Below are positions 1 through 64,000 of a DNA stretch of 64,000 nt, one piece after another (the first letter of the stretch is position 1; every line of letters starts with the position of its first letter). The DNA is from Vibrio agarivorans (GTDB lineage Bacteria > Pseudomonadota > Gammaproteobacteria > Enterobacterales > Vibrionaceae): assembly GCF_030409635.1 (NCBI RefSeq), contig NZ_JAUFQF010000001.1, forward strand, positions 1 through 64,000. The letters run 5' to 3'. A program made the translations under genes and the position numbers. The notes beneath the pieces are model-generated. The model saw only the letters and a list, made by a program, of their open reading frames with translations. It did no database searches and was not told the origin of the DNA.

Positions 1-23
1 TTAAAGGGTGTATATTGTGTATT

Positions 24-47
24 AAGGCAGAGAAATCTGCCTTTTTA
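24..47 (+). terminator. Rho-independent terminator at left edge
   Basis: A 7-bp stem (AAGGCAG at 24-30, CTGCCTT at 37-43) with a 6-base loop is followed by a short T-rich stretch. It would end a plus-strand transcript entering from the left of the window and insulates the recombinase operon that begins at 113. Confidence 0.7.
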
Positions 48-70
48 TTGCACAACTAATTATATGGGTA

Positions 71-97
71 TATAGTAAATATTGTGTACACTGTGTA
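71..97. other. Candidate left end of the mobile island / operator region
   Basis: This AT-rich leader sits just before the first recombinase gene. ATATTGTGTA occurs at 79-88 and also at 12-21. GTGTACAC (84-91) is a short palindrome and TGTGTA recurs at 92-97. Aligned directly with 8827-8846 at the right end of the island, 71-90 matches at 15 of 20 positions, sharing TGTGTAC. It may be a recombination end, an operator for the operon, or both. AT richness makes part of the match expected by chance. Confidence 0.35.
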
Positions 98-112
98 TAA
101 GGAAAGCATAGC

Positions 113-1570
113 TTGTCATCAGTAAAAGTCAGAGCGACGATTGTAGAGGACAATACGGGCATCAAAAGCCAACTGCCTATCTTGCTAACTGAGCAAGGCG
201 AGTTGAGCACGGTGACAGATTACCTACTCAAATTAGAAGCTGACGGAGTGAGCAATTCAGTGATGAATGGCTTTCTTCAAGCGGTATCTTTGTTGTTGGA
301 TTATATGGAAGCAAATAGAGGGTTGTTCGACGATCCGAAGTTACTCTTCCAGACCTTCTCTAAACGTTTATATACAGGAACCATTGGTGAGGATGGGATT
401 GACCCCTCTGGTTTATATTGGGTGCCAAGTTCAACCAGTAACGTGAATAAGCATATTCATCGACTGACGGCATTTACCGACTGGTTGGCAGAAAAGCAAG
501 GTACTGCGTCCATGAACCCCTTGCGTGATGCTACCCCGCATGAGCAGCGATTGAATTACGCTGCATGGTATCGCAAAAACCAAAATGATTTCCTTGGTCA
601 TATCGAAGATAAGACTGTGAACAAAACCATCCGTAAGGCGCGAACCATTAAAGGACGCACGCCGCTCACCAAAACCGAAGATGACGCCATCGCCTTTCCT
701 GAAAAGCATTGGGAAGATTTTTATATAAATGGCATCGGTGGCGCGAGCGACCCACGAGTGGCACTCAGGGACAAGTTAATACTCCTTCTAATGCACGGTG
801 GCGGGTTACGCGAAAGTGAAGCTTTAACGCTTTGGGTGACAGACGTGTTTGAAGATCCCTATGAGCCAGATAGTGCTATCGTTCGAATTTACAACGAAAC
901 AGATGGCAAAGCCCCTGATGGTTGGCGAAGTCGTTCTGGTACACCAAACAGAGAAGCATATCTAAAGGAGCAATATGCTCGCATCCCTCGTCAGCGCATG
1001 AAAGGCACAGCTCATCTTGGTTGGAAGAACCGTGTGGTTGACCACAAAGACAACTACATACAGGTTCAATGGTTTCCAACTGACTATGGCAAAGTGTTTA
1101 TGTCACTTTGGAAAAACTACCAAAAGTACCGAGCCAGCATCGACTGTCATCACCCTTATGCGTTTATTTCGTTTCATCATAGCGCTATCGGCAACCCTTA
1201 CACCATCAACGCCTTCCATGATAACTACGCCAACGGCTTGAAGCGCATTGGTTTAGAGCCGAGCAAGGCAGAAGGCTTAGATCCACATGGGCATCGACAT
1301 AATTACGGCAGACGATTAGAACGTTCAGGATTGAACCCGTTGGTAATTCGACGCTGTATGCACCATAAGTCCCTAGACTCACAAATCCCCTACACAGGCA
1401 AAGGCCAGCAGGAAATCTCTGATGAACTGACCCAAGCGACGTTGCAACTGGCAAACCCTGAATCCAAAGTCAAAGCGCTCGACTGGAAAGCACTCGTTGA
1501 GCATGGGTTTGATGACGTCGACCCGCAGGGCTATTTCACAGGCAAGCATCCTAAATTGAGAGGTAAATAA
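113..1570 (+). CDS. gmtY: Tyrosine recombinase, GmtY-like
   Basis: A 485-residue site-specific tyrosine recombinase that should cut and rejoin DNA for movement of the island. The C-terminal catalytic domain shows the full set of active-site residues: Arg233 (in GGGLRESEA), His392-x-x-Arg395 (HGHR), His417/418 and nucleophile Tyr427. The TTG start at 113 follows AAGGAA at 99-104 with 8-base spacing. The stop overlaps the next start (TAATG at 1567-1571). Length, order and neighbours match the gamma-mobile-trio recombinase GmtY of gammaproteobacterial islands; that name is from memory of the family and not from a search. The recombinase class is certain, the trio name likely. Confidence 0.75.
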   Translation: MSSVKVRATIVEDNTGIKSQLPILLTEQGELSTVTDYLLKLEADGVSNSVMNGFLQAVSLLLDYMEANRGLFDDPKLLFQTFSKRLYTGTIGEDGIDPSGLYWVPSSTSNVNKHIHRLTAFTDWLAEKQGTASMNPLRDATPHEQRLNYAAWYRKNQNDFLGHIEDKTVNKTIRKARTIKGRTPLTKTEDDAIAFPEKHWEDFYINGIGGASDPRVALRDKLILLLMHGGGLRESEALTLWVTDVFEDPYEPDSAIVRIYNETDGKAPDGWRSRSGTPNREAYLKEQYARIPRQRMKGTAHLGWKNRVVDHKDNYIQVQWFPTDYGKVFMSLWKNYQKYRASIDCHHPYAFISFHHSAIGNPYTINAFHDNYANGLKRIGLEPSKAEGLDPHGHRHNYGRRLERSGLNPLVIRRCMHHKSLDSQIPYTGKGQQEISDELTQATLQLANPESKVKALDWKALVEHGFDDVDPQGYFTGKHPKLRGK

Positions 1571-4225
1571 TGGCGAGAAAAAATGACGGACGTTCATCGG
1601 ATTCATCCTTCTCTTGGATGCTCACCACACTTGGTGCTGAGTGGCAACAATGGCAGGAGTTGGCAGCCGAGTGGATGGCCGCACAAACCACATCGATTGA
1701 CACTAAACAATTTGCTTTGGCTCGCTTCTTCGAATCCTATATTAGAGAGCGCGCAAGCTATGCGATAGGCGACATATCATTATTTTTAAGGGACACCGAG
1801 GACACCAATGTTCTAGTGAAGAGCTGGAGACGTTGTTAAGAGAAACACAAAACTCTCCTAAAGTATCCAATCAGGAGTAAACATCTCCTGTGACTTTATT
1901 GACTTTGTTGTCCAAAAGGTGTTTTCTGAAGAGGATGACAATGGCGAGTTAGTGTCATTGGTTGAAAACCCGCTGAGCAAAATCAAACGACAGGAATCAC
2001 TAACAGAAACTGTACGTACCCCCCTGCCGTATCGCTACATTCATAATTTGCGCCAAATCCTCTGTCCGCTACCTGATAAAGACGAACTCACCGTCATTGA
2101 ACAAAACCTCAAGCAAGGTGAAACCCTGCTTCCCACTTATCACTATCGTAATTTCAAACACTGGACATGGGCGCAACAGCAGACAGGTCAACGTCTATCA
2201 GGTAATGATGGCGATTGGTTTGAAGTTGAACCAGAACTGATTGATAAAACCGACCCCGACTGTGTATGGCGTACTATAAAAACAACTCGCAAAGGCAATA
2301 AAATCATCCTTCACCAAATCTGGTCACCCGTCAAAGCGATGGTGGTTTTCATGAAGCTCCATCTGCCACTGCGTACCTATCAGGTGCGGATGCTAGATAG
2401 CGGTGAAGCCGATACGTGGCGCTACGAAAACGCTCAATGGGTACTTAACACTAAAAATGACTTTGCACTTGGCAGTGAAAAGCGCCCATTTAGTAAAGGC
2501 ATATTCCGCCGAATTCACGACACCATGACAGGGCTGTATTCAACAGGCTTGTATATCAATACCAATAAGACCGCCGACCAAAACAAGGACGAACTAGAGC
2601 GTGGTTACATCATTCCGTGGCAAAATAATGAAGTATTGTACTGGATAGAGAAATTACGCAATTGGCAAGAAAAGTACAACCCAATTGATAAACCAACCGA
2701 CTGCACCACATTACTTACCAAGCACACTGATAAGAAAAAATCGAAAGCACAACTGGAAAGTATGGGGGAAATTTCATTTCTATTTAGAGAGGCCTCGGCA
2801 AGGGGGGATGATAGAACTAAACCCATTAGGGACGATGCGCTAGACTCTTTCTGGTATCAACTCCTCTTCGCTCTAGAAAATCAATTGGCTGAACATGGTG
2901 ATAGTCTCGATGGCGGGGGAAGATTGAGGTTAGTTTCCGAGTATCCAGAGGATATACCTAAGTCGCGACGTTACAAAACTAGCTTTCCATTGCACAGCTT
3001 GCGAGTCTCACTCATCACTGCCTATACGATGGACACCCAACTGCCATTACCTGTAATCTCTAAACTATTAGCAGGGCATACGCGTCTATTGATGACCATC
3101 TACTACAACAAGATTACCCCATCAGTAATGGCTGAAAAAATGGATGAAGCGCATGGAGAGCTAGACGCAAAATCCAAACAATCGGTGCGCAACTTCCTTA
3201 AAGATGCCTCATTGGAGCAAATTCAATGCAAGATGGTGTATCACAACGATGACAGCATTCAGGCGGCACTGGTTAATCGTAATCCGGTTGGCTGGGAAGA
3301 ACGCTCGTGCGGTATGTGTCTGGTAGGCGGTAACACCGTGAAATCGGATGAAGTCAGTACCCTTGGTGGTTGCTGGAACGGTGGTAAGTTGATTAATGAT
3401 GTAAAAGCTGCTACCCACCGCATTTACGGCAGTGTGCCTCACGGCCCTGAAAACTGTATTCGCTGCCGCTGGTTTATTACCGAAGCTCGATACCTGCCTG
3501 CGCTCAATGCCCACTTCAACCAACTGAGCTACAAAGCACATCAGGCTGCGAACCTATCTGTGGAAATTGAAGGTGAGCTGGAAGCCCTAAAAGACGAGCA
3601 GTTCTTTTGTGAAGAGCAAGGCAAACCGTTTACCAAGCACTATGAGCTGCAAGCCCTACAGCGCCGCTATGAAAAGCAGCAAGTTGAAGCCGATGAATAC
3701 GCCAAAGACTGGATTGCGTGCTTTGAACTTATTCAGAAAATCATTCGTGTTGAAGAGACCAGAAATGAAGATGACAGCAAAGATAAACTGATTGCGGTTG
3801 GCTATGAGCAAGATGTCAGCCATGCCTTAAAGTTTATCGAAACCGACTCTGAGTTACTGCATCTATCACTGCTTTGTGATGATGCAGAATTCTTTCCTGA
3901 TTTACAGGACGAACTGCGTAAAACCCCTGCTATTCAAAAGCGCTCGATGCAACTCAGTCGTGTGCTAATGAAAAAAGGCTTCGAGCCGATTTTCATGGAA
4001 ATGGACGACAAACAACAACTCATAGCCGCCAATGCCATGCTGCGCCAAATGGCGAAAATTGCTGACCCTGACGATAAGCTCGAAGGCTACCGCAAGGTGG
4101 CGAACCACATCGAAGCGGAAGAATACCTGACCGATAACAAGCTGCTCTCTCAGGGTATTCATGCACTGACTAATAAAGCCATTAATCTAGATGGCATAGC
4201 ACTACCGAACTTATTGGAGGACTAA
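1570..4225 (+). pseudogene. gmtZ: Second tyrosine recombinase, GmtZ-like, frameshifted
   Basis: The gene begins at ATG 1570, overlapping the previous stop, but the frame closes at TAA 1837-1839 after 89 codons. Coding potential continues in the second overlapping frame (residues reading SSEELETLLRETQ, closing at TAA 1878-1880). It then continues in a third frame, open from 1862, which runs 768 codons from GTG 1919. Two successive -1 shifts would rebuild one protein of roughly 870-885 residues. The 768-residue part keeps a tyrosine-recombinase core: His359-x-x-Arg362 (HSLR), His387 (GHTR) and Tyr395/Tyr396. A large C-terminal extension follows. It overlaps the next gene by TAATG. It is either a damaged gene, a sequencing error at two sites, or translated from GTG 1919 only. 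Confidence 0.7.
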
Positions 4226-4902
4226 TGGAACTCGATATTGATGTTATTTTGGCTGACTTAAAAGAAGGCAAAGTGCCTCGCACGCAGCAAAACCTCGATA
4301 AGCTCAATGACACGCTGAAAGCCTATGCAGAATCAGGTCAGCGTGATTTCTCCATCACGCAAATTGGTCGGGTGTCTGCTGAAAATGGCGGATTGGCGTA
4401 TGAAGCTTTGCGTGCTACCCGTAATAAGCACTACCGAACACTCATCGAAGCGTGGGCGGCAAAGTGCAATACCAGTACCAAAAAGCCGCTATCCAACACC
4501 TCACGGTCTAAATCCATCCCTGCGGATAATAAGCTGTTAGAGCGCATCCCAGACCCTGCGGTACGCGCCTTGTTTGGTCAAATCATTGCCGAGCGTAACC
4601 GCTACCGCAAAGAGGTCAATTTGCTCAAGCAACACGCCAATATCACTATCGACAAGCGCCCTGTGCGCCAGTTTGATACCACCGCAGAGCCAAGCGTCGA
4701 AGTGCTGCCATCCCTATCAGGCGTACTCACCGAATCAGAGAAAAAAGCCTTAGCGTATGTCATTTCTGATGAATGCATGGAAAAGAACGACTGGCAAACT
4801 ACTCAGGCGGGTCAAGTAAAAGACATGGAATACAACAGCGAAGTATTCCCTAGAGGCTTTGTCACAGGGCTTCGCAAGCTATTGGGTGAGGTAGATGACT
4901 AA
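4225..4902 (+). CDS. gmtX: GmtX-like mobile-trio protein
   Basis: A 225-residue protein of unknown activity, the third member of the recombinase operon. It has no enzyme motif I recognise. It is mainly helical and charged: residues 1-85 read like a compact DNA-binding or adaptor domain, there is a basic, Ser/Thr-rich linker around 80-100, then a helical segment (ALFGQIIAERNRYRKEVNLL) that could be a coiled coil. Position fits the small accessory protein of dual-recombinase elements, comparable in place to TnpC of Tn554, and GmtX of the gamma-mobile-trio. Start and stop are both TAATG overlaps with the neighbours, so translation is coupled. The gene is certain, the name rests on context. Confidence 0.55.
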   Translation: MELDIDVILADLKEGKVPRTQQNLDKLNDTLKAYAESGQRDFSITQIGRVSAENGGLAYEALRATRNKHYRTLIEAWAAKCNTSTKKPLSNTSRSKSIPADNKLLERIPDPAVRALFGQIIAERNRYRKEVNLLKQHANITIDKRPVRQFDTTAEPSVEVLPSLSGVLTESEKKALAYVISDECMEKNDWQTTQAGQVKDMEYNSEVFPRGFVTGLRKLLGEVDD

Positions 4903-5339
4903 TGGCAAGTGGGCAGCAAAAAGCACAGCAAAACCTTGAGGCATTTGAGGTCTGGAAAGCCACACAGACGGACGATGACTTTAAACAAATCGTGTTCAGA
5001 GGTCAGCTTAACCGTATTGAAGTGGCAAAGGGTATTGGTTGTGGCAAATCGGCGTTAAACCAAAATCCTGCCCTCAAGAAAGCACTCAAAGCCTTAGAAG
5101 ATGAGCTGCGCAGTAAAGGTGTCCTGCCACCGTTGACCGCCGCTGCCAAGAAGAATGAGGGCAAACCTCAAGCCTACGACAACACAGCAAATCGAAAGCT
5201 GCTCGATTCAAAGCGGGTGTCATCATTAGAGGCTGAAAACATCGAGTTGAAAGCCAAGGTCAAGGAGCTTGAAAAGCGACTTGAGCGCTTTGGTGAGCTA
5301 TCTGAAACCTTATCCGAAATGGGGTTGATGCCACGATGA
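4902..5339 (+). CDS. Small coiled-coil accessory protein of the island
   Basis: A 145-residue soluble protein. Residues 20-75 look like a helix-turn-helix-like block (the segment around IEVAKGIGCGKSALNQNPALKKAL). Residues 105-140 are a Leu/Glu/Lys heptad coiled coil (SLEAENIELKAKVKELEKRLE). It starts inside TAATG with the preceding gene and ends in an ATGA overlap with the helicase gene. The layout suggests a DNA-binding, oligomerising helper of the recombinases, similar in size to TnpC-like proteins. No family name recognised. Confidence 0.5.
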   Translation: MASGQQKAQQNLEAFEVWKATQTDDDFKQIVFRGQLNRIEVAKGIGCGKSALNQNPALKKALKALEDELRSKGVLPPLTAAAKKNEGKPQAYDNTANRKLLDSKRVSSLEAENIELKAKVKELEKRLERFGELSETLSEMGLMPR

Positions 5340-7504
5340 ATACCGCTTTGCATGAAGACCAAATGCGTGTCACCAGTATCCCTTATCACTCGACCAAGAT
5401 GGTGATATTCAGCGGTGTACCGCTGGCGAAAGACTCTTACAAAACCAATAGTGGGAAGTATTACGTCACCATCAAAGCCGACCCCGATAGCATCCCTGTA
5501 CTTCCAACGCTGGGTCAGCATTGGTCAGTCAGAGGTGCTCGACAGATAGAAAATATGGAGATGGGTGATTATGTAATGCAGCAGCACACGTATGAATCAC
5601 CCAAGCATATTGAATGCACTTTACCCGAAACAGGTGAGCAACTGATACGATTTATCGCCAGAGAAAGTGACTTCAAGGGTATTGGCGAAAGCAAAGCTAG
5701 AGCGCTCTGGCAGCTCTTGGGTAAAGACTTCCATGCCACACTGAGAAATGACACCCCAGAGTCCAGAAAGCGTCTGACATCGATTTTGAGTGAAGATTCA
5801 GTGGAAGCGCTCTTTAAGGGGTACGCCAAATATAAAAATCTGGCTCATTGCAACTGGATGAGCGAGTACAACATCCCTGCCAGTGTGCAGCAACGACTAC
5901 TCAAGCATCACGGTGAAGCCTCCATCGATGTTATCAAGGATAATCCTTATGCTTTAATGGGCTTTGGTCTTTCGTTCAGTGCCATTGAAGACATTATCAA
6001 GTTAACGGATTTTAAGAGCGATGTTGCGAAGGATGACCCAAGAAGGCTCAGCGCTGCTCTGGAAATGGCGATTCGCAAGGAGATTGAAAAAGGTCACACC
6101 TATACCACTCATGCCAATGTGCGCCCTTACCTCAACAAGCTATTAAGAGACAAAACACTGGTCACTCAGGCGTTCAAATCAGGTCATGATAAAGCTCAGT
6201 ATGTTTTAAATCCCGACACAGGAGCCTACCATCCAACAGCGCAACTTCTGATGGAAAGTGTTGTTGCCAAGCGCTTAAAAACACTGATTAAGCGAAATAA
6301 CTTGTTTGATGAAAACGCCAATGCTGCGTATTGCTCTGCGGCTGCGGAGCTTCCCTACGAATTAACCCCTAAACAAATCGAAGCCGTCACAACGTGTCTG
6401 GATAATTCGGTAAGCTGCATTACGGGTGGTGCAGGAACAGGCAAAACAACGGTACTCAGGACGGCTCTCAGGACATATCATCAACTTGGATTTGAAATAC
6501 ACGCCGTTGCGCTCAGCGGTCGTGCTGCAATGAGACTTCATGAGTCCATCGGTTTTGTTACCTCAACCATTGCCAAATTGCTGCGTGAAGAACCTATTGA
6601 ACCCAGTGTCGAGAAAACAAATCATCTATTAGTGATTGATGAAGCGAGCATGATTGACCTGCCAACTATGTATCGCCTAGTAAATCACATTCACCCCTCT
6701 GTACGATTGATATTCAGTGGCGACCCTGACCAACTCCCACCAATAGGTTGTGGCAAGGTATTGGAAGACATCGTTGAAGCAAAAACGGTGGCGAATACGA
6801 TGCTGGATATCGTCAAACGGCAAGAAGGTTCAACGGGTATCCCCGAATACTCAAAACTCATCAATCAAGGAGTGATGCCTGAACAATTAAGCTCAGGTGC
6901 AATACACTTTCACGAAACCAGTAAAACAGACATTGCCAAAGTCTGTTGCGAGCTTTATCAAGAGTTCCCTGATAGCAGTCGTGTCATGGCTCCAACCAAG
7001 GCACTCGTATCAGAAATCAATAAGCTCACCCAGCAAGCCGTTAACCCAGATAGCGCCAGCCTTGAGTTCGAAATCAATGGTAACAAGTTCTTTCTGCCAC
7101 TTAGCCTCAATGATGCGGTGTTATTCACGCAGAATCATTACGATAAAGGCATTCAGAACGGCTCACTTGGCACACTAACCAGTACCAAACCTTCTGGTGA
7201 CAGTTATGGTGAAGTGACGCTAGATACAGGTGAAAAGGTCGAGATAACACAATCCGTTCTCGACTGCATGGAGTTGGGTTACGCAATCACTCTACATAAA
7301 GCTCAAGGATCACAGTTTCCACGCATCATCATCGCTCTGCAAAACGGAAGAATAGTGGATAGAGCATGGTTCTATACGGCAATCACTAGAGCGGAAAGTG
7401 AAATCCATATCGTTGGTAGTAGTGATGACATGAAGCAGATCACCAAGGCACCTAGTCACTCTCATAAGCGGAATAGCTACCTGAAAGAACTATTACAATG
7501 CTGA
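5336..7504 (+). CDS. RecD2-like superfamily 1 DNA helicase
   Basis: A 722-residue protein of the RecD/RecD2 (SF1B) helicase type. The N-terminal third has the helix-hairpin-helix style region typical of RecD2 (around FKGIGESKARALWQLL). Motor motifs follow in order: Walker A GGAGTGKTT (residues 364-372), Walker B LLVIDEAS, motif III SGDPDQLPP, and the C-terminal ITLHKAQGSQFP and TAITRA motifs. It should unwind DNA 5' to 3' with ATP. Coupled by ATGA to the gene before it, it belongs to the recombinase operon and probably processes island DNA during movement or repair. It is not the chromosomal RecD of RecBCD. Confidence 0.8.
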   Translation: MNTALHEDQMRVTSIPYHSTKMVIFSGVPLAKDSYKTNSGKYYVTIKADPDSIPVLPTLGQHWSVRGARQIENMEMGDYVMQQHTYESPKHIECTLPETGEQLIRFIARESDFKGIGESKARALWQLLGKDFHATLRNDTPESRKRLTSILSEDSVEALFKGYAKYKNLAHCNWMSEYNIPASVQQRLLKHHGEASIDVIKDNPYALMGFGLSFSAIEDIIKLTDFKSDVAKDDPRRLSAALEMAIRKEIEKGHTYTTHANVRPYLNKLLRDKTLVTQAFKSGHDKAQYVLNPDTGAYHPTAQLLMESVVAKRLKTLIKRNNLFDENANAAYCSAAAELPYELTPKQIEAVTTCLDNSVSCITGGAGTGKTTVLRTALRTYHQLGFEIHAVALSGRAAMRLHESIGFVTSTIAKLLREEPIEPSVEKTNHLLVIDEASMIDLPTMYRLVNHIHPSVRLIFSGDPDQLPPIGCGKVLEDIVEAKTVANTMLDIVKRQEGSTGIPEYSKLINQGVMPEQLSSGAIHFHETSKTDIAKVCCELYQEFPDSSRVMAPTKALVSEINKLTQQAVNPDSASLEFEINGNKFFLPLSLNDAVLFTQNHYDKGIQNGSLGTLTSTKPSGDSYGEVTLDTGEKVEITQSVLDCMELGYAITLHKAQGSQFPRIIIALQNGRIVDRAWFYTAITRAESEIHIVGSSDDMKQITKAPSHSHKRNSYLKELLQC

Positions 7505-7586
7505 AGTTTTATTGTGCAGACTTGCGTTTACTGCAATTCTGGTCTTGTACATAATGGCTTAATATTTAGGGGAACTAAAGTTATCA

Positions 7587-8240
7587 ATGGAAAAATTAGA
7601 CGGATTGAGCAAGTACAAGTTTGAGAAAATAGCGGTAGAGTCTTTACACAATGCTCTCAGACTCTTAAATGACTCAATATTACTATTCGAACATGGTTCA
7701 TATCCATCCAGTTTTCAGTTAGCGGTACTTTCACTGGAAGAGTTTTCAAAAGCTAGTTGGGTTGAACACTATTATTACACAGCACTAACGAATGAAGGGT
7801 TCATGCCTGAAGACATTGAACAACAGTGGTTAAAGTTACTTTTCAATCACCCCAAAAAGCAAACTCATTTTATAAGTCGTGATTTATTTGAGTTTTCACC
7901 GAAGTTTGTAAAGAAGATTGAAGAGAAAGAGATTGAAGTAAAGAAGCAAAAGGCAACTTACGTTGGCTTAAGCAGGATTAAAGGTAAAGTCGATGTTGAT
8001 AGCAGAGTGTCTATACCTATAAAAGTGACCTCTGAGAATGATGCAAAGCAATTTATTTCACTTATGGTTGGTGAGTTTAGGGATATAAATGAGAAAATTG
8101 CTCTAAATGACATGTATTGGGATATTCCTGATATGGATTTGATAACGCAAGGCCCCTTGTTCGATAGAGTTTTGGCATGGCCGTTTGAGAGTGGCTTGAA
8201 GGGTAAGCGTTGGTATGAGGAGTGGAAGAAGAAATTGTGA
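7587..8240 (+). CDS. AbiV-like HEPN abortive-infection protein
   Basis: A 217-residue protein whose first 110 residues read as the AbiV HEPN family: an N-terminal helical pair with NALRLLNDS, a small-residue helix and the LEEFSKA signature (Glu51, Glu52, Lys55), then HPKKQTHF near 88-95 and KQKATYVGL near 121-129. In lactococci AbiV blocks phage translation after infection. I see no canonical R-x4-6-H RNase motif. The gene starts 82 bases after the helicase, with AGGGGAA upstream, and is AT-richer than the recombinase genes, as expected for cargo. It ends in a GTGA overlap with the next gene, so the two are probably one defence unit. Confidence 0.7.
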   Translation: MEKLDGLSKYKFEKIAVESLHNALRLLNDSILLFEHGSYPSSFQLAVLSLEEFSKASWVEHYYYTALTNEGFMPEDIEQQWLKLLFNHPKKQTHFISRDLFEFSPKFVKKIEEKEIEVKKQKATYVGLSRIKGKVDVDSRVSIPIKVTSENDAKQFISLMVGEFRDINEKIALNDMYWDIPDMDLITQGPLFDRVLAWPFESGLKGKRWYEEWKKKL

Positions 8241-8767
8241 TTGAGTCTCGTTACTGGAAGGAAGACTTAGCTGCTTATGCCAGAAGGTTTAAACCCGTTT
8301 CTAAACCGCTAAGATATACCGAGAAGCGGCAAGTCAACTTCGAAAAAGATGTAATTATATCGTTATTTATGGTTCGAAAGCTTACTGAAGCAAATAAGCT
8401 TTCCTCGCGCACAACGAGTAAACAATTTAATGTCTACGGTTCTAAATGTATCAAACCTGTCAATAGCTTGAACTTCTGGGACATTGATGAACTGTATGAC
8501 CTATCTAAAGAAGATAAGCTTACAAAGACAGTCCAGTTTATTGCAAACCAATTAGTACATGGCAGTGCTTTGTATGCCTACAGAGATAAAGATCGCAACT
8601 GGGGAGGCGTCTATACTTGCTCTGATTTTGAGCGCCATAAATATGTATATAAAATCCCAGTTACTACCATTATCGAAATACTTGAAATTGCATCTGAAGA
8701 TTACCCTACTGAGATTCATTATGATTACAACGAGGGGAAAGGTGACTATTCAGTCACCACAGATTAA
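8237..8767 (+). CDS. Unrecognised partner of the AbiV-like protein
   Basis: A 176-residue hypothetical protein. I prefer GTG 8237, which overlaps the preceding stop as GTGA and has GAAGAAG upstream, over GTG 8222. The N-terminus is basic (RYWKEDLAAYARRFK). Residues about 35-60 form a helix rich in hydrophobics (VIISLFMVRKLTEANK). IANQLVHGS near residue 105 recalls the N-x3-H half of HEPN motifs but lacks the Arg. There is no signal peptide or membrane span. Co-translation with the AbiV-like gene suggests a partner, sensor or antidote. I cannot assign a family. Confidence 0.6.
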   Translation: MIESRYWKEDLAAYARRFKPVSKPLRYTEKRQVNFEKDVIISLFMVRKLTEANKLSSRTTSKQFNVYGSKCIKPVNSLNFWDIDELYDLSKEDKLTKTVQFIANQLVHGSALYAYRDKDRNWGGVYTCSDFERHKYVYKIPVTTIIEILEIASEDYPTEIHYDYNEGKGDYSVTTD

Positions 8768-8817
8768 TAGAAAGTGTGAAATGTTATCGGCTCTTTAATC
8801 CTTGAGGGATTGAAGTG

Positions 8818-8846
8818 CGTACACACTATTATACATAGTGTGTACG
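8818..8846. repeat. Perfect 12-bp inverted repeat, probable right end of the island
   Basis: CGTACACACTAT (8818-8829), a 5-base spacer TATAC, and ATAGTGTGTACG (8835-8846) form a perfect palindrome; taken as 11-bp arms the spacer is 7 bases. This is the usual geometry of a tyrosine-recombinase core site. It lies exactly between the last cargo gene and the truncated chromosomal gene. A factor-independent terminator is less likely because no T-run follows. Confidence 0.5.
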
Positions 8847-9284
8847 TTTGTCACCTATGGGAAGAGCATTGTCAGTAATGGTCTTCCACTCACTCACTCG
8901 CAAATAGACACGATTTTTACTGTATACTCCATTTCGTTGGGGGATTTAACTAAAGAGCAAGAGGTACTTATCCAGCTTTGGACGAGTGAAATGGAAATTA
9001 CGGTCAATGATTGGGTGAGCTATCAAACTCAAGTTCGCTTACAGATCAAAGAGATGCTTGCACAGCGAGCAGATACTGTTACTCTGGAACGCAAACTAAA
9101 CAGTGTGTTAACTGACCCTGAGCGCTTTTACAGTAGCGAGTTGAATCGTAAGCTTGAGCATAATCGGCAGGTGATGGACCTCTATTTTGTCCAGCTGGTG
9201 AATATTGCGACAGACAAGCAGGCCCATCACTATCGAGAGACTCTTGAGGACTGGAAAGAAGTGGCTCTTGATATCATGCAGTAG
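8838..9284 (+). pseudogene. 3' remnant of a DUF6279-like lipoprotein gene
   Basis: A 148-codon frame, open back to 8814, with no signal peptide or lipobox. From about residue 20 it resembles the C-terminal half of DUF6279 family lipoproteins: a helical region with DLTKEQEVLIQLW, then PERFYSSELNRKLEHNRQV and a final helical pair. The normal gene is about twice as long and begins with a lipoprotein signal. The missing 5' part and the palindrome at 8818-8846 indicate disruption by the island, with the junction between 8846 and about 8905. A start at GTG 8838 is inside the palindrome and unlikely to be native. Confidence 0.6.
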
Positions 9285-9321
9285 TGCTGATCAATACACC
9301 CCAACGAATCAAGGATTGATT

Positions 9322-10086
9322 TTGGAATGGATTCTTCTGTTTCTTGCTGGTTTTGCAGGAGGCATTCTCAATAGCATCGCCGGTGGCGGTAGTTTCATCA
9401 CCTTTCCTGCATTGATGATGGCAGGCGTGCCTCCCATACAAGCTAATGCGACGAATACCTATGCTTCGTGCGCTGGCTACATCAGTGGTGCAGTAGGCTT
9501 TCGTCAAGACATTGCACAAAATGCACGTCAACTCGCTTTCACAATAATCGGCAGTCTCATTGGAGGCGCATTGGGTGCCTATCTGCTCCTCACAGTCGAT
9601 GAGCAACAGTTTCTTACTGCAATACCCTGGTTACTACTATTTGCAACCCTACTGTTTATTTTTGGAGCCAAGATTACACAGCTTTTGGGGCAATTAACCG
9701 GTAGTAACAAATCAAGTGCGGTATGGTCTAGTGGATTGATTGGCCTTTGCTTGATCGGAGTTTCTGCCTATGGCGGTTTTTTCAATGCTGGCTTAGGAGT
9801 TATTGTCTTGAGCTATCTGGTGATCGCAGGGTACAGCGACATCAACCAGATGAACGGGCTTAAATTGCTAATATCTTCTTGCGTCTCTTTGATCGCCATC
9901 GTCATCTTTGTTTATGAAGGCGCGATCGACTGGCAGCGGGGAAGTGTCGTCATGGTCGGTACTTTGCTTGGTGGCTACTGTGCTGCGAGAATCTCTAGGA
10001 ATATTAAGCAAAGCTATGTTAAAAATTTCGTCGCTTTGTTCAGTATCGCCTTAACTGTTTACTTCTTTTATGACGTGTATATCTAG
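9322..10086 (+). CDS. TauE/SafE-family (TSUP) membrane permease
   Basis: An integral membrane protein of the TSUP family (sulfite/sulfonate-type exporters), 254 residues from the preferred TTG start at 9322, which has CAAGGA six bases upstream. An upstream in-frame start at 9205 would overlap the DUF6279 remnant and is rejected. Family marks include the N-terminal GGILNSIAGGGSFITFPALMMAG repeat region (best read as the first half-repeat, about residues 11-32) with NATNTYA after it, and the second half-repeat (GGFFNAGLGVIVLSYLV). About eight hydrophobic segments are visible. Substrate is not predictable. It stands alone on the plus strand. Confidence 0.8.
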   Translation: MEWILLFLAGFAGGILNSIAGGGSFITFPALMMAGVPPIQANATNTYASCAGYISGAVGFRQDIAQNARQLAFTIIGSLIGGALGAYLLLTVDEQQFLTAIPWLLLFATLLFIFGAKITQLLGQLTGSNKSSAVWSSGLIGLCLIGVSAYGGFFNAGLGVIVLSYLVIAGYSDINQMNGLKLLISSCVSLIAIVIFVYEGAIDWQRGSVVMVGTLLGGYCAARISRNIKQSYVKNFVALFSIALTVYFFYDVYI

Positions 10087-10234
10087 ATCACGCTTTCACA
10101 AGTTTTGAGGATAATTTAGCCAATTTTTTGGTGATTTATGGCATATTGAATGTGGCCTTAAGGACACTGAAGTTAGCCCTAAAGTAGAGCCTATCGCTCC
10201 CTTTTATTGGTCTTTTCCATAGGTAGGAGGGGTT

Positions 10235-10441
10235 ATGAATAAGAAACTAGGTCAAGTGATGACAAGCAGCCGCATGATATCGTTCATTGCGTTTTTAGCG
10301 GCTACATTCGCATGGGTCTTAGACCTCAAGGCACTGTTTACATTCTCAATCATTGCTTTCATCGCGAGTGCAACTCTCTATTGGACAGAGCGTTACCAAT
10401 CCAAGCGCAGTGAGGATCAAGATGAGCACTCACAGCTATAA
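10235..10441 (+). CDS. Small two-span membrane protein
   Basis: A 68-residue protein preceded by a strong ribosome binding site (GGAGGGG at 10227-10233). Residues 12-32 and 34-51 are hydrophobic helices around WVLDLKALFTF, and the tail is charged (ERYQSKRSEDQDEH). It has its own terminator at 10451-10485. I do not recognise the family. The good ribosome binding site and dedicated terminator support a real gene. Confidence 0.6.
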   Translation: MNKKLGQVMTSSRMISFIAFLAATFAWVLDLKALFTFSIIAFIASATLYWTERYQSKRSEDQDEHSQL

Positions 10442-10450
10442 GTACCCGTC

Positions 10451-10485
10451 AGGGCTAATTTCTCCAAGAAGTTGGCCCTTTTTAT
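10451..10485 (+). terminator. Terminator after the small membrane protein gene
   Basis: AGGGC (10451-10455) pairs with GCCCT (10475-10479). The stem extends by one G-U and two A-U pairs, and TTTTTA follows. Confidence 0.65.
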
Positions 10486-10501
10486 TGCCTGCTAATTATC
10501 A

Positions 10502-10636
10502 TGCCTGTCCCAGTTTAGATAACGTAATTATGCCTGTCCCATTAAGTTCGGCCTAGCTAGAGGGTTCTTTTCTTGATAGAGAATTTATGGTGGCTGTCCC
10601 ATTAGTGCCATTAGTGCCATTAGTGCCATTAGTGAA
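10502..10636. repeat. REP-like repeats and a 9-bp tandem repeat upstream of the ABC importer
   Basis: TGCCTGTCCCA occurs at 10502-10512 and 10531-10541, with a one-mismatch copy at 10591-10601. Immediately after the last copy the 9-mer ATTAGTGCC is tandemly repeated three times (10601-10627), with a fourth partial copy ending in ATTAGTGAA. The reverse complement of the same 11-mer recurs downstream of the operon. The 10442-10749 gap holds no convincing gene. Confidence 0.7.
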
Positions 10637-10749
10637 GTTGTGTGTTTCTTGGCCAAGCACGGCAGCTATTCACATCTTGTTAAAATAAATACCCCTAAGG
10701 TGTGTATGGCTTGTTATGATAGGAGTCATCTAGGCGTAATAACTAAAGA

Positions 10750-11469
10750 ATGAAAATGAACGCAATAGAGTTCAACAACATCAATAAATGGTATGGCAGT
10801 TACCAGGCTTTGAAAAACGTCAACTTGTCAGTGGCAAAAGGAGAAATCCTGGTCGTATGTGGTCCCTCTGGTTCCGGTAAGTCGACCTTGATTCGCACCG
10901 TCAATGGGCTTGAAGCTATCTCTAGTGGTGAGATTTCTGTCTTACCTTATCTTGAGCAAGACTTAACGGGTAAAGTGGGGATGGTGTTCCAGCACTTTAA
11001 TTTGTTCCCTCATCTGACCGTAATGGAAAATTTAACCTTAGCCCCGATCAGAACCCTCAAACTCTCTAAACAAGAAGCGCAAGAGCGCGCTCGTCATTAT
11101 CTTCAGCGTGTAAATATCAGTGAGCAGGCGGATAAATATCCTGTGCAGCTTTCTGGCGGGCAACAACAGCGAGTGGCTATCGCACGCTCACTATGTATGC
11201 AGCCTGAGGTGCTGTTGTTTGATGAGCCAACATCCGCACTAGACCCTGAAACCATTCAAGAAGTGCTTGATGTCATGATTGACTTAGCGCAAGACGGTAT
11301 CACCATGATGTGTGTGACTCATGAAATGGGTTTTGCTCGCAAGGTAGCAGATCGCGTTATCTTTATGGATGAAGGTGAGATCCTGGAAGTCGCAACGCCA
11401 GAAGAGTTGTTTTCTAACCCTAAGCATCAACGCACTCAGCAGTTCTTGAATCAGATTTTGAGTCACTAA
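10750..11469 (+). CDS. Polar amino-acid ABC importer, ATPase (GlnQ/HisP type)
   Basis: A 239-residue ATP-binding subunit that powers uptake of polar amino acids across the inner membrane. Walker A is GPSGSGKST (residues 38-46), the Q-loop sits in [14 protein letters not shown], the signature is [15 protein letters not shown], Walker B is [13 protein letters not shown], and the H-loop follows in [11 protein letters not shown]. All are intact and the length is normal. It is the first of four genes; the permease starts two bases after its stop. The exact amino acid cannot be read from sequence. Confidence 0.9.
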
Positions 11470-11470
11470 T

Positions 11471-12265
11471 ATGCAGAGGCTATTTAAACCTGTTCTATCC
11501 GCCATTCTACAGATTATCCTCTTGGTCATAGCGTTAAGCTGGGTGTTGGACTCTGGTGCACAAGCCATGGGCTATCGATGGCAGTGGGAGCGTGTACCAG
11601 ATTATCTCTTCTTTTATGAAGACGGAGAGTGGTGGCCCGCTGAGCTTATGGAAGGGTTGTGGGTGACGATTAAGATCTCTGCGATGAGCTTACTCTTTAC
11701 TCTGATTTTTGGTTTAACTACCGCGCTTCTAAAATTGTCGAACTCAATTGTCGGTCGAACTATTGCGAGTGCGTATATCGAGATCATTCGTAATACCCCA
11801 TTACTGGTGCAAATCTATCTACTCTACTTCGTTTTCGGCCCCGTTATAGGCTTAGACCGCTTTTATACCGCGGTGTTAGCACTCTCTTTATTCCAAGGGG
11901 CTTATACAGCAGAAATATTCCGCGGAGGTTTAAATAGTATTGATAAGGGGCAGTTTGAAGCATCGAAAACTCTCGGTTTATCGCCGTTTTATACTTACCT
12001 TGATGTGATATTCCCTCAGCTGCTTCAACGGACTTTGCCACCAATGACGAATGAGGTGGTATCACTGATCAAGAACTCCTCGATCGTCAGCGTTATGGCA
12101 ATTTTCGACTTAACGACAGAAGGGCGCAATATTGTTTCAGAAACAGCAATGCCTTTCGAGATCTGGTTTACTGTCGCAGCAATCTATCTCATGTTGACCT
12201 TAACGTTGTCAGGCTTATCGGCGTTACTCGAACACAAATTGGGCGCGCAATGGCGCACTCAATAA
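11471..12265 (+). CDS. Polar amino-acid ABC importer, permease 1
   Basis: A 264-residue inner-membrane permease of the HisMQ/GlnP type. It has an N-terminal span, a periplasmic loop (WQWERVPDYLFFYEDGEWWP) and a core of five helices carrying IEIIRNTPLLVQIYLLYF. The EAA loop, which contacts the ATPase, reads GQFEASKTLGLSPFYTYLDVIFPQ. It is co-transcribed between the ATPase and binding-protein genes. Its partner is the permease at 13158-14072, and the two would form a heterodimer. Confidence 0.88.
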   Translation: MQRLFKPVLSAILQIILLVIALSWVLDSGAQAMGYRWQWERVPDYLFFYEDGEWWPAELMEGLWVTIKISAMSLLFTLIFGLTTALLKLSNSIVGRTIASAYIEIIRNTPLLVQIYLLYFVFGPVIGLDRFYTAVLALSLFQGAYTAEIFRGGLNSIDKGQFEASKTLGLSPFYTYLDVIFPQLLQRTLPPMTNEVVSLIKNSSIVSVMAIFDLTTEGRNIVSETAMPFEIWFTVAAIYLMLTLTLSGLSALLEHKLGAQWRTQ

Positions 12266-12285
12266 CTTCCCTTAAGGAGAAAACA

Positions 12286-13137
12286 ATGAAAAATAAAGGA
12301 CTAGGCTCAATGTTCCGTTTGCTAGGAAAAAAAGGCTTTAAAGCTTCAATAACTGCGCTACTCGGGTTAGCGGTTAGCTTACCTTCGTTTGCTGCAGATA
12401 CCCCAAACCTTGATCAAATCAATGAGCGAGGTACATTGCGAGTGGGTATGTCGACGTTTGTTCCGTGGGCAATGCGTGATAAACAGGGTGAACTTATTGG
12501 TTTTGAGATTGATGTTGCAAAGCGTCTTGCTCAAGATTCGGGCTGGCAGGTGGAGTTTGTACCAACTGCTTGGGATGGAATTATACCAGCACTGTTGGCA
12601 CAAAAATTTGACGTGATTATCGGTGGCCTATCGATCACGGAAGAGCGTTCAAAGAGTGTTCTTTTCTCTGACCCATACTCTCACTCAGGCATTCAAGTCG
12701 CCGCTAGCAAATCTTTGGCGGGGGATATGACTGAGCTGAGTGATTATGATTCACGCCGTATTAGCATTGCGGTTCGTCGCGGTGCAACACCGGTGCAAGT
12801 TGCACGCGAAACCTTTCCAAAAGCGAAACTTCTTCAATTTGATGATGAAGCCCAAGCGTTCCAAGAAGTGTTAAACGGTAATGCTCACGCAGTGATAGCA
12901 TCTAGCCCGAAACCAGAGCATGAAGCGGTTAAGCACGCAGATAAGCTGTTTATTCCATTTACTGAGCGTCTTGCTCAGGGTAATGAAGCTTTTGCCGTAC
13001 GTTTAGGTGAAGAGGATAAAGCGGCATTCTTTAATGAGTGGATTGCTGCACGCACAGCCGATGGATGGCTCAAAGAGCGCTATGAATTCTGGTTCTCGAC
13101 GCTTGATTGGCAAGATCAAGTTGCCTCTGGTCAGTAG
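12286..13137 (+). CDS. Polar amino-acid ABC importer, periplasmic binding protein
   Basis: A solute-binding protein of the SBP_bac_3 fold, 283 residues from ATG 12286, which has AAGGAG 6-7 bases upstream. An earlier in-frame start at 12250 lies inside the preceding gene and is rejected. A signal peptide ends at about LPSFA-AD. The mature part opens with the family hallmarks GTLRVGMS and FVPWAMRDKQGELIGFEID, then AWDGIIPALLAQKFDVIIGG and SITEERSKSVLFSDPY, which surround the amino-acid pocket. It delivers ligand to the two flanking permeases. Confidence 0.9.
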   Translation: MKNKGLGSMFRLLGKKGFKASITALLGLAVSLPSFAADTPNLDQINERGTLRVGMSTFVPWAMRDKQGELIGFEIDVAKRLAQDSGWQVEFVPTAWDGIIPALLAQKFDVIIGGLSITEERSKSVLFSDPYSHSGIQVAASKSLAGDMTELSDYDSRRISIAVRRGATPVQVARETFPKAKLLQFDDEAQAFQEVLNGNAHAVIASSPKPEHEAVKHADKLFIPFTERLAQGNEAFAVRLGEEDKAAFFNEWIAARTADGWLKERYEFWFSTLDWQDQVASGQ

Positions 13138-13157
13138 ACAATAATGATAGTGATTTT

Positions 13158-14072
13158 GTGGAAAGAAGTCGTACTTTAAACCAGCCAGAGCAGCATCAAT
13201 CATCAAGCAAGCGCCTAAATAAATTAGATTGGGGTTTGTTATTGGTGCTTGGTGCCGTTGTGGCTTGGCTATATTACCGCTCCTCTGTTGGTGTAAATTA
13301 TCACTGGCAGTGGGAGAAAGCGGTTGATTTGATATTTACGCCTAGAGCAGATGGCAGTTTACCGTATTTTTTTCAAGGCTTGGTGGCAACGCTGAGGTTG
13401 AGTTTGTGGGGAATACTGTTGGCATTAGTGCTTGGTACAATACTAGGCATTGCTCGCCATAGCAAGGTCATGCTGGTTCGTATCCCTGCTAACCTGTTTG
13501 TGCAGTTAGTAAGAAACAATCCACCATTAGTGTTCATCTTTATTTTCTACTTCTTTATCTCTAATCAGTTGATTCCGCTGCTTGGGCTAGAAGAAATGCT
13601 ACGCGGAAATCGAGCAGAGCCCAATGTGTTACAGCTATTCTTGTTTGGCCCTGTAAACCTGTGGGAAAACTTGTTGTCCGGTGTCTTGTGCGTTGGCTTG
13701 CTATCATCGGCGTATGTCGCAGAAGTCGTGCGCTCTGGTTTGATAGCTGTTCCCAAAGGTCAGTGGGAGGCGGCCGATTCGTTAGGCTTGTCGTTTTGGA
13801 CTAAATATCGTTATGTTATCGCACCCCAAGTGCTGGCGAGTATTACTCCTGCGTTGGCAGGTCAGGCAATTTCTCTGGTTAAAGACACCTCGATAGTCTC
13901 GCTCATTTCCATTCAAGAAATGACATTCGCAGGAACAGAGATCGCTAATTCATCCGGCCTCATTTTTGAAATCTGGCTGATTGTCGGCTTGGTTTATTTC
14001 TTACTCTGCTTTGGTTTATCATTGCTGTTTAAGAAGGTGGAAAAGCGGAGTCTACGACACCTCTCCCGTTAA
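13158..14072 (+). CDS. Polar amino-acid ABC importer, permease 2
   Basis: A 304-residue inner-membrane permease, the second half of the importer's channel. After one N-terminal span there is a loop with NYHWQWEKAVDLIF, matching the loop of permease 1, then the transporter core with FVQLVRNNPPLVFIF and an EAA loop (GQWEAADSLGLSFWTKYRYV). The frame is open upstream to 13107, inside the binding-protein gene. GTG 13158, 20 bases past that stop, is preferred, but its ribosome binding site is weak. It is the last gene of the operon, ending at a strong terminator. Confidence 0.82.
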   Translation: MERSRTLNQPEQHQSSSKRLNKLDWGLLLVLGAVVAWLYYRSSVGVNYHWQWEKAVDLIFTPRADGSLPYFFQGLVATLRLSLWGILLALVLGTILGIARHSKVMLVRIPANLFVQLVRNNPPLVFIFIFYFFISNQLIPLLGLEEMLRGNRAEPNVLQLFLFGPVNLWENLLSGVLCVGLLSSAYVAEVVRSGLIAVPKGQWEAADSLGLSFWTKYRYVIAPQVLASITPALAGQAISLVKDTSIVSLISIQEMTFAGTEIANSSGLIFEIWLIVGLVYFLLCFGLSLLFKKVEKRSLRHLSR

Positions 14073-14077
14073 CCCTC

Positions 14078-14106
14078 AAGAGCCGCCATCGCGGCTCTTT
14101 CTTTTT
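14078..14106 (+). terminator. Terminator of the ABC importer operon
   Basis: AAGAGCCGC (14078-14086), loop CATC, GCGGCTCTT (14091-14099), then a T-rich tract. Confidence 0.9.
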
Positions 14107-14137
14107 CAAGCAGTATAGCCTTTGTTATATTTTTATA

Positions 14138-14312
14138 AGGACAGGCACAGCTATCACTTACTCGAACAAGGACTTATTGGGACAGGCACCGTTTTAAGGG
14201 GGTTGTATCAAACGAGGACAGGCATGACTTGGAGTTTGGCTTTGGGTGCATAGGTCATACTAGGACAGGCACCTTTGAAATTGTAACCTGGTATAGAAGG
14301 GGGGTTGTATCT
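14138..14312. repeat. REP-like repeat cluster downstream of the ABC importer
   Basis: GGACAGGCA is present four times: 14138-14147, 14178-14188 (full 11-mer TGGGACAGGCA), 14215-14224 and 14262-14271, spaced 37-47 bases. This is the reverse complement of the repeat upstream of the operon. A second word, GGGGGTTGTATC, occurs at 14198-14209 and at about 14301-14312. The 14107-14375 stretch has no gene. Such words look like REP sequences that RAYT transposases mobilise; no transposase gene lies here. Confidence 0.65.
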
Positions 14313-14375
14313 AATAGGTGAGGCGGTAGAATCAGCGCTCTTAATTGTTTTGTCCCCAAACATAACGAACCACTT

Positions 14376-15638
14376 ATGCCAAAAATCAATTTACATCGAC
14401 GTGACCATGCTTCTGCACTAGCCAATGAAATGAGTCCTGAAACACTCCAACAAAAGCTTGCGCCTCGCTTTGGAAGACCGCAAAAGCGCCTGACACCTAG
14501 CCCTTACATTAGTGATAAGAACCTAGAGCGTCGTTGGAGTAAAATTGATAACCCTGAGTGGCAAACTTTGCTGCTAGATGATGTGACCTGTGAGCAGGCA
14601 GAACTCTACAACAAGAACATTGAGTACTTTATCGGTACGGTTAATGTGCCAGTAGGCGTTGCAGGGCCACTGCGTGTAAATGGACTTTTTGCTGAAGGCG
14701 ATTATCTCGTTCCGTTAGCAACAACGGAAGCGGCGCTGGTGGCTTCTTATCACCGAGGCTCACAGTTGCTTACTGCAGCTGGTGGGGCAAGCGCCATGCT
14801 GCTTAATGAGGGAGTGACTCGTACGCCGGGTTTCGCGTTTTACAATCTTGCAGAAGCAGGGCAGTTTGTTGCGTGGGCAGTGACGCAATATGCCCAGTTT
14901 AAGCAAATCGCAGAATCAACCACGTCACATGGCAAACTTAAAGACATCAATATCAATATTGAAGGCAACCACGTTTACCTGGTATTCGAGTATCTGACAG
15001 GTGATGCTTCTGGGCAGAATATGGTCACCATTGCCACCAATGCGGTGTTTGAATTTATCATGCATAACTCACCCATTGAGCCGGAGTTCGCGTTCCTAGA
15101 TGGTAATTTGTCCGGCGATAAAAAAGCCACAGCCCAAACGCTGCGTAGCGTGCGCGGTAAAAAGGTGACAGCCGAAGCTAACATTCCTGCTGAGCTAGTT
15201 GAAAAATACCTCCACACTACCCCAGAGAAGATGATGCAATTTGCACAGATGACAACGGTAGGCGGCACGTTGAGTGGCACTATTGGTATTAATGGTCATT
15301 ATGCTAATGCACTCGCCGCGCTGTATATTGCTTGCGGTCAAGATGCTGCATGTGTTGCTGAATCGGCGGTGGGGATGACTCGTTTAGAGATCAACCGTGA
15401 TGGTGGTCTTTATGCGAGTGTCACGTTGCCAAATATCATGGTAGGCACAGTGGGTGGTGGGACAGGCTTACCTACACAAAAAGCCTGTCTTGAAATGATG
15501 GGCTTACATGGTAATGGTCAATCGCAAGCGTTGGCAGAGGTAGTGGCAGCGCTATGTCTCGCGGGTGAGCTCTCTATTGTCGGTGCTTTTTGTGCGGGCC
15601 ATTTCTCACGCGCTCACCATAAACTGGCTCGCGACTAG
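14376..15638 (+). CDS. Hydroxymethylglutaryl-CoA reductase, class I type
   Basis: A 420-residue enzyme that reduces HMG-CoA to mevalonate with NAD(P)H. Catalytic features are visible: Glu in PLATTEAALVAS, Lys in LSGDKKATA, the cofactor loop DASGQNMVTI, the GTVGGGTGLPTQ strand, and the C-terminal His in HFSRAHHKLAR. It has no membrane anchor, as in bacterial enzymes. It stands alone: no other mevalonate gene lies beside it. The ribosome binding site is weak. The first 55 residues are a charged N-terminal extension. Confidence 0.9.
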   Translation: MPKINLHRRDHASALANEMSPETLQQKLAPRFGRPQKRLTPSPYISDKNLERRWSKIDNPEWQTLLLDDVTCEQAELYNKNIEYFIGTVNVPVGVAGPLRVNGLFAEGDYLVPLATTEAALVASYHRGSQLLTAAGGASAMLLNEGVTRTPGFAFYNLAEAGQFVAWAVTQYAQFKQIAESTTSHGKLKDININIEGNHVYLVFEYLTGDASGQNMVTIATNAVFEFIMHNSPIEPEFAFLDGNLSGDKKATAQTLRSVRGKKVTAEANIPAELVEKYLHTTPEKMMQFAQMTTVGGTLSGTIGINGHYANALAALYIACGQDAACVAESAVGMTRLEINRDGGLYASVTLPNIMVGTVGGGTGLPTQKACLEMMGLHGNGQSQALAEVVAALCLAGELSIVGAFCAGHFSRAHHKLARD

Positions 15639-15689
15639 TAAGCGATCTTTATATTGTGCGAATCGCAGCTTCTGAACTGCGATCAGTGT

Positions 15690-16082
15690 TCACTCGTCTT
15701 CAATTTTGAATCGCGCGTGTCTTGCTTGAGTAATTGAGCATCGCGTTTGACTCATGAGCTGATGCAGAGTCATTTCAGGGCTCTCTTTTAGCAACCGTAT
15801 CAGTTTGGCCTCTAGGGGCTCAAGCTTATCTTGGTGCTGACTGAGCACATCGTCGACTTTTCGGCATAGAAAACAACGCTCATTGATAGCGTAATGCCTA
15901 AATGCTTCAACAAAGTTTAAGAGATTGGGCGCGGCCCCAATAAGCTGCCAATTGCGCGAGCGCCTGACCCGTTTCAATGTGCAGTGATACTCCTGACTCA
16001 ACTGCTTTGCGAGTTCAACTTGAGTACGCTCAAGTCGGTGCAAAAGAGAGGGCAGAGAGACGGTGATAAGTGAGTCGGGCAT
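15690..16082 (-). CDS. Ribosome-recycling-factor-like (RRF_GI type) small protein
   Basis: A 130-residue protein that resembles the small Vibrio family annotated as ribosome recycling factor family. The marks are LPSLLHRLERTQVELAKQLSQ, LKRVRRSRNWQL, and a closing helix-turn-helix-like segment (MTLHQLMSQTRCSITQARHARF). A CxxC pair (CFLC) sits at about residue 69. It is too divergent from true Frr to claim ribosome recycling. The C-terminus could bind DNA. It is transcribed convergently with the HMG-CoA reductase gene. Confidence 0.5.
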   Translation of the reverse strand: MPDSLITVSLPSLLHRLERTQVELAKQLSQEYHCTLKRVRRSRNWQLIGAAPNLLNFVEAFRHYAINERCFLCRKVDDVLSQHQDKLEPLEAKLIRLLKESPEMTLHQLMSQTRCSITQARHARFKIEDE

Positions 16083-16143
16083 GAAAAAGGCTACAAGATA
16101 CGGAAGTATTTGTAGCCTAGGTTAGAGTGATAAGCGTTTTACT

Positions 16144-17298
16144 TCAAGACATCATCACTTCGCGGCGTGCTTTCACACTCATCAACAGCATGTAGATGCA
16201 AGTTGCTAATAGTGACAAGAACAGATAGCTCATTAAGCCATGGTTTTGTCCCATTGAACGATCAGCAATCACAGGGCCAAGCACGGAACCAATACTGTAA
16301 CTGAACAGCATGACTTGCGTTGCTGAAACAATATAGCGTGTATCGAGTTTGTCACAGGCTAGGTTAATAGCGATTGGGTAGAGAGCGAATGTCGCCATAC
16401 CCAACAAAAACAAGTTAACGGCTAGCGTAGCGATATCACCCTGCAAAAACGTCATGGCTAATGCCCCTACGCCCAGTAGTGAGAACATGGCCATTAGTAA
16501 TGTGCGGCCTAGGTACTTTGATAGCCAAGACACCATAGGTTGTACAGCCATTCCACCAAGAATGATCAACGCCATTAAACTGCCAACTTCTTCTCGAGCA
16601 ATGCCACGATTAGAGAGTTCAAGTGGCATCAGGCCATAGATTGCCCCTAGGGTTTGCCCCGAAACGATGCAGCCGATAAGCGCTGCTTGGTTAAGTTTAG
16701 AGATCTGTTTTAGGCTTAAGCTGTCACTATGCCCTGCATCCGGTTGATCTGATTCACCAAACATTAGGCTAACCACAGCCAAAAGTAGCAAGCCTAAGAT
16801 AGTCGCGACAGGTAGCATGCCTTCAATACCAATGATGCCGATACCGAGTTGCCCCAGTGCTGCGCCGCCATATAGCGACCCCATGTACAGGCCGAGTCGT
16901 TTCGCGCGACCCGCTTCGTCACCATGTAACAGCCAAGACTCTACGGTAACAAACACACCTGCAACCGCGATACCTGCCAAGAAACGCGCTGCCAACCAAA
17001 CGGCGGCGTGAGGCAGGGCAACCAGCACAGCAATGGTGAAAATAAATACAACGAGAGAGGCAATAAAGGCGACTCGGTGACCAATGCGGTTGACCATCGG
17101 TTCCATCATCATGGCACCGACTAATAAACCAGCGTAAAACGCACTCGCCAGCCAACTCGCGAGTGAGCTTTCAAGGCCATATTGTGGCAACGCGAGTGGG
17201 ATAATACTCATCAAATAACCCGAGGCTACGGCGTATAAAAACAGGGCAATAACCGGCACTGTGATGCGTGGTTTTGCTACGGCCAAAGTCGAGTTCAT
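16144..17298 (-). CDS. Major facilitator superfamily transporter (YcaD-like)
   Basis: A 384-residue inner-membrane carrier with 12 hydrophobic segments in two halves joined by a hydrophilic loop near residue 190 (ESDQPDAGHSDSLSLKQ). The N-terminal half shows the MFS motif-A region (MEPMVNRIGHRVAF) and the pattern of YcaD-like carriers. The substrate is unknown. It is preceded by GGAGCGC and ATG 17298. The terminator at 17420-17455 separates it from the VOC gene upstream, so it has its own promoter. Confidence 0.8.
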   Translation of the reverse strand: MNSTLAVAKPRITVPVIALFLYAVASGYLMSIIPLALPQYGLESSLASWLASAFYAGLLVGAMMMEPMVNRIGHRVAFIASLVVFIFTIAVLVALPHAAVWLAARFLAGIAVAGVFVTVESWLLHGDEAGRAKRLGLYMGSLYGGAALGQLGIGIIGIEGMLPVATILGLLLLAVVSLMFGESDQPDAGHSDSLSLKQISKLNQAALIGCIVSGQTLGAIYGLMPLELSNRGIAREEVGSLMALIILGGMAVQPMVSWLSKYLGRTLLMAMFSLLGVGALAMTFLQGDIATLAVNLFLLGMATFALYPIAINLACDKLDTRYIVSATQVMLFSYSIGSVLGPVIADRSMGQNHGLMSYLFLSLLATCIYMLLMSVKARREVMMS

Positions 17299-17419
17299 GA
17301 TGATGCGCTCCTAAAATTGAGTGATTGGTTCGTTGATTTAGGGCGCGAATATGGGGGAAATAACTGTTAGGGTAAAACGATTGTTTTTTCTCTTTACGAC
17401 AAAGAATTTTTATCGACAA

Positions 17420-17455
17420 AAAAGCACAGCTAGCGACTAGGCTAGCTGTGCTTTT
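17420..17455 (-). terminator. Strong bidirectional hairpin terminator
   Basis: AAAAGCACAGCTAGC (17420-17434) and its exact complement (17441-17455) make a 15-bp stem with a 6-base loop. It lies just after the VOC gene's stop. Confidence 0.9.
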
Positions 17456-17474
17456 GACTGCTAGAGAGGGCGTA

Positions 17475-17903
17475 CTATGCGACGTTGTCGTAGCGATATC
17501 TCAGTTTAGGATCATTGGTAAAGTATTCAACGAGCTCCCATTCAAATCCGGCATTATCCCAGAAGTAAACCCGCTTGCGACTCGTCTCATCGGCAATTTG
17601 ACCATTCATGCGATAGCCTTTATCGAGAAGGTTTTGTTTAATTTGCTCAACGTCGGTGACGACTAATGCCAGATGGTTAATGCCGATATCATAATAGGGG
17701 CGACGGTTGTCTTTGGCGGTTTGATCCAGTTGTGGCTCTTGAAGTGCGAGGTAGTTTTCGTTGTTCCCCACATGTGCCCATCGATAGCTATCTTCGGGCT
17801 CATTGTCTGCCCTCACTTCAAAGTCTGGGGCGACGATTTTCAAAAAATCAACGGCGGCATCAATGCTTGGTACGGTGATATTTGCATGCTCTAGTTTGGT
17901 CAT
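17475..17903 (-). CDS. VOC (glyoxalase/bleomycin-resistance fold) protein, SoxR-controlled
   Basis: A 142-residue vicinal-oxygen-chelate protein. The N-terminus LEHANITVPSIDAAVDF and the middle GINHLALVVTDVEQIKQNL are the two beta-alpha-beta-beta-beta modules. Metal-ligand candidates are His6, His76 and Glu residues near the C-terminus (ELVEYF). Function could be glyoxalase-like, thiol-transfer or a lyase. It is divergent from soxR. Its promoter carries a near-perfect SoxR box with 19-bp spacing, so it should be induced by redox-active compounds. Confidence 0.8.
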   Translation of the reverse strand: MTKLEHANITVPSIDAAVDFLKIVAPDFEVRADNEPEDSYRWAHVGNNENYLALQEPQLDQTAKDNRRPYYDIGINHLALVVTDVEQIKQNLLDKGYRMNGQIADETSRKRVYFWDNAGFEWELVEYFTNDPKLRYRYDNVA

Positions 17904-17960
17904 CCTTCATTCCCTCTCGATAACGATATGTGTTTTTTGTTGAATTGTTTGTATAGATAG

Positions 17961-17991
17961 AGCGTAAAACCTAAACTTAACTTGAGGTCAA
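17961..17991 (-). promoter_or_regulatory. SoxR box and 19-bp-spaced promoter for the VOC gene
   Basis: The plus strand at 17970-17987 matches the SoxR operator palindrome CCTCAAGTTAACTTGAGG at 16 of 18 positions. On the minus strand, -35 TTGACC (17991-17986) and -10 TACGCT (17966-17961) are separated by 19 bases. Long-spaced promoters of this kind are activated by SoxR/MerR proteins through DNA untwisting. The soxR start lies 13 bases beyond the box, so SoxR likely also represses its own gene. Confidence 0.85.
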
Positions 17992-17999
17992 GAAGGAAT

Positions 18000-18428
18000 A
18001 TGAAAATGATGTTATCTGTAGGGCAAGTGGCCAAGCGTGCCGATGTTGCAGTATCGGCCATCCATTTTTATGAAAAGAAAGGTTTGATTACTTCAGCCCG
18101 AAATAGCGGTAATCAAAGACAGTACACAAGCGATGTCTTACGACGAATCGCTGTGATAAAAATCGCGCAGCAAGTGGGGCTCTCACTGCAAGAGATCAGG
18201 CAGGCGATGTCGGTCTTGCCGATCAATAAAGCTCCCTCGCAAGATGAGTGGCAATTAATGAGTCAAATCTGGCGTGAAGAACTACAAGCAAGAATCGACA
18301 ACATGCAAAAGCTACATAGCCAGTTGGGGCACTGTATCGGTTGTGGCTGCCTTTCAATGAAAACTTGCCATCTTTACAACCCAGATGATGAGAAGGGGAT
18401 AGACGCCAAAGGCGCAACGTTATGGTGA
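18000..18428 (+). CDS. soxR: SoxR redox-sensing transcriptional activator
   Basis: A MerR-family regulator, 142 residues from ATG 18000 (AGAAGGA upstream; the in-frame start at 17982 lies inside the operator). It has an N-terminal winged helix (LSVGQVAKRADVAVSAIHFYEKKGLI), a dimerisation helix, and the SoxR [2Fe-2S] cluster motif with four cysteines, CIGCGCLSMKTC. Oxidation of the cluster switches on target promoters. The adjacent VOC gene is the obvious target. No soxS is present here, as in most non-enteric bacteria. Confidence 0.92.
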   Translation: MKMMLSVGQVAKRADVAVSAIHFYEKKGLITSARNSGNQRQYTSDVLRRIAVIKIAQQVGLSLQEIRQAMSVLPINKAPSQDEWQLMSQIWREELQARIDNMQKLHSQLGHCIGCGCLSMKTCHLYNPDDEKGIDAKGATLW

Positions 18429-18454
18429 CCAGTGAAATTAAGGTATGAAGGGAC

Positions 18455-18477
18455 AAAAAAGGTGCCTCGTGGCACCT
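18455..18477 (-). terminator. Terminator after the YchJ-like gene
   Basis: AGGTGCC (18460-18466), loop TCGT, GGCACCT (18471-18477). The A-run at 18455-18460 becomes a T-run on the minus strand, so it mainly serves the minus-strand gene. It also lies downstream of soxR. Confidence 0.85.
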
Positions 18478-18498
18478 AGTTGTGTTTTATCTTAAGTG

Positions 18499-18996
18499 TT
18501 ATCCGCAGCACTTTTTGAACTTTTTACCGCTACCACACGGGCACGGGTCGTTGCGACCGATTTTATCGTGAGCGAAAGGTTGCGGTTTCTTCACCGTTTC
18601 GATGACTGGCTCGGGGAATGTTCCGTCGATGTAGTACCAGAGGCCCTCTTCGCGCACAAAGCGTGAACGCTCCTCTAGACATAGCGTTTCACCGTCTTGA
18701 TTCAGATACGCTTTAAAGGTGACAAAACCTTCGTCGCTGTGTGAACCATTTTCACGGCTTGTAACTTCGAGGTTGATCCAGTCACTGCGTACTGAATCTG
18801 CAATTGCATCGTAATCGTCTTGTGCATTGCAGCTTGGGTGATACGTAGCCACAACAAAATCCACTAGGTCGAGAACATGGGCGCAATATCTTGCGCGCAT
18901 AAGCTGCTCAGGAATAGAGGCATTATGGTGGTTTTGATGTACAGGCTCACAGCATTGTGCGTAGGCTTGGCCGCTTTTACATGGGCATGTTGTCAT
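18499..18996 (-). CDS. YchJ-family (UPF0225) protein with two SEC-C motifs
   Basis: A 165-residue protein of the YchJ/UPF0225 family. Metal-binding SEC-C motifs stand at both ends: [13 protein letters not shown] near the N-terminus and [16 protein letters not shown] at the C-terminus, around an NTF2-like middle domain. ATG 18996 is chosen because the family begins with this motif; the longer frame to 19041 would run into the upstream gene. The start overlaps the stop of the EAL-HDOD gene as ATGA, so the two are translationally coupled. Function unknown; likely zinc-binding. Confidence 0.85.
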
Positions 18997-20222
18997 GATG
19001 GTGTTCCAGTTTCTGCTGATGCAAGTAAATCTCCGGTCCATTGCACGGCATCATCGTAGCATTGACTGAGTGATTCATCAGATAATTTGAGAGTTGCAGA
19101 GAGTTCAGCGAGGGCTTGCCAGTTCGCTTGTTCGTAGCTGATGGCGGTACCAAGAATATTGGCTAGTGTGCCTGTCCCATCAGCCAGAGCGGTTTTGACG
19201 GCTTCATCAACAGGCATAGACTCAAGCAAGTCGGCAATTGGCTGATCAAGCAAGCTGTCGAGTAATGAGAACATTCCGGTCAAAAACGCATCGCCAGGGT
19301 CAACATCGCCTTTGACTTTGCGTGCAACCAACTCGCAAAAACGCGCGCGCTGAACAGAGAGGCGATACAGATAGTCTGGTTTCGACTCTTTGGTCGATGC
19401 GATTGCAACCAAAGCCACAAACTTTCTTAAGCGCTCTTCACCTAAATAGACTAGCGCTTGTTTAAAGGATTTTATCTTGGCAGACACCATCACTGAAGAG
19501 TTGACATAGGTCAGCAACTTATACGACAGCGACAGGTCTTGGCTGAATAGGTTTTCCAGCGCTTTGTAGTCGATGGAAGGTTTAGCCAATTGCTTACACA
19601 GTTGCACAACCGTGATGAATGATGGCTCAAGGGCTTTGCGCTGTATCATCTCTGGCTTACTGAAAAAGTAACCCTGAAAGTAATCAAATCCAGCATCATG
19701 GGCGCGTTGGAAATCTTCGTAGGTTTCAACTTTTTCAGCTAGGAAGCGAATTTTGGTGTGCTCAAGTTTGTGAATGAAGATTTCTGCTTTTTCAATTGAG
19801 ATCGAGCGAATATCAAATTTGATGATAGAGACAAACGGCAAGAACGGTCTCCACTCTTTGCTCGGTACAAAGTCATCAAGTGCAATAGTGTAACCCGCGA
19901 GTGCCATTTCTCGAACAGCAGAGAGCAGTTCAGAGGTTGGTGCACAGTCCTCTAATATTTCAACAACGAGGTTGTCGCTCGGGAACAAGGTTGGAATGCG
20001 ATTAATCAAGCTCTGGTAAGGAAAGTTAACAAAGCCGAGGTTATCCCCAAGAGTGCTGTAGTGGGTCGATAAAAAATGATCAGACAAAAGTCGACTGGTC
20101 GCGAGATCAGGATCGATTTCAGGAAAGGTATTGTTCGGGCCATCACGGAACAGCAACTCGTAACCAATGGTCCGTTTGGAGCGATCGAGTATCGGCTGTC
20201 TTGCTATATACGAGTACTTCAA
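18993..20222 (-). CDS. EAL-HDOD signalling protein (YuxH-like)
   Basis: A 409-residue protein with an EAL domain (about 1-200) and an HDOD domain (about 205-390). EAL marks are degraded: the EAL triad is YELLFRD, with IALDDF, IKFD, AEKVET and FQGYFFSKP still present. The HDOD part has the helical core [19 protein letters not shown]. Proteins of this layout in Vibrio usually lack or have weak c-di-GMP phosphodiesterase activity and act in motility and biofilm signalling. It overlaps the YchJ-like gene by 4 bases. No sensor domain is present. Confidence 0.85.
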
Positions 20223-20304
20223 GGGTGTTCTTATTTTTGTCTGCAGACGTTTAATATTACTGATAGTAGAAACAATTACTCAATGCTATCTCAAATTTGT
20301 GACA

Positions 20305-21030
20305 TTAATCGATAGCGAATGAATCGAGAGACATTGTCTCGTCATCGATACGTAAAACGTATCCTTGATCTCCCCAGTCGCCAAGTACGACACGACTGGC
20401 TGGTTGGTGGTTGAGCGTAAAGCGATGTACGTTAGGGCGATGAGTATGACCATGAATCATTAAGTCGACTTGATGATCTCGCATCACTTTTTCCACTTCG
20501 CTTTGCGTCACATCCATAATATCGAGAGACTTACTCTGTTTATCGTGCTTAATATCCCCTTTGATCTTAGCGACGATTTTTTCGCGCACAGAAAACGGTA
20601 GATGATTAAACAACCATTGAAGCCATGGAAGGTGCACTTTTTTACGGTAGTTGAGATAGGCTTCATCAAGTGTACACAGTGTATCGCCGTGCAGCACGAC
20701 CGCTTTTCTTCCGTAGAGATCGATCACGGTTTCATCACCAAGCAGTGTTACCCCAGTCTCTTTCGTAAATCGCTTTCCTACTAGAAAATCACGGTTTCCT
20801 CGCGTGAAATAACAAGGCACGCCCTGGCTGGTGAGTTGCTTGAAGGCTTCGATAATGGAGCGACAGAACGGTGAAGGGTCATCATCCCCAGTCCAAAAAT
20901 CAAAAAGATCACCTAAAACATAAACGGCATCTGCGTGAGGCGCTTCTTCTTGCATGAAGTGAAAAAAAGCCTGGTTGAGCTTTGGAACATTAGGAGAGAG
21001 ATGAAGATCAGAAATAAACAGTGTGGTCAT
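20305..21030 (-). CDS. lpxH: UDP-2,3-diacylglucosamine diphosphatase LpxH
   Basis: A calcineurin-like metallophosphoesterase, 241 residues, that makes lipid X in lipid A synthesis at the inner membrane. Metal-binding motifs are complete: FISDLHL, GDLFDFW, GNRD, HGD and MIHGHTHRP. ATG 21030 (MTTLFISDLHL) matches the family N-terminus; a TTG at 21048 is possible. It lies downstream of ppiB on the same strand, an arrangement common in gammaproteobacteria, with a 55-base gap. Confidence 0.95.
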   Translation of the reverse strand: MTTLFISDLHLSPNVPKLNQAFFHFMQEEAPHADAVYVLGDLFDFWTGDDDPSPFCRSIIEAFKQLTSQGVPCYFTRGNRDFLVGKRFTKETGVTLLGDETVIDLYGRKAVVLHGDTLCTLDEAYLNYRKKVHLPWLQWLFNHLPFSVREKIVAKIKGDIKHDKQSKSLDIMDVTQSEVEKVMRDHQVDLMIHGHTHRPNVHRFTLNHQPASRVVLGDWGDQGYVLRIDDETMSLDSFAID

Positions 21031-21085
21031 AGAGTCATACTTAATCAAATGATTGGGGCAGCAAAAGAGCCGCCCCGATATCGAA

Positions 21086-21580
21086 TTATTCTTCGATAGT
21101 TGTACCCGTGATCAGTACGTCTTCTAGCGGTACGTCTTGGTGCATACCGTAAGAACCCGTGCTAACCCCTTTGATTTGGTTTACAACGTCCATGCCTTCA
21201 ATAACTTCAGCAAATACACAGTAACCCCAACCGTCTAGGCTTTCGCTACGAAAGTCTAGGAATGTGTTGTTGTTTACGTTGATAAAGAACTGAGAGCTTG
21301 CTGAGTGCGGTTCCATAGTACGCGCCATTGCTAACGTACCTACTTTGTTGCTTAGGCCGTTGTTTGCTTCGTTTTTGATTGACTCGCGAGACGCTTTCTC
21401 ACGTAGACCAGATTCCATGCCGCCGCCTTGGACCATGAAACCGTCAATAACACGGTGGAAAAGCGTGTTGTCGTAGAAACCATCACGACAGTACTGTAGG
21501 AAGTTTGCACATGTTACTGGTGCTTTCTCTTCGTTAAGTTGGATTTTGATGTCACCAAAGTTTGTGTGAAGGGTGATCAT
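21086..21580 (-). CDS. ppiB: Peptidyl-prolyl cis-trans isomerase B (cyclophilin)
   Basis: A 164-residue cytoplasmic cyclophilin that isomerises X-Pro bonds. Family motifs are [27 protein letters not shown] and [17 protein letters not shown]. It has no signal peptide, which separates PpiB from PpiA. It is the first gene before lpxH and divergent from cysS across a 202-base region. Confidence 0.95.
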
Positions 21581-21782
21581 GATGATGTCCTTTGTTCATA
21601 TAGATAGGTTTAGGATAGCAATTCTATCTTAACTACTTTGATAATCCTACGTGAAAAAGGGCCCTTTGATTGAAATTGGTGGTGTTTATGCTGCGTTTTT
21701 GCACGATAGAGGATTACTTAAGTCCGGCCATGTTGGTATACTGAGCGCCAGATTTTTTTACACCAATATTTAGATAGAGATC

Positions 21783-23165
21783 ATGCTGAAAATATATAAC
21801 TCACTTACACGCAAGAAAGAGGAATTCAAGCCAATCGAAGCCGGTAAAGTCGGTATGTACGTGTGTGGGGTAACCATCTACGATCTCTGTCATATTGGTC
21901 ACGGTCGTACATTCGTTTCTTTTGACGTGGTATCACGTTACCTACGCTACCTTGGGTACGACTTGAACTTTGTTCGTAACATCACTGACATTGATGACAA
22001 AATCATCAAGCGAGCGGCTGAAAATGGTGAGTCTTGTGAAGCATTAACTGAACGATTAATCGGTGAAATGCACGCAGACTTTGATGCGCTAAATATGGCA
22101 CGCCCAAATGTGGAGCCACGCGCAACACAATATATCCAAGAGATCATTGATCTAGTAGAAAAGCTCATCAAACGTGGCTTTGCTTATGTTGCCGATAACG
22201 GCGATGTGATGTTCGAAGTAAGCAAGTACGATGATTACGGCAAACTATCAAAGCAAGACCTTGACCAGTTGCAAGCAGGCGCTCGTGTAAGCATTGAAGT
22301 GACTAAGCGCAGCCCGCTTGATTTTGTACTTTGGAAGATGTCTAAGCCGGGCGAACCAACTTGGGAATCGCCTTGGGGTCCTGGCCGCCCTGGTTGGCAC
22401 ATCGAATGTTCAGCGATGAACTCGTCTATCTTAGGCGATCATTTCGACATTCACGGTGGCGGTTCTGATCTGCAGTTCCCACACCATGAGAATGAAATTG
22501 CGCAATCATGCTGTGCACACGATACACAATACGTGAACACTTGGATGCACAGTGGCATGGTGATGGTTGACCGCGAGAAGATGTCTAAATCTCTGGGTAA
22601 TTTCTTCACTATTCGAGATGTTCTTGGTCACTACGATGCGGAAACTGTACGTTACTTCCTAATGTCAGGTCACTACCGTAGCCAGCTTAACTACAGTGAA
22701 GAGAACTTGAACCAAGCACGCGCTTCCCTTGAGCGTCTGTACACGTCATTACGTGGTTTGGATACAACAGTTGAAGCCCAAGGTGGCGATGAGTATGTTG
22801 CACGCTTTGAAGCTGCAATGAATGACGACTTCAACACACCAGAAGCGTACTCAGTGTTGTTTGATATGGCTCGTGAAATAAACCGTGTGAAAGCGGAAGA
22901 TATTGCAGCGGCAAACGCAATGGGCGCAGTGATGCGCAAGCTTGCCGAAGTGATTGGTATCCTATACCAAGACCCTGAAGCCTTCCTTAAAGGCGATGCA
23001 GGTGACGACGACGAAGTGGCAGAGATCGAAGCACTGATCAAACTGCGTAACGACTCTCGCGCTGCAAAAGACTGGGCGAATGCAGATATGGCTCGTGACA
23101 AGCTGACGGAGATGGGCATCGTTCTAGAGGACGGCCCGGAAGGCACTACGTGGCGTCGTAAGTAG
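21783..23165 (+). CDS. cysS: Cysteinyl-tRNA synthetase
   Basis: A 460-residue class I aminoacyl-tRNA synthetase that charges tRNA-Cys. The nucleotide-binding HIGH signature appears as HIGHGRT, with zinc ligands Cys28 (CGVTIYD), GWHIECSAM and PHHENE, and KMSKS as [10 protein letters not shown]. It has full family length with a C-terminal anticodon-binding region. GAG lies upstream of ATG 21783 and a terminator follows. Confidence 0.97.
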
Positions 23166-23207
23166 TTTATTTTAAGTAATCTATTATTAAGCAAATAGTG
23201 GTTTAAG

Positions 23208-23232
23208 AAGGGCTGAGGTTTCAGCCCTTTTT
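23208..23232 (+). terminator. cysS terminator
   Basis: AAGGGCTGA (23208-23216), loop GGTT, TCAGCCCTT (23221-23229), then TTTTTC. Confidence 0.9.
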
Positions 23233-23269
23233 CTTAACTCAGTTTTAAATTTCAACTAGGTAATTTCTC

Positions 23270-23848
23270 TTGGCTCAGATGTACTTCTATTACTCTGCAA
23301 TGAATGCGGGTAAGTCGACAACACTTCTTCAATCTTCTTTTAACTACCAAGAACGTGGCATGAATCCATTGATTTTGACTGCCGCGTTAGACGATCGTTA
23401 CGGCGTAGGAAAAGTCAGTTCACGTATCGGTTTGCAAGCGGAAGCGCAATTATTCAATGCTGAAACGGATCTGTTTGCTGAGATCAAAGCAATTAATGAG
23501 CAAGAGAAGCGTCACTGTATTCTGGTGGATGAGTGTCAGTTTCTAAGTAAAGAGCAGGTCTATCAGCTCACTGAGGTTGTTGATAAACTGCATATCCCAG
23601 TACTTTGCTACGGTTTGCGTACCGATTTCTTGGGTGAGTTATTTGAGGGTAGTCGCCATTTGTTAGCCTGGGCAGATAAGCTGGTTGAGCTTAAGACGAT
23701 TTGTCATTGTGGTCGTAAGGCAAACATGGTGATCCGTACTGATGAGCACGGTAAGGCGATTGCAGAGGGTGATCAGGTTGCGATTGGTGGTAATGACCGT
23801 TATGTCTCTGTATGTCGTCAGCACTACAAAGAAGCGCTAGGTAAGTAA
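23270..23848 (+). CDS. tdk: Thymidine kinase
   Basis: A 192-residue type II thymidine kinase for thymidine salvage. The P-loop sits in [15 protein letters not shown], then LVDECQFL (Walker B-like), the lid with [11 protein letters not shown] and a zinc pair with C in VCRQHY. The TTG start at 23270 gives [11 protein letters not shown], matching the family N-terminus; ATG 23279 is a possible alternative. It is flanked by terminators on both sides and so is monocistronic. Confidence 0.95.
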
Positions 23849-23878
23849 CTCAGCTTACCAACCAAGAAAACACACAAT

Positions 23879-23907
23879 AAAAAACGGAGCATCAGCTCCG
23901 TTTTTTA
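23879..23907. terminator. Bidirectional terminator between tdk and infA
   Basis: ACGGAGC (23884-23890), loop ATCA, GCTCCGT (23895-23901), flanked by A-run and T-run. It serves the two convergent genes. Confidence 0.92.
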
Positions 23908-23927
23908 TTTGGCTTGATAATCTAAGA

Positions 23928-24146
<219 letters not shown>

Positions 24147-24226
24147 TTAATCCTCTTATGTAAATGGTTTGTTTTGCACCACTAATCATGGGTACAAAAG
24201 CGGAATAAATAAAGTTGGGCGGTATT

Positions 24227-24925
24227 CTACCCCTGCCAACGCTGATTTACTAGCCTTTGATGGCGATGAAATCTAACTTTATAGTTCATAGCTGGGCATT
24301 CATCGATTTGATAGCCCAAATAAAGCCAGTGATTTTGTTGTTTTACACAAAACTCAATCTGTTTTAACACCGCCAACGTGCCCAGTGAAATAGGGTAGTC
24401 TGGGTCATAAAAGGTATAGAAGGCACTGGCACATTGAGGCATTACATCAGTCACTGCAACCGCGATGAGTTTATCGTCATCGTAGAGGTGTAAAAACTGT
24501 GGAGAGAGCCACGAGCAATGAGCGAACTTGAAAAAATCGTCCTTTTTCGGTGGATACATAGTGCCATTTCGATGACGCGCTTCGATATAACGGGCGTACA
24601 AGTCAAACCACCCATCATCTAACTCAGGCTTCATTTCACTGCGAATAGACTTCGATTTGCTAAGGATACGCTTTTGGCTCTGAGTAGGTTTGAAATCACC
24701 GACAGAAAGACGAATCGCTTCACACGCTTGGCACAGTGTACAGTGAGGCTTGTATATCACATCACCGCTGCGACGAAAGCCATTAGCAAGCAGGATTTGA
24801 TAACCCTCAGGTGAATGGTTGGGTTCATCCAATGCGACCGCCATTCTCTCCTGATGGTTGGGGAGATAAGCACATTCATGTGCTGCTGTGAGTCCAATCC
24901 TAATGTGGTACAAATCCGAGTTCAT
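24227..24925 (-). CDS. bpt: Aspartate/glutamate leucyltransferase
   Basis: A 232-residue ATE1-like enzyme that transfers Leu from Leu-tRNA to N-terminal Asp or Glu, marking proteins for ClpS/ClpAP. It shows the N-terminal CxxC-like region (YKPHCTLCQACEAIRL), the central RHRNGTMYPP, and the closing GYQIDECPAMNYK and FHRHQRL. It lies 46 bases downstream of aat, so both N-degron transferases are probably co-transcribed. Confidence 0.93.
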   Translation of the reverse strand: MNSDLYHIRIGLTAAHECAYLPNHQERMAVALDEPNHSPEGYQILLANGFRRSGDVIYKPHCTLCQACEAIRLSVGDFKPTQSQKRILSKSKSIRSEMKPELDDGWFDLYARYIEARHRNGTMYPPKKDDFFKFAHCSWLSPQFLHLYDDDKLIAVAVTDVMPQCASAFYTFYDPDYPISLGTLAVLKQIEFCVKQQNHWLYLGYQIDECPAMNYKVRFHRHQRLVNQRWQG

Positions 24926-24971
24926 TGATGACCTAGTGGGAAATTACAGCGGATACGATCAACGTAGTTGA

Positions 24972-25697
24972 TCAATCCAAACAGATCCATTGCTGCTCAA
25001 AACAGTTTGAATCGATTTTTTGGTTTTTAAGGTGCTCTAATTGTTGCATAAAATCGGCTCTTAGCAACTCTTGTGCGCCCAATGAGGCTAAATGTGGATT
25101 CATGATTTGGCAGTCAATGAGCTTGCCCCCATGTTTAGCAAAGTGTTGGCAAAAGAACCAAAGACCAACTTTCGAAGCATTAGTCTCTAAACTGAACATC
25201 GACTCACCACAAAACAGTTGTCCTATCGACAGTCCATACAAGCCCCCCACAAGCACGTCATCTCGCCACACTTCGACAGAGTGGCAGTAGCCTAACGAGG
25301 CAAGGTGCTTGTAGGCTTCGCGCATTTCTGGGTGAATCCAGGTTTCTTCGGCGCTGCGGGTTGATGCGCAGTAGTCAATGACTCGCGCTGTTGCTCGGTC
25401 AATCGACACCATGTAGTTGTGTTTGCGCTGGAATTTTTTCAAGCTTTTCGCAGGCTCGAATGTCACAGGGTCAAACACTGCCCGAGGAGCAGGGCTCCAC
25501 CACAGAAGAGGTTCGTCGGGGCCGTACCATGGAAAAATACCATGGCGATAAGCATTTAATAGTCTGTGTGGTGATAAATCGCCGCCAAAGGCCAGCAAAC
25601 CGCTTGGGTCTTCCAGTGCGTCAAAGGGAGAGGGAAAATCGATTGAGTTAGGGTCAAGTTCAGTTAGATAGATGGCCATGCGCGGGTTTTCATTCAC
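24972..25697 (-). CDS. aat: Leucyl/phenylalanyl-tRNA--protein transferase
   Basis: Adds Leu or Phe to N-terminal Lys/Arg of proteins for ClpS/ClpAP degradation. Family marks are GLLAFGGDLSPHRLLNAYRHGIFPW (about residues 33-57), WWSPAPRAVF, ETWIHPEM, GGLYGLSIGQLFCGESMFS and LIDCQ. The frame starts at GTG 25697 (241 aa). ATG 25679, which gives MAIYLTELDP, is equally plausible, and neither has a strong ribosome binding site. It is the first gene of the aat-bpt pair, divergent from aroA. Confidence 0.94.
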   Translation of the reverse strand: MNENPRMAIYLTELDPNSIDFPSPFDALEDPSGLLAFGGDLSPHRLLNAYRHGIFPWYGPDEPLLWWSPAPRAVFDPVTFEPAKSLKKFQRKHNYMVSIDRATARVIDYCASTRSAEETWIHPEMREAYKHLASLGYCHSVEVWRDDVLVGGLYGLSIGQLFCGESMFSLETNASKVGLWFFCQHFAKHGGKLIDCQIMNPHLASLGAQELLRADFMQQLEHLKNQKIDSNCFEQQWICLD

Positions 25698-25921
25698 CGT
25701 TTATGCAAAAATGCGTTGAGATGGCGTGATTGTATTACTCTATGTCGCCAATTGCCAAAGTGTTCATTTGTCAGCCTAGGTTTACGCGACAAATACTTCA
25801 TTTTTCACTGTTATCGAGTCTGGAGTTATGCAGTTTTTTTGGTTAGTCTGCCAATACGAAGAATTATTGCTAACTGCTGCCCTCCCTTATCCAGCAGTAG
25901 ACCTAAGGGAATAAATAGTTA

Positions 25922-27202
25922 ATGGAAAGCCTGACTTTAAATCCAATCCAACGTGTGAATGGTGTGGTGAACCTGCCAGGTTCAAAAAGTGTCTCCAACC
26001 GTGCTTTGTTGCTTGCAGCACTGGCGAAGGGAACAACAAGACTGACGAATTTACTTGATAGTGACGATATTCGTCACATGCTTAATGCGCTTACCAAATT
26101 AGGTGTGAGCTACCGTTTGTCAGATGATAAAACTGTGTGTGAAGTTAAAGGGCTAGGTCGTCCGTTTGATGTCTCGGAAGCGCAAGAGTTGTTCTTAGGC
26201 AATGCTGGTACTGCAATGCGTCCACTTGCAGCGGCACTGTGTCTTGGTCGCGGCGAATACGTGTTGACGGGTGAGCCTCGTATGAAAGAGCGCCCAATCG
26301 GCCATTTAGTGAATGCGCTCAAAGAAGCTGGCGCCGAGATTGAGTATTTAGAAAACGCAGATTACCCACCACTCAAGATTACCGCTACAGGCCTAAACGC
26401 GGGCATGGTATCTATCGATGGCTCTATTTCAAGTCAGTTCTTAACGGCATTTTTGATGTCAGCACCGCTGGCTGAAGGTGAAATTACCATCAATATTGTT
26501 GGTGAGTTGGTGTCTAAGCCTTACATCGATATTACGCTGCATATCATGAAGCAGTTTGGTGTTGAGGTGATTAATAACGACTACCAACAATTTGTCGTTC
26601 CAGCAGGTCAACAATACATCGCACCGGGTGATTTCTTAGTGGAAGGCGATGCGTCTTCTGCCTCTTACTTCCTAGCTGCTGCCGCTATCAAAGGTGGTGA
26701 AATCAAAGTAACGGGTATTGGCAAAAACAGTATTCAAGGTGATATTCAATTTGCTGATGCGCTCGAGAAAATGGGTGCTGAGATCGAATGGGGTGATGAT
26801 TATGTGATCTCTCGTGTCGGTGAGCTAAAAGCGATTGATATGGATTACAACCACATCCCAGACGCAGCGATGACGATTGCGACAACGGCACTGTTCGCAG
26901 AAGGCACGACAGCTATTCGCAACGTGTACAACTGGCGTGTAAAAGAGACTGATCGTTTGGCGGCGATGGCGACAGAACTGCGTAAAGTCGGTGCAGAAGT
27001 GGAAGAGGGGGAGGATTACATCATTGTAAACCCACCTAAGCAACTTCAGCATGCTGCGATTGATACCTATGACGATCACCGTATGGCGATGTGTTTCTCG
27101 TTAGTCGCTTTGAGTGATACACCAGTGACGATTAACGATCCAGGCTGTACGTCAAAAACATTCCCAGACTACTTCGATAAACTGGCAGAACTTAGCTGCT
27201 AA
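25922..27202 (+). CDS. aroA: 3-phosphoshikimate 1-carboxyvinyltransferase (EPSP synthase)
   Basis: A 426-residue shikimate-pathway enzyme that joins shikimate-3-phosphate and PEP. It shows [18 protein letters not shown] near the N-terminus, [17 protein letters not shown] (PEP site), [11 protein letters not shown], and the closing [19 protein letters not shown] and DDHRMAM. It is a class I enzyme of normal length. It is monocistronic here, with a terminator after it. Confidence 0.97.
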
Positions 27203-27232
27203 GCGAAGCTGTTTGTTAAACGGGTATAAATG

Positions 27233-27262
27233 ATTAGGGGAGCCTTGCTCCCCTAATTGTAT
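27233..27262. terminator. Terminator between aroA and yciN
   Basis: ATTAGGGGAGC (27233-27243), loop CTT, GCTCCCCTAAT (27247-27257). The T-tract is weak on the plus strand and absent on the minus strand, so efficiency is uncertain. Confidence 0.7.
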
Positions 27263-27315
27263 TCACGGTTACTTTGTATTCATGGTGACTGTATTCACGA
27301 TGACTAAAAGAAATA

Positions 27316-27564
27316 TTAGCCTTCTAGTGTGAACTCTTTCGACAAGTGATGCGCTAAGTATTTGAACATATTAAACACGGCGGTGGTGTTTTGAGTAGGA
27401 AGGCCATTATCGTCTAAGAAGTACTCACCTTTAAACACCAACACCCCTTCTTTTTCTTCTACGGAATCTGCGCGCATGCCTTTGATGTAATCATCGTGCT
27501 CTTGGATGATTTGGTTTGCGATGAGAAGGAGATCGAATTTCGAAATGTTTTTCTTTTCACTCAT
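27316..27564 (-). CDS. yciN: YciN family (DUF2498) protein
   Basis: An 82-residue cytoplasmic protein matching E. coli YciN in length and in LLIANQIIQEHDDYIKGM, VLVFKGEYFLDDNGLPT and TAVFNMFKYLAHHLS. Function is unknown. It sits beside and divergent from topA, as in enterics, which supports the assignment. Confidence 0.88.
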   Translation of the reverse strand: MSEKKNISKFDLLLIANQIIQEHDDYIKGMRADSVEEKEGVLVFKGEYFLDDNGLPTQNTTAVFNMFKYLAHHLSKEFTLEG

Positions 27565-27887
27565 GAGTTTTTCTGTCCGATTAGTTGTGCTTGGCGCAAG
27601 TCTAGAAAAAACTGCACAGAGAATCTAGTGACTTTTTAGTACCTGACCAGATTGTTTAATGCCACCTACTTAAAGGGTCAGATTTCCACTATGTATTTCC
27701 ACTATATATAGAGGGAAAATAGGGGAGTTTTAGCGGCGATTTGATTGCCCAAATGTCAACCAGTCAGAAGTTTTTTTGCAAAAAGATATTGATCTTCTGA
27801 AAATCTCGCTCAATAGTAAAAAAAGAACGAGACATTGAGTATGTCGTACTGTAACGGCGTGCCAACAAAATAGAGTATTGAATTACT
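27565..27887. other. Intergenic region between yciN and topA
   Basis: No gene seen in 323 bases. It should hold the divergent promoters. TTTCCACTAT is repeated at 27683-27692 and 27696-27705. CTGACC near 27645 and GGTCAG near 27677 form a loose inverted pair reminiscent of REP remnants. Confidence 0.4.
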
Positions 27888-30518
27888 ATGGGTAAATCAC
27901 TGGTTATTGTGGAGTCGCCAGCCAAGGCGAAAACCATCAATAAGTACCTAGGTAAGGACTTTGTTGTAAAGTCGAGTGTAGGCCACGTACGTGATCTCCC
28001 GACAGCAGGACAAAGCACTGGGCAAAAAAAAGCAGCGCCGGTTTCTACCAAAGGGATGAGTGCGGAAGAGAAAGCACGCATCAAAAAGGAAAAAGACCGC
28101 AAGTCTCTCATCAAGAAAATGGGTATCGACCCATATAACGGTTGGGAAGCAAACTACCAAATCCTTCCAGGTAAGGAAAAAGTAGTTTCAGAACTGCAAA
28201 AGCTAGCAGAAGACGCAGACTACGTTTATCTCGCAACCGATTTGGACCGTGAGGGAGAGGCTATCGCTTGGCACCTTCGCGAGATCATCGGTGGTGATGA
28301 AGAGCGATACAAACGCGTGGTGTTTAACGAAATCACCAAAAATGCAATTCAACAGGCGTTTGAACAACCAGGTGAGCTAAATATTGATGGCGTAAACGCG
28401 CAGCAAGCACGTCGATTTATGGATCGTGTCGTTGGCTTTATGGTTTCACCACTTCTTTGGAAGAAAGTGGCGCGCGGTTTATCTGCCGGTCGTGTTCAGT
28501 CAGTTGCGGTTAAGCTGCTGGTGGAGCGTGAGCGTGAGATCAAAGCGTTTATCCCGGAAGAGTTTTGGGATATTCATGCTGACACGATAACCAAAGATAC
28601 GACCGACTTCAGATTGCAAGTTGCACAGAAAGCTGGGTCTGCCTTCAAGCCAGTGAACGAAGCAGAAACAAAAGCGGCAATGAGTGTACTTGAAAACGCC
28701 ACTTATGAAGTTTGCAAGCGTGAAGATCGTCCAACAAGCAGCAAGCCATCGGCCCCTTATATCACGTCAACACTGCAGCAAGCGGCGAGTACTCGTCTAG
28801 GCTACGGTGTGAAAAAGACCATGATGCTCGCTCAGCGCCTCTATGAGGCGGGTTACATCACTTATATGCGTACTGACTCGACTAACTTGAGTAAAGAGGC
28901 TGTAGAGGCCGCTCGTGAGTTTATCGGGAGTGAGTATGGCGATGCGTACTTGCCAGCGAATCCATTGGTTTATGGTAGCAAAGAGGGCGCACAAGAAGCG
29001 CACGAAGCGATTCGTCCTTCTGATGTTGCAGTCAAAGCTGACGACCTTAACGGTATGGAAGCGGATGCTCACAAGCTCTATTCACTGATTTGGAATCAAT
29101 TCGTCGCGTGTCAAATGACACCTGCGAAATACGATTCAACCACAGTGAGTGTCAAAGCGGATGAGTACACGCTAAAAGCGAAAGGCCGCATCTTGAAGTT
29201 TGATGGTTGGACTCGCGTTCAGCGCCCATTGGGTAAAAACGAAGACCAAATACTCCCGGCTGTGCAAGTGGGAGATGTGTTGAGCCTGAAAGCGCTTGAT
29301 CCGAAACAGCACTTTACGAAGCCGCCGGCACGCTTCACCGAAGCCGCTCTAGTTAAAGAACTAGAAAAACGTGGCATTGGTCGTCCGTCGACTTATGCAT
29401 CCATCATTTCAACGATCCAAGATCGTGGTTATGTAAAAGTTGAGCAACGTCGTTTCTATGCTGAAAAAATGGGCGAGATCGTTACAGATCGCCTTGACGA
29501 CAGCTTCAATGATCTAATGAACTACGACTTTACGGCACGTATGGAAGAGAAGCTCGACCAAGTGGCGGAAGGCGAAGTGAATTGGAAGAAGATGCTTGAT
29601 GGCTTCTTCGGCGACTTTACTGGCGAGCTTGAGAAGGCTGAGCTAGACGAAGATCATGGCGGTATGAAGCCAAATCATATCGTGATGACAGATATTGAGT
29701 GTCCAACATGTTCACGTCCGATGGGGATTCGTACCGCATCAACAGGTGTGTTCTTGGGCTGTTCAGGTTATGCACTTCCACCGAAAGAGCGTTGTAAAAC
29801 AACGATCAACTTGGGTGATGAAGAGGGCATTATCAATGTTCTTGAAGAAGACGTAGAAACAGCTGCACTTCGTGCGAAAAAGCGTTGTCCGATCTGTGAG
29901 ACTGCGATGGACGCTTACCTTATCGATGATAAGCGCAAGATGCATGTGTGTGGTAACAACCCGAACTGTGAAGGCTACGTAGTCGAACACGGTGAGTTTA
30001 AGGTCAAGGGTTACGATGGCCCTGTGGTTGAGTGTGACAAGTGTGGTTCAGACATGGTGCTGAAAAACGGTCGATTTGGTAAGTACATGGACTGTACCAA
30101 TGAGAACTGTAAAAACACGCGTAAGATCCTCAAGAACGGTGAAGTTGCTCCACCGAAAGAAGATCCCGTGCACTTCCCAGAGCTGCCTTGTGAAAACTCG
30201 GATGCGTACTTTGTTCTGCGTGACGGTGCATCAGGTCTGTTTCTGGCGGCAAGTAACTTCCCTAAATCTCGTGAGACACGTGCTCCGTTAGTGGAAGAGC
30301 TTGCTCGATTTAAAGACCGTATTTCACCGAAATTCCAATACCTAGCAGATGCACCTACTCACGATCCAGATGGTCGACCAGCGGTTGTACGATTTAGTCG
30401 TAAGACAAAGGAAAACTACATCCGATCTGAGGAAGAGGGTAAGCCTTCAGGCTGGACCGGTCTTTATATTGACGGCAAATGGGAAATCACCGACAAGCGT
30501 AAAAAGCCCAAAAAATAG
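27888..30518 (+). CDS. topA: DNA topoisomerase I
   Basis: An 876-residue type IA topoisomerase that relaxes negative supercoils. An N-terminal Toprim domain opens with [15 protein letters not shown] and has [15 protein letters not shown]. The active-site tyrosine is in [14 protein letters not shown] (about residue 322). Three C-terminal four-Cys zinc ribbons (CPTCSRPMG..., CPICETAM..., CDKCGSDM...) occur at about residues 604-750, then a basic tail. The domain set is complete for a gammaproteobacterial TopA. Confidence 0.97.
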
Positions 30519-30543
30519 ACGTAAACACGAATAATACGTAATA

Positions 30544-30577
30544 ACAAAGCAGCCTCAGTGGCTGCTTTGTTGTTTTT
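30544..30577 (+). terminator. topA terminator
   Basis: ACAAAGCAGCC (30544-30554), loop TCAGT, GGCTGCTTTGT (30560-30570), then TGTTTTTG. Confidence 0.88.
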
Positions 30578-31000
30578 GTGTGTTTTGTATGAAAGTTACA
30601 TTAATAAAATGTAGCCAAATCCGAAAAAACCACTGGTATGAGTTCTGTTGAATAAATTCTGTGACACGTGCCCTACTGTTTTCGTAATTTTTCTTCATAA
30701 TGGGGAATCTCTGGTAAAAACTAGAGTCATCGAAAGTTCGCGCTTTTCGTTTCGTCATGCTGGCTCCAACCGTTTGGTTTAATCTTCCCGAACTCAAACA
30801 CAAAAAATACAGCAGTCGATAAAGAAAGTTGTAGACGTCTTTTCGATTAAGTCTAAATAGAATGCAATGGAATGCGTTAATACTAACCCCAAACACCACT
30901 CCATTTGCGTCCATTTAGGCTTCGCAAACGTTTGCTTCGCTCCCCCCTCAATATAAGCGACGCAAAGGTGATATATAAATATAAAAATGGAGAACAAACT
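30578..31000. other. Long glgC leader region
   Basis: A 423-base region between topA and glgC. A 119-codon minus-strand frame (30555-30914) crosses the topA terminator, has no recognisable domain and is not called. The only clear signal is the PurR-like operator at 30924-30935. The glgC ribosome binding site GGAG lies at about 30989-30992. Confidence 0.5.
30924..30935. promoter_or_regulatory. PurR/LacI-type operator upstream of glgC
   Basis: GCAAACGTTTGC is a perfect 12-bp palindrome inside TTCGCAAACGTTTGCTT and agrees with the core of the PurR box consensus (ACGCAAACGTTTGCGT). It ends 65 bases before the glgC start. PurR itself is encoded at 36789-37796. Another LacI-family protein could also use the site. 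Confidence 0.6.
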
Positions 31001-32218
31001 ATGGCTGGTGTTTTAGGGATGATCCTTGCTGGTGGCGAAGGCTCACGTCTTATGCCTTTGACTGAATCTCGCACGAAACCTGCAGTACCATTCGGTGGCA
31101 GTTACCGTCTTATCGACTTTGCTTTAAACAACTTCCGAAACGCAGACTTGATGAAAGTTTACGTTCTAACTCAGTTTAAATCGCAATCTCTCTACCTTCA
31201 CATGAAAAAGGGCTGGAACCCGACCAGTATTACTGGTCGTTTTATTGACCTTATCCCAGCGCAGATGCGCGATGGTAAGCGTTGGTATGAAGGCACTGCT
31301 GATGCAATCTATCAAAACGTCGGTTTCATCAAGGAAGAAGATCCTGAGCAAGTTGCTATCTTTGGTTCTGACCACATCTACAAGATGGATATTCGTCAGA
31401 TGCTTGATTTTCATAAAGAAAAAAAAGCAAGTTTGACGGTGTCTGCACTGCGTATGCCACTATCTGAAGCGTCTGCATTCGGTGTGATAGAAGTCGATGA
31501 GGATGGTAAAATGATTGGCTTTGAAGAGAAGCCGGCTAACCCTAAGTCGATTCCGGGTCATCCTGATATGGCTTTGGTCTCAATGGGTAACTACATTTTT
31601 GAAACCGAGTGTCTGTGTAGCGAATTACATGAAGATGCGAAGAATACAGAGTCTAGCCATGATTTTGGTAAAGACATCATTCCAAAGCTTTACCCACAAG
31701 GTGAAGTGTATGTGTATGACTTCTCAACCAACGACATTCCAGGCGAGAAGCCAACAACATATTGGCGTGATGTAGGTACTATCGGTTCTTACTGGTCAGC
31801 GCATATGGATCTGCTTGAAGAAGATGCGCCGTTCTCTCTTTATAACCGTAATTGGCAGTTGCACACTTACTACCCGCCATTGCCGCCAGCGACGTTCGTT
31901 GATGCGGATCACCGTAAAGTGAAGATCACAGATAGCTTGATCTCTGGTGGTAGTTATATCCAAGGATCAACGATTTACAAATCAGTTCTAGGCTATCGCA
32001 GTAACATTGCATCTGGCACAACCATCTCAGAATCTGTTATTTTAGGTGACGTGAAGATCGGCGCTGGGTGTAAAATCCGCCGCGCGGTTATCGATAAAGA
32101 CGTAGAAATCGCACCAGGCACTGTGATCGGTGAAGACCTAGAGTTGGATGCAAAACGCTTCCACGTCTCATCTGAAGGCATTGTCGTGATTGCGAAAGGA
32201 ACTAAAGTAGGATTCTAA
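31001..32218 (+). CDS. glgC: Glucose-1-phosphate adenylyltransferase
   Basis: A 405-residue ADP-glucose pyrophosphorylase, the committed step of glycogen synthesis. The nucleotidyltransferase core begins with LGMILAGGEGSRLMPLT, then RTKPAVPFGG, GTADAIYQN and GSDHIYKMD. The C-terminal half is a left-handed beta-helix of hexapeptide repeats. ATG 31001, with GGAG upstream, fits the family length; the frame is open further upstream but without homology. It is followed after one base by glgA. Confidence 0.95.
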   Translation: MAGVLGMILAGGEGSRLMPLTESRTKPAVPFGGSYRLIDFALNNFRNADLMKVYVLTQFKSQSLYLHMKKGWNPTSITGRFIDLIPAQMRDGKRWYEGTADAIYQNVGFIKEEDPEQVAIFGSDHIYKMDIRQMLDFHKEKKASLTVSALRMPLSEASAFGVIEVDEDGKMIGFEEKPANPKSIPGHPDMALVSMGNYIFETECLCSELHEDAKNTESSHDFGKDIIPKLYPQGEVYVYDFSTNDIPGEKPTTYWRDVGTIGSYWSAHMDLLEEDAPFSLYNRNWQLHTYYPPLPPATFVDADHRKVKITDSLISGGSYIQGSTIYKSVLGYRSNIASGTTISESVILGDVKIGAGCKIRRAVIDKDVEIAPGTVIGEDLELDAKRFHVSSEGIVVIAKGTKVGF

Positions 32219-32219
32219 A

Positions 32220-33677
32220 GTGGAAAAACTCAATCTCTGGTTTACCGTTTCAGAAGCTCAAGGATTGGTGAAAAGTGGTGGGCTGGCCGATGTGGCTAAA
32301 GCCCTACCTAAAGCATTGCAGGACCTCGGTCATCAGGTAGCTATTGTGCTACCTGCTTACCAGGCAATTCCTCATGTGTCTGATGCACCAGTGCTGTTTG
32401 AAACTGAGCTGAACCATTGGCCGCATACGGCTTATAAAGTCCGTAAATCTCAGCTTGATGGCGTTGATGTTTATCTCATCGATTGCGCTCAGTATTATGA
32501 TCGCCCAGAACTGTACGCTGAGAATAATCACGCTTATCAAGATAATGGTGAGCGTTTTAGCTTCTTCTCTGCGGCGAGCCTTGATGTTTTGCCTAAGCTA
32601 GAAATTTGCCCTGACATTGTTCATGCCAATGACTGGCATACCGGTTTTGTCCCATTCTTGCTGAAAACTCGCTACCGTGAAGACCCATTTTTCGCCAATG
32701 TGAAAAGTGTGCTAACGGTGCATAACGCCGTGTTCAAGGGCATTTTCCATTACCATCAAGTTCAAACTATTCCGGAGTTAAACTTATCGGGTATGGAGTT
32801 TTTGCGTTACGGACATGATCAAGTGAGCATGTTGAGAGCGGGTATTGCGTTTGCGGACAAAATCAATGCAGTTAGCCCTAACTACGCTTCTGAACTGCTT
32901 ACTGCGCTGGGTGCTCATGGCCTAGTCGATGACTTTGTTCATCGCGCGTGTGACCTGCACGGTATCGTTAATGGTTGCGACTACTCGGAGTGGGAGCCTT
33001 CTCAAGACGAGTTCTTGCCAACACCATACACTTCAGAAGCGACCTCACTGAAACAAGGCAAGGCGGATGCGAAGTTAACTCTGCAGCAAGAAGTTGGTCT
33101 TCCTCAAGAGAACAAGCCAATGTTTGGCATGGTGTGTCGCTTGACGCATCAAAAAGGATTCTCTTATTTGTTGCCTATCCTTGAGAAGTTTCTCAATAAC
33201 GATGTGCAAGTTGTGATCATCGGGACGGGTGAAGCAGAAATCGCATCGTGGCTTCGTGGCATCGCTAAGCGATACCCAGAGAAATTTGCTTTCTTAGAAG
33301 CCTACAGTAATCGTTTCGCTCACTTGATTGAGGCGGGTGCTGACTTCTTCTTGATGCCTTCTGAATTTGAGGCGTGTGGTTTGAACCAAATCTACAGCAT
33401 GGCGTACGGAACATTACCTATCGTGCGTGAGGTTGGTGGCCTTAAAGATACGGTTGTCGACTATGACTTGGCGCCTCAAGAGGCAACGGGTTTTAGCTTT
33501 AAAGAGCCTACGCCAGAAGCTTTGCTTATTACGATGCAGCGCGCTCTGTTATTGCTTTTGCAAGACCCTGATGGATTTACCAAGGTACAGCAACGAGCAA
33601 TGCAACAAGACTTCAGTTGGAAAGAGTCAGCAGTTCAATACGTTAAGATGTATGAGCTTGCCAAGAATGGTGCTTAA
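32220..33677 (+). CDS. glgA: Glycogen synthase (ADP-glucose)
   Basis: A 485-residue GT5 glycosyltransferase that extends alpha-1,4-glucan from ADP-glucose. It has the N-terminal KSGGLADV loop, HANDWHTGFVPF, GIVNGCDYSEW, CRLTHQKGF and the E-x7-E region PSEFEACGLNQIYSMAYG. GTG start one base after the glgC stop, so the pair is one operon. Terminator follows. Confidence 0.95.
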   Translation: MEKLNLWFTVSEAQGLVKSGGLADVAKALPKALQDLGHQVAIVLPAYQAIPHVSDAPVLFETELNHWPHTAYKVRKSQLDGVDVYLIDCAQYYDRPELYAENNHAYQDNGERFSFFSAASLDVLPKLEICPDIVHANDWHTGFVPFLLKTRYREDPFFANVKSVLTVHNAVFKGIFHYHQVQTIPELNLSGMEFLRYGHDQVSMLRAGIAFADKINAVSPNYASELLTALGAHGLVDDFVHRACDLHGIVNGCDYSEWEPSQDEFLPTPYTSEATSLKQGKADAKLTLQQEVGLPQENKPMFGMVCRLTHQKGFSYLLPILEKFLNNDVQVVIIGTGEAEIASWLRGIAKRYPEKFAFLEAYSNRFAHLIEAGADFFLMPSEFEACGLNQIYSMAYGTLPIVREVGGLKDTVVDYDLAPQEATGFSFKEPTPEALLITMQRALLLLLQDPDGFTKVQQRAMQQDFSWKESAVQYVKMYELAKNGA

Positions 33678-33699
33678 CACGGCCTTAGTGTGATTCAAC

Positions 33700-33738
33700 A
33701 AAGGGCTGAGCCTTACGTGGCTTGGCCCTTTGTCATTT
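33700..33738 (+). terminator. glgCA terminator
   Basis: AAAGGGC (33700-33706) pairs with GCCCTTT (33725-33731), with an inner AGCC/GGCT pair, followed by TGTCATTTT. Confidence 0.75.
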
Positions 33739-33827
33739 TAGAGCAATGCTTGTTTACAAATCCTGATGCAGTTTAGTTAGGTTAATTGTGCTAAACTCAC
33801 GTCACTAGAAACTCTATATTTAAATTT

Positions 33828-34628
33828 ATGTCAGATAGTTTGCTTTTCCATAAGACGTTTTTACATCCCACCAGCAAGGAGTGGGTGGTCTTTGTGCATG
33901 GAGCAGGCGGCAGCTCGTCGATTTGGTTCAAACAAATTAAGTCTTATCGTGAGCACTTCAATTTGCTGTTGGTTGACCTGCGTGGTCACGGAAAGTCGAA
34001 TCAATTCATCAAAGATATCATCAGCCATAACTACACCTTCAAAGACGTGACGAAAGATGTTGTTAAAGTGCTCGATCACCTCAAGATTAGCTCTGCACAT
34101 TTTGTTGGTATGTCTTTGGGAACCATTATTGTTCGTACGCTTGCTGAGCTTGAAACTCAACGCGTCAGAAGCATGGTGCTAGGTGGTGCTGTAACTCGCT
34201 TAAATGCGCGTTCTCAGGTACTTGTAAAGCTCGGGGACTGGTCTAAGAACTTTGTCCCGTATATGTGGTTATACAGCTTGTTTGCTTATATTGTGATGCC
34301 GCAACGTAATCAAAGAGAGTCAAGGCACCTGTTCATTCGTGAAGCGAACAAGTTGTGTCAGAAAGAGTTCAAGCGGTGGTTCAAGTTAGCGGCTGATGTT
34401 AACCCGTTGATGGGCTACTTTCGTGATAGAGAGTTACCGATCCCAACGCTCTATTTGATGGGAGACCGTGACTACATGTTCATCAAGCCGGTGAAAGAGA
34501 TGGTTGCGCGTCACGACAAAAGTGAGCTGTTGGAAATTGAAGATTGTGGCCATGTGTGCAATGTAGAAAAACCCGACGAGTTCAACTCGCACTCCATCGG
34601 ATTTATTCAACGTCACTCGCTCGCATAG
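33828..34628 (+). CDS. Alpha/beta-hydrolase
   Basis: A 266-residue alpha/beta-hydrolase-fold protein. The oxyanion motif is VFVHGAGGSSSIWF, the nucleophile elbow GMSLGT (Ser about residue 95), the acid in LMGDRDYMF and the catalytic His in DCGHVCNVEKPDEF. No signal peptide, so probably cytoplasmic. Substrate unknown. It is monocistronic. Confidence 0.85.
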   Translation: MSDSLLFHKTFLHPTSKEWVVFVHGAGGSSSIWFKQIKSYREHFNLLLVDLRGHGKSNQFIKDIISHNYTFKDVTKDVVKVLDHLKISSAHFVGMSLGTIIVRTLAELETQRVRSMVLGGAVTRLNARSQVLVKLGDWSKNFVPYMWLYSLFAYIVMPQRNQRESRHLFIREANKLCQKEFKRWFKLAADVNPLMGYFRDRELPIPTLYLMGDRDYMFIKPVKEMVARHDKSELLEIEDCGHVCNVEKPDEFNSHSIGFIQRHSLA

Positions 34629-34669
34629 GTTTACTCGCTAACATAGTTTTGTCGAGCCCATAGAATCAA

Positions 34670-34981
34670 TTAATGTGGAGCGGTCGCTCCACATTGCCAG
34701 CAAGCTCCAAATTGCCCTTCGTTTTCTTCGTTACACTCTAGGCACTGCCAATCCTTTACCTCATTGCGTTGGCGAAGGTACTCTTCAACCAGTTCTTGTG
34801 CGTGTGCATGCTTAGCAATATCAATTAGCCAAACATGAGGGAAAGTCTCTTCATTAAAGGGTAATTCACCCTGTAGGCTAAATAGAGACTCTCCACGGAC
34901 CTCACACTCAATACCCGACTGCTGTAGCATCTGAGCTACAATGTGCGCTTCTGGTGGGTGTTTCGCAAAGTAAATCTTCAT
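34670..34981 (-). CDS. DUF2007 protein with C-terminal zinc ribbon
   Basis: A 103-residue protein. Residues 1-68 are the DUF2007 (signal-transducing PII-like) fold with MKIYFAKHPPEAHIVAQMLQQSGIE as its opening strand and helix. The tail carries a four-Cys zinc ribbon, CLECNEENEGQFGACWQCG. It lies 13 bases downstream of the TVP38-family gene and is likely co-transcribed. Function unknown. Confidence 0.8.
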   Translation of the reverse strand: MKIYFAKHPPEAHIVAQMLQQSGIECEVRGESLFSLQGELPFNEETFPHVWLIDIAKHAHAQELVEEYLRQRNEVKDWQCLECNEENEGQFGACWQCGATAPH

Positions 34982-34994
34982 GAGTTCTCGCTAA

Positions 34995-35696
34995 CTATTT
35001 GCTAGGGGCAACATTACGTTTTTGATCAAGTCGGTTCATCACCCACTTCATTATCACCGGGAATAACCCTAGCAGCGCAAAAGACACTAAAACTGATGGG
35101 GAGATGATGCCGGCTAGTGAGTCGATTTGCGCCAACTGTGTACCGGCATTGAGATAAACCGCAGTACCAGGCAGCATACCCAGTTGACTAAATAGGTAGA
35201 AGCGACCGACCGAGATTGGGGTGAGTCCCATTAGAAGGTTAATTAGAAAGAAAGGAAACACCGGGATCAAGCGCAGTGAAACAAGATAAAGTGCACCATC
35301 TTTTTCAACGCCTTGGTTGATGACGCTCAGTTTGTCGCCAAACTTACTTTGTACCCAATCACGAAGCAAAAAGCGGCTGCTTAAAAACGCCAACGTTGCG
35401 CCAATAGTACTGGCAAAAGAGACCAGTAGTAAGCTCGTCCAAAAGCCGAATAGCGCTGCACCCAATAAGGTCACTACGGCAGCGCCAGGAACAGAGAAGG
35501 CGGTTATTCCGACATAGGCAAAGAAATAGATTGCTGCGGCAGTAAGAAAGTTTTCATCAATGAAACCACGAAGGGCAGCTTGTTGCGCTTTGGCGTTTTC
35601 TAATGTGAGATATTGACCAAATTGAGTCGCCAATATGATGATGATTGTTACGAGCACTAAGCCAATAATGACTTTGGGGTTTAAGAGTTTGCTCAT
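34995..35696 (-). CDS. TVP38/TMEM64 (DedA-superfamily) membrane protein
   Basis: A 233-residue inner-membrane protein from ATG 35696, which has AGGAG eight bases upstream; a longer frame to 35735 is rejected. The VTT domain shows FSVPGAAVVTLLGAALFGF, the amphipathic re-entrant region with LGATLAFLSSRFLLRDWV-like sequence, and RLIPVFPFFLINLLMG. Relatives act as lipid scramblases or flippases. The substrate is not predictable. Confidence 0.85.
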   Translation of the reverse strand: MSKLLNPKVIIGLVLVTIIIILATQFGQYLTLENAKAQQAALRGFIDENFLTAAAIYFFAYVGITAFSVPGAAVVTLLGAALFGFWTSLLLVSFASTIGATLAFLSSRFLLRDWVQSKFGDKLSVINQGVEKDGALYLVSLRLIPVFPFFLINLLMGLTPISVGRFYLFSQLGMLPGTAVYLNAGTQLAQIDSLAGIISPSVLVSFALLGLFPVIMKWVMNRLDQKRNVAPSK

Positions 35697-35832
35697 CACG
35701 TTGACTCCTGTCGCTGATTTAAGATGATGAATCACTTACGTATAGAGACAGGATAGGTGTTAAATTTCTTTCAATCAAAATAAACAAAGTCAGCAATTAG
35801 CTGACTTTGTTTATTTTATAAAATCCGATTGG

Positions 35833-36423
35833 CTAGTTTATTTGATTCGCTAGGCTTTCACGTTGTGTCTGTGGAATCACTGTCCAGTGAGTGCCACGAA
35901 TTGCCCCTTCAAGAGAGTAGAGCAGCTCTAAGCTAACAGGCGTCGTGTGGGATTCTTGAATGGCTTGATAAGCGCGCACCGCCCCCGCTTCTTCAAGTTG
36001 GGTGACAGTCTCGATTCCTGCTTTTTTCAACATTCGCTCGGTCGCTAGGCGAAGATTTGGCAGATCTTTCAAGCGTTGTGGCTTGGTTGTCTCTTGCTTT
36101 ATCTTGTCTTCAGTTGCGGCTTTAAGTGCAACTTGAGCAACCTTTAGCAGTTGATTCTGTTCATTGACCCAGGTGTCTGGCAGTTGAAAATACTTAGTGA
36201 CAACGGGGAAACCACGCTTTTCATAGACGTAAGGTTCCAGTTTATGTTCTGAAATAGCAGAATCCAACGCAGCACATTTACGCACATGCAGTTTGTTTTT
36301 GACAACCAATGCAAACATGGTGTCATTGACGAATATGCCAAAGCCGCCAAACATTGATCGGGACTTGACACTGCCAAGTTGCTCGAATAAGCGCATCGAG
36401 TCTTTTAATATCGGTTTATCCAT
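35833..36423 (-). CDS. tfoY: TfoX/Sxy-family regulator TfoY
   Basis: A 196-residue TfoX-family protein with the N-terminal domain (LFEQLGSVKSRSMFGGFGIF) and C-terminal domain (LPNLRLATERMLKKAGIETV). ATG 36423 is chosen because the family begins MDKPILKDSM; the longer frame to 36495 lacks support. On sequence alone TfoX and TfoY are hard to part, but the c-di-GMP-I riboswitch just upstream is the hallmark of tfoY. In V. cholerae TfoY drives motility and type VI secretion. Confidence 0.88.
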   Translation of the reverse strand: MDKPILKDSMRLFEQLGSVKSRSMFGGFGIFVNDTMFALVVKNKLHVRKCAALDSAISEHKLEPYVYEKRGFPVVTKYFQLPDTWVNEQNQLLKVAQVALKAATEDKIKQETTKPQRLKDLPNLRLATERMLKKAGIETVTQLEEAGAVRAYQAIQESHTTPVSLELLYSLEGAIRGTHWTVIPQTQRESLANQIN

Positions 36424-36532
36424 GCTTTGTAATCTCGGTGAAGAAACATTCACGCCACCAAATTCAGGCCCGAGAGAATAGCAAAAACAACACAAACTTA
36501 TGTCATAGAAAGGTTATGCTAGTGTAGTTTTA

Positions 36533-36644
36533 CCATCGGCAACCCCGCTACCTTTCCATAATTATATCATAAACATGAATAAAATGACTGGTTAAGGCCG
36601 GAGGCTTTGCGTCCCACCTTCTCAGATGGTTTGCCCTGTGCGTG
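36533..36644 (-). ncRNA. Cyclic di-GMP-I (GEMM-I, Vc2-like) riboswitch
   Basis: Read on the minus strand from 36644: CACGCACAGGGCAAACC, a P2 hairpin with ATCT/AGGT stem and GAGA tetraloop, GACGCAAAGCCTCCGGCC, an AT-rich P3, then GGTAGCGGGGTTGCCGATGG. The c-di-GMP pocket elements all match the GEMM-I class. The 112-nt span is longer than the Vc2 aptamer I recall (about 89 nt) because P3 is extended. It ends 109 bases before the tfoY start and should set tfoY expression by c-di-GMP. Confidence 0.93.
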
Positions 36645-36788
36645 GCTTTAAGAGAGCATAATGAAAAGCGGAATAGGTATCACATCTTCAAGATCGATAG
36701 TGTGATGTTGATTCCAAAAAATAACCCTGACATTTTGCATTTGTATGCATAGTGTCAGGGTTATTAAATTTGTTATGAAATCAGACGC

Positions 36789-37796
36789 TTAATTATTAAG
36801 GTTGCGTACCGTTAAACGCTCAACAATTTCTGGGTGCATTTCAAACACACGCTTATCGTGCTCTTTGTCTTTGATGCGCTCCAGAAGGATTTCAAATGCA
36901 TTCTTACCCACACGGCGTTTCGGCTGGTGAACGGTCGTTAGTGGTGGTGAGAAGTATTCTGCAAGCTCGATGTTGTCATAACCGATAACAGACATATCAT
37001 CAGGAATACGGATGCCATTCTCTTGTAGACGACTCATTAGGCCTAAAGCCATGGTGTCATTGAAACAGAACACAGCGGTTGGCTTTTCATCCATCGCTGC
37101 GATTTTATCTGCCGCTAATACCGCAGTATCACACTCGAAATTACCTTCTAAAATCCAGTCTTCCACAACGTTAAGTTTTGCTTCACCCATCGCGCGGCGG
37201 AAACCGTTAATTCGCTCTTTACAAGCCGCCTTCTCGAAGTGACCGCTCAAACAAGCGATGTTTTTATGGCCATTGTCGATAAGGTATTTAGTTGCGAGAT
37301 AGCCACCTTCTTCCGAGTTATCGATAATCTTATCGGCTTGTGATGTTTCAGGACCCCAATCCATGATCACTTTAGGAATATCAGGGTGGCCGTTTAACAT
37401 TTCACTCAGTTCTTCAGTCAGGTCTGAACACATCACCAAGATACCATCAACACGCTTTTCAGCGAGCATGCGGATGTAGTCACGTTGTTTCTCGTAGATA
37501 CCGCCCGTATTACAAAGGATAAGTGTGTAGCCTTGACGGTAGCAGTAGCTTTCTACGCCGTCGATAACCTCAGAGAAGAATAGATTGGTAGATTGAGTCA
37601 CCAGCATACCGATGGTACGCGTGGTATTACATTTCAAACTACGAGCGACAGCACTAGGAGCGTAGTTAAGCTCTTTTACTGCCTTATTTACTTTTTCTTG
37701 AGTTGTTTCAGCTACAAATCGCGTTTTGTTGATGACATGCGATACAGTGGTAGTAGAGACACCGGCAAGACGCGCAACATCTTTAATAGTGGCCAT
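36789..37796 (-). CDS. purR: Purine repressor PurR
   Basis: A 335-residue LacI-family repressor. The DNA-binding headpiece [21 protein letters not shown] and hinge helix (SAVARSLK) match PurR. The effector domain has the PurR-like segments [31 protein letters not shown] and [10 protein letters not shown]. With hypoxanthine or guanine as corepressor it represses purine synthesis genes. It is followed by no operon partner. A candidate target operator lies upstream of glgC at 30924. Confidence 0.93.
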
Positions 37797-37901
37797 AGGA
37801 GTGGTCCTTAATTGTATTTCTTATTTACCGCACGTTGCTCAGCGTTGTCTTCAACCAAATATGAGCCGTGTTGCGGTAGTCGCCTAGGGAAAAAACCAAA
37901 T

Positions 37902-37933
37902 AAAAAACCGCTTTATCGAAAGCGGTTTAAAAA
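37902..37933 (-). terminator. torD terminator
   Basis: AAACCGCTTT (37905-37914), loop ATCG, AAAGCGGTTT (37919-37928), with T-runs on both strands. Confidence 0.9.
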
Positions 37934-37987
37934 TATCCGAGTATTCTAGACTGCTATCGTTAGCGACGCAATCTTAATCGTTTTTGA

Positions 37988-38656
37988 TTAAGATGGTTCG
38001 TCCAGTAGATATAGACAGTCTAGCTCAAGAAATGCAACTAATAGACTACTCACGGCAGAATAGAAGCCAAACTCGTCTTTTTGCTGACAAAGTGCATTAA
38101 ATTGCGGGGTCCAGCTCAAGATATGTTGACGAATGAACTCGGCTTGTTCAACCAAGGCACTATTAAGGTGTTTTTCTTGTTCTAATTCGTTTGAGCGAAT
38201 GATTAGGTTACCAAGAAAATCGAGCTCTATTGCAATGTGGTCTGCGGGCTCGTTCAGAGCTTGGCTGACTTGAATGTTGTGAGCCGCTAAGACTTTGGTC
38301 ATTTCTTCAGCCGGCTTACCGTTGAGGTTACCCGATTTGTCCAAATAGATAGAGGCATAAGGCAACGCGCCTTCTTTATCTGATTTTAGAAACAGTTCAC
38401 AGAAATCTGCGGAAAGCTCAAGCTGGGCATCTTCACGGTCTTGTAGGCGATTGAGTGCATCCACCAACTTATCAACGGGCTTTTTCAGCTGAATATTTTC
38501 ACCAAGGCCTGCCAAGAATGCGCGAATTTCAGGGCTTTGGTATTGCTCAAGTCCTTGTTCATCAAGCTCACTGGCGAATAGGCTAGACAGCCACCAATAA
38601 ATCTCTGCGCGTTTTTCGTTGAACGCTTTGATCTCTTCAATCACACGAAGCTCCAA
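37988..38656 (-). CDS. torD: TorD-family molybdoenzyme chaperone
   Basis: A 222-residue all-helical chaperone for the TMAO reductase TorA before Tat export. It carries the TorD/DmsD motifs [13 protein letters not shown] ([13 protein letters not shown]) and [14 protein letters not shown]. It is divergent from torR, which supports a TMAO role, though no torA or torC lies in the window. Confidence 0.88.
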
Positions 38657-39010
38657 ATCATCTATGGATAAGTTTTAAGTATAATCTGACTCTGATGCAG
38701 TTGCTCATTAGAGTCCTATCTATCTGATAGGTGGAGTATAAAGGGAAAATGTGAATAGTGTTATCGGCATCTGTGTCAGAAAGTGATGGTTTATAGCTAA
38801 TTGTGTTTAGCGCTGAGCGGGACGAACAACTTTCAGTTACCAATTTAGAGCATAGAGTTGCTTATTGAAATGAAGGTGTAGGCGGCGAAAGACCGGGAGA
38901 GCTTGCTGTTTATCAATAAAATCGGAATAAAGCGCATCTTCAGGTTGAATACAATCTAAATATGTCTAATTATGAATGGGACTAAGTAATTTCCGAGTAA
39001 AGAGAATAAC
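38657..39010. other. torD-torR divergent intergenic region
   Basis: 354 bases with no gene seen; it must contain the divergent promoters. I found no clear array of TorR decamer boxes by eye. Confidence 0.4.
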
Positions 39011-39724
39011 ATGAGCTATCACGTTCTAGTTGTTGAAGATGATCTAGTGACACGCAGCAAGCTTGTTGGGTACTTTCAAAATGAAGGGTACACAGTAAGT
39101 GAGGCGAGTTCAGGATCAGAAATGCGAGAGTGTCTACAGCAAGCTGAGGTTGACTTGGTGATGCTAGACATTAACTTGCCAGGAGAAGATGGCTTGATGC
39201 TGACGCGAGAGTTACGCGGACAATCAGACATCGGAATTATTTTGGTAACAGGACGTACCGATAGCATAGACAAGATTGTTGGCCTAGAAATGGGGGCCGA
39301 TGACTATGTGACCAAACCGTTTGAATTGCGTGAGCTTCTCGTTCGGGTAAAAAATCTGCTTTGGCGTATCTCACTGACCGGACGAGAGGCGGTGAAAGAG
39401 GAAGAGCCAGAGCAAGATGATAATCTCGTGCGTTTTGGTGAGTGGACATTTGATATTCAGCGCCGAGCTCTGAGCCGCGATGGTGAACCCGTAAAGCTGA
39501 CGAAGGCGGAATATGAACTGTTGGTTGCACTATCATCGCATCCAAGACAAGTGTTAAGTCGCGATCGTATATTGAGTATGATTAGCCATCGAGTCGATGC
39601 CCCTAATGATCGTACTATCGATGTGCTGATTCGACGCATGCGCGCAAAGATGGAGTTCGACCCGAAGAACCCGCAAATTTTTGTCACGGTACATGGTGAA
39701 GGTTATATGTTTGCAGGCGATTAG
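39011..39724 (+). CDS. torR: Response regulator TorR
   Basis: A 237-residue OmpR-type regulator. The receiver has acidic pocket VVEDD, phospho-Asp in VMLDINLPGEDGLMLTRELR, and Lys in GADDYVTKPFELRELLVRVKNLLWR. That last segment, and the winged-helix domain with LTKAEYELLVALSSHPRQVLSRDRIL, are closer to TorR than ArcA. The torD neighbour agrees. Its usual partner TorS is not in the window. Confidence 0.85.
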   Translation: MSYHVLVVEDDLVTRSKLVGYFQNEGYTVSEASSGSEMRECLQQAEVDLVMLDINLPGEDGLMLTRELRGQSDIGIILVTGRTDSIDKIVGLEMGADDYVTKPFELRELLVRVKNLLWRISLTGREAVKEEEPEQDDNLVRFGEWTFDIQRRALSRDGEPVKLTKAEYELLVALSSHPRQVLSRDRILSMISHRVDAPNDRTIDVLIRRMRAKMEFDPKNPQIFVTVHGEGYMFAGD

Positions 39725-39748
39725 CCGTGAGCGATTTCCCAACATGAG

Positions 39749-39785
39749 AAAATGGAGCCTATAACCTTAGGCTCCATTTTTTGTT
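39749..39785 (+). terminator. torR terminator
   Basis: AATGGAGCCTA (39751-39761) pairs with TAGGCTCCATT (39768-39778), followed by TTTTTTG. Confidence 0.92.
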
Positions 39786-39892
39786 TCTGGTGGCTGCTCT
39801 GATTCTTTTTTCTGTGGCCTGTTATTAGTTGAGGTTTAATAGGTGCTTGTTTTCATGAATTTCTTTTTGATAGGCATTGCCAATGATGTTTG

Positions 39893-39929
39893 ATAGGAAT
39901 CTTCTATTGATTTGATAGAAACAGACAAT
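39893..39929. promoter_or_regulatory. OxyR binding site upstream of ahpC
   Basis: Four spaced tetranucleotides, ATAG-N7-CTAT-N7-ATAG-N7-CAAT, match the OxyR tetramer consensus at 15 of 16 bases. It ends 83 bases before the ahpC start. OxyR should activate ahpCF upon peroxide stress. Confidence 0.88.
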
Positions 39930-40011
39930 TTCTAAAATTTCTCTCTCAAGTGCATTATTACCTCAACGACACAGCGAAGTGTCAAACAATCACATAAAGA
40001 GAGACTAAGTC

Positions 40012-40569
40012 ATGATCAACACTACTATCAAACCATTTAACGCTACAGCATTCAAAAACGGCGACTTCGTAGAAGTTACAGAGCAAGACGTTCTAGGTAA
40101 ATGGGCAGTATTCTTCTTCTACCCAGCTGACTTCACTTTCGTATGTCCTACTGAACTTGTTGACCTACAAGAGAAATACGCAGAGCTTCAATCTCGCGGC
40201 GTAGAAGTTTACTCAGTATCTACAGATACTCACTTCTCTCACAAAGCATGGCATGATACTTCAGACAAAATCGGTACTATCGAGTACTTCATGGTAGGTG
40301 ACCAAACTGGCACTATCACAAACAACTTCAACGTAATGCGTGAAGGTCAAGGTCTTGCAGACCGCGCTACTTTCCTAATCGACCCAGAAGGTACGATTCA
40401 AGCAATGGAAATCACTGCAGAAGGTATCGGTCGTGACGCAGAAGACCTACTTCGTAAAGTGAAAGCAGCTCAATACGTAGCAAACAACCCAGGTGAAGTT
40501 TGCCCAGCTAAGTGGAAAGAAGGCGAAGAAACGCTAGCTCCTTCTCTAGACCTAGTAGGTAAAATCTAA
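40012..40569 (+). CDS. ahpC: Alkyl hydroperoxide reductase, peroxiredoxin subunit AhpC
   Basis: A 185-residue typical two-Cys peroxiredoxin that reduces peroxides. Peroxidatic Cys47 lies in DFTFVCPTE and resolving Cys in GEVCPAKW near the C-terminus. GAGAG upstream of ATG. Codon use is strongly biased to preferred Vibrio codons, typical of a highly expressed gene. AhpF follows and recycles it. Confidence 0.97.
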
Positions 40570-40777
40570 TCAACCTTGATTAGACTCTAGTTTGCATGCT
40601 CCGCTTCTTGCTCCTAAAGGGTGGGGTATGCACCTTAGTTAACTAGGTTTCAATCAATAATCCAGCAAAAACAAATAACTAAGCATCAATAAGATAACCC
40701 TTTTTTATTATCCTTTTTTGAATCTTACTGATGCCATAAATTCAGTAGTCACCAGTTTACAGTTAGCAGGTATTCCC

Positions 40778-42370
40778 ATGTTAGACCAAGCCATGAAGCA
40801 GCAGCTTAAAGCGTACTTAGAAAACTTAAAAAACCATGTTGAGCTTGTCCTAAGCCTTGATGACAGCGAAACCGCAGGCAAGCTCGATGCACTTGCGCAA
40901 GATATTGCTTCACTGACCGATAAGATTTCGGTGAAGCGCGATGATCAAGCAAGTGAGCGCAAACCTGTAATGCAGGTGCGTAATGAAGAAAAAGGCACGG
41001 CGATCGGTTTTGCTGGTCTGCCAATGGGACATGAGTTCACATCACTAGTCCTTGCACTGCTGCACAGTGGCGGTCACCCAATTAAGTTGGAAGCAGATGT
41101 AATTGAGCAGATCAAACAGCTAAATAAGCCACTTAATGTCGAGATTTTTATCTCTCTATCTTGTCAGAACTGTCCGGAAGTGGTTCAAGCCTTCAATATG
41201 ATGTCGGCAATTAACCCGCTAGTGACAGCGACTATGGTAGATGGCGCAGCATTCCAAGATGAAGTGAAGCAGCGCGATATTATGGCTGTACCAAGTGTTT
41301 ACATTAATGGTGAACTGTTTGGTCAAGGGCGCATGTCTTTAGCTGAGATTTTAAATAAAGTCGATACGGGCGCAGCAGAGAAGCAAGCACTGAAACTAAA
41401 CGAGAAAGAACCGTTTGATGTCCTTGTGGTTGGTGGTGGCCCTGCTGGCTCATCGGCAGCAATCTACGCAGCACGTAAGGGTATTCGCACCGGTGTGGTT
41501 GCAGAACGCTTTGGTGGTCAGGTTATGGATACTATGGCGATTGAGAACTTCATCTCTGTGAAAGCAACGACAGGTCCTAAGCTGGTTGCTAGCCTAGAAG
41601 AGCACGTAAAAGAGTACGGTGTCGATGTCATGACAGAGCAGCGTGCAGCAAACATCATTGATGCGAAAGACACCGAAGATGGCTACACACATGTTGTGCT
41701 GGAAAGTGGTGCGGTACTGCGTTCAAGAACAGTGATTACAAGCACGGGTGCAAGATGGCGTGAAATGAATGTGCCGGGTGAGCAAGAGTATCGCAACAAA
41801 GGTGTTGCATACTGCCCACACTGTGATGGTCCACTGTTTAAAGGCAAGCGCACTGCGGTAATCGGTGGCGGTAACTCGGGTATCGAAGCGGCAATTGATT
41901 TATCGGGTATTGTTGAGCATGTAACTGTATTGGAATTCGCTGACACACTACGCGCTGACCAAGTACTTATCGACAAAGCCAACAGCACACCAAACATCGA
42001 CATCATCACGATGGCACAAACCACAGAAGTGTTAGGTGATGAAACACGTGTAACGGGTCTTGAATATATTGACCGCAACACAGGCGAGAAAAAGCAGATT
42101 GATCTTGCGGGCATTTTTGTTCAAATCGGTCTAGTGCCAAACAGTGAGTGGCTGAAAGACTCTGGTGTTGCCCTTTCACCTCGAGGTGAAATTGAGATTG
42201 ACGCACATGGTGCAACCAGTATGAGTGGTGTTTTTGCCGCAGGTGATGTTACGACAGTCCCTTACAAGCAGATTATCATCGCTATGGGTGAAGGCGCGAA
42301 AGCAAGTCTCGGTGCATTTGACCACCTGATTCGTAACCCTGCACCAACAAAAACATTAGCCGAAGCATAA
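40778..42370 (+). CDS. ahpF: Alkyl hydroperoxide reductase, flavoprotein subunit AhpF
   Basis: A 530-residue FAD/NADH disulfide reductase that recycles AhpC. The N-terminal double thioredoxin fold has CQNC (in [11 protein letters not shown]). Then comes the FAD-binding [19 protein letters not shown], the redox pair CPHC (YCPHCDGP), and the NAD site [18 protein letters not shown] 40778 ([10 protein letters not shown]) matches the family start; the frame opens earlier at 40718 without homology. Confidence 0.96.
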
Positions 42371-42403
42371 TTGTACAAGCGTAGAGCTGGTTAATAATGA
42401 TTG

Positions 42404-42434
42404 AATGCCACTAGTGACCCTGGTGGCATTTTTG
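42404..42434 (+). terminator. ahpCF terminator
   Basis: AATGCCAC (42404-42411) pairs with GTGGCATT (42423-42430), followed by TTTGC. Confidence 0.85.
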
Positions 42435-42591
42435 CGTTCTGTCTACTCAATAAATGAATAATTTTCTGATTATCAATTTTTGATTGAAAGTGTTTTCATT
42501 ACTAGGTGGCTTATCAGAGTTCGTTTTTTGGATAAAATGCTTGGCACTTGTTAAGAGTACGAATCACGACCCATCTGTTAGGAGTATCCAC

Positions 42592-43248
42592 GTGTCTCAT
42601 CAAATTCTTAAAGATCTTCACAGCCGTTACACTGCGAAAAAATACGATGCAGCGAAAAAAATCTCTGCAGAGGATATGGAAGTTATTCTAGAAGCACTTC
42701 GCCTGTCTGCTTCTTCTATCAACTCTCAGCCTTGGAAGTTTGTTATCGTAGAGAGTGATGAGGCAAAACAGCGTTTGCACGACTCATTTGCGAATAAGCA
42801 CCAGTTCAACCAACCACACGCAAAAGAAGCATCACACACGATTTTGTTTGCTTACGATCCTAACTTTACGAAAGAGAAGTTCGCGAAACGTGTTGATGCA
42901 GAAGTAAGCTCAGGTCACTTACCTGCTGAAATGTACGATCAGTTCATGGGTGCTTATGCATTCGCTGAAATGAACACAGACGAGTCTGGTTACAACGGTA
43001 CTTGGACTAAAGCGCAAGTTTATCTAGCACTGGGTAACATCATGCACGTACTGGCTCGTATGGGCATTGCATCAACTCCGATGGAAGGTGTTGATGGCGA
43101 GCTGCTTGGCGAACTCTTCAAAGACGAGCTTGATGGTCACGTTTGTGAAGTGGCACTGTCTATGGGTTACCACAAAGATGGCGAAGACTTTAACTTTGGA
43201 TTGCCAAAAGCACGTCTAGCGCGTGAGCAGATCATTGAAGTTGTCTAA
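42592..43248 (+). CDS. NfsB-like NAD(P)H nitroreductase
   Basis: A 218-residue FMN-dependent nitroreductase of the NfsB/FRase type. It shows DLHSRYTAKKYD, LRLSASSINSQPWKFVIV and the C-terminal GY-KDGEDFNFGLPKARL region. GTG 42592 with AGGAG seven bases upstream is preferred over an in-frame GTG at 42484. It may act as a quinone or nitroaromatic reductase. Confidence 0.88.
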   Translation: MSHQILKDLHSRYTAKKYDAAKKISAEDMEVILEALRLSASSINSQPWKFVIVESDEAKQRLHDSFANKHQFNQPHAKEASHTILFAYDPNFTKEKFAKRVDAEVSSGHLPAEMYDQFMGAYAFAEMNTDESGYNGTWTKAQVYLALGNIMHVLARMGIASTPMEGVDGELLGELFKDELDGHVCEVALSMGYHKDGEDFNFGLPKARLAREQIIEVV

Positions 43249-43266
43249 TCTTCAATAAAACATTCC

Positions 43267-43303
43267 AAGGCGTAGGTTCTGACGAATCTGCGCCTTTTGT
43301 TTT
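43267..43303 (+). terminator. Nitroreductase gene terminator
   Basis: AAGGCG (43267-43272) pairs with CGCCTT (43291-43296) in a stem with an imperfect inner part, followed by TTGTTTT. Confidence 0.75.
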
Positions 43304-43368
43304 ATTTGTGTTCCCAAATGCCGAACTGTGTTTATAATGCACGGTCTTTTAGTTAATCCAGAATTATT

Positions 43369-43833
43369 GTGTTCAAACTGACTCGTCAACTTCTTCTAGC
43401 CCTAACCGTTATGCTGAGCTTTATCGCTTCGGCAGCGCCGTTACAGCTTGAGGTTGGCTCGGTGACTCAATCAGTGAGCACATTAAACGTTGTCAGTATC
43501 AATCTGGGAGCTATGGATCAAGCCGATCCTGTTTCTATAGATAGTGAATCCCAAGATGGATACCTACTGCTCGATGCGGGAGCCGATGTTTGCTTACCCA
43601 ACACTCGACGCGTGTTCAGTGTCGATGAAGTGGCTTCACAAGGTGAAGAGCCCGATTACTACTTGCTGATTGCTTTTGATAACCCTGACCTGTTGACTGC
43701 GGCACAACGTGCGGAGTCGAGTACCTATTTTATTCCATTCTGGCAACTCGCTACGCCCGATAGCAGTTTACGCCTCGGCGGCTGGAAAGAGAGCAACCTT
43801 CAATACCGTTTCCTACAATCTTCTCTGTCTTAA
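43369..43833 (+). CDS. vemP: VemP-like translation-arrest secretion monitor
   Basis: A 154-residue secreted regulatory peptide directly upstream of secD2-secF2. It has a signal peptide (cleavage near SAA-PL). Its end, LRLGGWKESNLQYRFLQSS (residues 134-152), matches the VemP arrest motif, in which WKETN, a Tyr and a Leu are conserved. In Vibrio alginolyticus VemP stalls its own ribosome unless it is exported, and this exposes the secD2 ribosome binding site. The Ser-Asn variant of the motif and the C-terminal residues here differ from the form I remember, so arrest strength may differ. The GTG start is typical. Confidence 0.78.
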   Translation: MFKLTRQLLLALTVMLSFIASAAPLQLEVGSVTQSVSTLNVVSINLGAMDQADPVSIDSESQDGYLLLDAGADVCLPNTRRVFSVDEVASQGEEPDYYLLIAFDNPDLLTAAQRAESSTYFIPFWQLATPDSSLRLGGWKESNLQYRFLQSSLS

Positions 43834-43962
43834 AGAGTTAACACAGCTTGGCTGTGTCTAATTTCTATCTCTAAACCCCAATTTTTTGTGGGCACTATTT
43901 GTGTTCGCAGAGCACTATCTTGTGGTGGTTTAGATGCAATACTCATCTTATTGAGAAGACAG
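43819..43962 (+). promoter_or_regulatory. Anti-Shine-Dalgarno pairing between vemP end and secD2 start
   Basis: TCTTCTC (43819-43825), in the last codons of vemP, is complementary to GAGAAGA (43953-43959), the ribosome binding site of secD2. The overlapping CTGTCTT (43825-43831) complements AAGACAG (43956-43962). A ribosome stalled at the vemP end would cover this sequence and free the site. A local hairpin ACACAGC-TTG-GCTGTGT lies between, at about 43850-43867. Confidence 0.6.
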
Positions 43963-43966
43963 ATTT

Positions 43967-45760
43967 ATGAGAAAAAAACCTTCTAAGCCAGCGATCAATC
44001 GTAATCGCTTTTGGCACTATCTGACATTGTGTTTATGTGTCGTTCTTATGGCGTTAAGTGCTTTACCATCATGGTATGGTGAAGACGCGGCTTTGCATAT
44101 CAGCGCGAGAGGTGCTGACAACATAGACGCGACCGAAGTCGCTAACCTATTAACTCAAAATAATATTGATAGACGAAATATCGTTCAACAGGACGATCGA
44201 ATCGTAGTCACTCTAGTTCACGCGGAGCAGCAAGCTGCGGCTCAATCGCAGCTCTCTAAGCAGTTACCAGAAGGCACAACAATTGCGCTTGCCTCTGAAG
44301 CGGCAGCGCCTGGTTGGCTTTTGGATATGGGCTTTAACCCGGTGAAGTTGGGTCTCGACTTGCGGGGTGGGGTGCAGTTTTTGTTGGACGTGGATATGGA
44401 GCCGGTCTACGCGGCTCACCGTCAAATGGTGATTGACGATTTAACTGCGGAGTTGCCGCGTTCACGAGGTCGTATAGTTCATGATTCAGCTCAGATTACG
44501 CTGCGTAGTCAAAATGATGCGAGTGAGTTAAGAAAACTGGCTCGAGAGCGCTTCCCTAACTGGCAGTTAAGTGGCTCAGATCGCCAGTTTAGCTTGTCAT
44601 TGACCAATGAAGAGCAAAATGAACTGCGCCGTTTAACGGTAATGCAGAACCTACAAATCATGCGTAGCCGCTTAGCTGAGCTAGGGATTACCGAAGCCTC
44701 GGTGCAGCGCCAAGGTGAAAACCGGATTCGTATAGAACTACCTGGGGTACAAGACCCAGCAGCTGCAAAAGATGTGATAGGTGCGACAGCATCATTGGCC
44801 TTTCACTCCGTTCCGCACGCACCCACACGCGACACTCTCGTTATTGAAGATCAGCAAGGTCAATCGGTCACGGTATCACGGAGAGCCGTTCTTGGAGGAG
44901 AACATATTGTTGATGCTCGCGCGGGTGTGGGTGAGTTTGGTGATGCCGAAGTGAACATCAGCTTAGATGGACTAGGCGGTAGAAAAATGGCGAATTTCTC
45001 TCGCCAGAATATCGGTAACCCGATGGCGACTGTCTATAGCGAGTACAGCCGTGCTCATGATGGTTCAAGCCAAAAGAGCAGCGAAGTGATTAGTGTAGCA
45101 ACGATTCAATCTCAGCTAGGCAATCGTTTTAGAATCACGGGCGTTGGCAGCATGAATGATGCTCAGGAACTGGCACTACTACTGCGCGCGGGCTCGTTAA
45201 CCGCCCCAGTGACCATTGTCGAGGAGCGTACTATTGGCCCATCTTTGGGTGCAGAAAACGTGAAAAATGGCTTTGCGGCTTTGGCGCTGGGTTTGGGGAT
45301 CACATTTACCTTTATCGCAGTATGGTATCGACGACTCGGTTGGGTTGCGAATGCGGCGTTGATGACGAATATGGTGATGCTGTTTGGTCTTATTGCCTTG
45401 TTACCTGGGGCAGTGTTAACCCTGCCGGGTATCGCGGGCTTAGTCCTCACTGTTGGTATGGCAGTGGATACCAATGTGCTGATCTTTGAGAGGATCAAAG
45501 ACAAAATGGCAGAAGGGCGCAGCTTTGCCGCTTCAATCGATCGAGGTTTCCAAAGTGCTTTTTCATCTATCTTCGATGCTAACTTAACCACGATGATTGT
45601 GGCACTAGCGCTTTACGCAATTGGCAATGGCCCTGTTCAAGGTTTTGCGTTAACACTCGCATTGGGCTTACTAACCAGTATGTTTACCGGCATTTTTGCT
45701 TCAAGGATCTTTATCAATCTGATTTGGGGGCGTGACCAACGCCGTGATGTGAGGGTATAA
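43967..45760 (+). CDS. secD2: Protein translocase subunit SecD, second paralogue
   Basis: A 597-residue membrane protein that uses ion flow to help finish export through SecYEG. It shows the N-terminal span, the P1 periplasmic domain with KLGLDLRGGVQFLLDVDME, and the conserved transmembrane core (VGMAVDTNVLIFERIKD). The vemP neighbour marks it as the SecD2 of vibrios, which have a Na+-driven and an H+-driven pair. It is followed after three bases by secF2. Confidence 0.9.
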   Translation: MRKKPSKPAINRNRFWHYLTLCLCVVLMALSALPSWYGEDAALHISARGADNIDATEVANLLTQNNIDRRNIVQQDDRIVVTLVHAEQQAAAQSQLSKQLPEGTTIALASEAAAPGWLLDMGFNPVKLGLDLRGGVQFLLDVDMEPVYAAHRQMVIDDLTAELPRSRGRIVHDSAQITLRSQNDASELRKLARERFPNWQLSGSDRQFSLSLTNEEQNELRRLTVMQNLQIMRSRLAELGITEASVQRQGENRIRIELPGVQDPAAAKDVIGATASLAFHSVPHAPTRDTLVIEDQQGQSVTVSRRAVLGGEHIVDARAGVGEFGDAEVNISLDGLGGRKMANFSRQNIGNPMATVYSEYSRAHDGSSQKSSEVISVATIQSQLGNRFRITGVGSMNDAQELALLLRAGSLTAPVTIVEERTIGPSLGAENVKNGFAALALGLGITFTFIAVWYRRLGWVANAALMTNMVMLFGLIALLPGAVLTLPGIAGLVLTVGMAVDTNVLIFERIKDKMAEGRSFAASIDRGFQSAFSSIFDANLTTMIVALALYAIGNGPVQGFALTLALGLLTSMFTGIFASRIFINLIWGRDQRRDVRV

Positions 45761-45763
45761 GCA

Positions 45764-46663
45764 ATGAAATCGATGATGAATCTAAGCAAAATCCGTTTAG
45801 GGATGTCTCTGCTGTCACTGGTTATGGTGTTAAGCGCGGTGATGACTATTGCGGTTAAGGGTTTTAACTGGGGGTTAGATTTTACTGGCGGTGTAGTGAG
45901 TGAATTTCAGACCGAGCAATCACTGACATCGGATCAAATTAAACAAGCGTTTAGTCACGCGCTTGAACAAGATGTTCAATTGACTCAATCGGGTGAAAAT
46001 GGTCGTTGGTTGGTGAGATATAGTCAGCCAGAAGGTGAAATGCAGTCTGTTGCGGTTATTTTGGCCGAGATAACGGATGATGTAAAAGTCTTAAACAGCA
46101 GCATCGTTGGCCCGCAAGTCGGACAAGATATGGTAGAAAAAGGCGGACTGGCGGTATTGACCTGCTTTGTCCTGACTATGCTGTATCTCAGTTGGCGTTT
46201 TGAGTGGCGCTTAGCCCTAGGTGCTCTTGGCGCGCTTATCTATGATGTGGTGTTGGTGTTAGGCTTGTTCTCTATAACGGGTTTAGAGTTTAACCTGACG
46301 GTATTGGCCGCCGTGTTGGCGGTACTCGGTTATTCTCTTAATGACTCTATTATCATTGCTGACCGAGTTCGTGAGTTGTTCAAGGGCAAACCGAACGGTG
46401 ATACGGCTGAGTTGATTGACTCCGCGATAGTGGCTACTTTCTCTCGAACTATGATTACATCTGGGACGACGTTCGCAACAGTAGCGTGTCTATGGCTGTT
46501 AGGGGGAGCACCATTGCAAGGCTTTGCGATAGCACTGTGCTTCGGTATCGTGAGTGGTACTTGGTCATCAATATCTGTGGGCGTTACATTGCCTCAACTG
46601 ATTGGTCTGAAGCCTGAGCATTATATTGCAAGGAAAGATGAGTATGAGGAGGAGTACCCTTAA
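45764..46663 (+). CDS. secF2: Protein translocase subunit SecF, second paralogue
   Basis: A 299-residue partner of SecD2. It carries FNWGLDFTGGVVSEFQ, and the transmembrane segment LGYSLNDSIIIADRVRE with the family DRVRE motif. Six spans are visible and the C-terminus is acidic (EYEEEYP). Co-transcribed with secD2; a strong terminator follows. Confidence 0.92.
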   Translation: MKSMMNLSKIRLGMSLLSLVMVLSAVMTIAVKGFNWGLDFTGGVVSEFQTEQSLTSDQIKQAFSHALEQDVQLTQSGENGRWLVRYSQPEGEMQSVAVILAEITDDVKVLNSSIVGPQVGQDMVEKGGLAVLTCFVLTMLYLSWRFEWRLALGALGALIYDVVLVLGLFSITGLEFNLTVLAAVLAVLGYSLNDSIIIADRVRELFKGKPNGDTAELIDSAIVATFSRTMITSGTTFATVACLWLLGGAPLQGFAIALCFGIVSGTWSSISVGVTLPQLIGLKPEHYIARKDEYEEEYP

Positions 46664-46682
46664 CTCGTTACTATAGCGATAA

Positions 46683-46716
46683 AAAATGCCGCTCTTGTTT
46701 TAAGAGCGGCATTTTT
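46683..46716 (+). terminator. secDF2 terminator
   Basis: AAAATGCCGCTCTT (46683-46696), loop, AAGAGCGGCATTTTT (46702-46716), with T-run. Confidence 0.92.
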
Positions 46717-46739
46717 GTTTTGGTTATGGGTAAATTTAG

Positions 46740-47705
46740 TTATTTATTAAAAACACCAAACTGCTTTGCAGCGTAGGCAACACGTTCAGCCGGTTTAGGG
46801 TATTCAGCAGGTGTGCCTAAGTTTTCAATGTGCTGGAGGCGAGGAAGTAACCCACTACCGTTCGCGATTTGGATAGCGAGACCAGGACGAGCGTTAAGCT
46901 CAAGTACCATCGGTCCTTCTTCTTTATCCAAAACCATATCGGTACCCATATAGCCAAGACCGGTCATTTCCCATGCACTCGCAGCCAGTTCGAGCAGGCG
47001 ATCCCAGTGAGGAACTTGAAGCTGACTTAGCTCTTGTCCTGTATCAGGGTGGTGGGTGACGGGTTGATCAAACTGAACGGCTCGAACCGCGCGTCCAGTC
47101 GCAATGTCAATACCGATTCCGACAGCTCCTTGGTGAAGGTTGGCTTTACCATCAGAGGCTGTGGTTGAACAGCGCATCATTGCCATGACTGGGTAGCCTT
47201 TAAATACGATAATACGTACATCTGGCACACCCTCGACACTGTAGCCATCAAAGCAGTCATCGAACTTGATCAGGTTCTCAACGACTGCGACGTCATTTTT
47301 ACCACCCAAAGAGAACAGGCCAGCCAACGTGTTACTGATGTGGCGCTCGACGTCTTCTTCGTTAATAGTAGAACCCGAAGGCTTGGTATAAACGCCATCT
47401 TTGTGTGAAATCACAACCAGAATGCCTTTACCACCACTGCCTTGCGCGGGCTTGATAACAAACCCAGGCCACTCTTTAACCATCTTATGAATGGACTTTA
47501 CATCGGCTTGAGTATGAATAGTGCCAATAAGGGCAGGGACAGTACACCCTGCCGCTTCAGCAATGATTTTTGTTTTTAACTTATCGTCTACCAAAGGGTA
47601 TTTTGAGCGATCATTGTAGCGGCCAATGTAACTGTGGTTACGTTGGTTCATGCCCATGATACCCTTCGCGCGTAGCTTACCTGGTGAGGTCAAACGTGAA
47701 AACAT
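46740..47705 (-). CDS. ATP-grasp alpha-L-glutamate-ligase-like protein
   Basis: A 321-residue ATP-grasp enzyme (the group named alpha-L-glutamate ligase-like). It shows VIKPAQGSGGKGILVVI, the acceptor and metal motifs around NLIKFDDCFDGYS, DVRIIVFKGYPVMAMMRCS and LNARPGLAIQIAN. It likely ligates an amino acid or peptide to an unknown acceptor. It is the last gene of a three-gene minus-strand set with the transglutaminase-like and protease-like genes, spaced by 3 and 11 bases. Confidence 0.8.
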   Translation of the reverse strand: MFSRLTSPGKLRAKGIMGMNQRNHSYIGRYNDRSKYPLVDDKLKTKIIAEAAGCTVPALIGTIHTQADVKSIHKMVKEWPGFVIKPAQGSGGKGILVVISHKDGVYTKPSGSTINEEDVERHISNTLAGLFSLGGKNDVAVVENLIKFDDCFDGYSVEGVPDVRIIVFKGYPVMAMMRCSTTASDGKANLHQGAVGIGIDIATGRAVRAVQFDQPVTHHPDTGQELSQLQVPHWDRLLELAASAWEMTGLGYMGTDMVLDKEEGPMVLELNARPGLAIQIANGSGLLPRLQHIENLGTPAEYPKPAERVAYAAKQFGVFNK

Positions 47706-47708
47706 CGT

Positions 47709-49214
47709 TTAGTCCTCCGCAAGTGGCTTAAAGCGACGTAGCTCAGTTAGACGGTAGCCAGTGTATGTACCAAGGAGCAGAATACCGCCCAGTACAATCA
47801 GCTGAAGACCGATGAAGTTAAAGGTTAAGTGCTGAACATAGCTGTTAGTCATTGCAAGGTAAACGAGTACCGCGGTTAGCAATGAACCACCGCCTTGCAT
47901 CACAACTTCTTTAGGCCCTTCTTCTTCCCACAAAATCGACATACGTTCGATCGTCCAAGAAAGGATGATCATCGGAAAGAAAGTGATAGATAGACCTTCT
48001 GTTAAACCAATGCGGTAGGCCACAACAGTAAACACAGAAATGATCATAATTACGGTGATAATTACCGCTGATATCCGCGCGACCAATAGTAGGTTGAGTC
48101 GTGACAAGTAGCTACGAATCACTAGACCTGTACCGACAATCAGCAAGAAGCCGACAATACCTGTTACAAGCTGGGTTTGGACAAATGCCACCGCTATGAG
48201 AACGGGCATGAAGGTACCGGATGTCTTCAGGCCGATAATCACACGCAAGAATACGACAATCAGAGCACCAATCGGGATTAGCATGATGGTCTTAAACATC
48301 GCTTGCTCTTCTAGCGGCAAGCTATGAATCGACATATTGAGTAGGCCATCAGCATCGACTTTATTGTTGGTCGCTGTTTTCGCAGACACTTCTTGTGCAA
48401 TCATTGAAAAAAGAACTTGGCTGTTGCTACCGCCAATAAGATCAAGCAGAGAAACGTTGGACTCATCCCAAATAAGAATGTTCGGGCCGGTGCCTTGTAG
48501 ACCGGATTCAGGGTTAAACAGTTGCCACGCTTTGCCATCCCAAACTTGGTTCATTGGCTGAATGCTTTGGCGACGACGACCATCTTCTAACTCAATCACA
48601 CCAGCAATCTTGCTTGGTACACCTGCGTAAGCCAGAATCTTATCCACGGCTTCGACTTTCGGCATGTCGTTAAGAATTAGCGCGGCGTTTTGGCTGTCAC
48701 CATCATTTAGTGTTTTGATGAGCTCGCGAGCAAAGGTAATGTCATCAGCAGAGCGTTGCTCAGAGCGATCAATGAGTGCGATAGCGGCGGCTTCTACAGG
48801 GCCACTGAATGTTGGTTTGTTGCGTTCTCCCTGAGGGGGAATGACTTCAACATCGGCGTTCGGGTCGACTAAGAATTGAGTGCGGTAGTAAATGGTTTGT
48901 GGGCCAGTCGCTTCACGAATCGACCACTCAGCGCGGCGCCCAGTGTCTGTTTCAAGGTACGCAACGCCATAGCCTTGAGATGAAGCGGATTCACTGATGA
49001 GCGTGTAACCTGGTTGAGTGTGAGGAGCGGCTAAAGAAGCTTTGATTGGCTCGCCTTGACCAGAAAACTCAAGTCTTGCTTCAATATCCCATACTTGACG
49101 TGTTTCTCCTGGCGTCCACGGCACACCGTACGTTTGGTGTCTAAAAACACTCAGTACTATCCCTGCAACTACCAGTAACACGACCGATACATAAAATGGA
49201 ATTTTAGACGTCAT
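47709..49214 (-). CDS. Inactive transglutaminase-like 7TM membrane protein
   Basis: A 501-residue membrane protein. One span lies at residues 5-25, followed by a periplasmic transglutaminase-like domain (about 30-270), then seven hydrophobic segments from about 300 to 490. This matches the family of inactive transglutaminases fused to 7TM helices. The expected Cys-His-Asp triad is not apparent in the soluble domain. It may bind a peptide substrate and pass it to the ATP-grasp or protease partner in the same operon. Confidence 0.78.
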   Translation of the reverse strand: MTSKIPFYVSVVLLVVAGIVLSVFRHQTYGVPWTPGETRQVWDIEARLEFSGQGEPIKASLAAPHTQPGYTLISESASSQGYGVAYLETDTGRRAEWSIREATGPQTIYYRTQFLVDPNADVEVIPPQGERNKPTFSGPVEAAAIALIDRSEQRSADDITFARELIKTLNDGDSQNAALILNDMPKVEAVDKILAYAGVPSKIAGVIELEDGRRRQSIQPMNQVWDGKAWQLFNPESGLQGTGPNILIWDESNVSLLDLIGGSNSQVLFSMIAQEVSAKTATNNKVDADGLLNMSIHSLPLEEQAMFKTIMLIPIGALIVVFLRVIIGLKTSGTFMPVLIAVAFVQTQLVTGIVGFLLIVGTGLVIRSYLSRLNLLLVARISAVIITVIMIISVFTVVAYRIGLTEGLSITFFPMIILSWTIERMSILWEEEGPKEVVMQGGGSLLTAVLVYLAMTNSYVQHLTFNFIGLQLIVLGGILLLGTYTGYRLTELRRFKPLAED

Positions 49215-49225
49215 AAGTTACCTTG

Positions 49226-49987
49226 TTATTTTTGTTTATTGTCCGTATGAATATATTGTTTGCTCACATCGACGACTGCAATGTCACGGATAAATTCACG
49301 CCCTAGAAGTACTGGGTGGCTCATCTGTGAACGGTCTGCCAATGTAAACTGTGCTTTCTCATGGAGATCACCCAATCGAACCCACAATTCAATGACGAAG
49401 CGACGTTCTGCTTCTTCACTGCTAGATTGACGAATTTTAGCCATTCTAACCACAGGGGCTTCAACCCAGACTGGCTCATCTTGCTCGTTTTGAACCACGT
49501 TGCCGTCATCATCTGCGATATGGAAACGAACCCAACGCTTGCCGTTTCGTTCAAACTGCTCAATATCCGCAGCGTTGATAGACGATGTAGCAGCCCCAGT
49601 ATCTATACGGGCATCGAATGTGGCATTGAGTGCATCAAATTGCACGCGCTCTACTGAGCCTAATACCACTCCATGAACAGGTGTTGGCGCTTGTGTTACA
49701 ACAACCGGAGGCTGAGCACTTTTCTCTGAAATATCGTCTAACTGCTCGTTAAAGACAGAGCGACTTTGTTCCAAAGCAGACTGCAGCTCCATAACTTCGT
49801 ACTCTAGACTTTCAATGTAGTCTGTTTGGTTAGAAATTTGTAGCTCTAAATAACTCATTTTGTTAAGAATCGAGAGCTCTGATGATTTTAGCTGCTCAAG
49901 AGTTTCTTCATGAAGAGCGACATGATCTGTCGAGGCACAACCAGAAAGGGCAAGAACCAGTAATGCTGGGAAAAGTCTTGATGTCAT
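49226..49987 (-). CDS. Retropepsin-like lipoprotein (ATP-dependent zinc protease family)
   Basis: A 253-residue lipoprotein with the lipobox LSGC (Cys about residue 17), a heptad coiled coil (about 25-85), and a retropepsin-like domain from residue 100 on. The aspartic-protease-like motif is RIDTGAATSS, with FVIELWVRLGD and PVLLGREFIRDI. The family name with zinc and ATP is historical; the fold is that of an aspartic protease. It is first in the three-gene set and likely sits in the periplasm near the 7TM partner. Confidence 0.8.
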   Translation of the reverse strand: MTSRLFPALLVLALSGCASTDHVALHEETLEQLKSSELSILNKMSYLELQISNQTDYIESLEYEVMELQSALEQSRSVFNEQLDDISEKSAQPPVVVTQAPTPVHGVVLGSVERVQFDALNATFDARIDTGAATSSINAADIEQFERNGKRWVRFHIADDDGNVVQNEQDEPVWVEAPVVRMAKIRQSSSEEAERRFVIELWVRLGDLHEKAQFTLADRSQMSHPVLLGREFIRDIAVVDVSKQYIHTDNKQK

Positions 49988-50035
49988 GATGTTTCAGTGG
50001 TGATGGACATAATTAGCGCGAGTGTAGCGCATTAA

Positions 50036-50058
50036 GGAGAAGGCGAAAAGCCTTCTCC
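50036..50058 (-). terminator. Hairpin after cmoB
   Basis: GGAGAAGGC (50036-50044), loop GAAAA, GCCTTCTCC (50050-50058). No strong T-run follows, so it may only slow transcription or be a small REP-like hairpin. Confidence 0.4.
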
Positions 50059-50105
50059 GGCATGAGAGAGTAAAAGGTAGAAGAGTTTAGTTAAGTTTCT
50101 GTCAA

Positions 50106-51077
50106 TTATGGTTTATTTGCTACCAGAATCGCACGGCGAGGCGCCGGATGCCCTTCGACCGTTCGGCTTGGATCGTTCGGGTCTAGGTAATCTGGCAGAG
50201 AGTTGTGTGTCATCCATTGTGTTGTACGTTGCTCACCAATCGAAGTGGTGTTTTCATCCACAATTCGCACATTTTCAAAACCCACTTGCTCAAGCCACAC
50301 TTTCAGTGCTTTTGCTGAAGGGAAGAAGTACACATTGCGCATCTGCGCATAGCGATCAACAGGCACAAGTACCGCATTTTCATCACCTTCAATAACCAGT
50401 GTCTCAAGGATCAGCTCACCTCCAGACACCAATTGATCTTTCAACTGAATCAAGTGGTCGAGCGGAGAGCGGCGGTGATAGAGTACCCCCATACTAAAGA
50501 CAGTATCGAACGCTTCAAGTTTAGGGAGTTGCTCGATTCCTAGTGGTAATAGGTGCGCGCGCTGGTCATCTCCCATGAGCTTACGAATCGCTTCAAATTG
50601 GACTAAGAACAAGTGAGATGGGTCGATACCCACACATAAACGCGCACCTTCGCCCAGCATGCGCCACATGTGATAGCCATTACCACAACCCACATCAAGC
50701 ACTGAGCGGTTCTCAAGTGGAGAAATATGCGGTAGAACGCGATCCCATTTCCAATCACTGCGCCACTCGGTATCGATATGAATACCATGTACGTGGTATG
50801 GCCCTTTGCGCCAAGGGTGGAAAGTGCGCAGCAGGTTTTCAAGTTTCTTTAACTCACCTTGATGCATCGGCTCGCTATTTGAAAGGTCCACCTTGGTTTT
50901 TAGGTCAACCGTATCTGGCGAACCCTCTGGAATCTTATTCAGTGCACGAACCCAGCGAGCAAAGTCGCCATGCTCGGCATTTTGCCAATCTGTTAACTGC
51001 TGTGGCAATGTATTTAGCCAAGGCTGTAGGCGCGTATCTTGAGCAATCAATTGGTAAAAATTGGCAAAATTGAACAT
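50106..51077 (-). CDS. cmoB: tRNA (mo5U34) carboxymethyltransferase CmoB
   Basis: A 323-residue enzyme that uses carboxy-S-adenosylmethionine to make cmo5U34 in tRNA. The SAM motif is [19 protein letters not shown], with [25 protein letters not shown] before it and [13 protein letters not shown] after. It lies 95 bases downstream of cmoA, its donor-making partner. Confidence 0.95.
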
Positions 51078-51172
51078 AGTGTGGAATCCAGTTTAAAAAT
51101 CAGTTCCCTAGAAAAGTGATCGTTGCAGACGTCTAGGGTCAGCCTACAACGAAATCATTATTTGATTGCGAA

Positions 51173-51934
<762 letters not shown>

Positions 51935-52214
51935 TCACCAGTCGTAAAAAAGGCGCGTATTTTACGGTAAAAAACTAAGTTGCTCAACGACTTCATTTTA
52001 GACGCTTTTCGTGAATCTAGAACCTACTTCCTTTGTTTCAATTTCTTTATATGTGTGGTGTGCAATGAATAGTCGACTATGCTCAAAGAGTGTCATCACA
52101 CATAAGATTAAATTATATAACTATCAATTATCTACCCTGCATTTTATTAATGGAGGGTCTCAGGTGGCTTCAAGGAGGTAGCGTAGCCATCGCTATTCTT
52201 GGGGGGAATGAAGT

Positions 52215-53387
52215 GTGAAAAAATTGATTCTAACTACGATTGGGTTGTTATATGTGTCTAGCTTTTCTGTTGCCGCAGTCAGTGTACCAAACCCACCGGA
52301 ATTAAGTGCAAAAGGGTATGTCTTGATGGACTACCATTCGGAAGTCGTCATAGCGGAGCAGAATGGAAGAGCAGGACTTGCTCCGGCCAGTTTGACAAAG
52401 TTAATGACCGCCTATGTTGTTGGGCAAGAGATTATTGCAGAGCGTCTCAATTGGGAAGACAAGGTTACGGTCGGGGTCAATGCGTGGTCTCAAAAGTTCC
52501 CGGATTCTTCCAAGATGTTTATTAAGCCCAAAGATGAGATTAGTGTATCCAACTTGATGCGCGGTGTGATTGTTCAGTCTGGCAATGATGCCTGTGTCGC
52601 ACTTGCTGAGCACGTCGCGGGCAGTGAGGCGGCTTTTGTCAGCTTGATGAATGAGTGGGCTGACAGTTTGGGTATGTATGATACTCGATTTATCAACTCT
52701 CACGGTTTAGATGCCGAGGGAATTCAGACATCACCAAGAGATATGGCGATCTTGATGAAGAATATCATTGAGGATGTTCCTGATGTTTATGAGCTCTACA
52801 GTGAGAAAGAGTTTACGTGGAATGATATTAAGCAATACAACCGCAATAGTTTGCTATGGGACAATGCGATCAATGTCGATGGTGGCAAGACAGGCTACAC
52901 CTCTAATGCAGGGTACAGTTTAGTCAGTTCAGCGATTGATGGTGACACTCGCCTAATTTCCGTTGTTATGGGTACCGAGAGTAAAAACGCACGTATTGGC
53001 CAATCGAAAAATTTGCTGAGTTATGGATTTCGTTTTTATACCACTCAAAAGATTGCTGATGCCGGACAAGTAGAATCAATGGTTCGTGTTTGGAAAGGTG
53101 ACCAAAGCGAAATAGAGGCCGGTTTTCCTCAAGATGCTTATATAACCTTACCTCGCTCACAGACCAAGGGGCTCGAACGTTCTGTTGTTATTGAAGAGCC
53201 CTTGATGGCACCGGTCAAACTTGGCCAAAAAGTGGGGGAAATTGTTTGGACAAAGGAGAACGAAGTTGTCGCTCGCTATCCTATAGTCAGTGGCCAAGCG
53301 GTTGAGGAAGGGAACTGGTTTTCAAAAATATGGGATAGTGCAATACTTTGGTTCAAAGGGCTATTTTCCTCATTTTTGAGCAGTTGA
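52215..53387 (+). CDS. D-alanyl-D-alanine carboxypeptidase (PBP5/6 type)
   Basis: A 390-residue class C low-molecular-mass PBP that trims the terminal D-Ala of peptidoglycan stem peptides. It has a signal peptide, the S-x-x-K motif in SLTKLMTAYVV, the S-x-N motif in VQSGNDACVALAEH and KTG in VDGGKTGYTS. The C-terminal domain ends in an amphipathic helix (WFSKIWDSAILWFKGLFSSF) that would anchor it to the membrane. GTG start after a G-rich ribosome binding site. The 298-base upstream region also contains GGAGG at about 52164-52168. Confidence 0.92.
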   Translation: MKKLILTTIGLLYVSSFSVAAVSVPNPPELSAKGYVLMDYHSEVVIAEQNGRAGLAPASLTKLMTAYVVGQEIIAERLNWEDKVTVGVNAWSQKFPDSSKMFIKPKDEISVSNLMRGVIVQSGNDACVALAEHVAGSEAAFVSLMNEWADSLGMYDTRFINSHGLDAEGIQTSPRDMAILMKNIIEDVPDVYELYSEKEFTWNDIKQYNRNSLLWDNAINVDGGKTGYTSNAGYSLVSSAIDGDTRLISVVMGTESKNARIGQSKNLLSYGFRFYTTQKIADAGQVESMVRVWKGDQSEIEAGFPQDAYITLPRSQTKGLERSVVIEEPLMAPVKLGQKVGEIVWTKENEVVARYPIVSGQAVEEGNWFSKIWDSAILWFKGLFSSFLSS

Positions 53388-53390
53388 TGT

Positions 53391-54272
53391 TCAGAACAGG
53401 TTGAACTGAGGCTGAGTGCTTTTCGCTGGGAAATTATTCAGTGAATCCAGAGGTGTGTTAGTTTCAGTCAGTCTGTTTTGCAGTTGCGTGTAGAGTCGAG
53501 TCGCCAACTCTGGCGCGAGAACATTATCTGGTGTATGAATCATGACATAGGGTTGCACACCTTGCTCAATCCATTGAGGCAGTTTATCGAGCCAAGGAGC
53601 AAAAAAGGTGTCGTTGGCCTCAAGATCAGGGTGACCAATGAAACGGATCATAGGCCTTGTTGCAGTAGCGATAGCATGCACTGGCACCCGTGGCTTTTTT
53701 TGGTGAGCATCAATAACCGCTTCTGTGGTAGGTTTTGCTGCAAATACTGGGCGGCTATCCATAATCACGCGATTAATGCCATTCTCATTTAACCAACTAT
53801 TTAGTTGTGATTCCTCATCGCCTTTAGCAAAAAATATTGGGTTTCGAACTTCAATGCCGAGGTTGTAATCTCTTGGGAACAGTTTGGTAAAGCGTTGAAG
53901 TTTTTCTAGAGCGTCGAATCCAAAAGAAGAGGGCAGTTGAATTGTCCATTGACCGACTTTCTCGGCTAGCGGTTCCATGACTTTTAGAAAATGAACTAGC
54001 TCCCCTTGGCTTGCAGTCAATTGTTGCTCGTGGGTAATTTGCTTGGGAAGCTTAAAGGTAAACCGAAAGGTTTCAGGTGTTGCATCTCGCCAGTTGAGGA
54101 CAGTTTGAGCATTCGGTGTTGCATAGAAAGTCGTATTGCCTTCAACGGTATGGAATACTCGAGCGTATTTCTCAAGCCGCTCTGAGGGTTGTGTGCCTTT
54201 GCCATAAAAGCTCTGTTGCCATTGGTTGTGTGACCATAAAGTCAGGCCAAGTCGTACCGGAGTGTATGTCAT
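53391..54272 (-). CDS. DUF72 TIM-barrel protein
   Basis: A 293-residue DUF72 (YecE-like) protein with VRLGLTLWSHNQWQQSFYG, HTVEGNTTFYA and FRFTFKLPKQITHE. Residues with GIEVRNPIFF and VIMDSRPVF are shared barrel strands. Function is unknown in the family. It is convergent with the carboxypeptidase gene, with only 3 bases between the stops. Confidence 0.88.
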   Translation of the reverse strand: MTYTPVRLGLTLWSHNQWQQSFYGKGTQPSERLEKYARVFHTVEGNTTFYATPNAQTVLNWRDATPETFRFTFKLPKQITHEQQLTASQGELVHFLKVMEPLAEKVGQWTIQLPSSFGFDALEKLQRFTKLFPRDYNLGIEVRNPIFFAKGDEESQLNSWLNENGINRVIMDSRPVFAAKPTTEAVIDAHQKKPRVPVHAIATATRPMIRFIGHPDLEANDTFFAPWLDKLPQWIEQGVQPYVMIHTPDNVLAPELATRLYTQLQNRLTETNTPLDSLNNFPAKSTQPQFNLF

Positions 54273-54564
54273 GCTGCGTAATCTAATCGTGAAAGCTTAT
54301 TTAATTTAGAGCAATTTGACGTTGTTTTCACTCTATATATCCTTACCAATTATCGGTATAATCGCCGCCTAATTTTGCTCGATTGACGCACTTTTGCCTA
54401 CTAAATAGTCGAATTGTCGTCAGTCCGGTATAAAACACACCAAATTATCAGCTGAGGAGTCGATTTAATCTGACTTTCAGCGTATAAATGGAACTTTGAA
54501 CCGTCAGCATTGCAAGTGCTGGTGGAGAGTCATCAACAAATTTTAAGATATTGGGAATTTCATT

Positions 54565-56343
54565 ATGCGTACCCATTACTGTGGTCACCTGAACAAGTCC
54601 CTTGCAGGACAAACTGTAGAACTATGCGGCTGGGTTAACCGTCGTCGTGATTTAGGCGGTCTAATTTTCATCGATATGCGAGATCGTGAAGGTATCGTTC
54701 AGGTAGTCGTTGACCCAGATATGGCGGATGCTTACGAAGTGGCTAACACACTACGTAATGAATTCTGTATCAAACTAACGGGTGAAGTCCGTGTTCGTCC
54801 AGACAGCCAAGTCAACAAAGACATGGCGACAGGTGAAGTTGAGATCATTGCTAAAGGTCTTGAAATCATCAACCGTGCCGACGTTCTGCCACTAGACTTC
54901 AACCAAAAGAACTCTGAAGAGCAGCGCCTAAAATACCGTTACCTAGACCTACGTCGCCCTGAAATGAGCGATCGCATCAAGCTACGTGCGAAAGCGTCTA
55001 GCTTTGTTCGTCGTTTCCTAGATGATAACGGCTTCCTAGATATCGAAACACCAGTACTAACAAAAGCGACGCCAGAAGGTGCACGTGATTACCTAGTACC
55101 AAGCCGTGTTCACAAAGGTTCGTTCTACGCGCTTCCTCAGTCTCCACAGCTATTCAAACAGCTGCTGATGATGTCTGGTTTTGACCGTTACTACCAAATC
55201 GTTAAGTGTTTCCGTGATGAAGACCTACGTGCTGACCGTCAGCCAGAATTCACACAGATCGATATCGAAACCTCATTCATGAGCGCAGAGCAAGTTCGCG
55301 AAACGACTGAAAAGATGGTTCGTGATATGTGGCAAGAGCTTCTAGATGTGGATCTAGGTGAGTTCCCAATCATGCCATTCTCTGAAGCGATGCGTCGTTT
55401 CGGTTCTGACAAGCCAGATCTACGTAACCCACTAGAGCTAGTAGACGTTGCTGACCTAGTAAAAGATGTAGAATTCAAAGTATTCTCTGGCCCAGCTAAC
55501 GACGAGAAAGGTCGCGTTGCTGTTATCCGCGTACCAGGTGGCGCTAAACTAACTCGTAAGCAGATTGACAGCTACGGCGAGTTCGTTGGTATCTACGGTG
55601 CGAAAGGTCTAGCATGGATGAAGGTTAACGACCGTGCTGCAGGCATGGAAGGTATCCAATCTCCTGTTGCTAAGTTCCTAAACGAAGAAGTTATCAACGG
55701 CATTCTTGAGCGCACTGGCGCTGAGACTGGCGACATCATCCTATTCGGCGCAGACAAGGCAAACACAGTATCTGAAGCAATGGGCGCACTACGTCTGAAG
55801 CTAGGTACTGACCTTGAGTTGACTAACGAATCTGCATGGGCTCCGCTATGGGTTGTTGACTTCCCAATGTTTGAAGAAGACGACGAAGGCAACCTGCACG
55901 CAATGCACCACCCATTCACATCGCCTCTAGGTGTGACAGCGGAAGAGCTAAAAGCAAACCCAGCGGCTGCTAACTCAAACGCATACGACATGGTTCTTAA
56001 CGGCTACGAAGTGGGCGGCGGTTCTGTACGTATCCACAACGCTGAAATGCAATCTGCAGTATTCGATATCCTAGGTATTGAAGCCGACGAGCAGCAAGCG
56101 AAGTTTGGTTTCCTACTAGACGCACTGAAGTTCGGTACACCACCACACGCTGGCCTAGCATTCGGTCTAGACCGTCTAGTAATGCTGCTATGTGGTACTG
56201 AAAACATCCGTGACGTTATAGCATTCCCGAAAACAACGAACGCTTCTTGTCTACTAACAGACGCCCCAAGCCTTGCAAACCCAGCATCGCTTGAAGAGCT
56301 AGCGATTGCTGTAACGGCAGCGAAAGAGAAAGACGCTGAGTAA
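54565..56343 (+). CDS. aspS: Aspartyl-tRNA synthetase
   Basis: A 592-residue class II synthetase of the bacterial AspRS type. It has an N-terminal OB fold ([24 protein letters not shown]), class II motif 2 ([25 protein letters not shown], residues around 212-235), the GAD insertion domain and motif 3 ([15 protein letters not shown]). Codon bias indicates high expression. The 292-base leader has no gene; TATAAT at 54357-54362 is a candidate -10. Confidence 0.97.
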
Positions 56344-56378
56344 ATTGCGAACGTCTTTTAGATAGTTGAAAGCCCGCT

Positions 56379-56409
56379 AAAGCCCGCTTAAGTTGAGCGG
56401 GCTTTTTTA
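56379..56409 (+). terminator. aspS terminator
   Basis: AAAGCCCGCT (56379-56388), 7-base loop, AGCGGGCTTT (56396-56405), followed by TTTT. Confidence 0.92.
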
Positions 56410-56656
56410 ATGTTTTGGATTTTGTACACTGTGCTAAAACGCTTTTGGACAAAAGTGAGTCACGAACAAAAACATACTTTGATTCTTTGGATTACCTCAG
56501 GTATTACCACCATATACTCAGCAGACATGAATGTAGCCAAATTCACTTACCCTCTACATTCCCAATAGAAAATGAGATAGAGAAACAAAAGATGCAGGCT
56601 TCGATTCAATACTGAATGATTGGCACGATCTGATTGAATACTGTCGTCATTGGATG
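56410..56656. other. Intergenic region between aspS and the SDR gene
   Basis: A 66-codon plus-strand frame at 56415-56615 has no ribosome binding site or recognisable domain and is not called. Nothing else is clear until the promoter at 56657. Confidence 0.4.
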
Positions 56657-56685
56657 TTGAGTGGCGTGATTTGAGAGCCTATAAT
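56657..56685 (+). promoter_or_regulatory. Sigma-70 promoter of the SDR gene
   Basis: TTGAGT (56657-56662) and TATAAT (56680-56685) are separated by exactly 17 bases, 57 bases before the ATG at 56743. Confidence 0.7.
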
Positions 56686-56742
56686 GTATCCATCAGCTTA
56701 CGACGTTAAGCAAATAATGGCATACGAAAAGAGGCACTCAGC

Positions 56743-57525
56743 ATGACAAACACAGCATTAATCACTGGCGCATCAAACGGTATTGGTCTTGAACTGGCAA
56801 AAATTCACGCAAGCAAAGGTGGTAACCTGATACTTGTGGCTCGCTCTGAGTCAAAACTCAATGACCTTAAATCAGAACTAGAAAATCAGTATGGTATTCT
56901 AGTCACTGTCATTGCTTTAGATCTCTCTCAACCTAGCTCAGCTCATGCGCTATTTGAACAAACCGAAGCGCGCTCTCTACAAGTTGATACGCTAATTAAC
57001 AACGCAGGTTTTGGTGGCCACGGCAAATTCCATCAACGTTCTCTGGCCGATGAGCAAGCAATGATGCAGGTGAACATGGTAACGTTGACTAACCTTACGC
57101 ACCTTTATCTAAAGGGAATGGTTGAACGTAAGCAAGGCAAAATCCTTAATGTGTCATCAACCGCATCATTCATGCCAGGTCCATTACAGGCGGTGTATTA
57201 CGCAACAAAATCGTATGTCACCTCATTTAGTCAGGCGGTAGCAGAAGAAGTTAAAGATAACGGTGTAACCGTGACGGCACTATGCCCTGGTACTGTGGCG
57301 ACTGGGTTTGTACAAGCGGGAAATTTAGAAGGCGTTGATGCGTGGAAAAATGCAAAAACACCAAGCTCTGTTGCAGAGTGCGGCTATAACGCTATGGAAA
57401 AAGGTGAGCTAGTGGCATTTAATGAGCTTTCGTTAAAGTTCATGCTTAACTGGATTATTCCGTTTTTACCGCGCAAGCTTGTGTTAAAAATATCACGCCA
57501 AACAATGGAAAAGAGCACAAAATAA
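56743..57525 (+). CDS. Short-chain dehydrogenase/reductase
   Basis: A 260-residue SDR. It shows the cofactor motif TGASNGIGLE (residues 8-17), NNAGFGGHGKF, catalytic Ser in VSSTASFMPG and the YATKSYV Tyr-x3-Lys pair (about residues 151-155). Substrate is unknown. It is followed by an AraC-type regulator gene on the same strand. Confidence 0.92.
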   Translation: MTNTALITGASNGIGLELAKIHASKGGNLILVARSESKLNDLKSELENQYGILVTVIALDLSQPSSAHALFEQTEARSLQVDTLINNAGFGGHGKFHQRSLADEQAMMQVNMVTLTNLTHLYLKGMVERKQGKILNVSSTASFMPGPLQAVYYATKSYVTSFSQAVAEEVKDNGVTVTALCPGTVATGFVQAGNLEGVDAWKNAKTPSSVAECGYNAMEKGELVAFNELSLKFMLNWIIPFLPRKLVLKISRQTMEKSTK

Positions 57526-57583
57526 AGTAGCGGGCCATTCGATATAGTCGGTATCTGAAGTGTCAATAGGTAGAAGTGTTGCG

Positions 57584-58576
57584 ATGAAAAGAGCAAGTAA
57601 GTTTGTTGTACCTCCAAACTGGAAAGTGCTATTTAAAGATCTGGGAATAGAGCTTCAACACATATTAGGTTTTGCCGAACTGCCACCACGGTTGTTTGAC
57701 CAAAATAAGGTGCAACTAAACCCGTATCAATACTTCCAACTATGGCATGGTATAGAAGCTGCCGCTCAGGTGAAAGGCATTGATATCGCGCTAAAATTTG
57801 CGCAAGTTATGAGTTTTGAGTCATTTGATGCTCCAATATTAGCCGCAATATGCAGCGCGAACCTTAATGCGGCAGTCAAACGGCTTCAGGAATACAAACC
57901 TCTAATCGGGCCAATGTTGCTCACGATTGAACAAACCGAGCAACACACCCGTATTGACATTGGTTGTTACGGCTATGACGGTGAACTGCCGAACATACTT
58001 AACCTTATGGAATTAGTATTTTTCACTCAATTGACACGACTTGCTACTCGGTCAAACGTACAACCTGTCGAGATTATTCTGCAAGAACTGCCGAAAAACT
58101 TGAGTGCCTATCAAGCTTACTTTGGTTGTCCCATTTGCCAAGGTTCCAAAACAAGCATTACGTTTCGTGCTGAAGACGCTCGAATGCCATTCCTAACAGA
58201 TAATCAGATGATGCTGTCTGTTTTTGATGGTGAGTTAAAACAGAGGTTAGAGGCAATAACCCATCGTGGTACGACTTCTGATGCGGTTTCTAAAATTTTG
58301 TTAGATTTACTTCCTCAAGGTGAAAGCTCTATAGAATCTGTTGCGTCTCACATCGCAGTCAGCAAACGCACTTTACAAAGAAAGCTAACTAATGAAGGGG
58401 TTCGTTATCAAACCATCCTACAGCAAGTACGCCTGCAATTGGCCGAACATTACTTGAATGAAACCGAGCTACCACTCATTGAGGTATCTTTCTTGTTGGG
58501 TTATCAAGAGGCAAACTCGTTTATTCGGGCGTACAGTACATGGACTGGAGTTTCACCTGGACAAGTTCGTACCTAG
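57584..58576 (+). CDS. AraC-family regulator with N-terminal ligand-binding domain
   Basis: A 330-residue regulator. The N-terminal part (about 1-190) is the AraC-binding-like domain of OruR/GadX-type proteins; the C-terminal pair of helix-turn-helix motifs has ESIESVASHIAVSKRTLQRKL and PLIEVSFLLGYQEANSFIRAYSTWTG. ATG 57584 is preferred; GTG 57560 would add eight residues with little homology. Likely targets are the SDR upstream or genes elsewhere. Confidence 0.88.
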   Translation: MKRASKFVVPPNWKVLFKDLGIELQHILGFAELPPRLFDQNKVQLNPYQYFQLWHGIEAAAQVKGIDIALKFAQVMSFESFDAPILAAICSANLNAAVKRLQEYKPLIGPMLLTIEQTEQHTRIDIGCYGYDGELPNILNLMELVFFTQLTRLATRSNVQPVEIILQELPKNLSAYQAYFGCPICQGSKTSITFRAEDARMPFLTDNQMMLSVFDGELKQRLEAITHRGTTSDAVSKILLDLLPQGESSIESVASHIAVSKRTLQRKLTNEGVRYQTILQQVRLQLAEHYLNETELPLIEVSFLLGYQEANSFIRAYSTWTGVSPGQVRT

Positions 58577-58732
58577 ATTGTGATTAGATTATGTAATTGT
58601 TGCTTACTTACCTCTGGCAAGCTTTGGGGCAGAACTTTGTTAGCCGAACAACAGCCCCCCTATCCTTGGAGCAGAAATGAGTTCCCAAAACTACTCAGCC
58701 AGCATGATTTAAGTTCTCTCAGCAAATGCTCC

Positions 58733-59437
58733 CTAACACCCAAGCAACTCTTCCACCAATTCCGGTATCAACTCAGTCGCTTTCCCCTGACGGCTTTCAT
58801 CAAACTCAGCACAAAGATCGCCGGGCTCTAGATTGATCTCAATCGTTTTCGCGCCAAAGTGATTGGCTTCGTGAACAAACCCGGCTGCAGGATAGACCTT
58901 TCCTGAAGTGCCTATGGAGATGAAGAGATCAGCTTTAGCCAATAGAGATTGAATCTCTGTCATGCGATAGGGCATTTCGCCGAAAAAGACGATATCGACC
59001 CTTAATTGTGATGGGGTTTCACAACAGGTGCAGTATGAGCCGTCGACAACGATATTCTCTTTCCACTCTACTCGCTGCCCTGATACCGGGCACAAAGCCG
59101 AGTTCAGTTCACCGTGCATATGGATCACATCAGCGCCTGCCATATCAAGGAAGTTGTCGACGTTTTGGGTGATAAGGTGACATTCACCATCAAATTCGCG
59201 TTGCAGCTTTGCTAGTGCGTGGTGGGCAGCATTGGGTTCAATATCGACCATTTTTGAACGAAGATTGTTGTAAAAATCATTCACTAAAAATGGGTCATGC
59301 TCCAGTGCTTCCGGGGTGCATACATCTTCAATTTTATGATCATTCCATAGGCCATTGCTGTAGCGAAAGGTGCGCATGCCTTCTGATTCTGCACTAAGAC
59401 CAGCACCGGATAGGATCACGATATTCTTTGGTTTCAT
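58733..59437 (-). CDS. cobB: CobB-like NAD-dependent sirtuin deacylase
   Basis: A 234-residue sirtuin from ATG 59437 (or ATG 59449), preferred because the frame open to 59665 includes the 20-bp operator at 59633. Sirtuin motifs: VILSGAGLSAESEGMRTFR, ITQNVDNF, MHGEL with catalytic His, zinc site with C-PVSG and CTCC, and FGEMPYRM and GTSGKVYPAAGFV. In E. coli CobB the acyl-pocket segment is FYNARR with Tyr-x-x-Arg; here it reads FYNNLR, so the Arg is one place later. It should remove acyl groups from lysines. Confidence 0.88.
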   Translation of the reverse strand: MKPKNIVILSGAGLSAESEGMRTFRYSNGLWNDHKIEDVCTPEALEHDPFLVNDFYNNLRSKMVDIEPNAAHHALAKLQREFDGECHLITQNVDNFLDMAGADVIHMHGELNSALCPVSGQRVEWKENIVVDGSYCTCCETPSQLRVDIVFFGEMPYRMTEIQSLLAKADLFISIGTSGKVYPAAGFVHEANHFGAKTIEINLEPGDLCAEFDESRQGKATELIPELVEELLGC

Positions 59438-59632
59438 TTCATTGCTCATCATCATTATTTTATGTAGTAAGCCCATCATAGCAGTGTTATCAAAGGCTTG
59501 TGTAGTTCGAGATAGTGACGTGACGAATATTGGTTTCATAGCAGTTGCACGATAAGTGCATTGTTCGTGAAGTCTCGCGCAAATGGGTGAAAACCCCCTT
59601 GTTGGGTGTGGCAAAGGGAGTAATATCGAATC

Positions 59633-59652
59633 AAAAGAAAGCGCTTTCTTTT
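59633..59652. promoter_or_regulatory. LacI-type operator, distal copy
   Basis: AAAAGAAAGCGCTTTCTTTT is a perfect 20-bp palindrome, identical to the copy at 59857-59876. The central CG flanked by symmetrical arms is the style of LacI-family operators. Confidence 0.75.
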
Positions 59653-59856
59653 TGGTTTTTGCCAAACGATAAGCGCTGATATGGACAAAGAAAAGCCGCG
59701 CTGGTTAGCCCAAACTCATAAGAGCGTAGCTACAAATACCTATCTGCCAACAGGTTAAGTAGTGAAACGGGTATCTGATATGGTTAGCGCAAGGCTTTGG
59801 TTGATGCCGACAAGCCTTAACTTGTTGTTATCGAAACCGACACTCATTGAAAGTGA

Positions 59857-59876
59857 AAAAGAAAGCGCTTTCTTTT
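59857..59876. promoter_or_regulatory. LacI-type operator, proximal copy
   Basis: Second identical 20-bp palindrome, ending 32 bases before the start of the phosphorylase-like gene at 59909. The two centres are 224 bases apart, close to a whole number of helical turns (about 21.3), which would allow repression by looping. The intervening 59653-59856 holds no gene. Confidence 0.78.
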
Positions 59877-59908
59877 GGGGTTAACTCTTTTGAGGTTCAA
59901 AGTTTTCT

Positions 59909-62900
59909 ATGATTCAAAGATCTTTTCCAGAGCATGCTGTCAGCGGTAAGTTCGTTGATAAGCAGGGACAACGTTTCTACAAAATTGCCAATGTTGACCA
60001 GATGGCGCCGTTCTTCATAAGCGTTGTATCCTCAAGTGACCACTGGCTGTTTATCTCATCTACTGGCAGCTTATCGGCGGGGCGTATTCGACCAGAAAAT
60101 GCGTTGTTCCCTTACAAGTCTGTCGACCACATTCATGAGAGTGCTGAAAATACCGGCTCAAAGACTATCGTGCGTGTTCACCTTGAAAATGGCGTTGCAC
60201 TTTGGGAACCGTTTAATACGCAGCATGACGGTCTGTATCAAGTCACACGTAACCTGTATAAAAACACGGTTGGCGACAAAATCTTGTTTGAAGAGATTAA
60301 CCACAGCTTAGGTTTGAAGTTTGAATATAGCTGGGCAAGCAGTGAAGAGTTTGGCTTTATTCGTGAAAGCCAAATCAGCAATCTAACTGATTATGCGTTG
60401 TCAGTTGAAGTGTTGGATGGTTTACAAAACCTGCTGCCTTCGGGGGCTCCTTTGCAAGCACTTCAAACTCGCAGTGCCTTGGTGGATGCCTATAAATGGA
60501 ATGAGCGTGAACAAGACAGCGCTCTGGCACTGTTTACCATGTACGCCAAGTTGAGTGATCGCGCGGATCCTGCAGAGTCCTTACTTGCAACAACGGTCTT
60601 TAGTCTTGGTTTGCCTGCAAAGGTTCTGCTTACAAGTCGTCAGTTGAGTCACTTTAGAAAAGGGCAGCCGATCGAAGCGGAAACTCTTACCAAGGGCATT
60701 CGCGGTAGTTACTTACTCAACCACACAATGACTTTAGCAGCGCAGTCAAATCAGTCTTGGCAGATTGTTGCAGATATAGATAAAAACCACAGTGATGTCG
60801 CTCAGCTAAAACAAGCACTGAACGCTCCAGAAACTCTGGCGAGAGAGATTAGTGAGACTATTGAACGTAATCAACGTGAACTAATGAGCTTGATGTCTGG
60901 CGCTGATGCTTGGCAGTTGACTGCCGATGAAAGCACCAGCGTGCATCATTATGCGAACGTCTTGTTCAACAATATGCGTGGTGGGGTAGTGACGAACAAC
61001 TACACACTAGACAAGGCGGACGTTGAGAAGACGATGCGTTCAGCCAACCAGCAGGTTTGTTCGCGCCATGACAGTTTCTTTGCTCAGCTGCCAGACAGTT
61101 TTACTCATGCTGGTCTTGTCAACAAGGCGAAACAGACTGGAGATAGTCAGCTTGTACGTTTGAGTTATGAGTATCTGCCACTGACTTTCGGTCGTCGTCA
61201 CGGCGATCCAAGTCGCCCATGGAATCACTACGAAATTAAACTTAAAGATGAACAAGGTGAGCGTTTACTCTCTTATCAAGGCAACTGGCGTGACATTTTC
61301 CAGAACTGGGAGGCGATGGCGCTCAGTTATCCGGGATTCATTCACTCTTTCATTGCGAAGTTTGTGAATGCTTCAACGGTTGATGGTTATAACCCTTATC
61401 GAATTACCAAAGACGGAGTGGATTGGGAGTTGCTTGAGCCAGACGACCCGTGGAGCAACATCGGTTACTGGGGCGATCATCAGATCATCTACCTGCTTAA
61501 ATTCCTTGAGCTTGCTGATAAGTTTGATCAGCAAGGGCTGGTGGACTCTTTAAGTGATGGCCGATTTAGCTATGCCAATGTGCCTTACGAAATCTGTGAT
61601 GTTGATGAGCTATTCAAGAACCCAAAAGACACTGTAAATTTCAACCAGAAAACTCAGACGTTGACCGAAGAGAAGTCTCAGTTGCTCGGTAGCGATGGCA
61701 AACTGGTACTGACCAGTGACAACGAAGTGTACCTCGTCAACTTAATGGAGAAGATCCTAGTACCGCTACTCGCGAAATTGAGCAACCTCGTGATTGACGG
61801 TGGTATCTGGCTAAATACGCAGCGCCCAGAGTGGAACGATGCAAACAACGCGATTGTGGGCAATGGTTTGTCTATGGTGACCTTGTATTACATTCGTCGT
61901 TACGTTGCGTTTGCACAGGCGCTTGTTAACAAAGCTTCGAATCAATTTTGGCTGTCGTTGGAAGTCGCGGATTGGATGACCGAGGTGACTGAGGTTCTCG
62001 CTAAAGCGGCACAAGAAATTCGTCAAGAAACCATTAACCCACAGACGCAAAAAGCGCTGTTAACTCAACTTGCTAGTGCAGCGGAGCGTTACCGCAAAGC
62101 CGTCTATCAACAAGGTGGTTTTTCTGCGAAATCAGAAACGCCTAAAGCGTGTATTGAGCAACTGCTAAACGTGAGCTTAGAGGTGATTGATTCGAGCTGT
62201 CGCAATAACTTGCGCCAAGATGGCTTGTACAACGCATACAATATTCTTACGAGCAGCTCTGAGACATTGCAGGTTGAAGAGCTTTACCCAATGCTGGAAG
62301 GTCAGGTCGCGGCACTAAGCTCAGGGCTATTAACACCTGAAGAAGTCCTCAACTTGTTGGATACACTGTTTGATAGCGACATGTATCGTGAAGACCAACA
62401 GAGCTTTATGCTCTATCCAGACCGTGATCTCGCTTCGTTTATGCAAAAGAACCAAATTCCAGCCGCGAGTGTTGAGGGCAGCCCCGTGTTACTGGCTATG
62501 ATCGAAGCAGGGGATCAACGAGTCGTTAACCGTGATAGTGAAGGGGTATATCACTTCAATGCCGCTTTTGAAAATATCGGTTTTGTTCAGGCAACGCTTG
62601 AGCAAGTGAAGCAAGAGTATCGTTTTGATGATTCGGCTTGGGAAGATATTGAGCTGCTGTATGAGCAAGTCTTTAATCACAAAGCGTTTACAGGTCGCTC
62701 AGGCACGATGTTTGGCTATGAAGGTTTGGGTTGTATCTATTGGCATATGGTCTCGAAGTTATTGTTGGCAGTGCAAGAGAACTACCAAGCCGCATGGCTG
62801 GCTGACCCATACGCTGACGTCACCAACAAGTTAGCGGAGCACTACTATCGAGTACGCCAAGGTATTGGTTTCAATAAAACACCAGATAATTACGGTGCGT

Positions 62901-63349
62901 TTCCAACGGATCCATACTCTCATACTCCGAAGAGCGCAGGCGCGCAGCAGCCGGGAATGACTGGGCAGGTGAAAGAGGAAGTGATTACGCGCTTTGGAGA
63001 GCTAGGTGTAAAAGTTCAGGACCGAGAGATTGTCATTGAGCCCTCTCTGTTGAAACCTAGTGAGTTCCTAGTTAATGACAGTGATTTTATTTGCCTAAAC
63101 ACCGCAGGTATTGAATGTCGCTACTCATTGAAACCGGGACAACTAGCGTTTACTTACTGCCAAGTGCCGTTTATCTATACAGTCAGTTCTGTTGGCAATG
63201 AGTTGGTCAAAGTGACGTTCAGCAACGGCCACTCAGAAACACTTGATCGGTTGGTTTTGACAGAGAGTCTGAGTGAGCACCTATTTGCTCGAACTGGGTT
63301 GATTGAGAAAGTTGAAGTGACACTGCCTCGAGGGAGGCTGTTTCGATAA
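59909..63349 (+). CDS. Clan GH-Q glycoside phosphorylase-like enzyme (GH149/GH161/GH94-like)
   Basis: A 1146-residue cytoplasmic enzyme. Segments recalling large beta-glucan phosphorylases include GNWRDIFQNWEALA-like (GNWRDIFQNWEAMA), FVNASTVDGYNPYRIT, GYWGDHQIIYL, the likely acid RPEWNDANN (Asp644), GRSGTMFGYEGLGCIYWHM and GAQQPGMTGQVKEEVI near the C-terminus. Such enzymes cleave beta-1,3-glucan or related oligosaccharides with phosphate to sugar-1-phosphate. The two LacI-type operators upstream and the LacI gene opposite support sugar-induced expression. Exact family and linkage cannot be settled by eye. Confidence 0.6.
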   Translation: MIQRSFPEHAVSGKFVDKQGQRFYKIANVDQMAPFFISVVSSSDHWLFISSTGSLSAGRIRPENALFPYKSVDHIHESAENTGSKTIVRVHLENGVALWEPFNTQHDGLYQVTRNLYKNTVGDKILFEEINHSLGLKFEYSWASSEEFGFIRESQISNLTDYALSVEVLDGLQNLLPSGAPLQALQTRSALVDAYKWNEREQDSALALFTMYAKLSDRADPAESLLATTVFSLGLPAKVLLTSRQLSHFRKGQPIEAETLTKGIRGSYLLNHTMTLAAQSNQSWQIVADIDKNHSDVAQLKQALNAPETLAREISETIERNQRELMSLMSGADAWQLTADESTSVHHYANVLFNNMRGGVVTNNYTLDKADVEKTMRSANQQVCSRHDSFFAQLPDSFTHAGLVNKAKQTGDSQLVRLSYEYLPLTFGRRHGDPSRPWNHYEIKLKDEQGERLLSYQGNWRDIFQNWEAMALSYPGFIHSFIAKFVNASTVDGYNPYRITKDGVDWELLEPDDPWSNIGYWGDHQIIYLLKFLELADKFDQQGLVDSLSDGRFSYANVPYEICDVDELFKNPKDTVNFNQKTQTLTEEKSQLLGSDGKLVLTSDNEVYLVNLMEKILVPLLAKLSNLVIDGGIWLNTQRPEWNDANNAIVGNGLSMVTLYYIRRYVAFAQALVNKASNQFWLSLEVADWMTEVTEVLAKAAQEIRQETINPQTQKALLTQLASAAERYRKAVYQQGGFSAKSETPKACIEQLLNVSLEVIDSSCRNNLRQDGLYNAYNILTSSSETLQVEELYPMLEGQVAALSSGLLTPEEVLNLLDTLFDSDMYREDQQSFMLYPDRDLASFMQKNQIPAASVEGSPVLLAMIEAGDQRVVNRDSEGVYHFNAAFENIGFVQATLEQVKQEYRFDDSAWEDIELLYEQVFNHKAFTGRSGTMFGYEGLGCIYWHMVSKLLLAVQENYQAAWLADPYADVTNKLAEHYYRVRQGIGFNKTPDNYGAFPTDPYSHTPKSAGAQQPGMTGQVKEEVITRFGELGVKVQDREIVIEPSLLKPSEFLVNDSDFICLNTAGIECRYSLKPGQLAFTYCQVPFIYTVSSVGNELVKVTFSNGHSETLDRLVLTESLSEHLFARTGLIEKVEVTLPRGRLFR

Positions 63350-63370
63350 TTCTGTTGTGACAACAGATTA

Positions 63371-63415
63371 AAAAATCCCCGAAGCTTGTTTATTGGTAAG
63401 CTTGCGGGGATTTTT
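63371..63415. terminator. Bidirectional terminator between the phosphorylase and LacI genes
   Basis: AAAAATCCCC (63371-63380) and GGGGATTTTT (63406-63415), with inner AAGCTT/AAGCTT arms, form a long stem with T-runs on both strands. Confidence 0.9.
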
Positions 63416-63426
63416 CATCATTAGTG

Positions 63427-64000
63427 CTAACTTATCTTGCAAACCGAATCCCTCAAAACCAACTCAGGAAGCAACTGGTGACTTTCTGGCTGAGCCTGTT
63501 TGTTCAACATACCCAAAACCCATTCGACAGACAGTTTACCCATCTCTGCCACCGGAAAGTTTACGGTGGTGAGGCTAGGGCGAATGTGCTGACTATAAGT
63601 GTCATTGTCAAAGCCGATAATCGATAGGTCTTGGCCGACTTTGATGCCTTGCTCATAACAGACATCATAAAGCGCTAGCGCGATGGCGTCATTTTGGCAA
63701 AATACGGCGGTTGCCTCTGTGTTTCTATTTAACAGTTTAAGTGCAGCCTTATGATTACCACAGTGATCAAAACGACCCTCTACGATCAGGTTTTGATCGT
63801 AGTCTATTCCAGATTCTTGCAATGCACGCTGATAGCCTCGTAGGCGCTCTCGGCTATCTATTTTGCTACTTTGCCCAGTGATGGTGGCGATTTTTGTATG
63901 ACCTTGATTGAGGAGATATTGAGTCGCGAGGTATCCGCCTTGCTCATTATCAAAGCTGAGGCAGTGCTCGGCAATTTCAGGGATATAGCGGTTAAGAATT
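63427..64000 (-). CDS. LacI-family transcriptional regulator, 5' end beyond the window
   Basis: A partial LacI-family protein; the minus-strand frame stays open to 64000. Visible is the effector domain: GGYLATQYLLNQGHTKIATITG, ERLRGYQRALQESGID, AVFCQNDAIALALYD, LSIIGFDNDTYSQHIRPSLTTV and MGKLSVEWVL. The DNA-binding headpiece lies outside. It is convergent with the phosphorylase-like gene and is the best candidate for the repressor of that gene through the operators at 59633 and 59857. Confidence 0.88.
   Translation of the reverse strand, partial: ILNRYIPEIAEHCLSFDNEQGGYLATQYLLNQGHTKIATITGQSSKIDSRERLRGYQRALQESGIDYDQNLIVEGRFDHCGNHKAALKLLNRNTEATAVFCQNDAIALALYDVCYEQGIKVGQDLSIIGFDNDTYSQHIRPSLTTVNFPVAEMGKLSVEWVLGMLNKQAQPESHQLLPELVLRDSVCKIS

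Follow-up and report, generated by a model that had tools for sequence, protein, structure and literature searches.

HEPN-MNT toxin-antitoxin modules (HepT-MntA) consist of a HEPN gene and a small neighbouring gene, and a similar arrangement is seen in the gene pair described here, which lies in a 64,000-nucleotide stretch of Vibrio agarivorans DNA (the window). The closest known system to the first gene of the pair is the AbiV protein of L. lactis (PF18728, TIGR04498; PDB 9bj5, 9bj6 and 9bj7), for which RNase activity, a block of translation and a phage-protein trigger are reported (PMC3231927 and a PDB title); the title of 9bj6 names AbiV an RNase and speaks of a two-component system. AbiV proteins lack the histidine of the R-x4-6-H motif, but on its N-terminal side another His is conserved (PMC3710099). 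The islands of the gamma-mobile-trio (GMT) type, in turn, are described in PMC12039261 as mobile armouries that carry both T6SS toxins and antiphage systems.

By both profile and fold, gene 1 of the pair is a member of the AbiV family. It scores 74.4 bits against PF18728 (HEPN_AbiV; Pfam cut-off 27.1) and 65.1 bits against TIGR04498 (NCBIfam cut-off 27), and fold comparison gives an all-helical HEPN protein that resembles solved AbiV, with 14% identity to 9bj6 in the alignment. The original prediction, which had recognised an AbiV HEPN signature without an obvious R-x4-6-H motif, was right on both counts: a motif search found R-x4-6-H in neither gene 1 nor the partner protein. Its H61 and H88 are invariant among 52 aligned sequences. 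By analogy with L. lactis AbiV, gene 1 likely has RNase activity and arrests translation. Unlike L. lactis AbiV, gene 1 is overlapped by a partner gene, whose product may or may not resemble the second component of the L. lactis system.

This overlap is the predicted four-base GTGA, made up of the TGA stop of gene 1 (8238-8240) and a GTG of gene 2 (8237-8239). Since close partner homologues mostly start with M-I-E-S, which matches that GTG, the true start of gene 2 is probably at 8237, and the ORF-listed start at 8222 probably too early. As anticipated, the two genes are AT-richer than their surroundings, with a G+C content of 37.2% and 38.2% compared with 46.5% in the recombinase operon and 45.9% at 9300-30000. 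Promoter-like sites in 7400-9000 are not more frequent than expected by chance (four found, shuffle mean 4.6), and the hexamers upstream of the pair are weak.

The pair is the cargo of a GMT island. NCBIfam models identify the recombinase operon noted in the original prediction as gamma-mobile-trio: gmtX, gmtY and gmtZ are encoded together and, as in described GMT islands, GmtY, GmtZ, GmtX, a VPA1267-family protein and a RecD2-like helicase stand in a row with the cargo behind them (Table 1). In this island one AbiV pair is the only cargo, and the claim that nothing else lies between the recombinase operon with its helicase and the island end holds; the extent had to be corrected, the right end being at 8930 and not at 8767, that is, 163 bases beyond gene 2. 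GmtZ is split in this copy, with the larger frame passing the NF047926 cut-off, and some of the other island copies that we compared have a longer open gmtZ frame. The pair is found five times in the source genome (4.9 Mb, 4 contigs), always at a contig end, and both the AbiV and the partner proteins are identical in all five copies.

The five contig ends (L014, L015, L016, L018 and L019, one of them being window positions 1-8936) break off within ~70 bases of one another, directly before gmtY and near the apparent left end of the element, and the sequence near them contains many small insertions and deletions. At two target sites, the DUF6279 gene and a hairpin terminator, the right end is touched by both host flanks; these double right ends suggest a head-to-head inverted double element of ~17.8 kb, an unassembled middle, or else an assembly fault. 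For a third insertion site (C1R), comparison with C2R gave no match. The six-base core is GGGGGG at one side and at the opposite side consists of six bases that belong to the target itself, an arrangement reminiscent of Tn554-type transposition.

The same slot behind the helicase was read in sister islands. The island helicase is present in 16 of 227 same-genus genomes, the source genome included, and 11 slots were read, from 9 of the 15 other genomes. A PADLOC-type defence gene occupies six of the 11, five detected by the scan and the sixth by protein identity, a count that is a lower bound given that 10 of the 60 slot ORFs, picked by eye, were scanned and L144, L149 and L150 were left out. 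The two Gabija slots belong to two islands of one genome. The PADLOC scan of the L143 and L148 slots gave no match, and none of the 60 sister-slot ORFs matched AbiV or the partner. Note that the same right end was seen in one sister island only (L141, with Ppl inside), and cargo status in the other slots is therefore assumed from position. Because this slot holds defence genes in sister islands, the position of the pair supports a defence role for it, in agreement with the part of the original prediction that saw the pair as candidate anti-phage cargo; the part that saw it as a fixed two-gene system fared differently (see below).

Table 1. Features of the island in the window and defence genes in the corresponding slot of sister islands
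Feature	Position	Strand	Basis or remark
GmtY tyrosine recombinase	113..1570	+	NF040693, 564.3 bits (cut-off 340)
GmtZ integrase, two frames (1570-1839 and 1919-4225)	1570..4225	+	NF047926, 47.6 and 961 bits (cut-off 600)
GmtX	4225..4902	+	NF040692, 253.2 bits (cut-off 40)
VPA1267-family protein	4902..5339	+	NF040697, 200.4 bits (cut-off 90)
RecD2-like island helicase	5336..7504	+	AAA_30, 136.1 bits; TIGR01448, 367.9 bits (below cut-off 500)
Promoter-like hexamers 5' of the pair, weak	7527..7555	+	9/12 match; hexamer scan of 7400-9000
AbiV-family HEPN protein, 217 aa (gene 1)	7587..8240	+	Pfam, NCBIfam, fold
GTGA start/stop overlap of genes 1 and 2	8237..8240	+	Sequence
Partner protein (gene 2)	8237..8767	+	176 aa from conserved start; mechanical ORF from 8222, 181 aa
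Inverted repeat between partner gene and island end	8819..8845	.	Read from sequence
Right end of element (CTGTATACTCC)	8920..8930	.	Common to five contig ends; flanks diverge beyond
6-base core after right end	8931-8936	.	Directly 3' of CTGTATACTCC
Remainder of host DUF6279 gene, split by the insertion	8931..9284	+	Pfam match, flank comparison
Ppl	L141		PADLOC
PDC-S60, partial	L142		PADLOC
Avs2	L145		PADLOC
Gabija	L146		Both proteins identical residue for residue to L147
Gabija	L147		PADLOC
Type I R-M	L151		PADLOC

For the protein family of the partner, the libraries searched hold neither a known relative nor a matching fold, and the expectation that it would be of an unfamiliar kind was thus borne out. 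Pfam, PADLOC, NCBIfam and PHROGs return no hit for the protein, and no PDB sequence matches it; for 37 diverse members of its family, Pfam, PADLOC and NCBIfam gave only isolated hits with E <= 0.1 that disagreed with one another. A first search returned 45 homologous proteins and a diverse profile 230; no Pfam domain is present among the 120 listed of these, and by their record titles the homologues span Pseudomonadota, Bacteroidota, Planctomycetota, Chloroflexota, Bacillota and others. The predicted structure (pLDDT 90.7, pTM 0.85) is alpha/beta with seven strands, and on comparison with a structure library no entry stands out and no PDB entry matches clearly. W7, L11, E36, R47, H108, S129 and D130 are invariant among the 37 members, and the E, R, H, S and D residues of this set would be suitable for catalysis or ligand binding. 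The IANQLVHGS segment, which had been likened to half a HEPN motif, is indeed conserved, with a nearly invariant Q and an invariant H in the consensus F-x-x-N-Q-x-x-H of the 37 members. It is probably not part of a HEPN domain: the confident model is alpha/beta and not an all-helical bundle, and R-x4-6-H is missing from the window protein. In hhalign the partner profile has a probability of 0.1% against that of AbiV, the one HEPN profile compared in this way.

How regularly do the two genes travel together? The AbiV-led sample comprises 12 other contexts of this AbiV subgroup, namely four plasmids (of five records, H8, a partial match, being left out), two genomes among 394 searched with the source genome included, and six viral contigs; L102/L107 and L105/L106 are near-copies. 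The partner is close to AbiV in one of the 12 (L074, one gene between) and directly adjacent in none. The context of the nearest AbiV relative (66% identity, L101) is without the partner, as are all six contexts of other AbiV subgroups (L022, L098, L099, L100, L111 and L112). Seen from the partner's side, AbiV is directly adjacent in one of 38 genome loci (L036, a Saprospiraceae MAG, with an 8-base gap) and one gene off in one of three plasmids (L074, a Halioglobus plasmid). It is missing around all seven partner loci from 227 same-genus and 369 class genomes, and 121 further family genomes yielded no additional partner locus. Some of the 37 genome loci that contain a partner frame have short flanks, with less than 1 kb upstream of the partner in five (L036 included) and less than 1 kb downstream in five, and a few partner neighbours may have been overlooked for this reason. 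The gene between AbiV and the partner in L074 (L074:5121-5927) encodes a 268-aa protein with no Pfam match above cut-off.

When 153 partners are placed in a tree, the three rows linked to AbiV are scattered and require three changes. Well-supported branches force at least two of these, provided that rows whose context is unknown are counted as unlinked. The test concerns three rows, the branch of L074 is very long, and one gain with two losses could also account for the three changes. Between the window and L074, AbiV is 50% identical and the partner 24%. Given the context counts, the scattered tree rows and the unequal identities, the AbiV-partner pairing is rare and facultative, and it seems to have come together on more than one occasion. 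The genes are seldom adjacent in other sampled genomes, the outcome that the original prediction had named as one that would refute it, and the regular co-occurrence of a type II toxin-antitoxin pair was not found. These counts, together with single relatives of either gene between attC-like sites, speak against the fixed two-gene system of the original prediction.

Those single relatives come from integrons. The partner stands alone between two attC-like sites in three of six other same-genus homologues (one site in two, none in one), and an AbiV of another subgroup (L100:856-1521, 147 bits to PF18728) is likewise alone between two such sites. Neither a pure antitoxin nor a constitutive toxin would be expected to travel as a lone cassette, and because the partner is found as a single-gene integron cassette, a simple toxin-antitoxin pair is disfavoured. 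The pair also differs from HEPN-MNT modules: Pfam finds no MNT domain in the partner, no PDB entry clearly matches the partner model, and either gene has relatives that stand by themselves.

Elsewhere, the neighbours of the partner include HepT, Abi_C, Ymh, a RiboL-PSP-like HEPN (sub-threshold), PIN and DUF4411 proteins, Mrr, a Bpu10I-type R-M fusion and two DUF6602 proteins; many others are not recognisable as defence genes, and the phosphomannomutase-like gene upstream in L030 is, by eye, apparently housekeeping. An RNxxxH-type motif occurs in six of 49 adjacent same-strand ORFs compared with two of 338 other ORFs in 41 loci (p = 7e-5), counted as a motif pattern in mechanical ORFs of at least 90 aa and omitting L092-L096, L034 (second contig of one genome) and L061 (no partner frame found); AbiV loci add nothing to this test, AbiV being without the motif. 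One of the two other ORFs is an opposite-strand neighbour in L026. Among the six motif-bearing neighbours, HepT (L043) and Ymh (L058) alone exceed the Pfam cut-off, that in L031 is sub-threshold, and those in L026 and L032 and the downstream one in L097 have the motif only. In L097 the partner also has upstream of it an above-cut-off Abi_C, presumably a HEPN domain. HEPN_Cthe2314 beside the partner in L092 had initially been counted as linkage (7/54 versus 2/374); because the two genes have an attC-like repeat between them, the counts given above were made anew without L092-L096. In place of a fixed pairing, the partner thus shows a wider and facultative association with genes of HEPN type and with PIN and restriction genes.

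In several of these loci the partner is a third gene. It lies 3' of a VapB-like and PIN pair in L029, 3' of an HTH gene and DUF4411 in L052 (both by eye, as is the assignment of DUF4411 as PIN-like), and 3' of HepT in L043, where short upstream frames look, again by eye, like the remnant of an MNT gene. For L043, the idea that the partner had taken the place of the HepT antitoxin was dropped on account of these apparent MNT remains.

The reading that we favour, tentatively and at somewhat less than an even chance, is one of stacked activities. AbiV would most likely be a HEPN RNase that lies dormant until a phage product sets it free and that, if L. lactis AbiV is a guide, would then arrest translation; the partner, co-translated through the overlap, would not be its antitoxin and would instead contribute a second, independent and self-sufficient defence layer. 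We infer that a phage product would be the trigger and that the partner would have a defence role. This reading agrees with the AbiV profile and fold and the RNase named in the 9bj6 title, with the defence genes in sister slots, with the lone cassettes of the partner and of the L100 AbiV, with partners that follow pairs already equipped with an antitoxin-like gene (L029, L052 and L043), and with the ungrouped AbiV-linked partners in the tree. Against it, stacking does not require genes as close as those here (four-base overlap) and in L036 (8-base gap), which would fit a stoichiometric complex, the enrichment beside HEPN-type genes may reflect a direct role with HEPN RNases, the "two-component" of the 9bj6 title may mean that AbiV needs a second protein, the tree test turns on few rows that one gain and two losses could also explain, and anti-phage action of the partner would have to be presumed. 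A wider version strikes us as rather doubtful: the partner, as a new family with a new alpha/beta fold, would be a portable co-effector in immunity that relies on nucleases; it would be installed alike behind AbiV and other HEPN RNases, behind PIN toxins and behind restriction enzymes, and would also be carried as a lone integron cassette. A function for the partner would annotate at least 230 protein clusters and would show whether defence RNases have a common accessory. AbiV is a classical abortive-infection protein, and the island offers a compact natural pair of it with a protein absent from the searched libraries.

The chief rival, possible although on balance unlikely, is that the partner is a dedicated regulator that binds AbiV and either silences it like an antitoxin or licenses it upon infection, so that the two form one two-component system. 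The GTGA overlap, the second tight pair in L036, the AbiV-X-partner order in L074, the title of 9bj6 and partners beside HepT, Abi_C, Ymh and RNxxxH-bearing genes would all be expected of such a regulator; yet the partner is missing from 11 of 12 subgroup contexts, L101 among them, and from those of other subgroups, 37 of 38 partner loci are without an adjacent AbiV, the partner exists as single-gene cassettes, and it follows pairs that seemingly have an antitoxin already. We consider it improbable that the adjacency has no function, the partner being a mobile gene unrelated to AbiV that inserted behind it and is expressed by read-through: the rarity of the pairing, the integron and plasmid homologues and the varied, in part apparently housekeeping, upstream genes (phosphomannomutase-like in L030) fit this, but AbiV lies near the partner in two more, distantly related bacteria (L036 and L074), and ORFs adjacent to the partner are enriched in the RNxxxH motif relative to the remaining ORFs of the partner loci. 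Least probable is an addiction or stress module that retains the island in the genome and has no anti-phage role, as island cargo with relatives of the partner beside toxin-antitoxin-type genes might suggest, given AbiV relatives that have no partner gene of any kind (one a lone cassette), hardly affordable for a constitutive toxin, and known anti-phage systems in sister islands.

Two further AbiV contexts are worth recording. The source genome has a second, different AbiV (L022:8935-9579; C1, near 1,010,000), which adjoins two frames resembling one split gene and not the partner. In two near-identical viral contigs a SEFIR/TIR-domain protein is encoded 3' of the AbiV relative (L105:5858-7294 and L106:5858-7294; the L105 copy was scanned).
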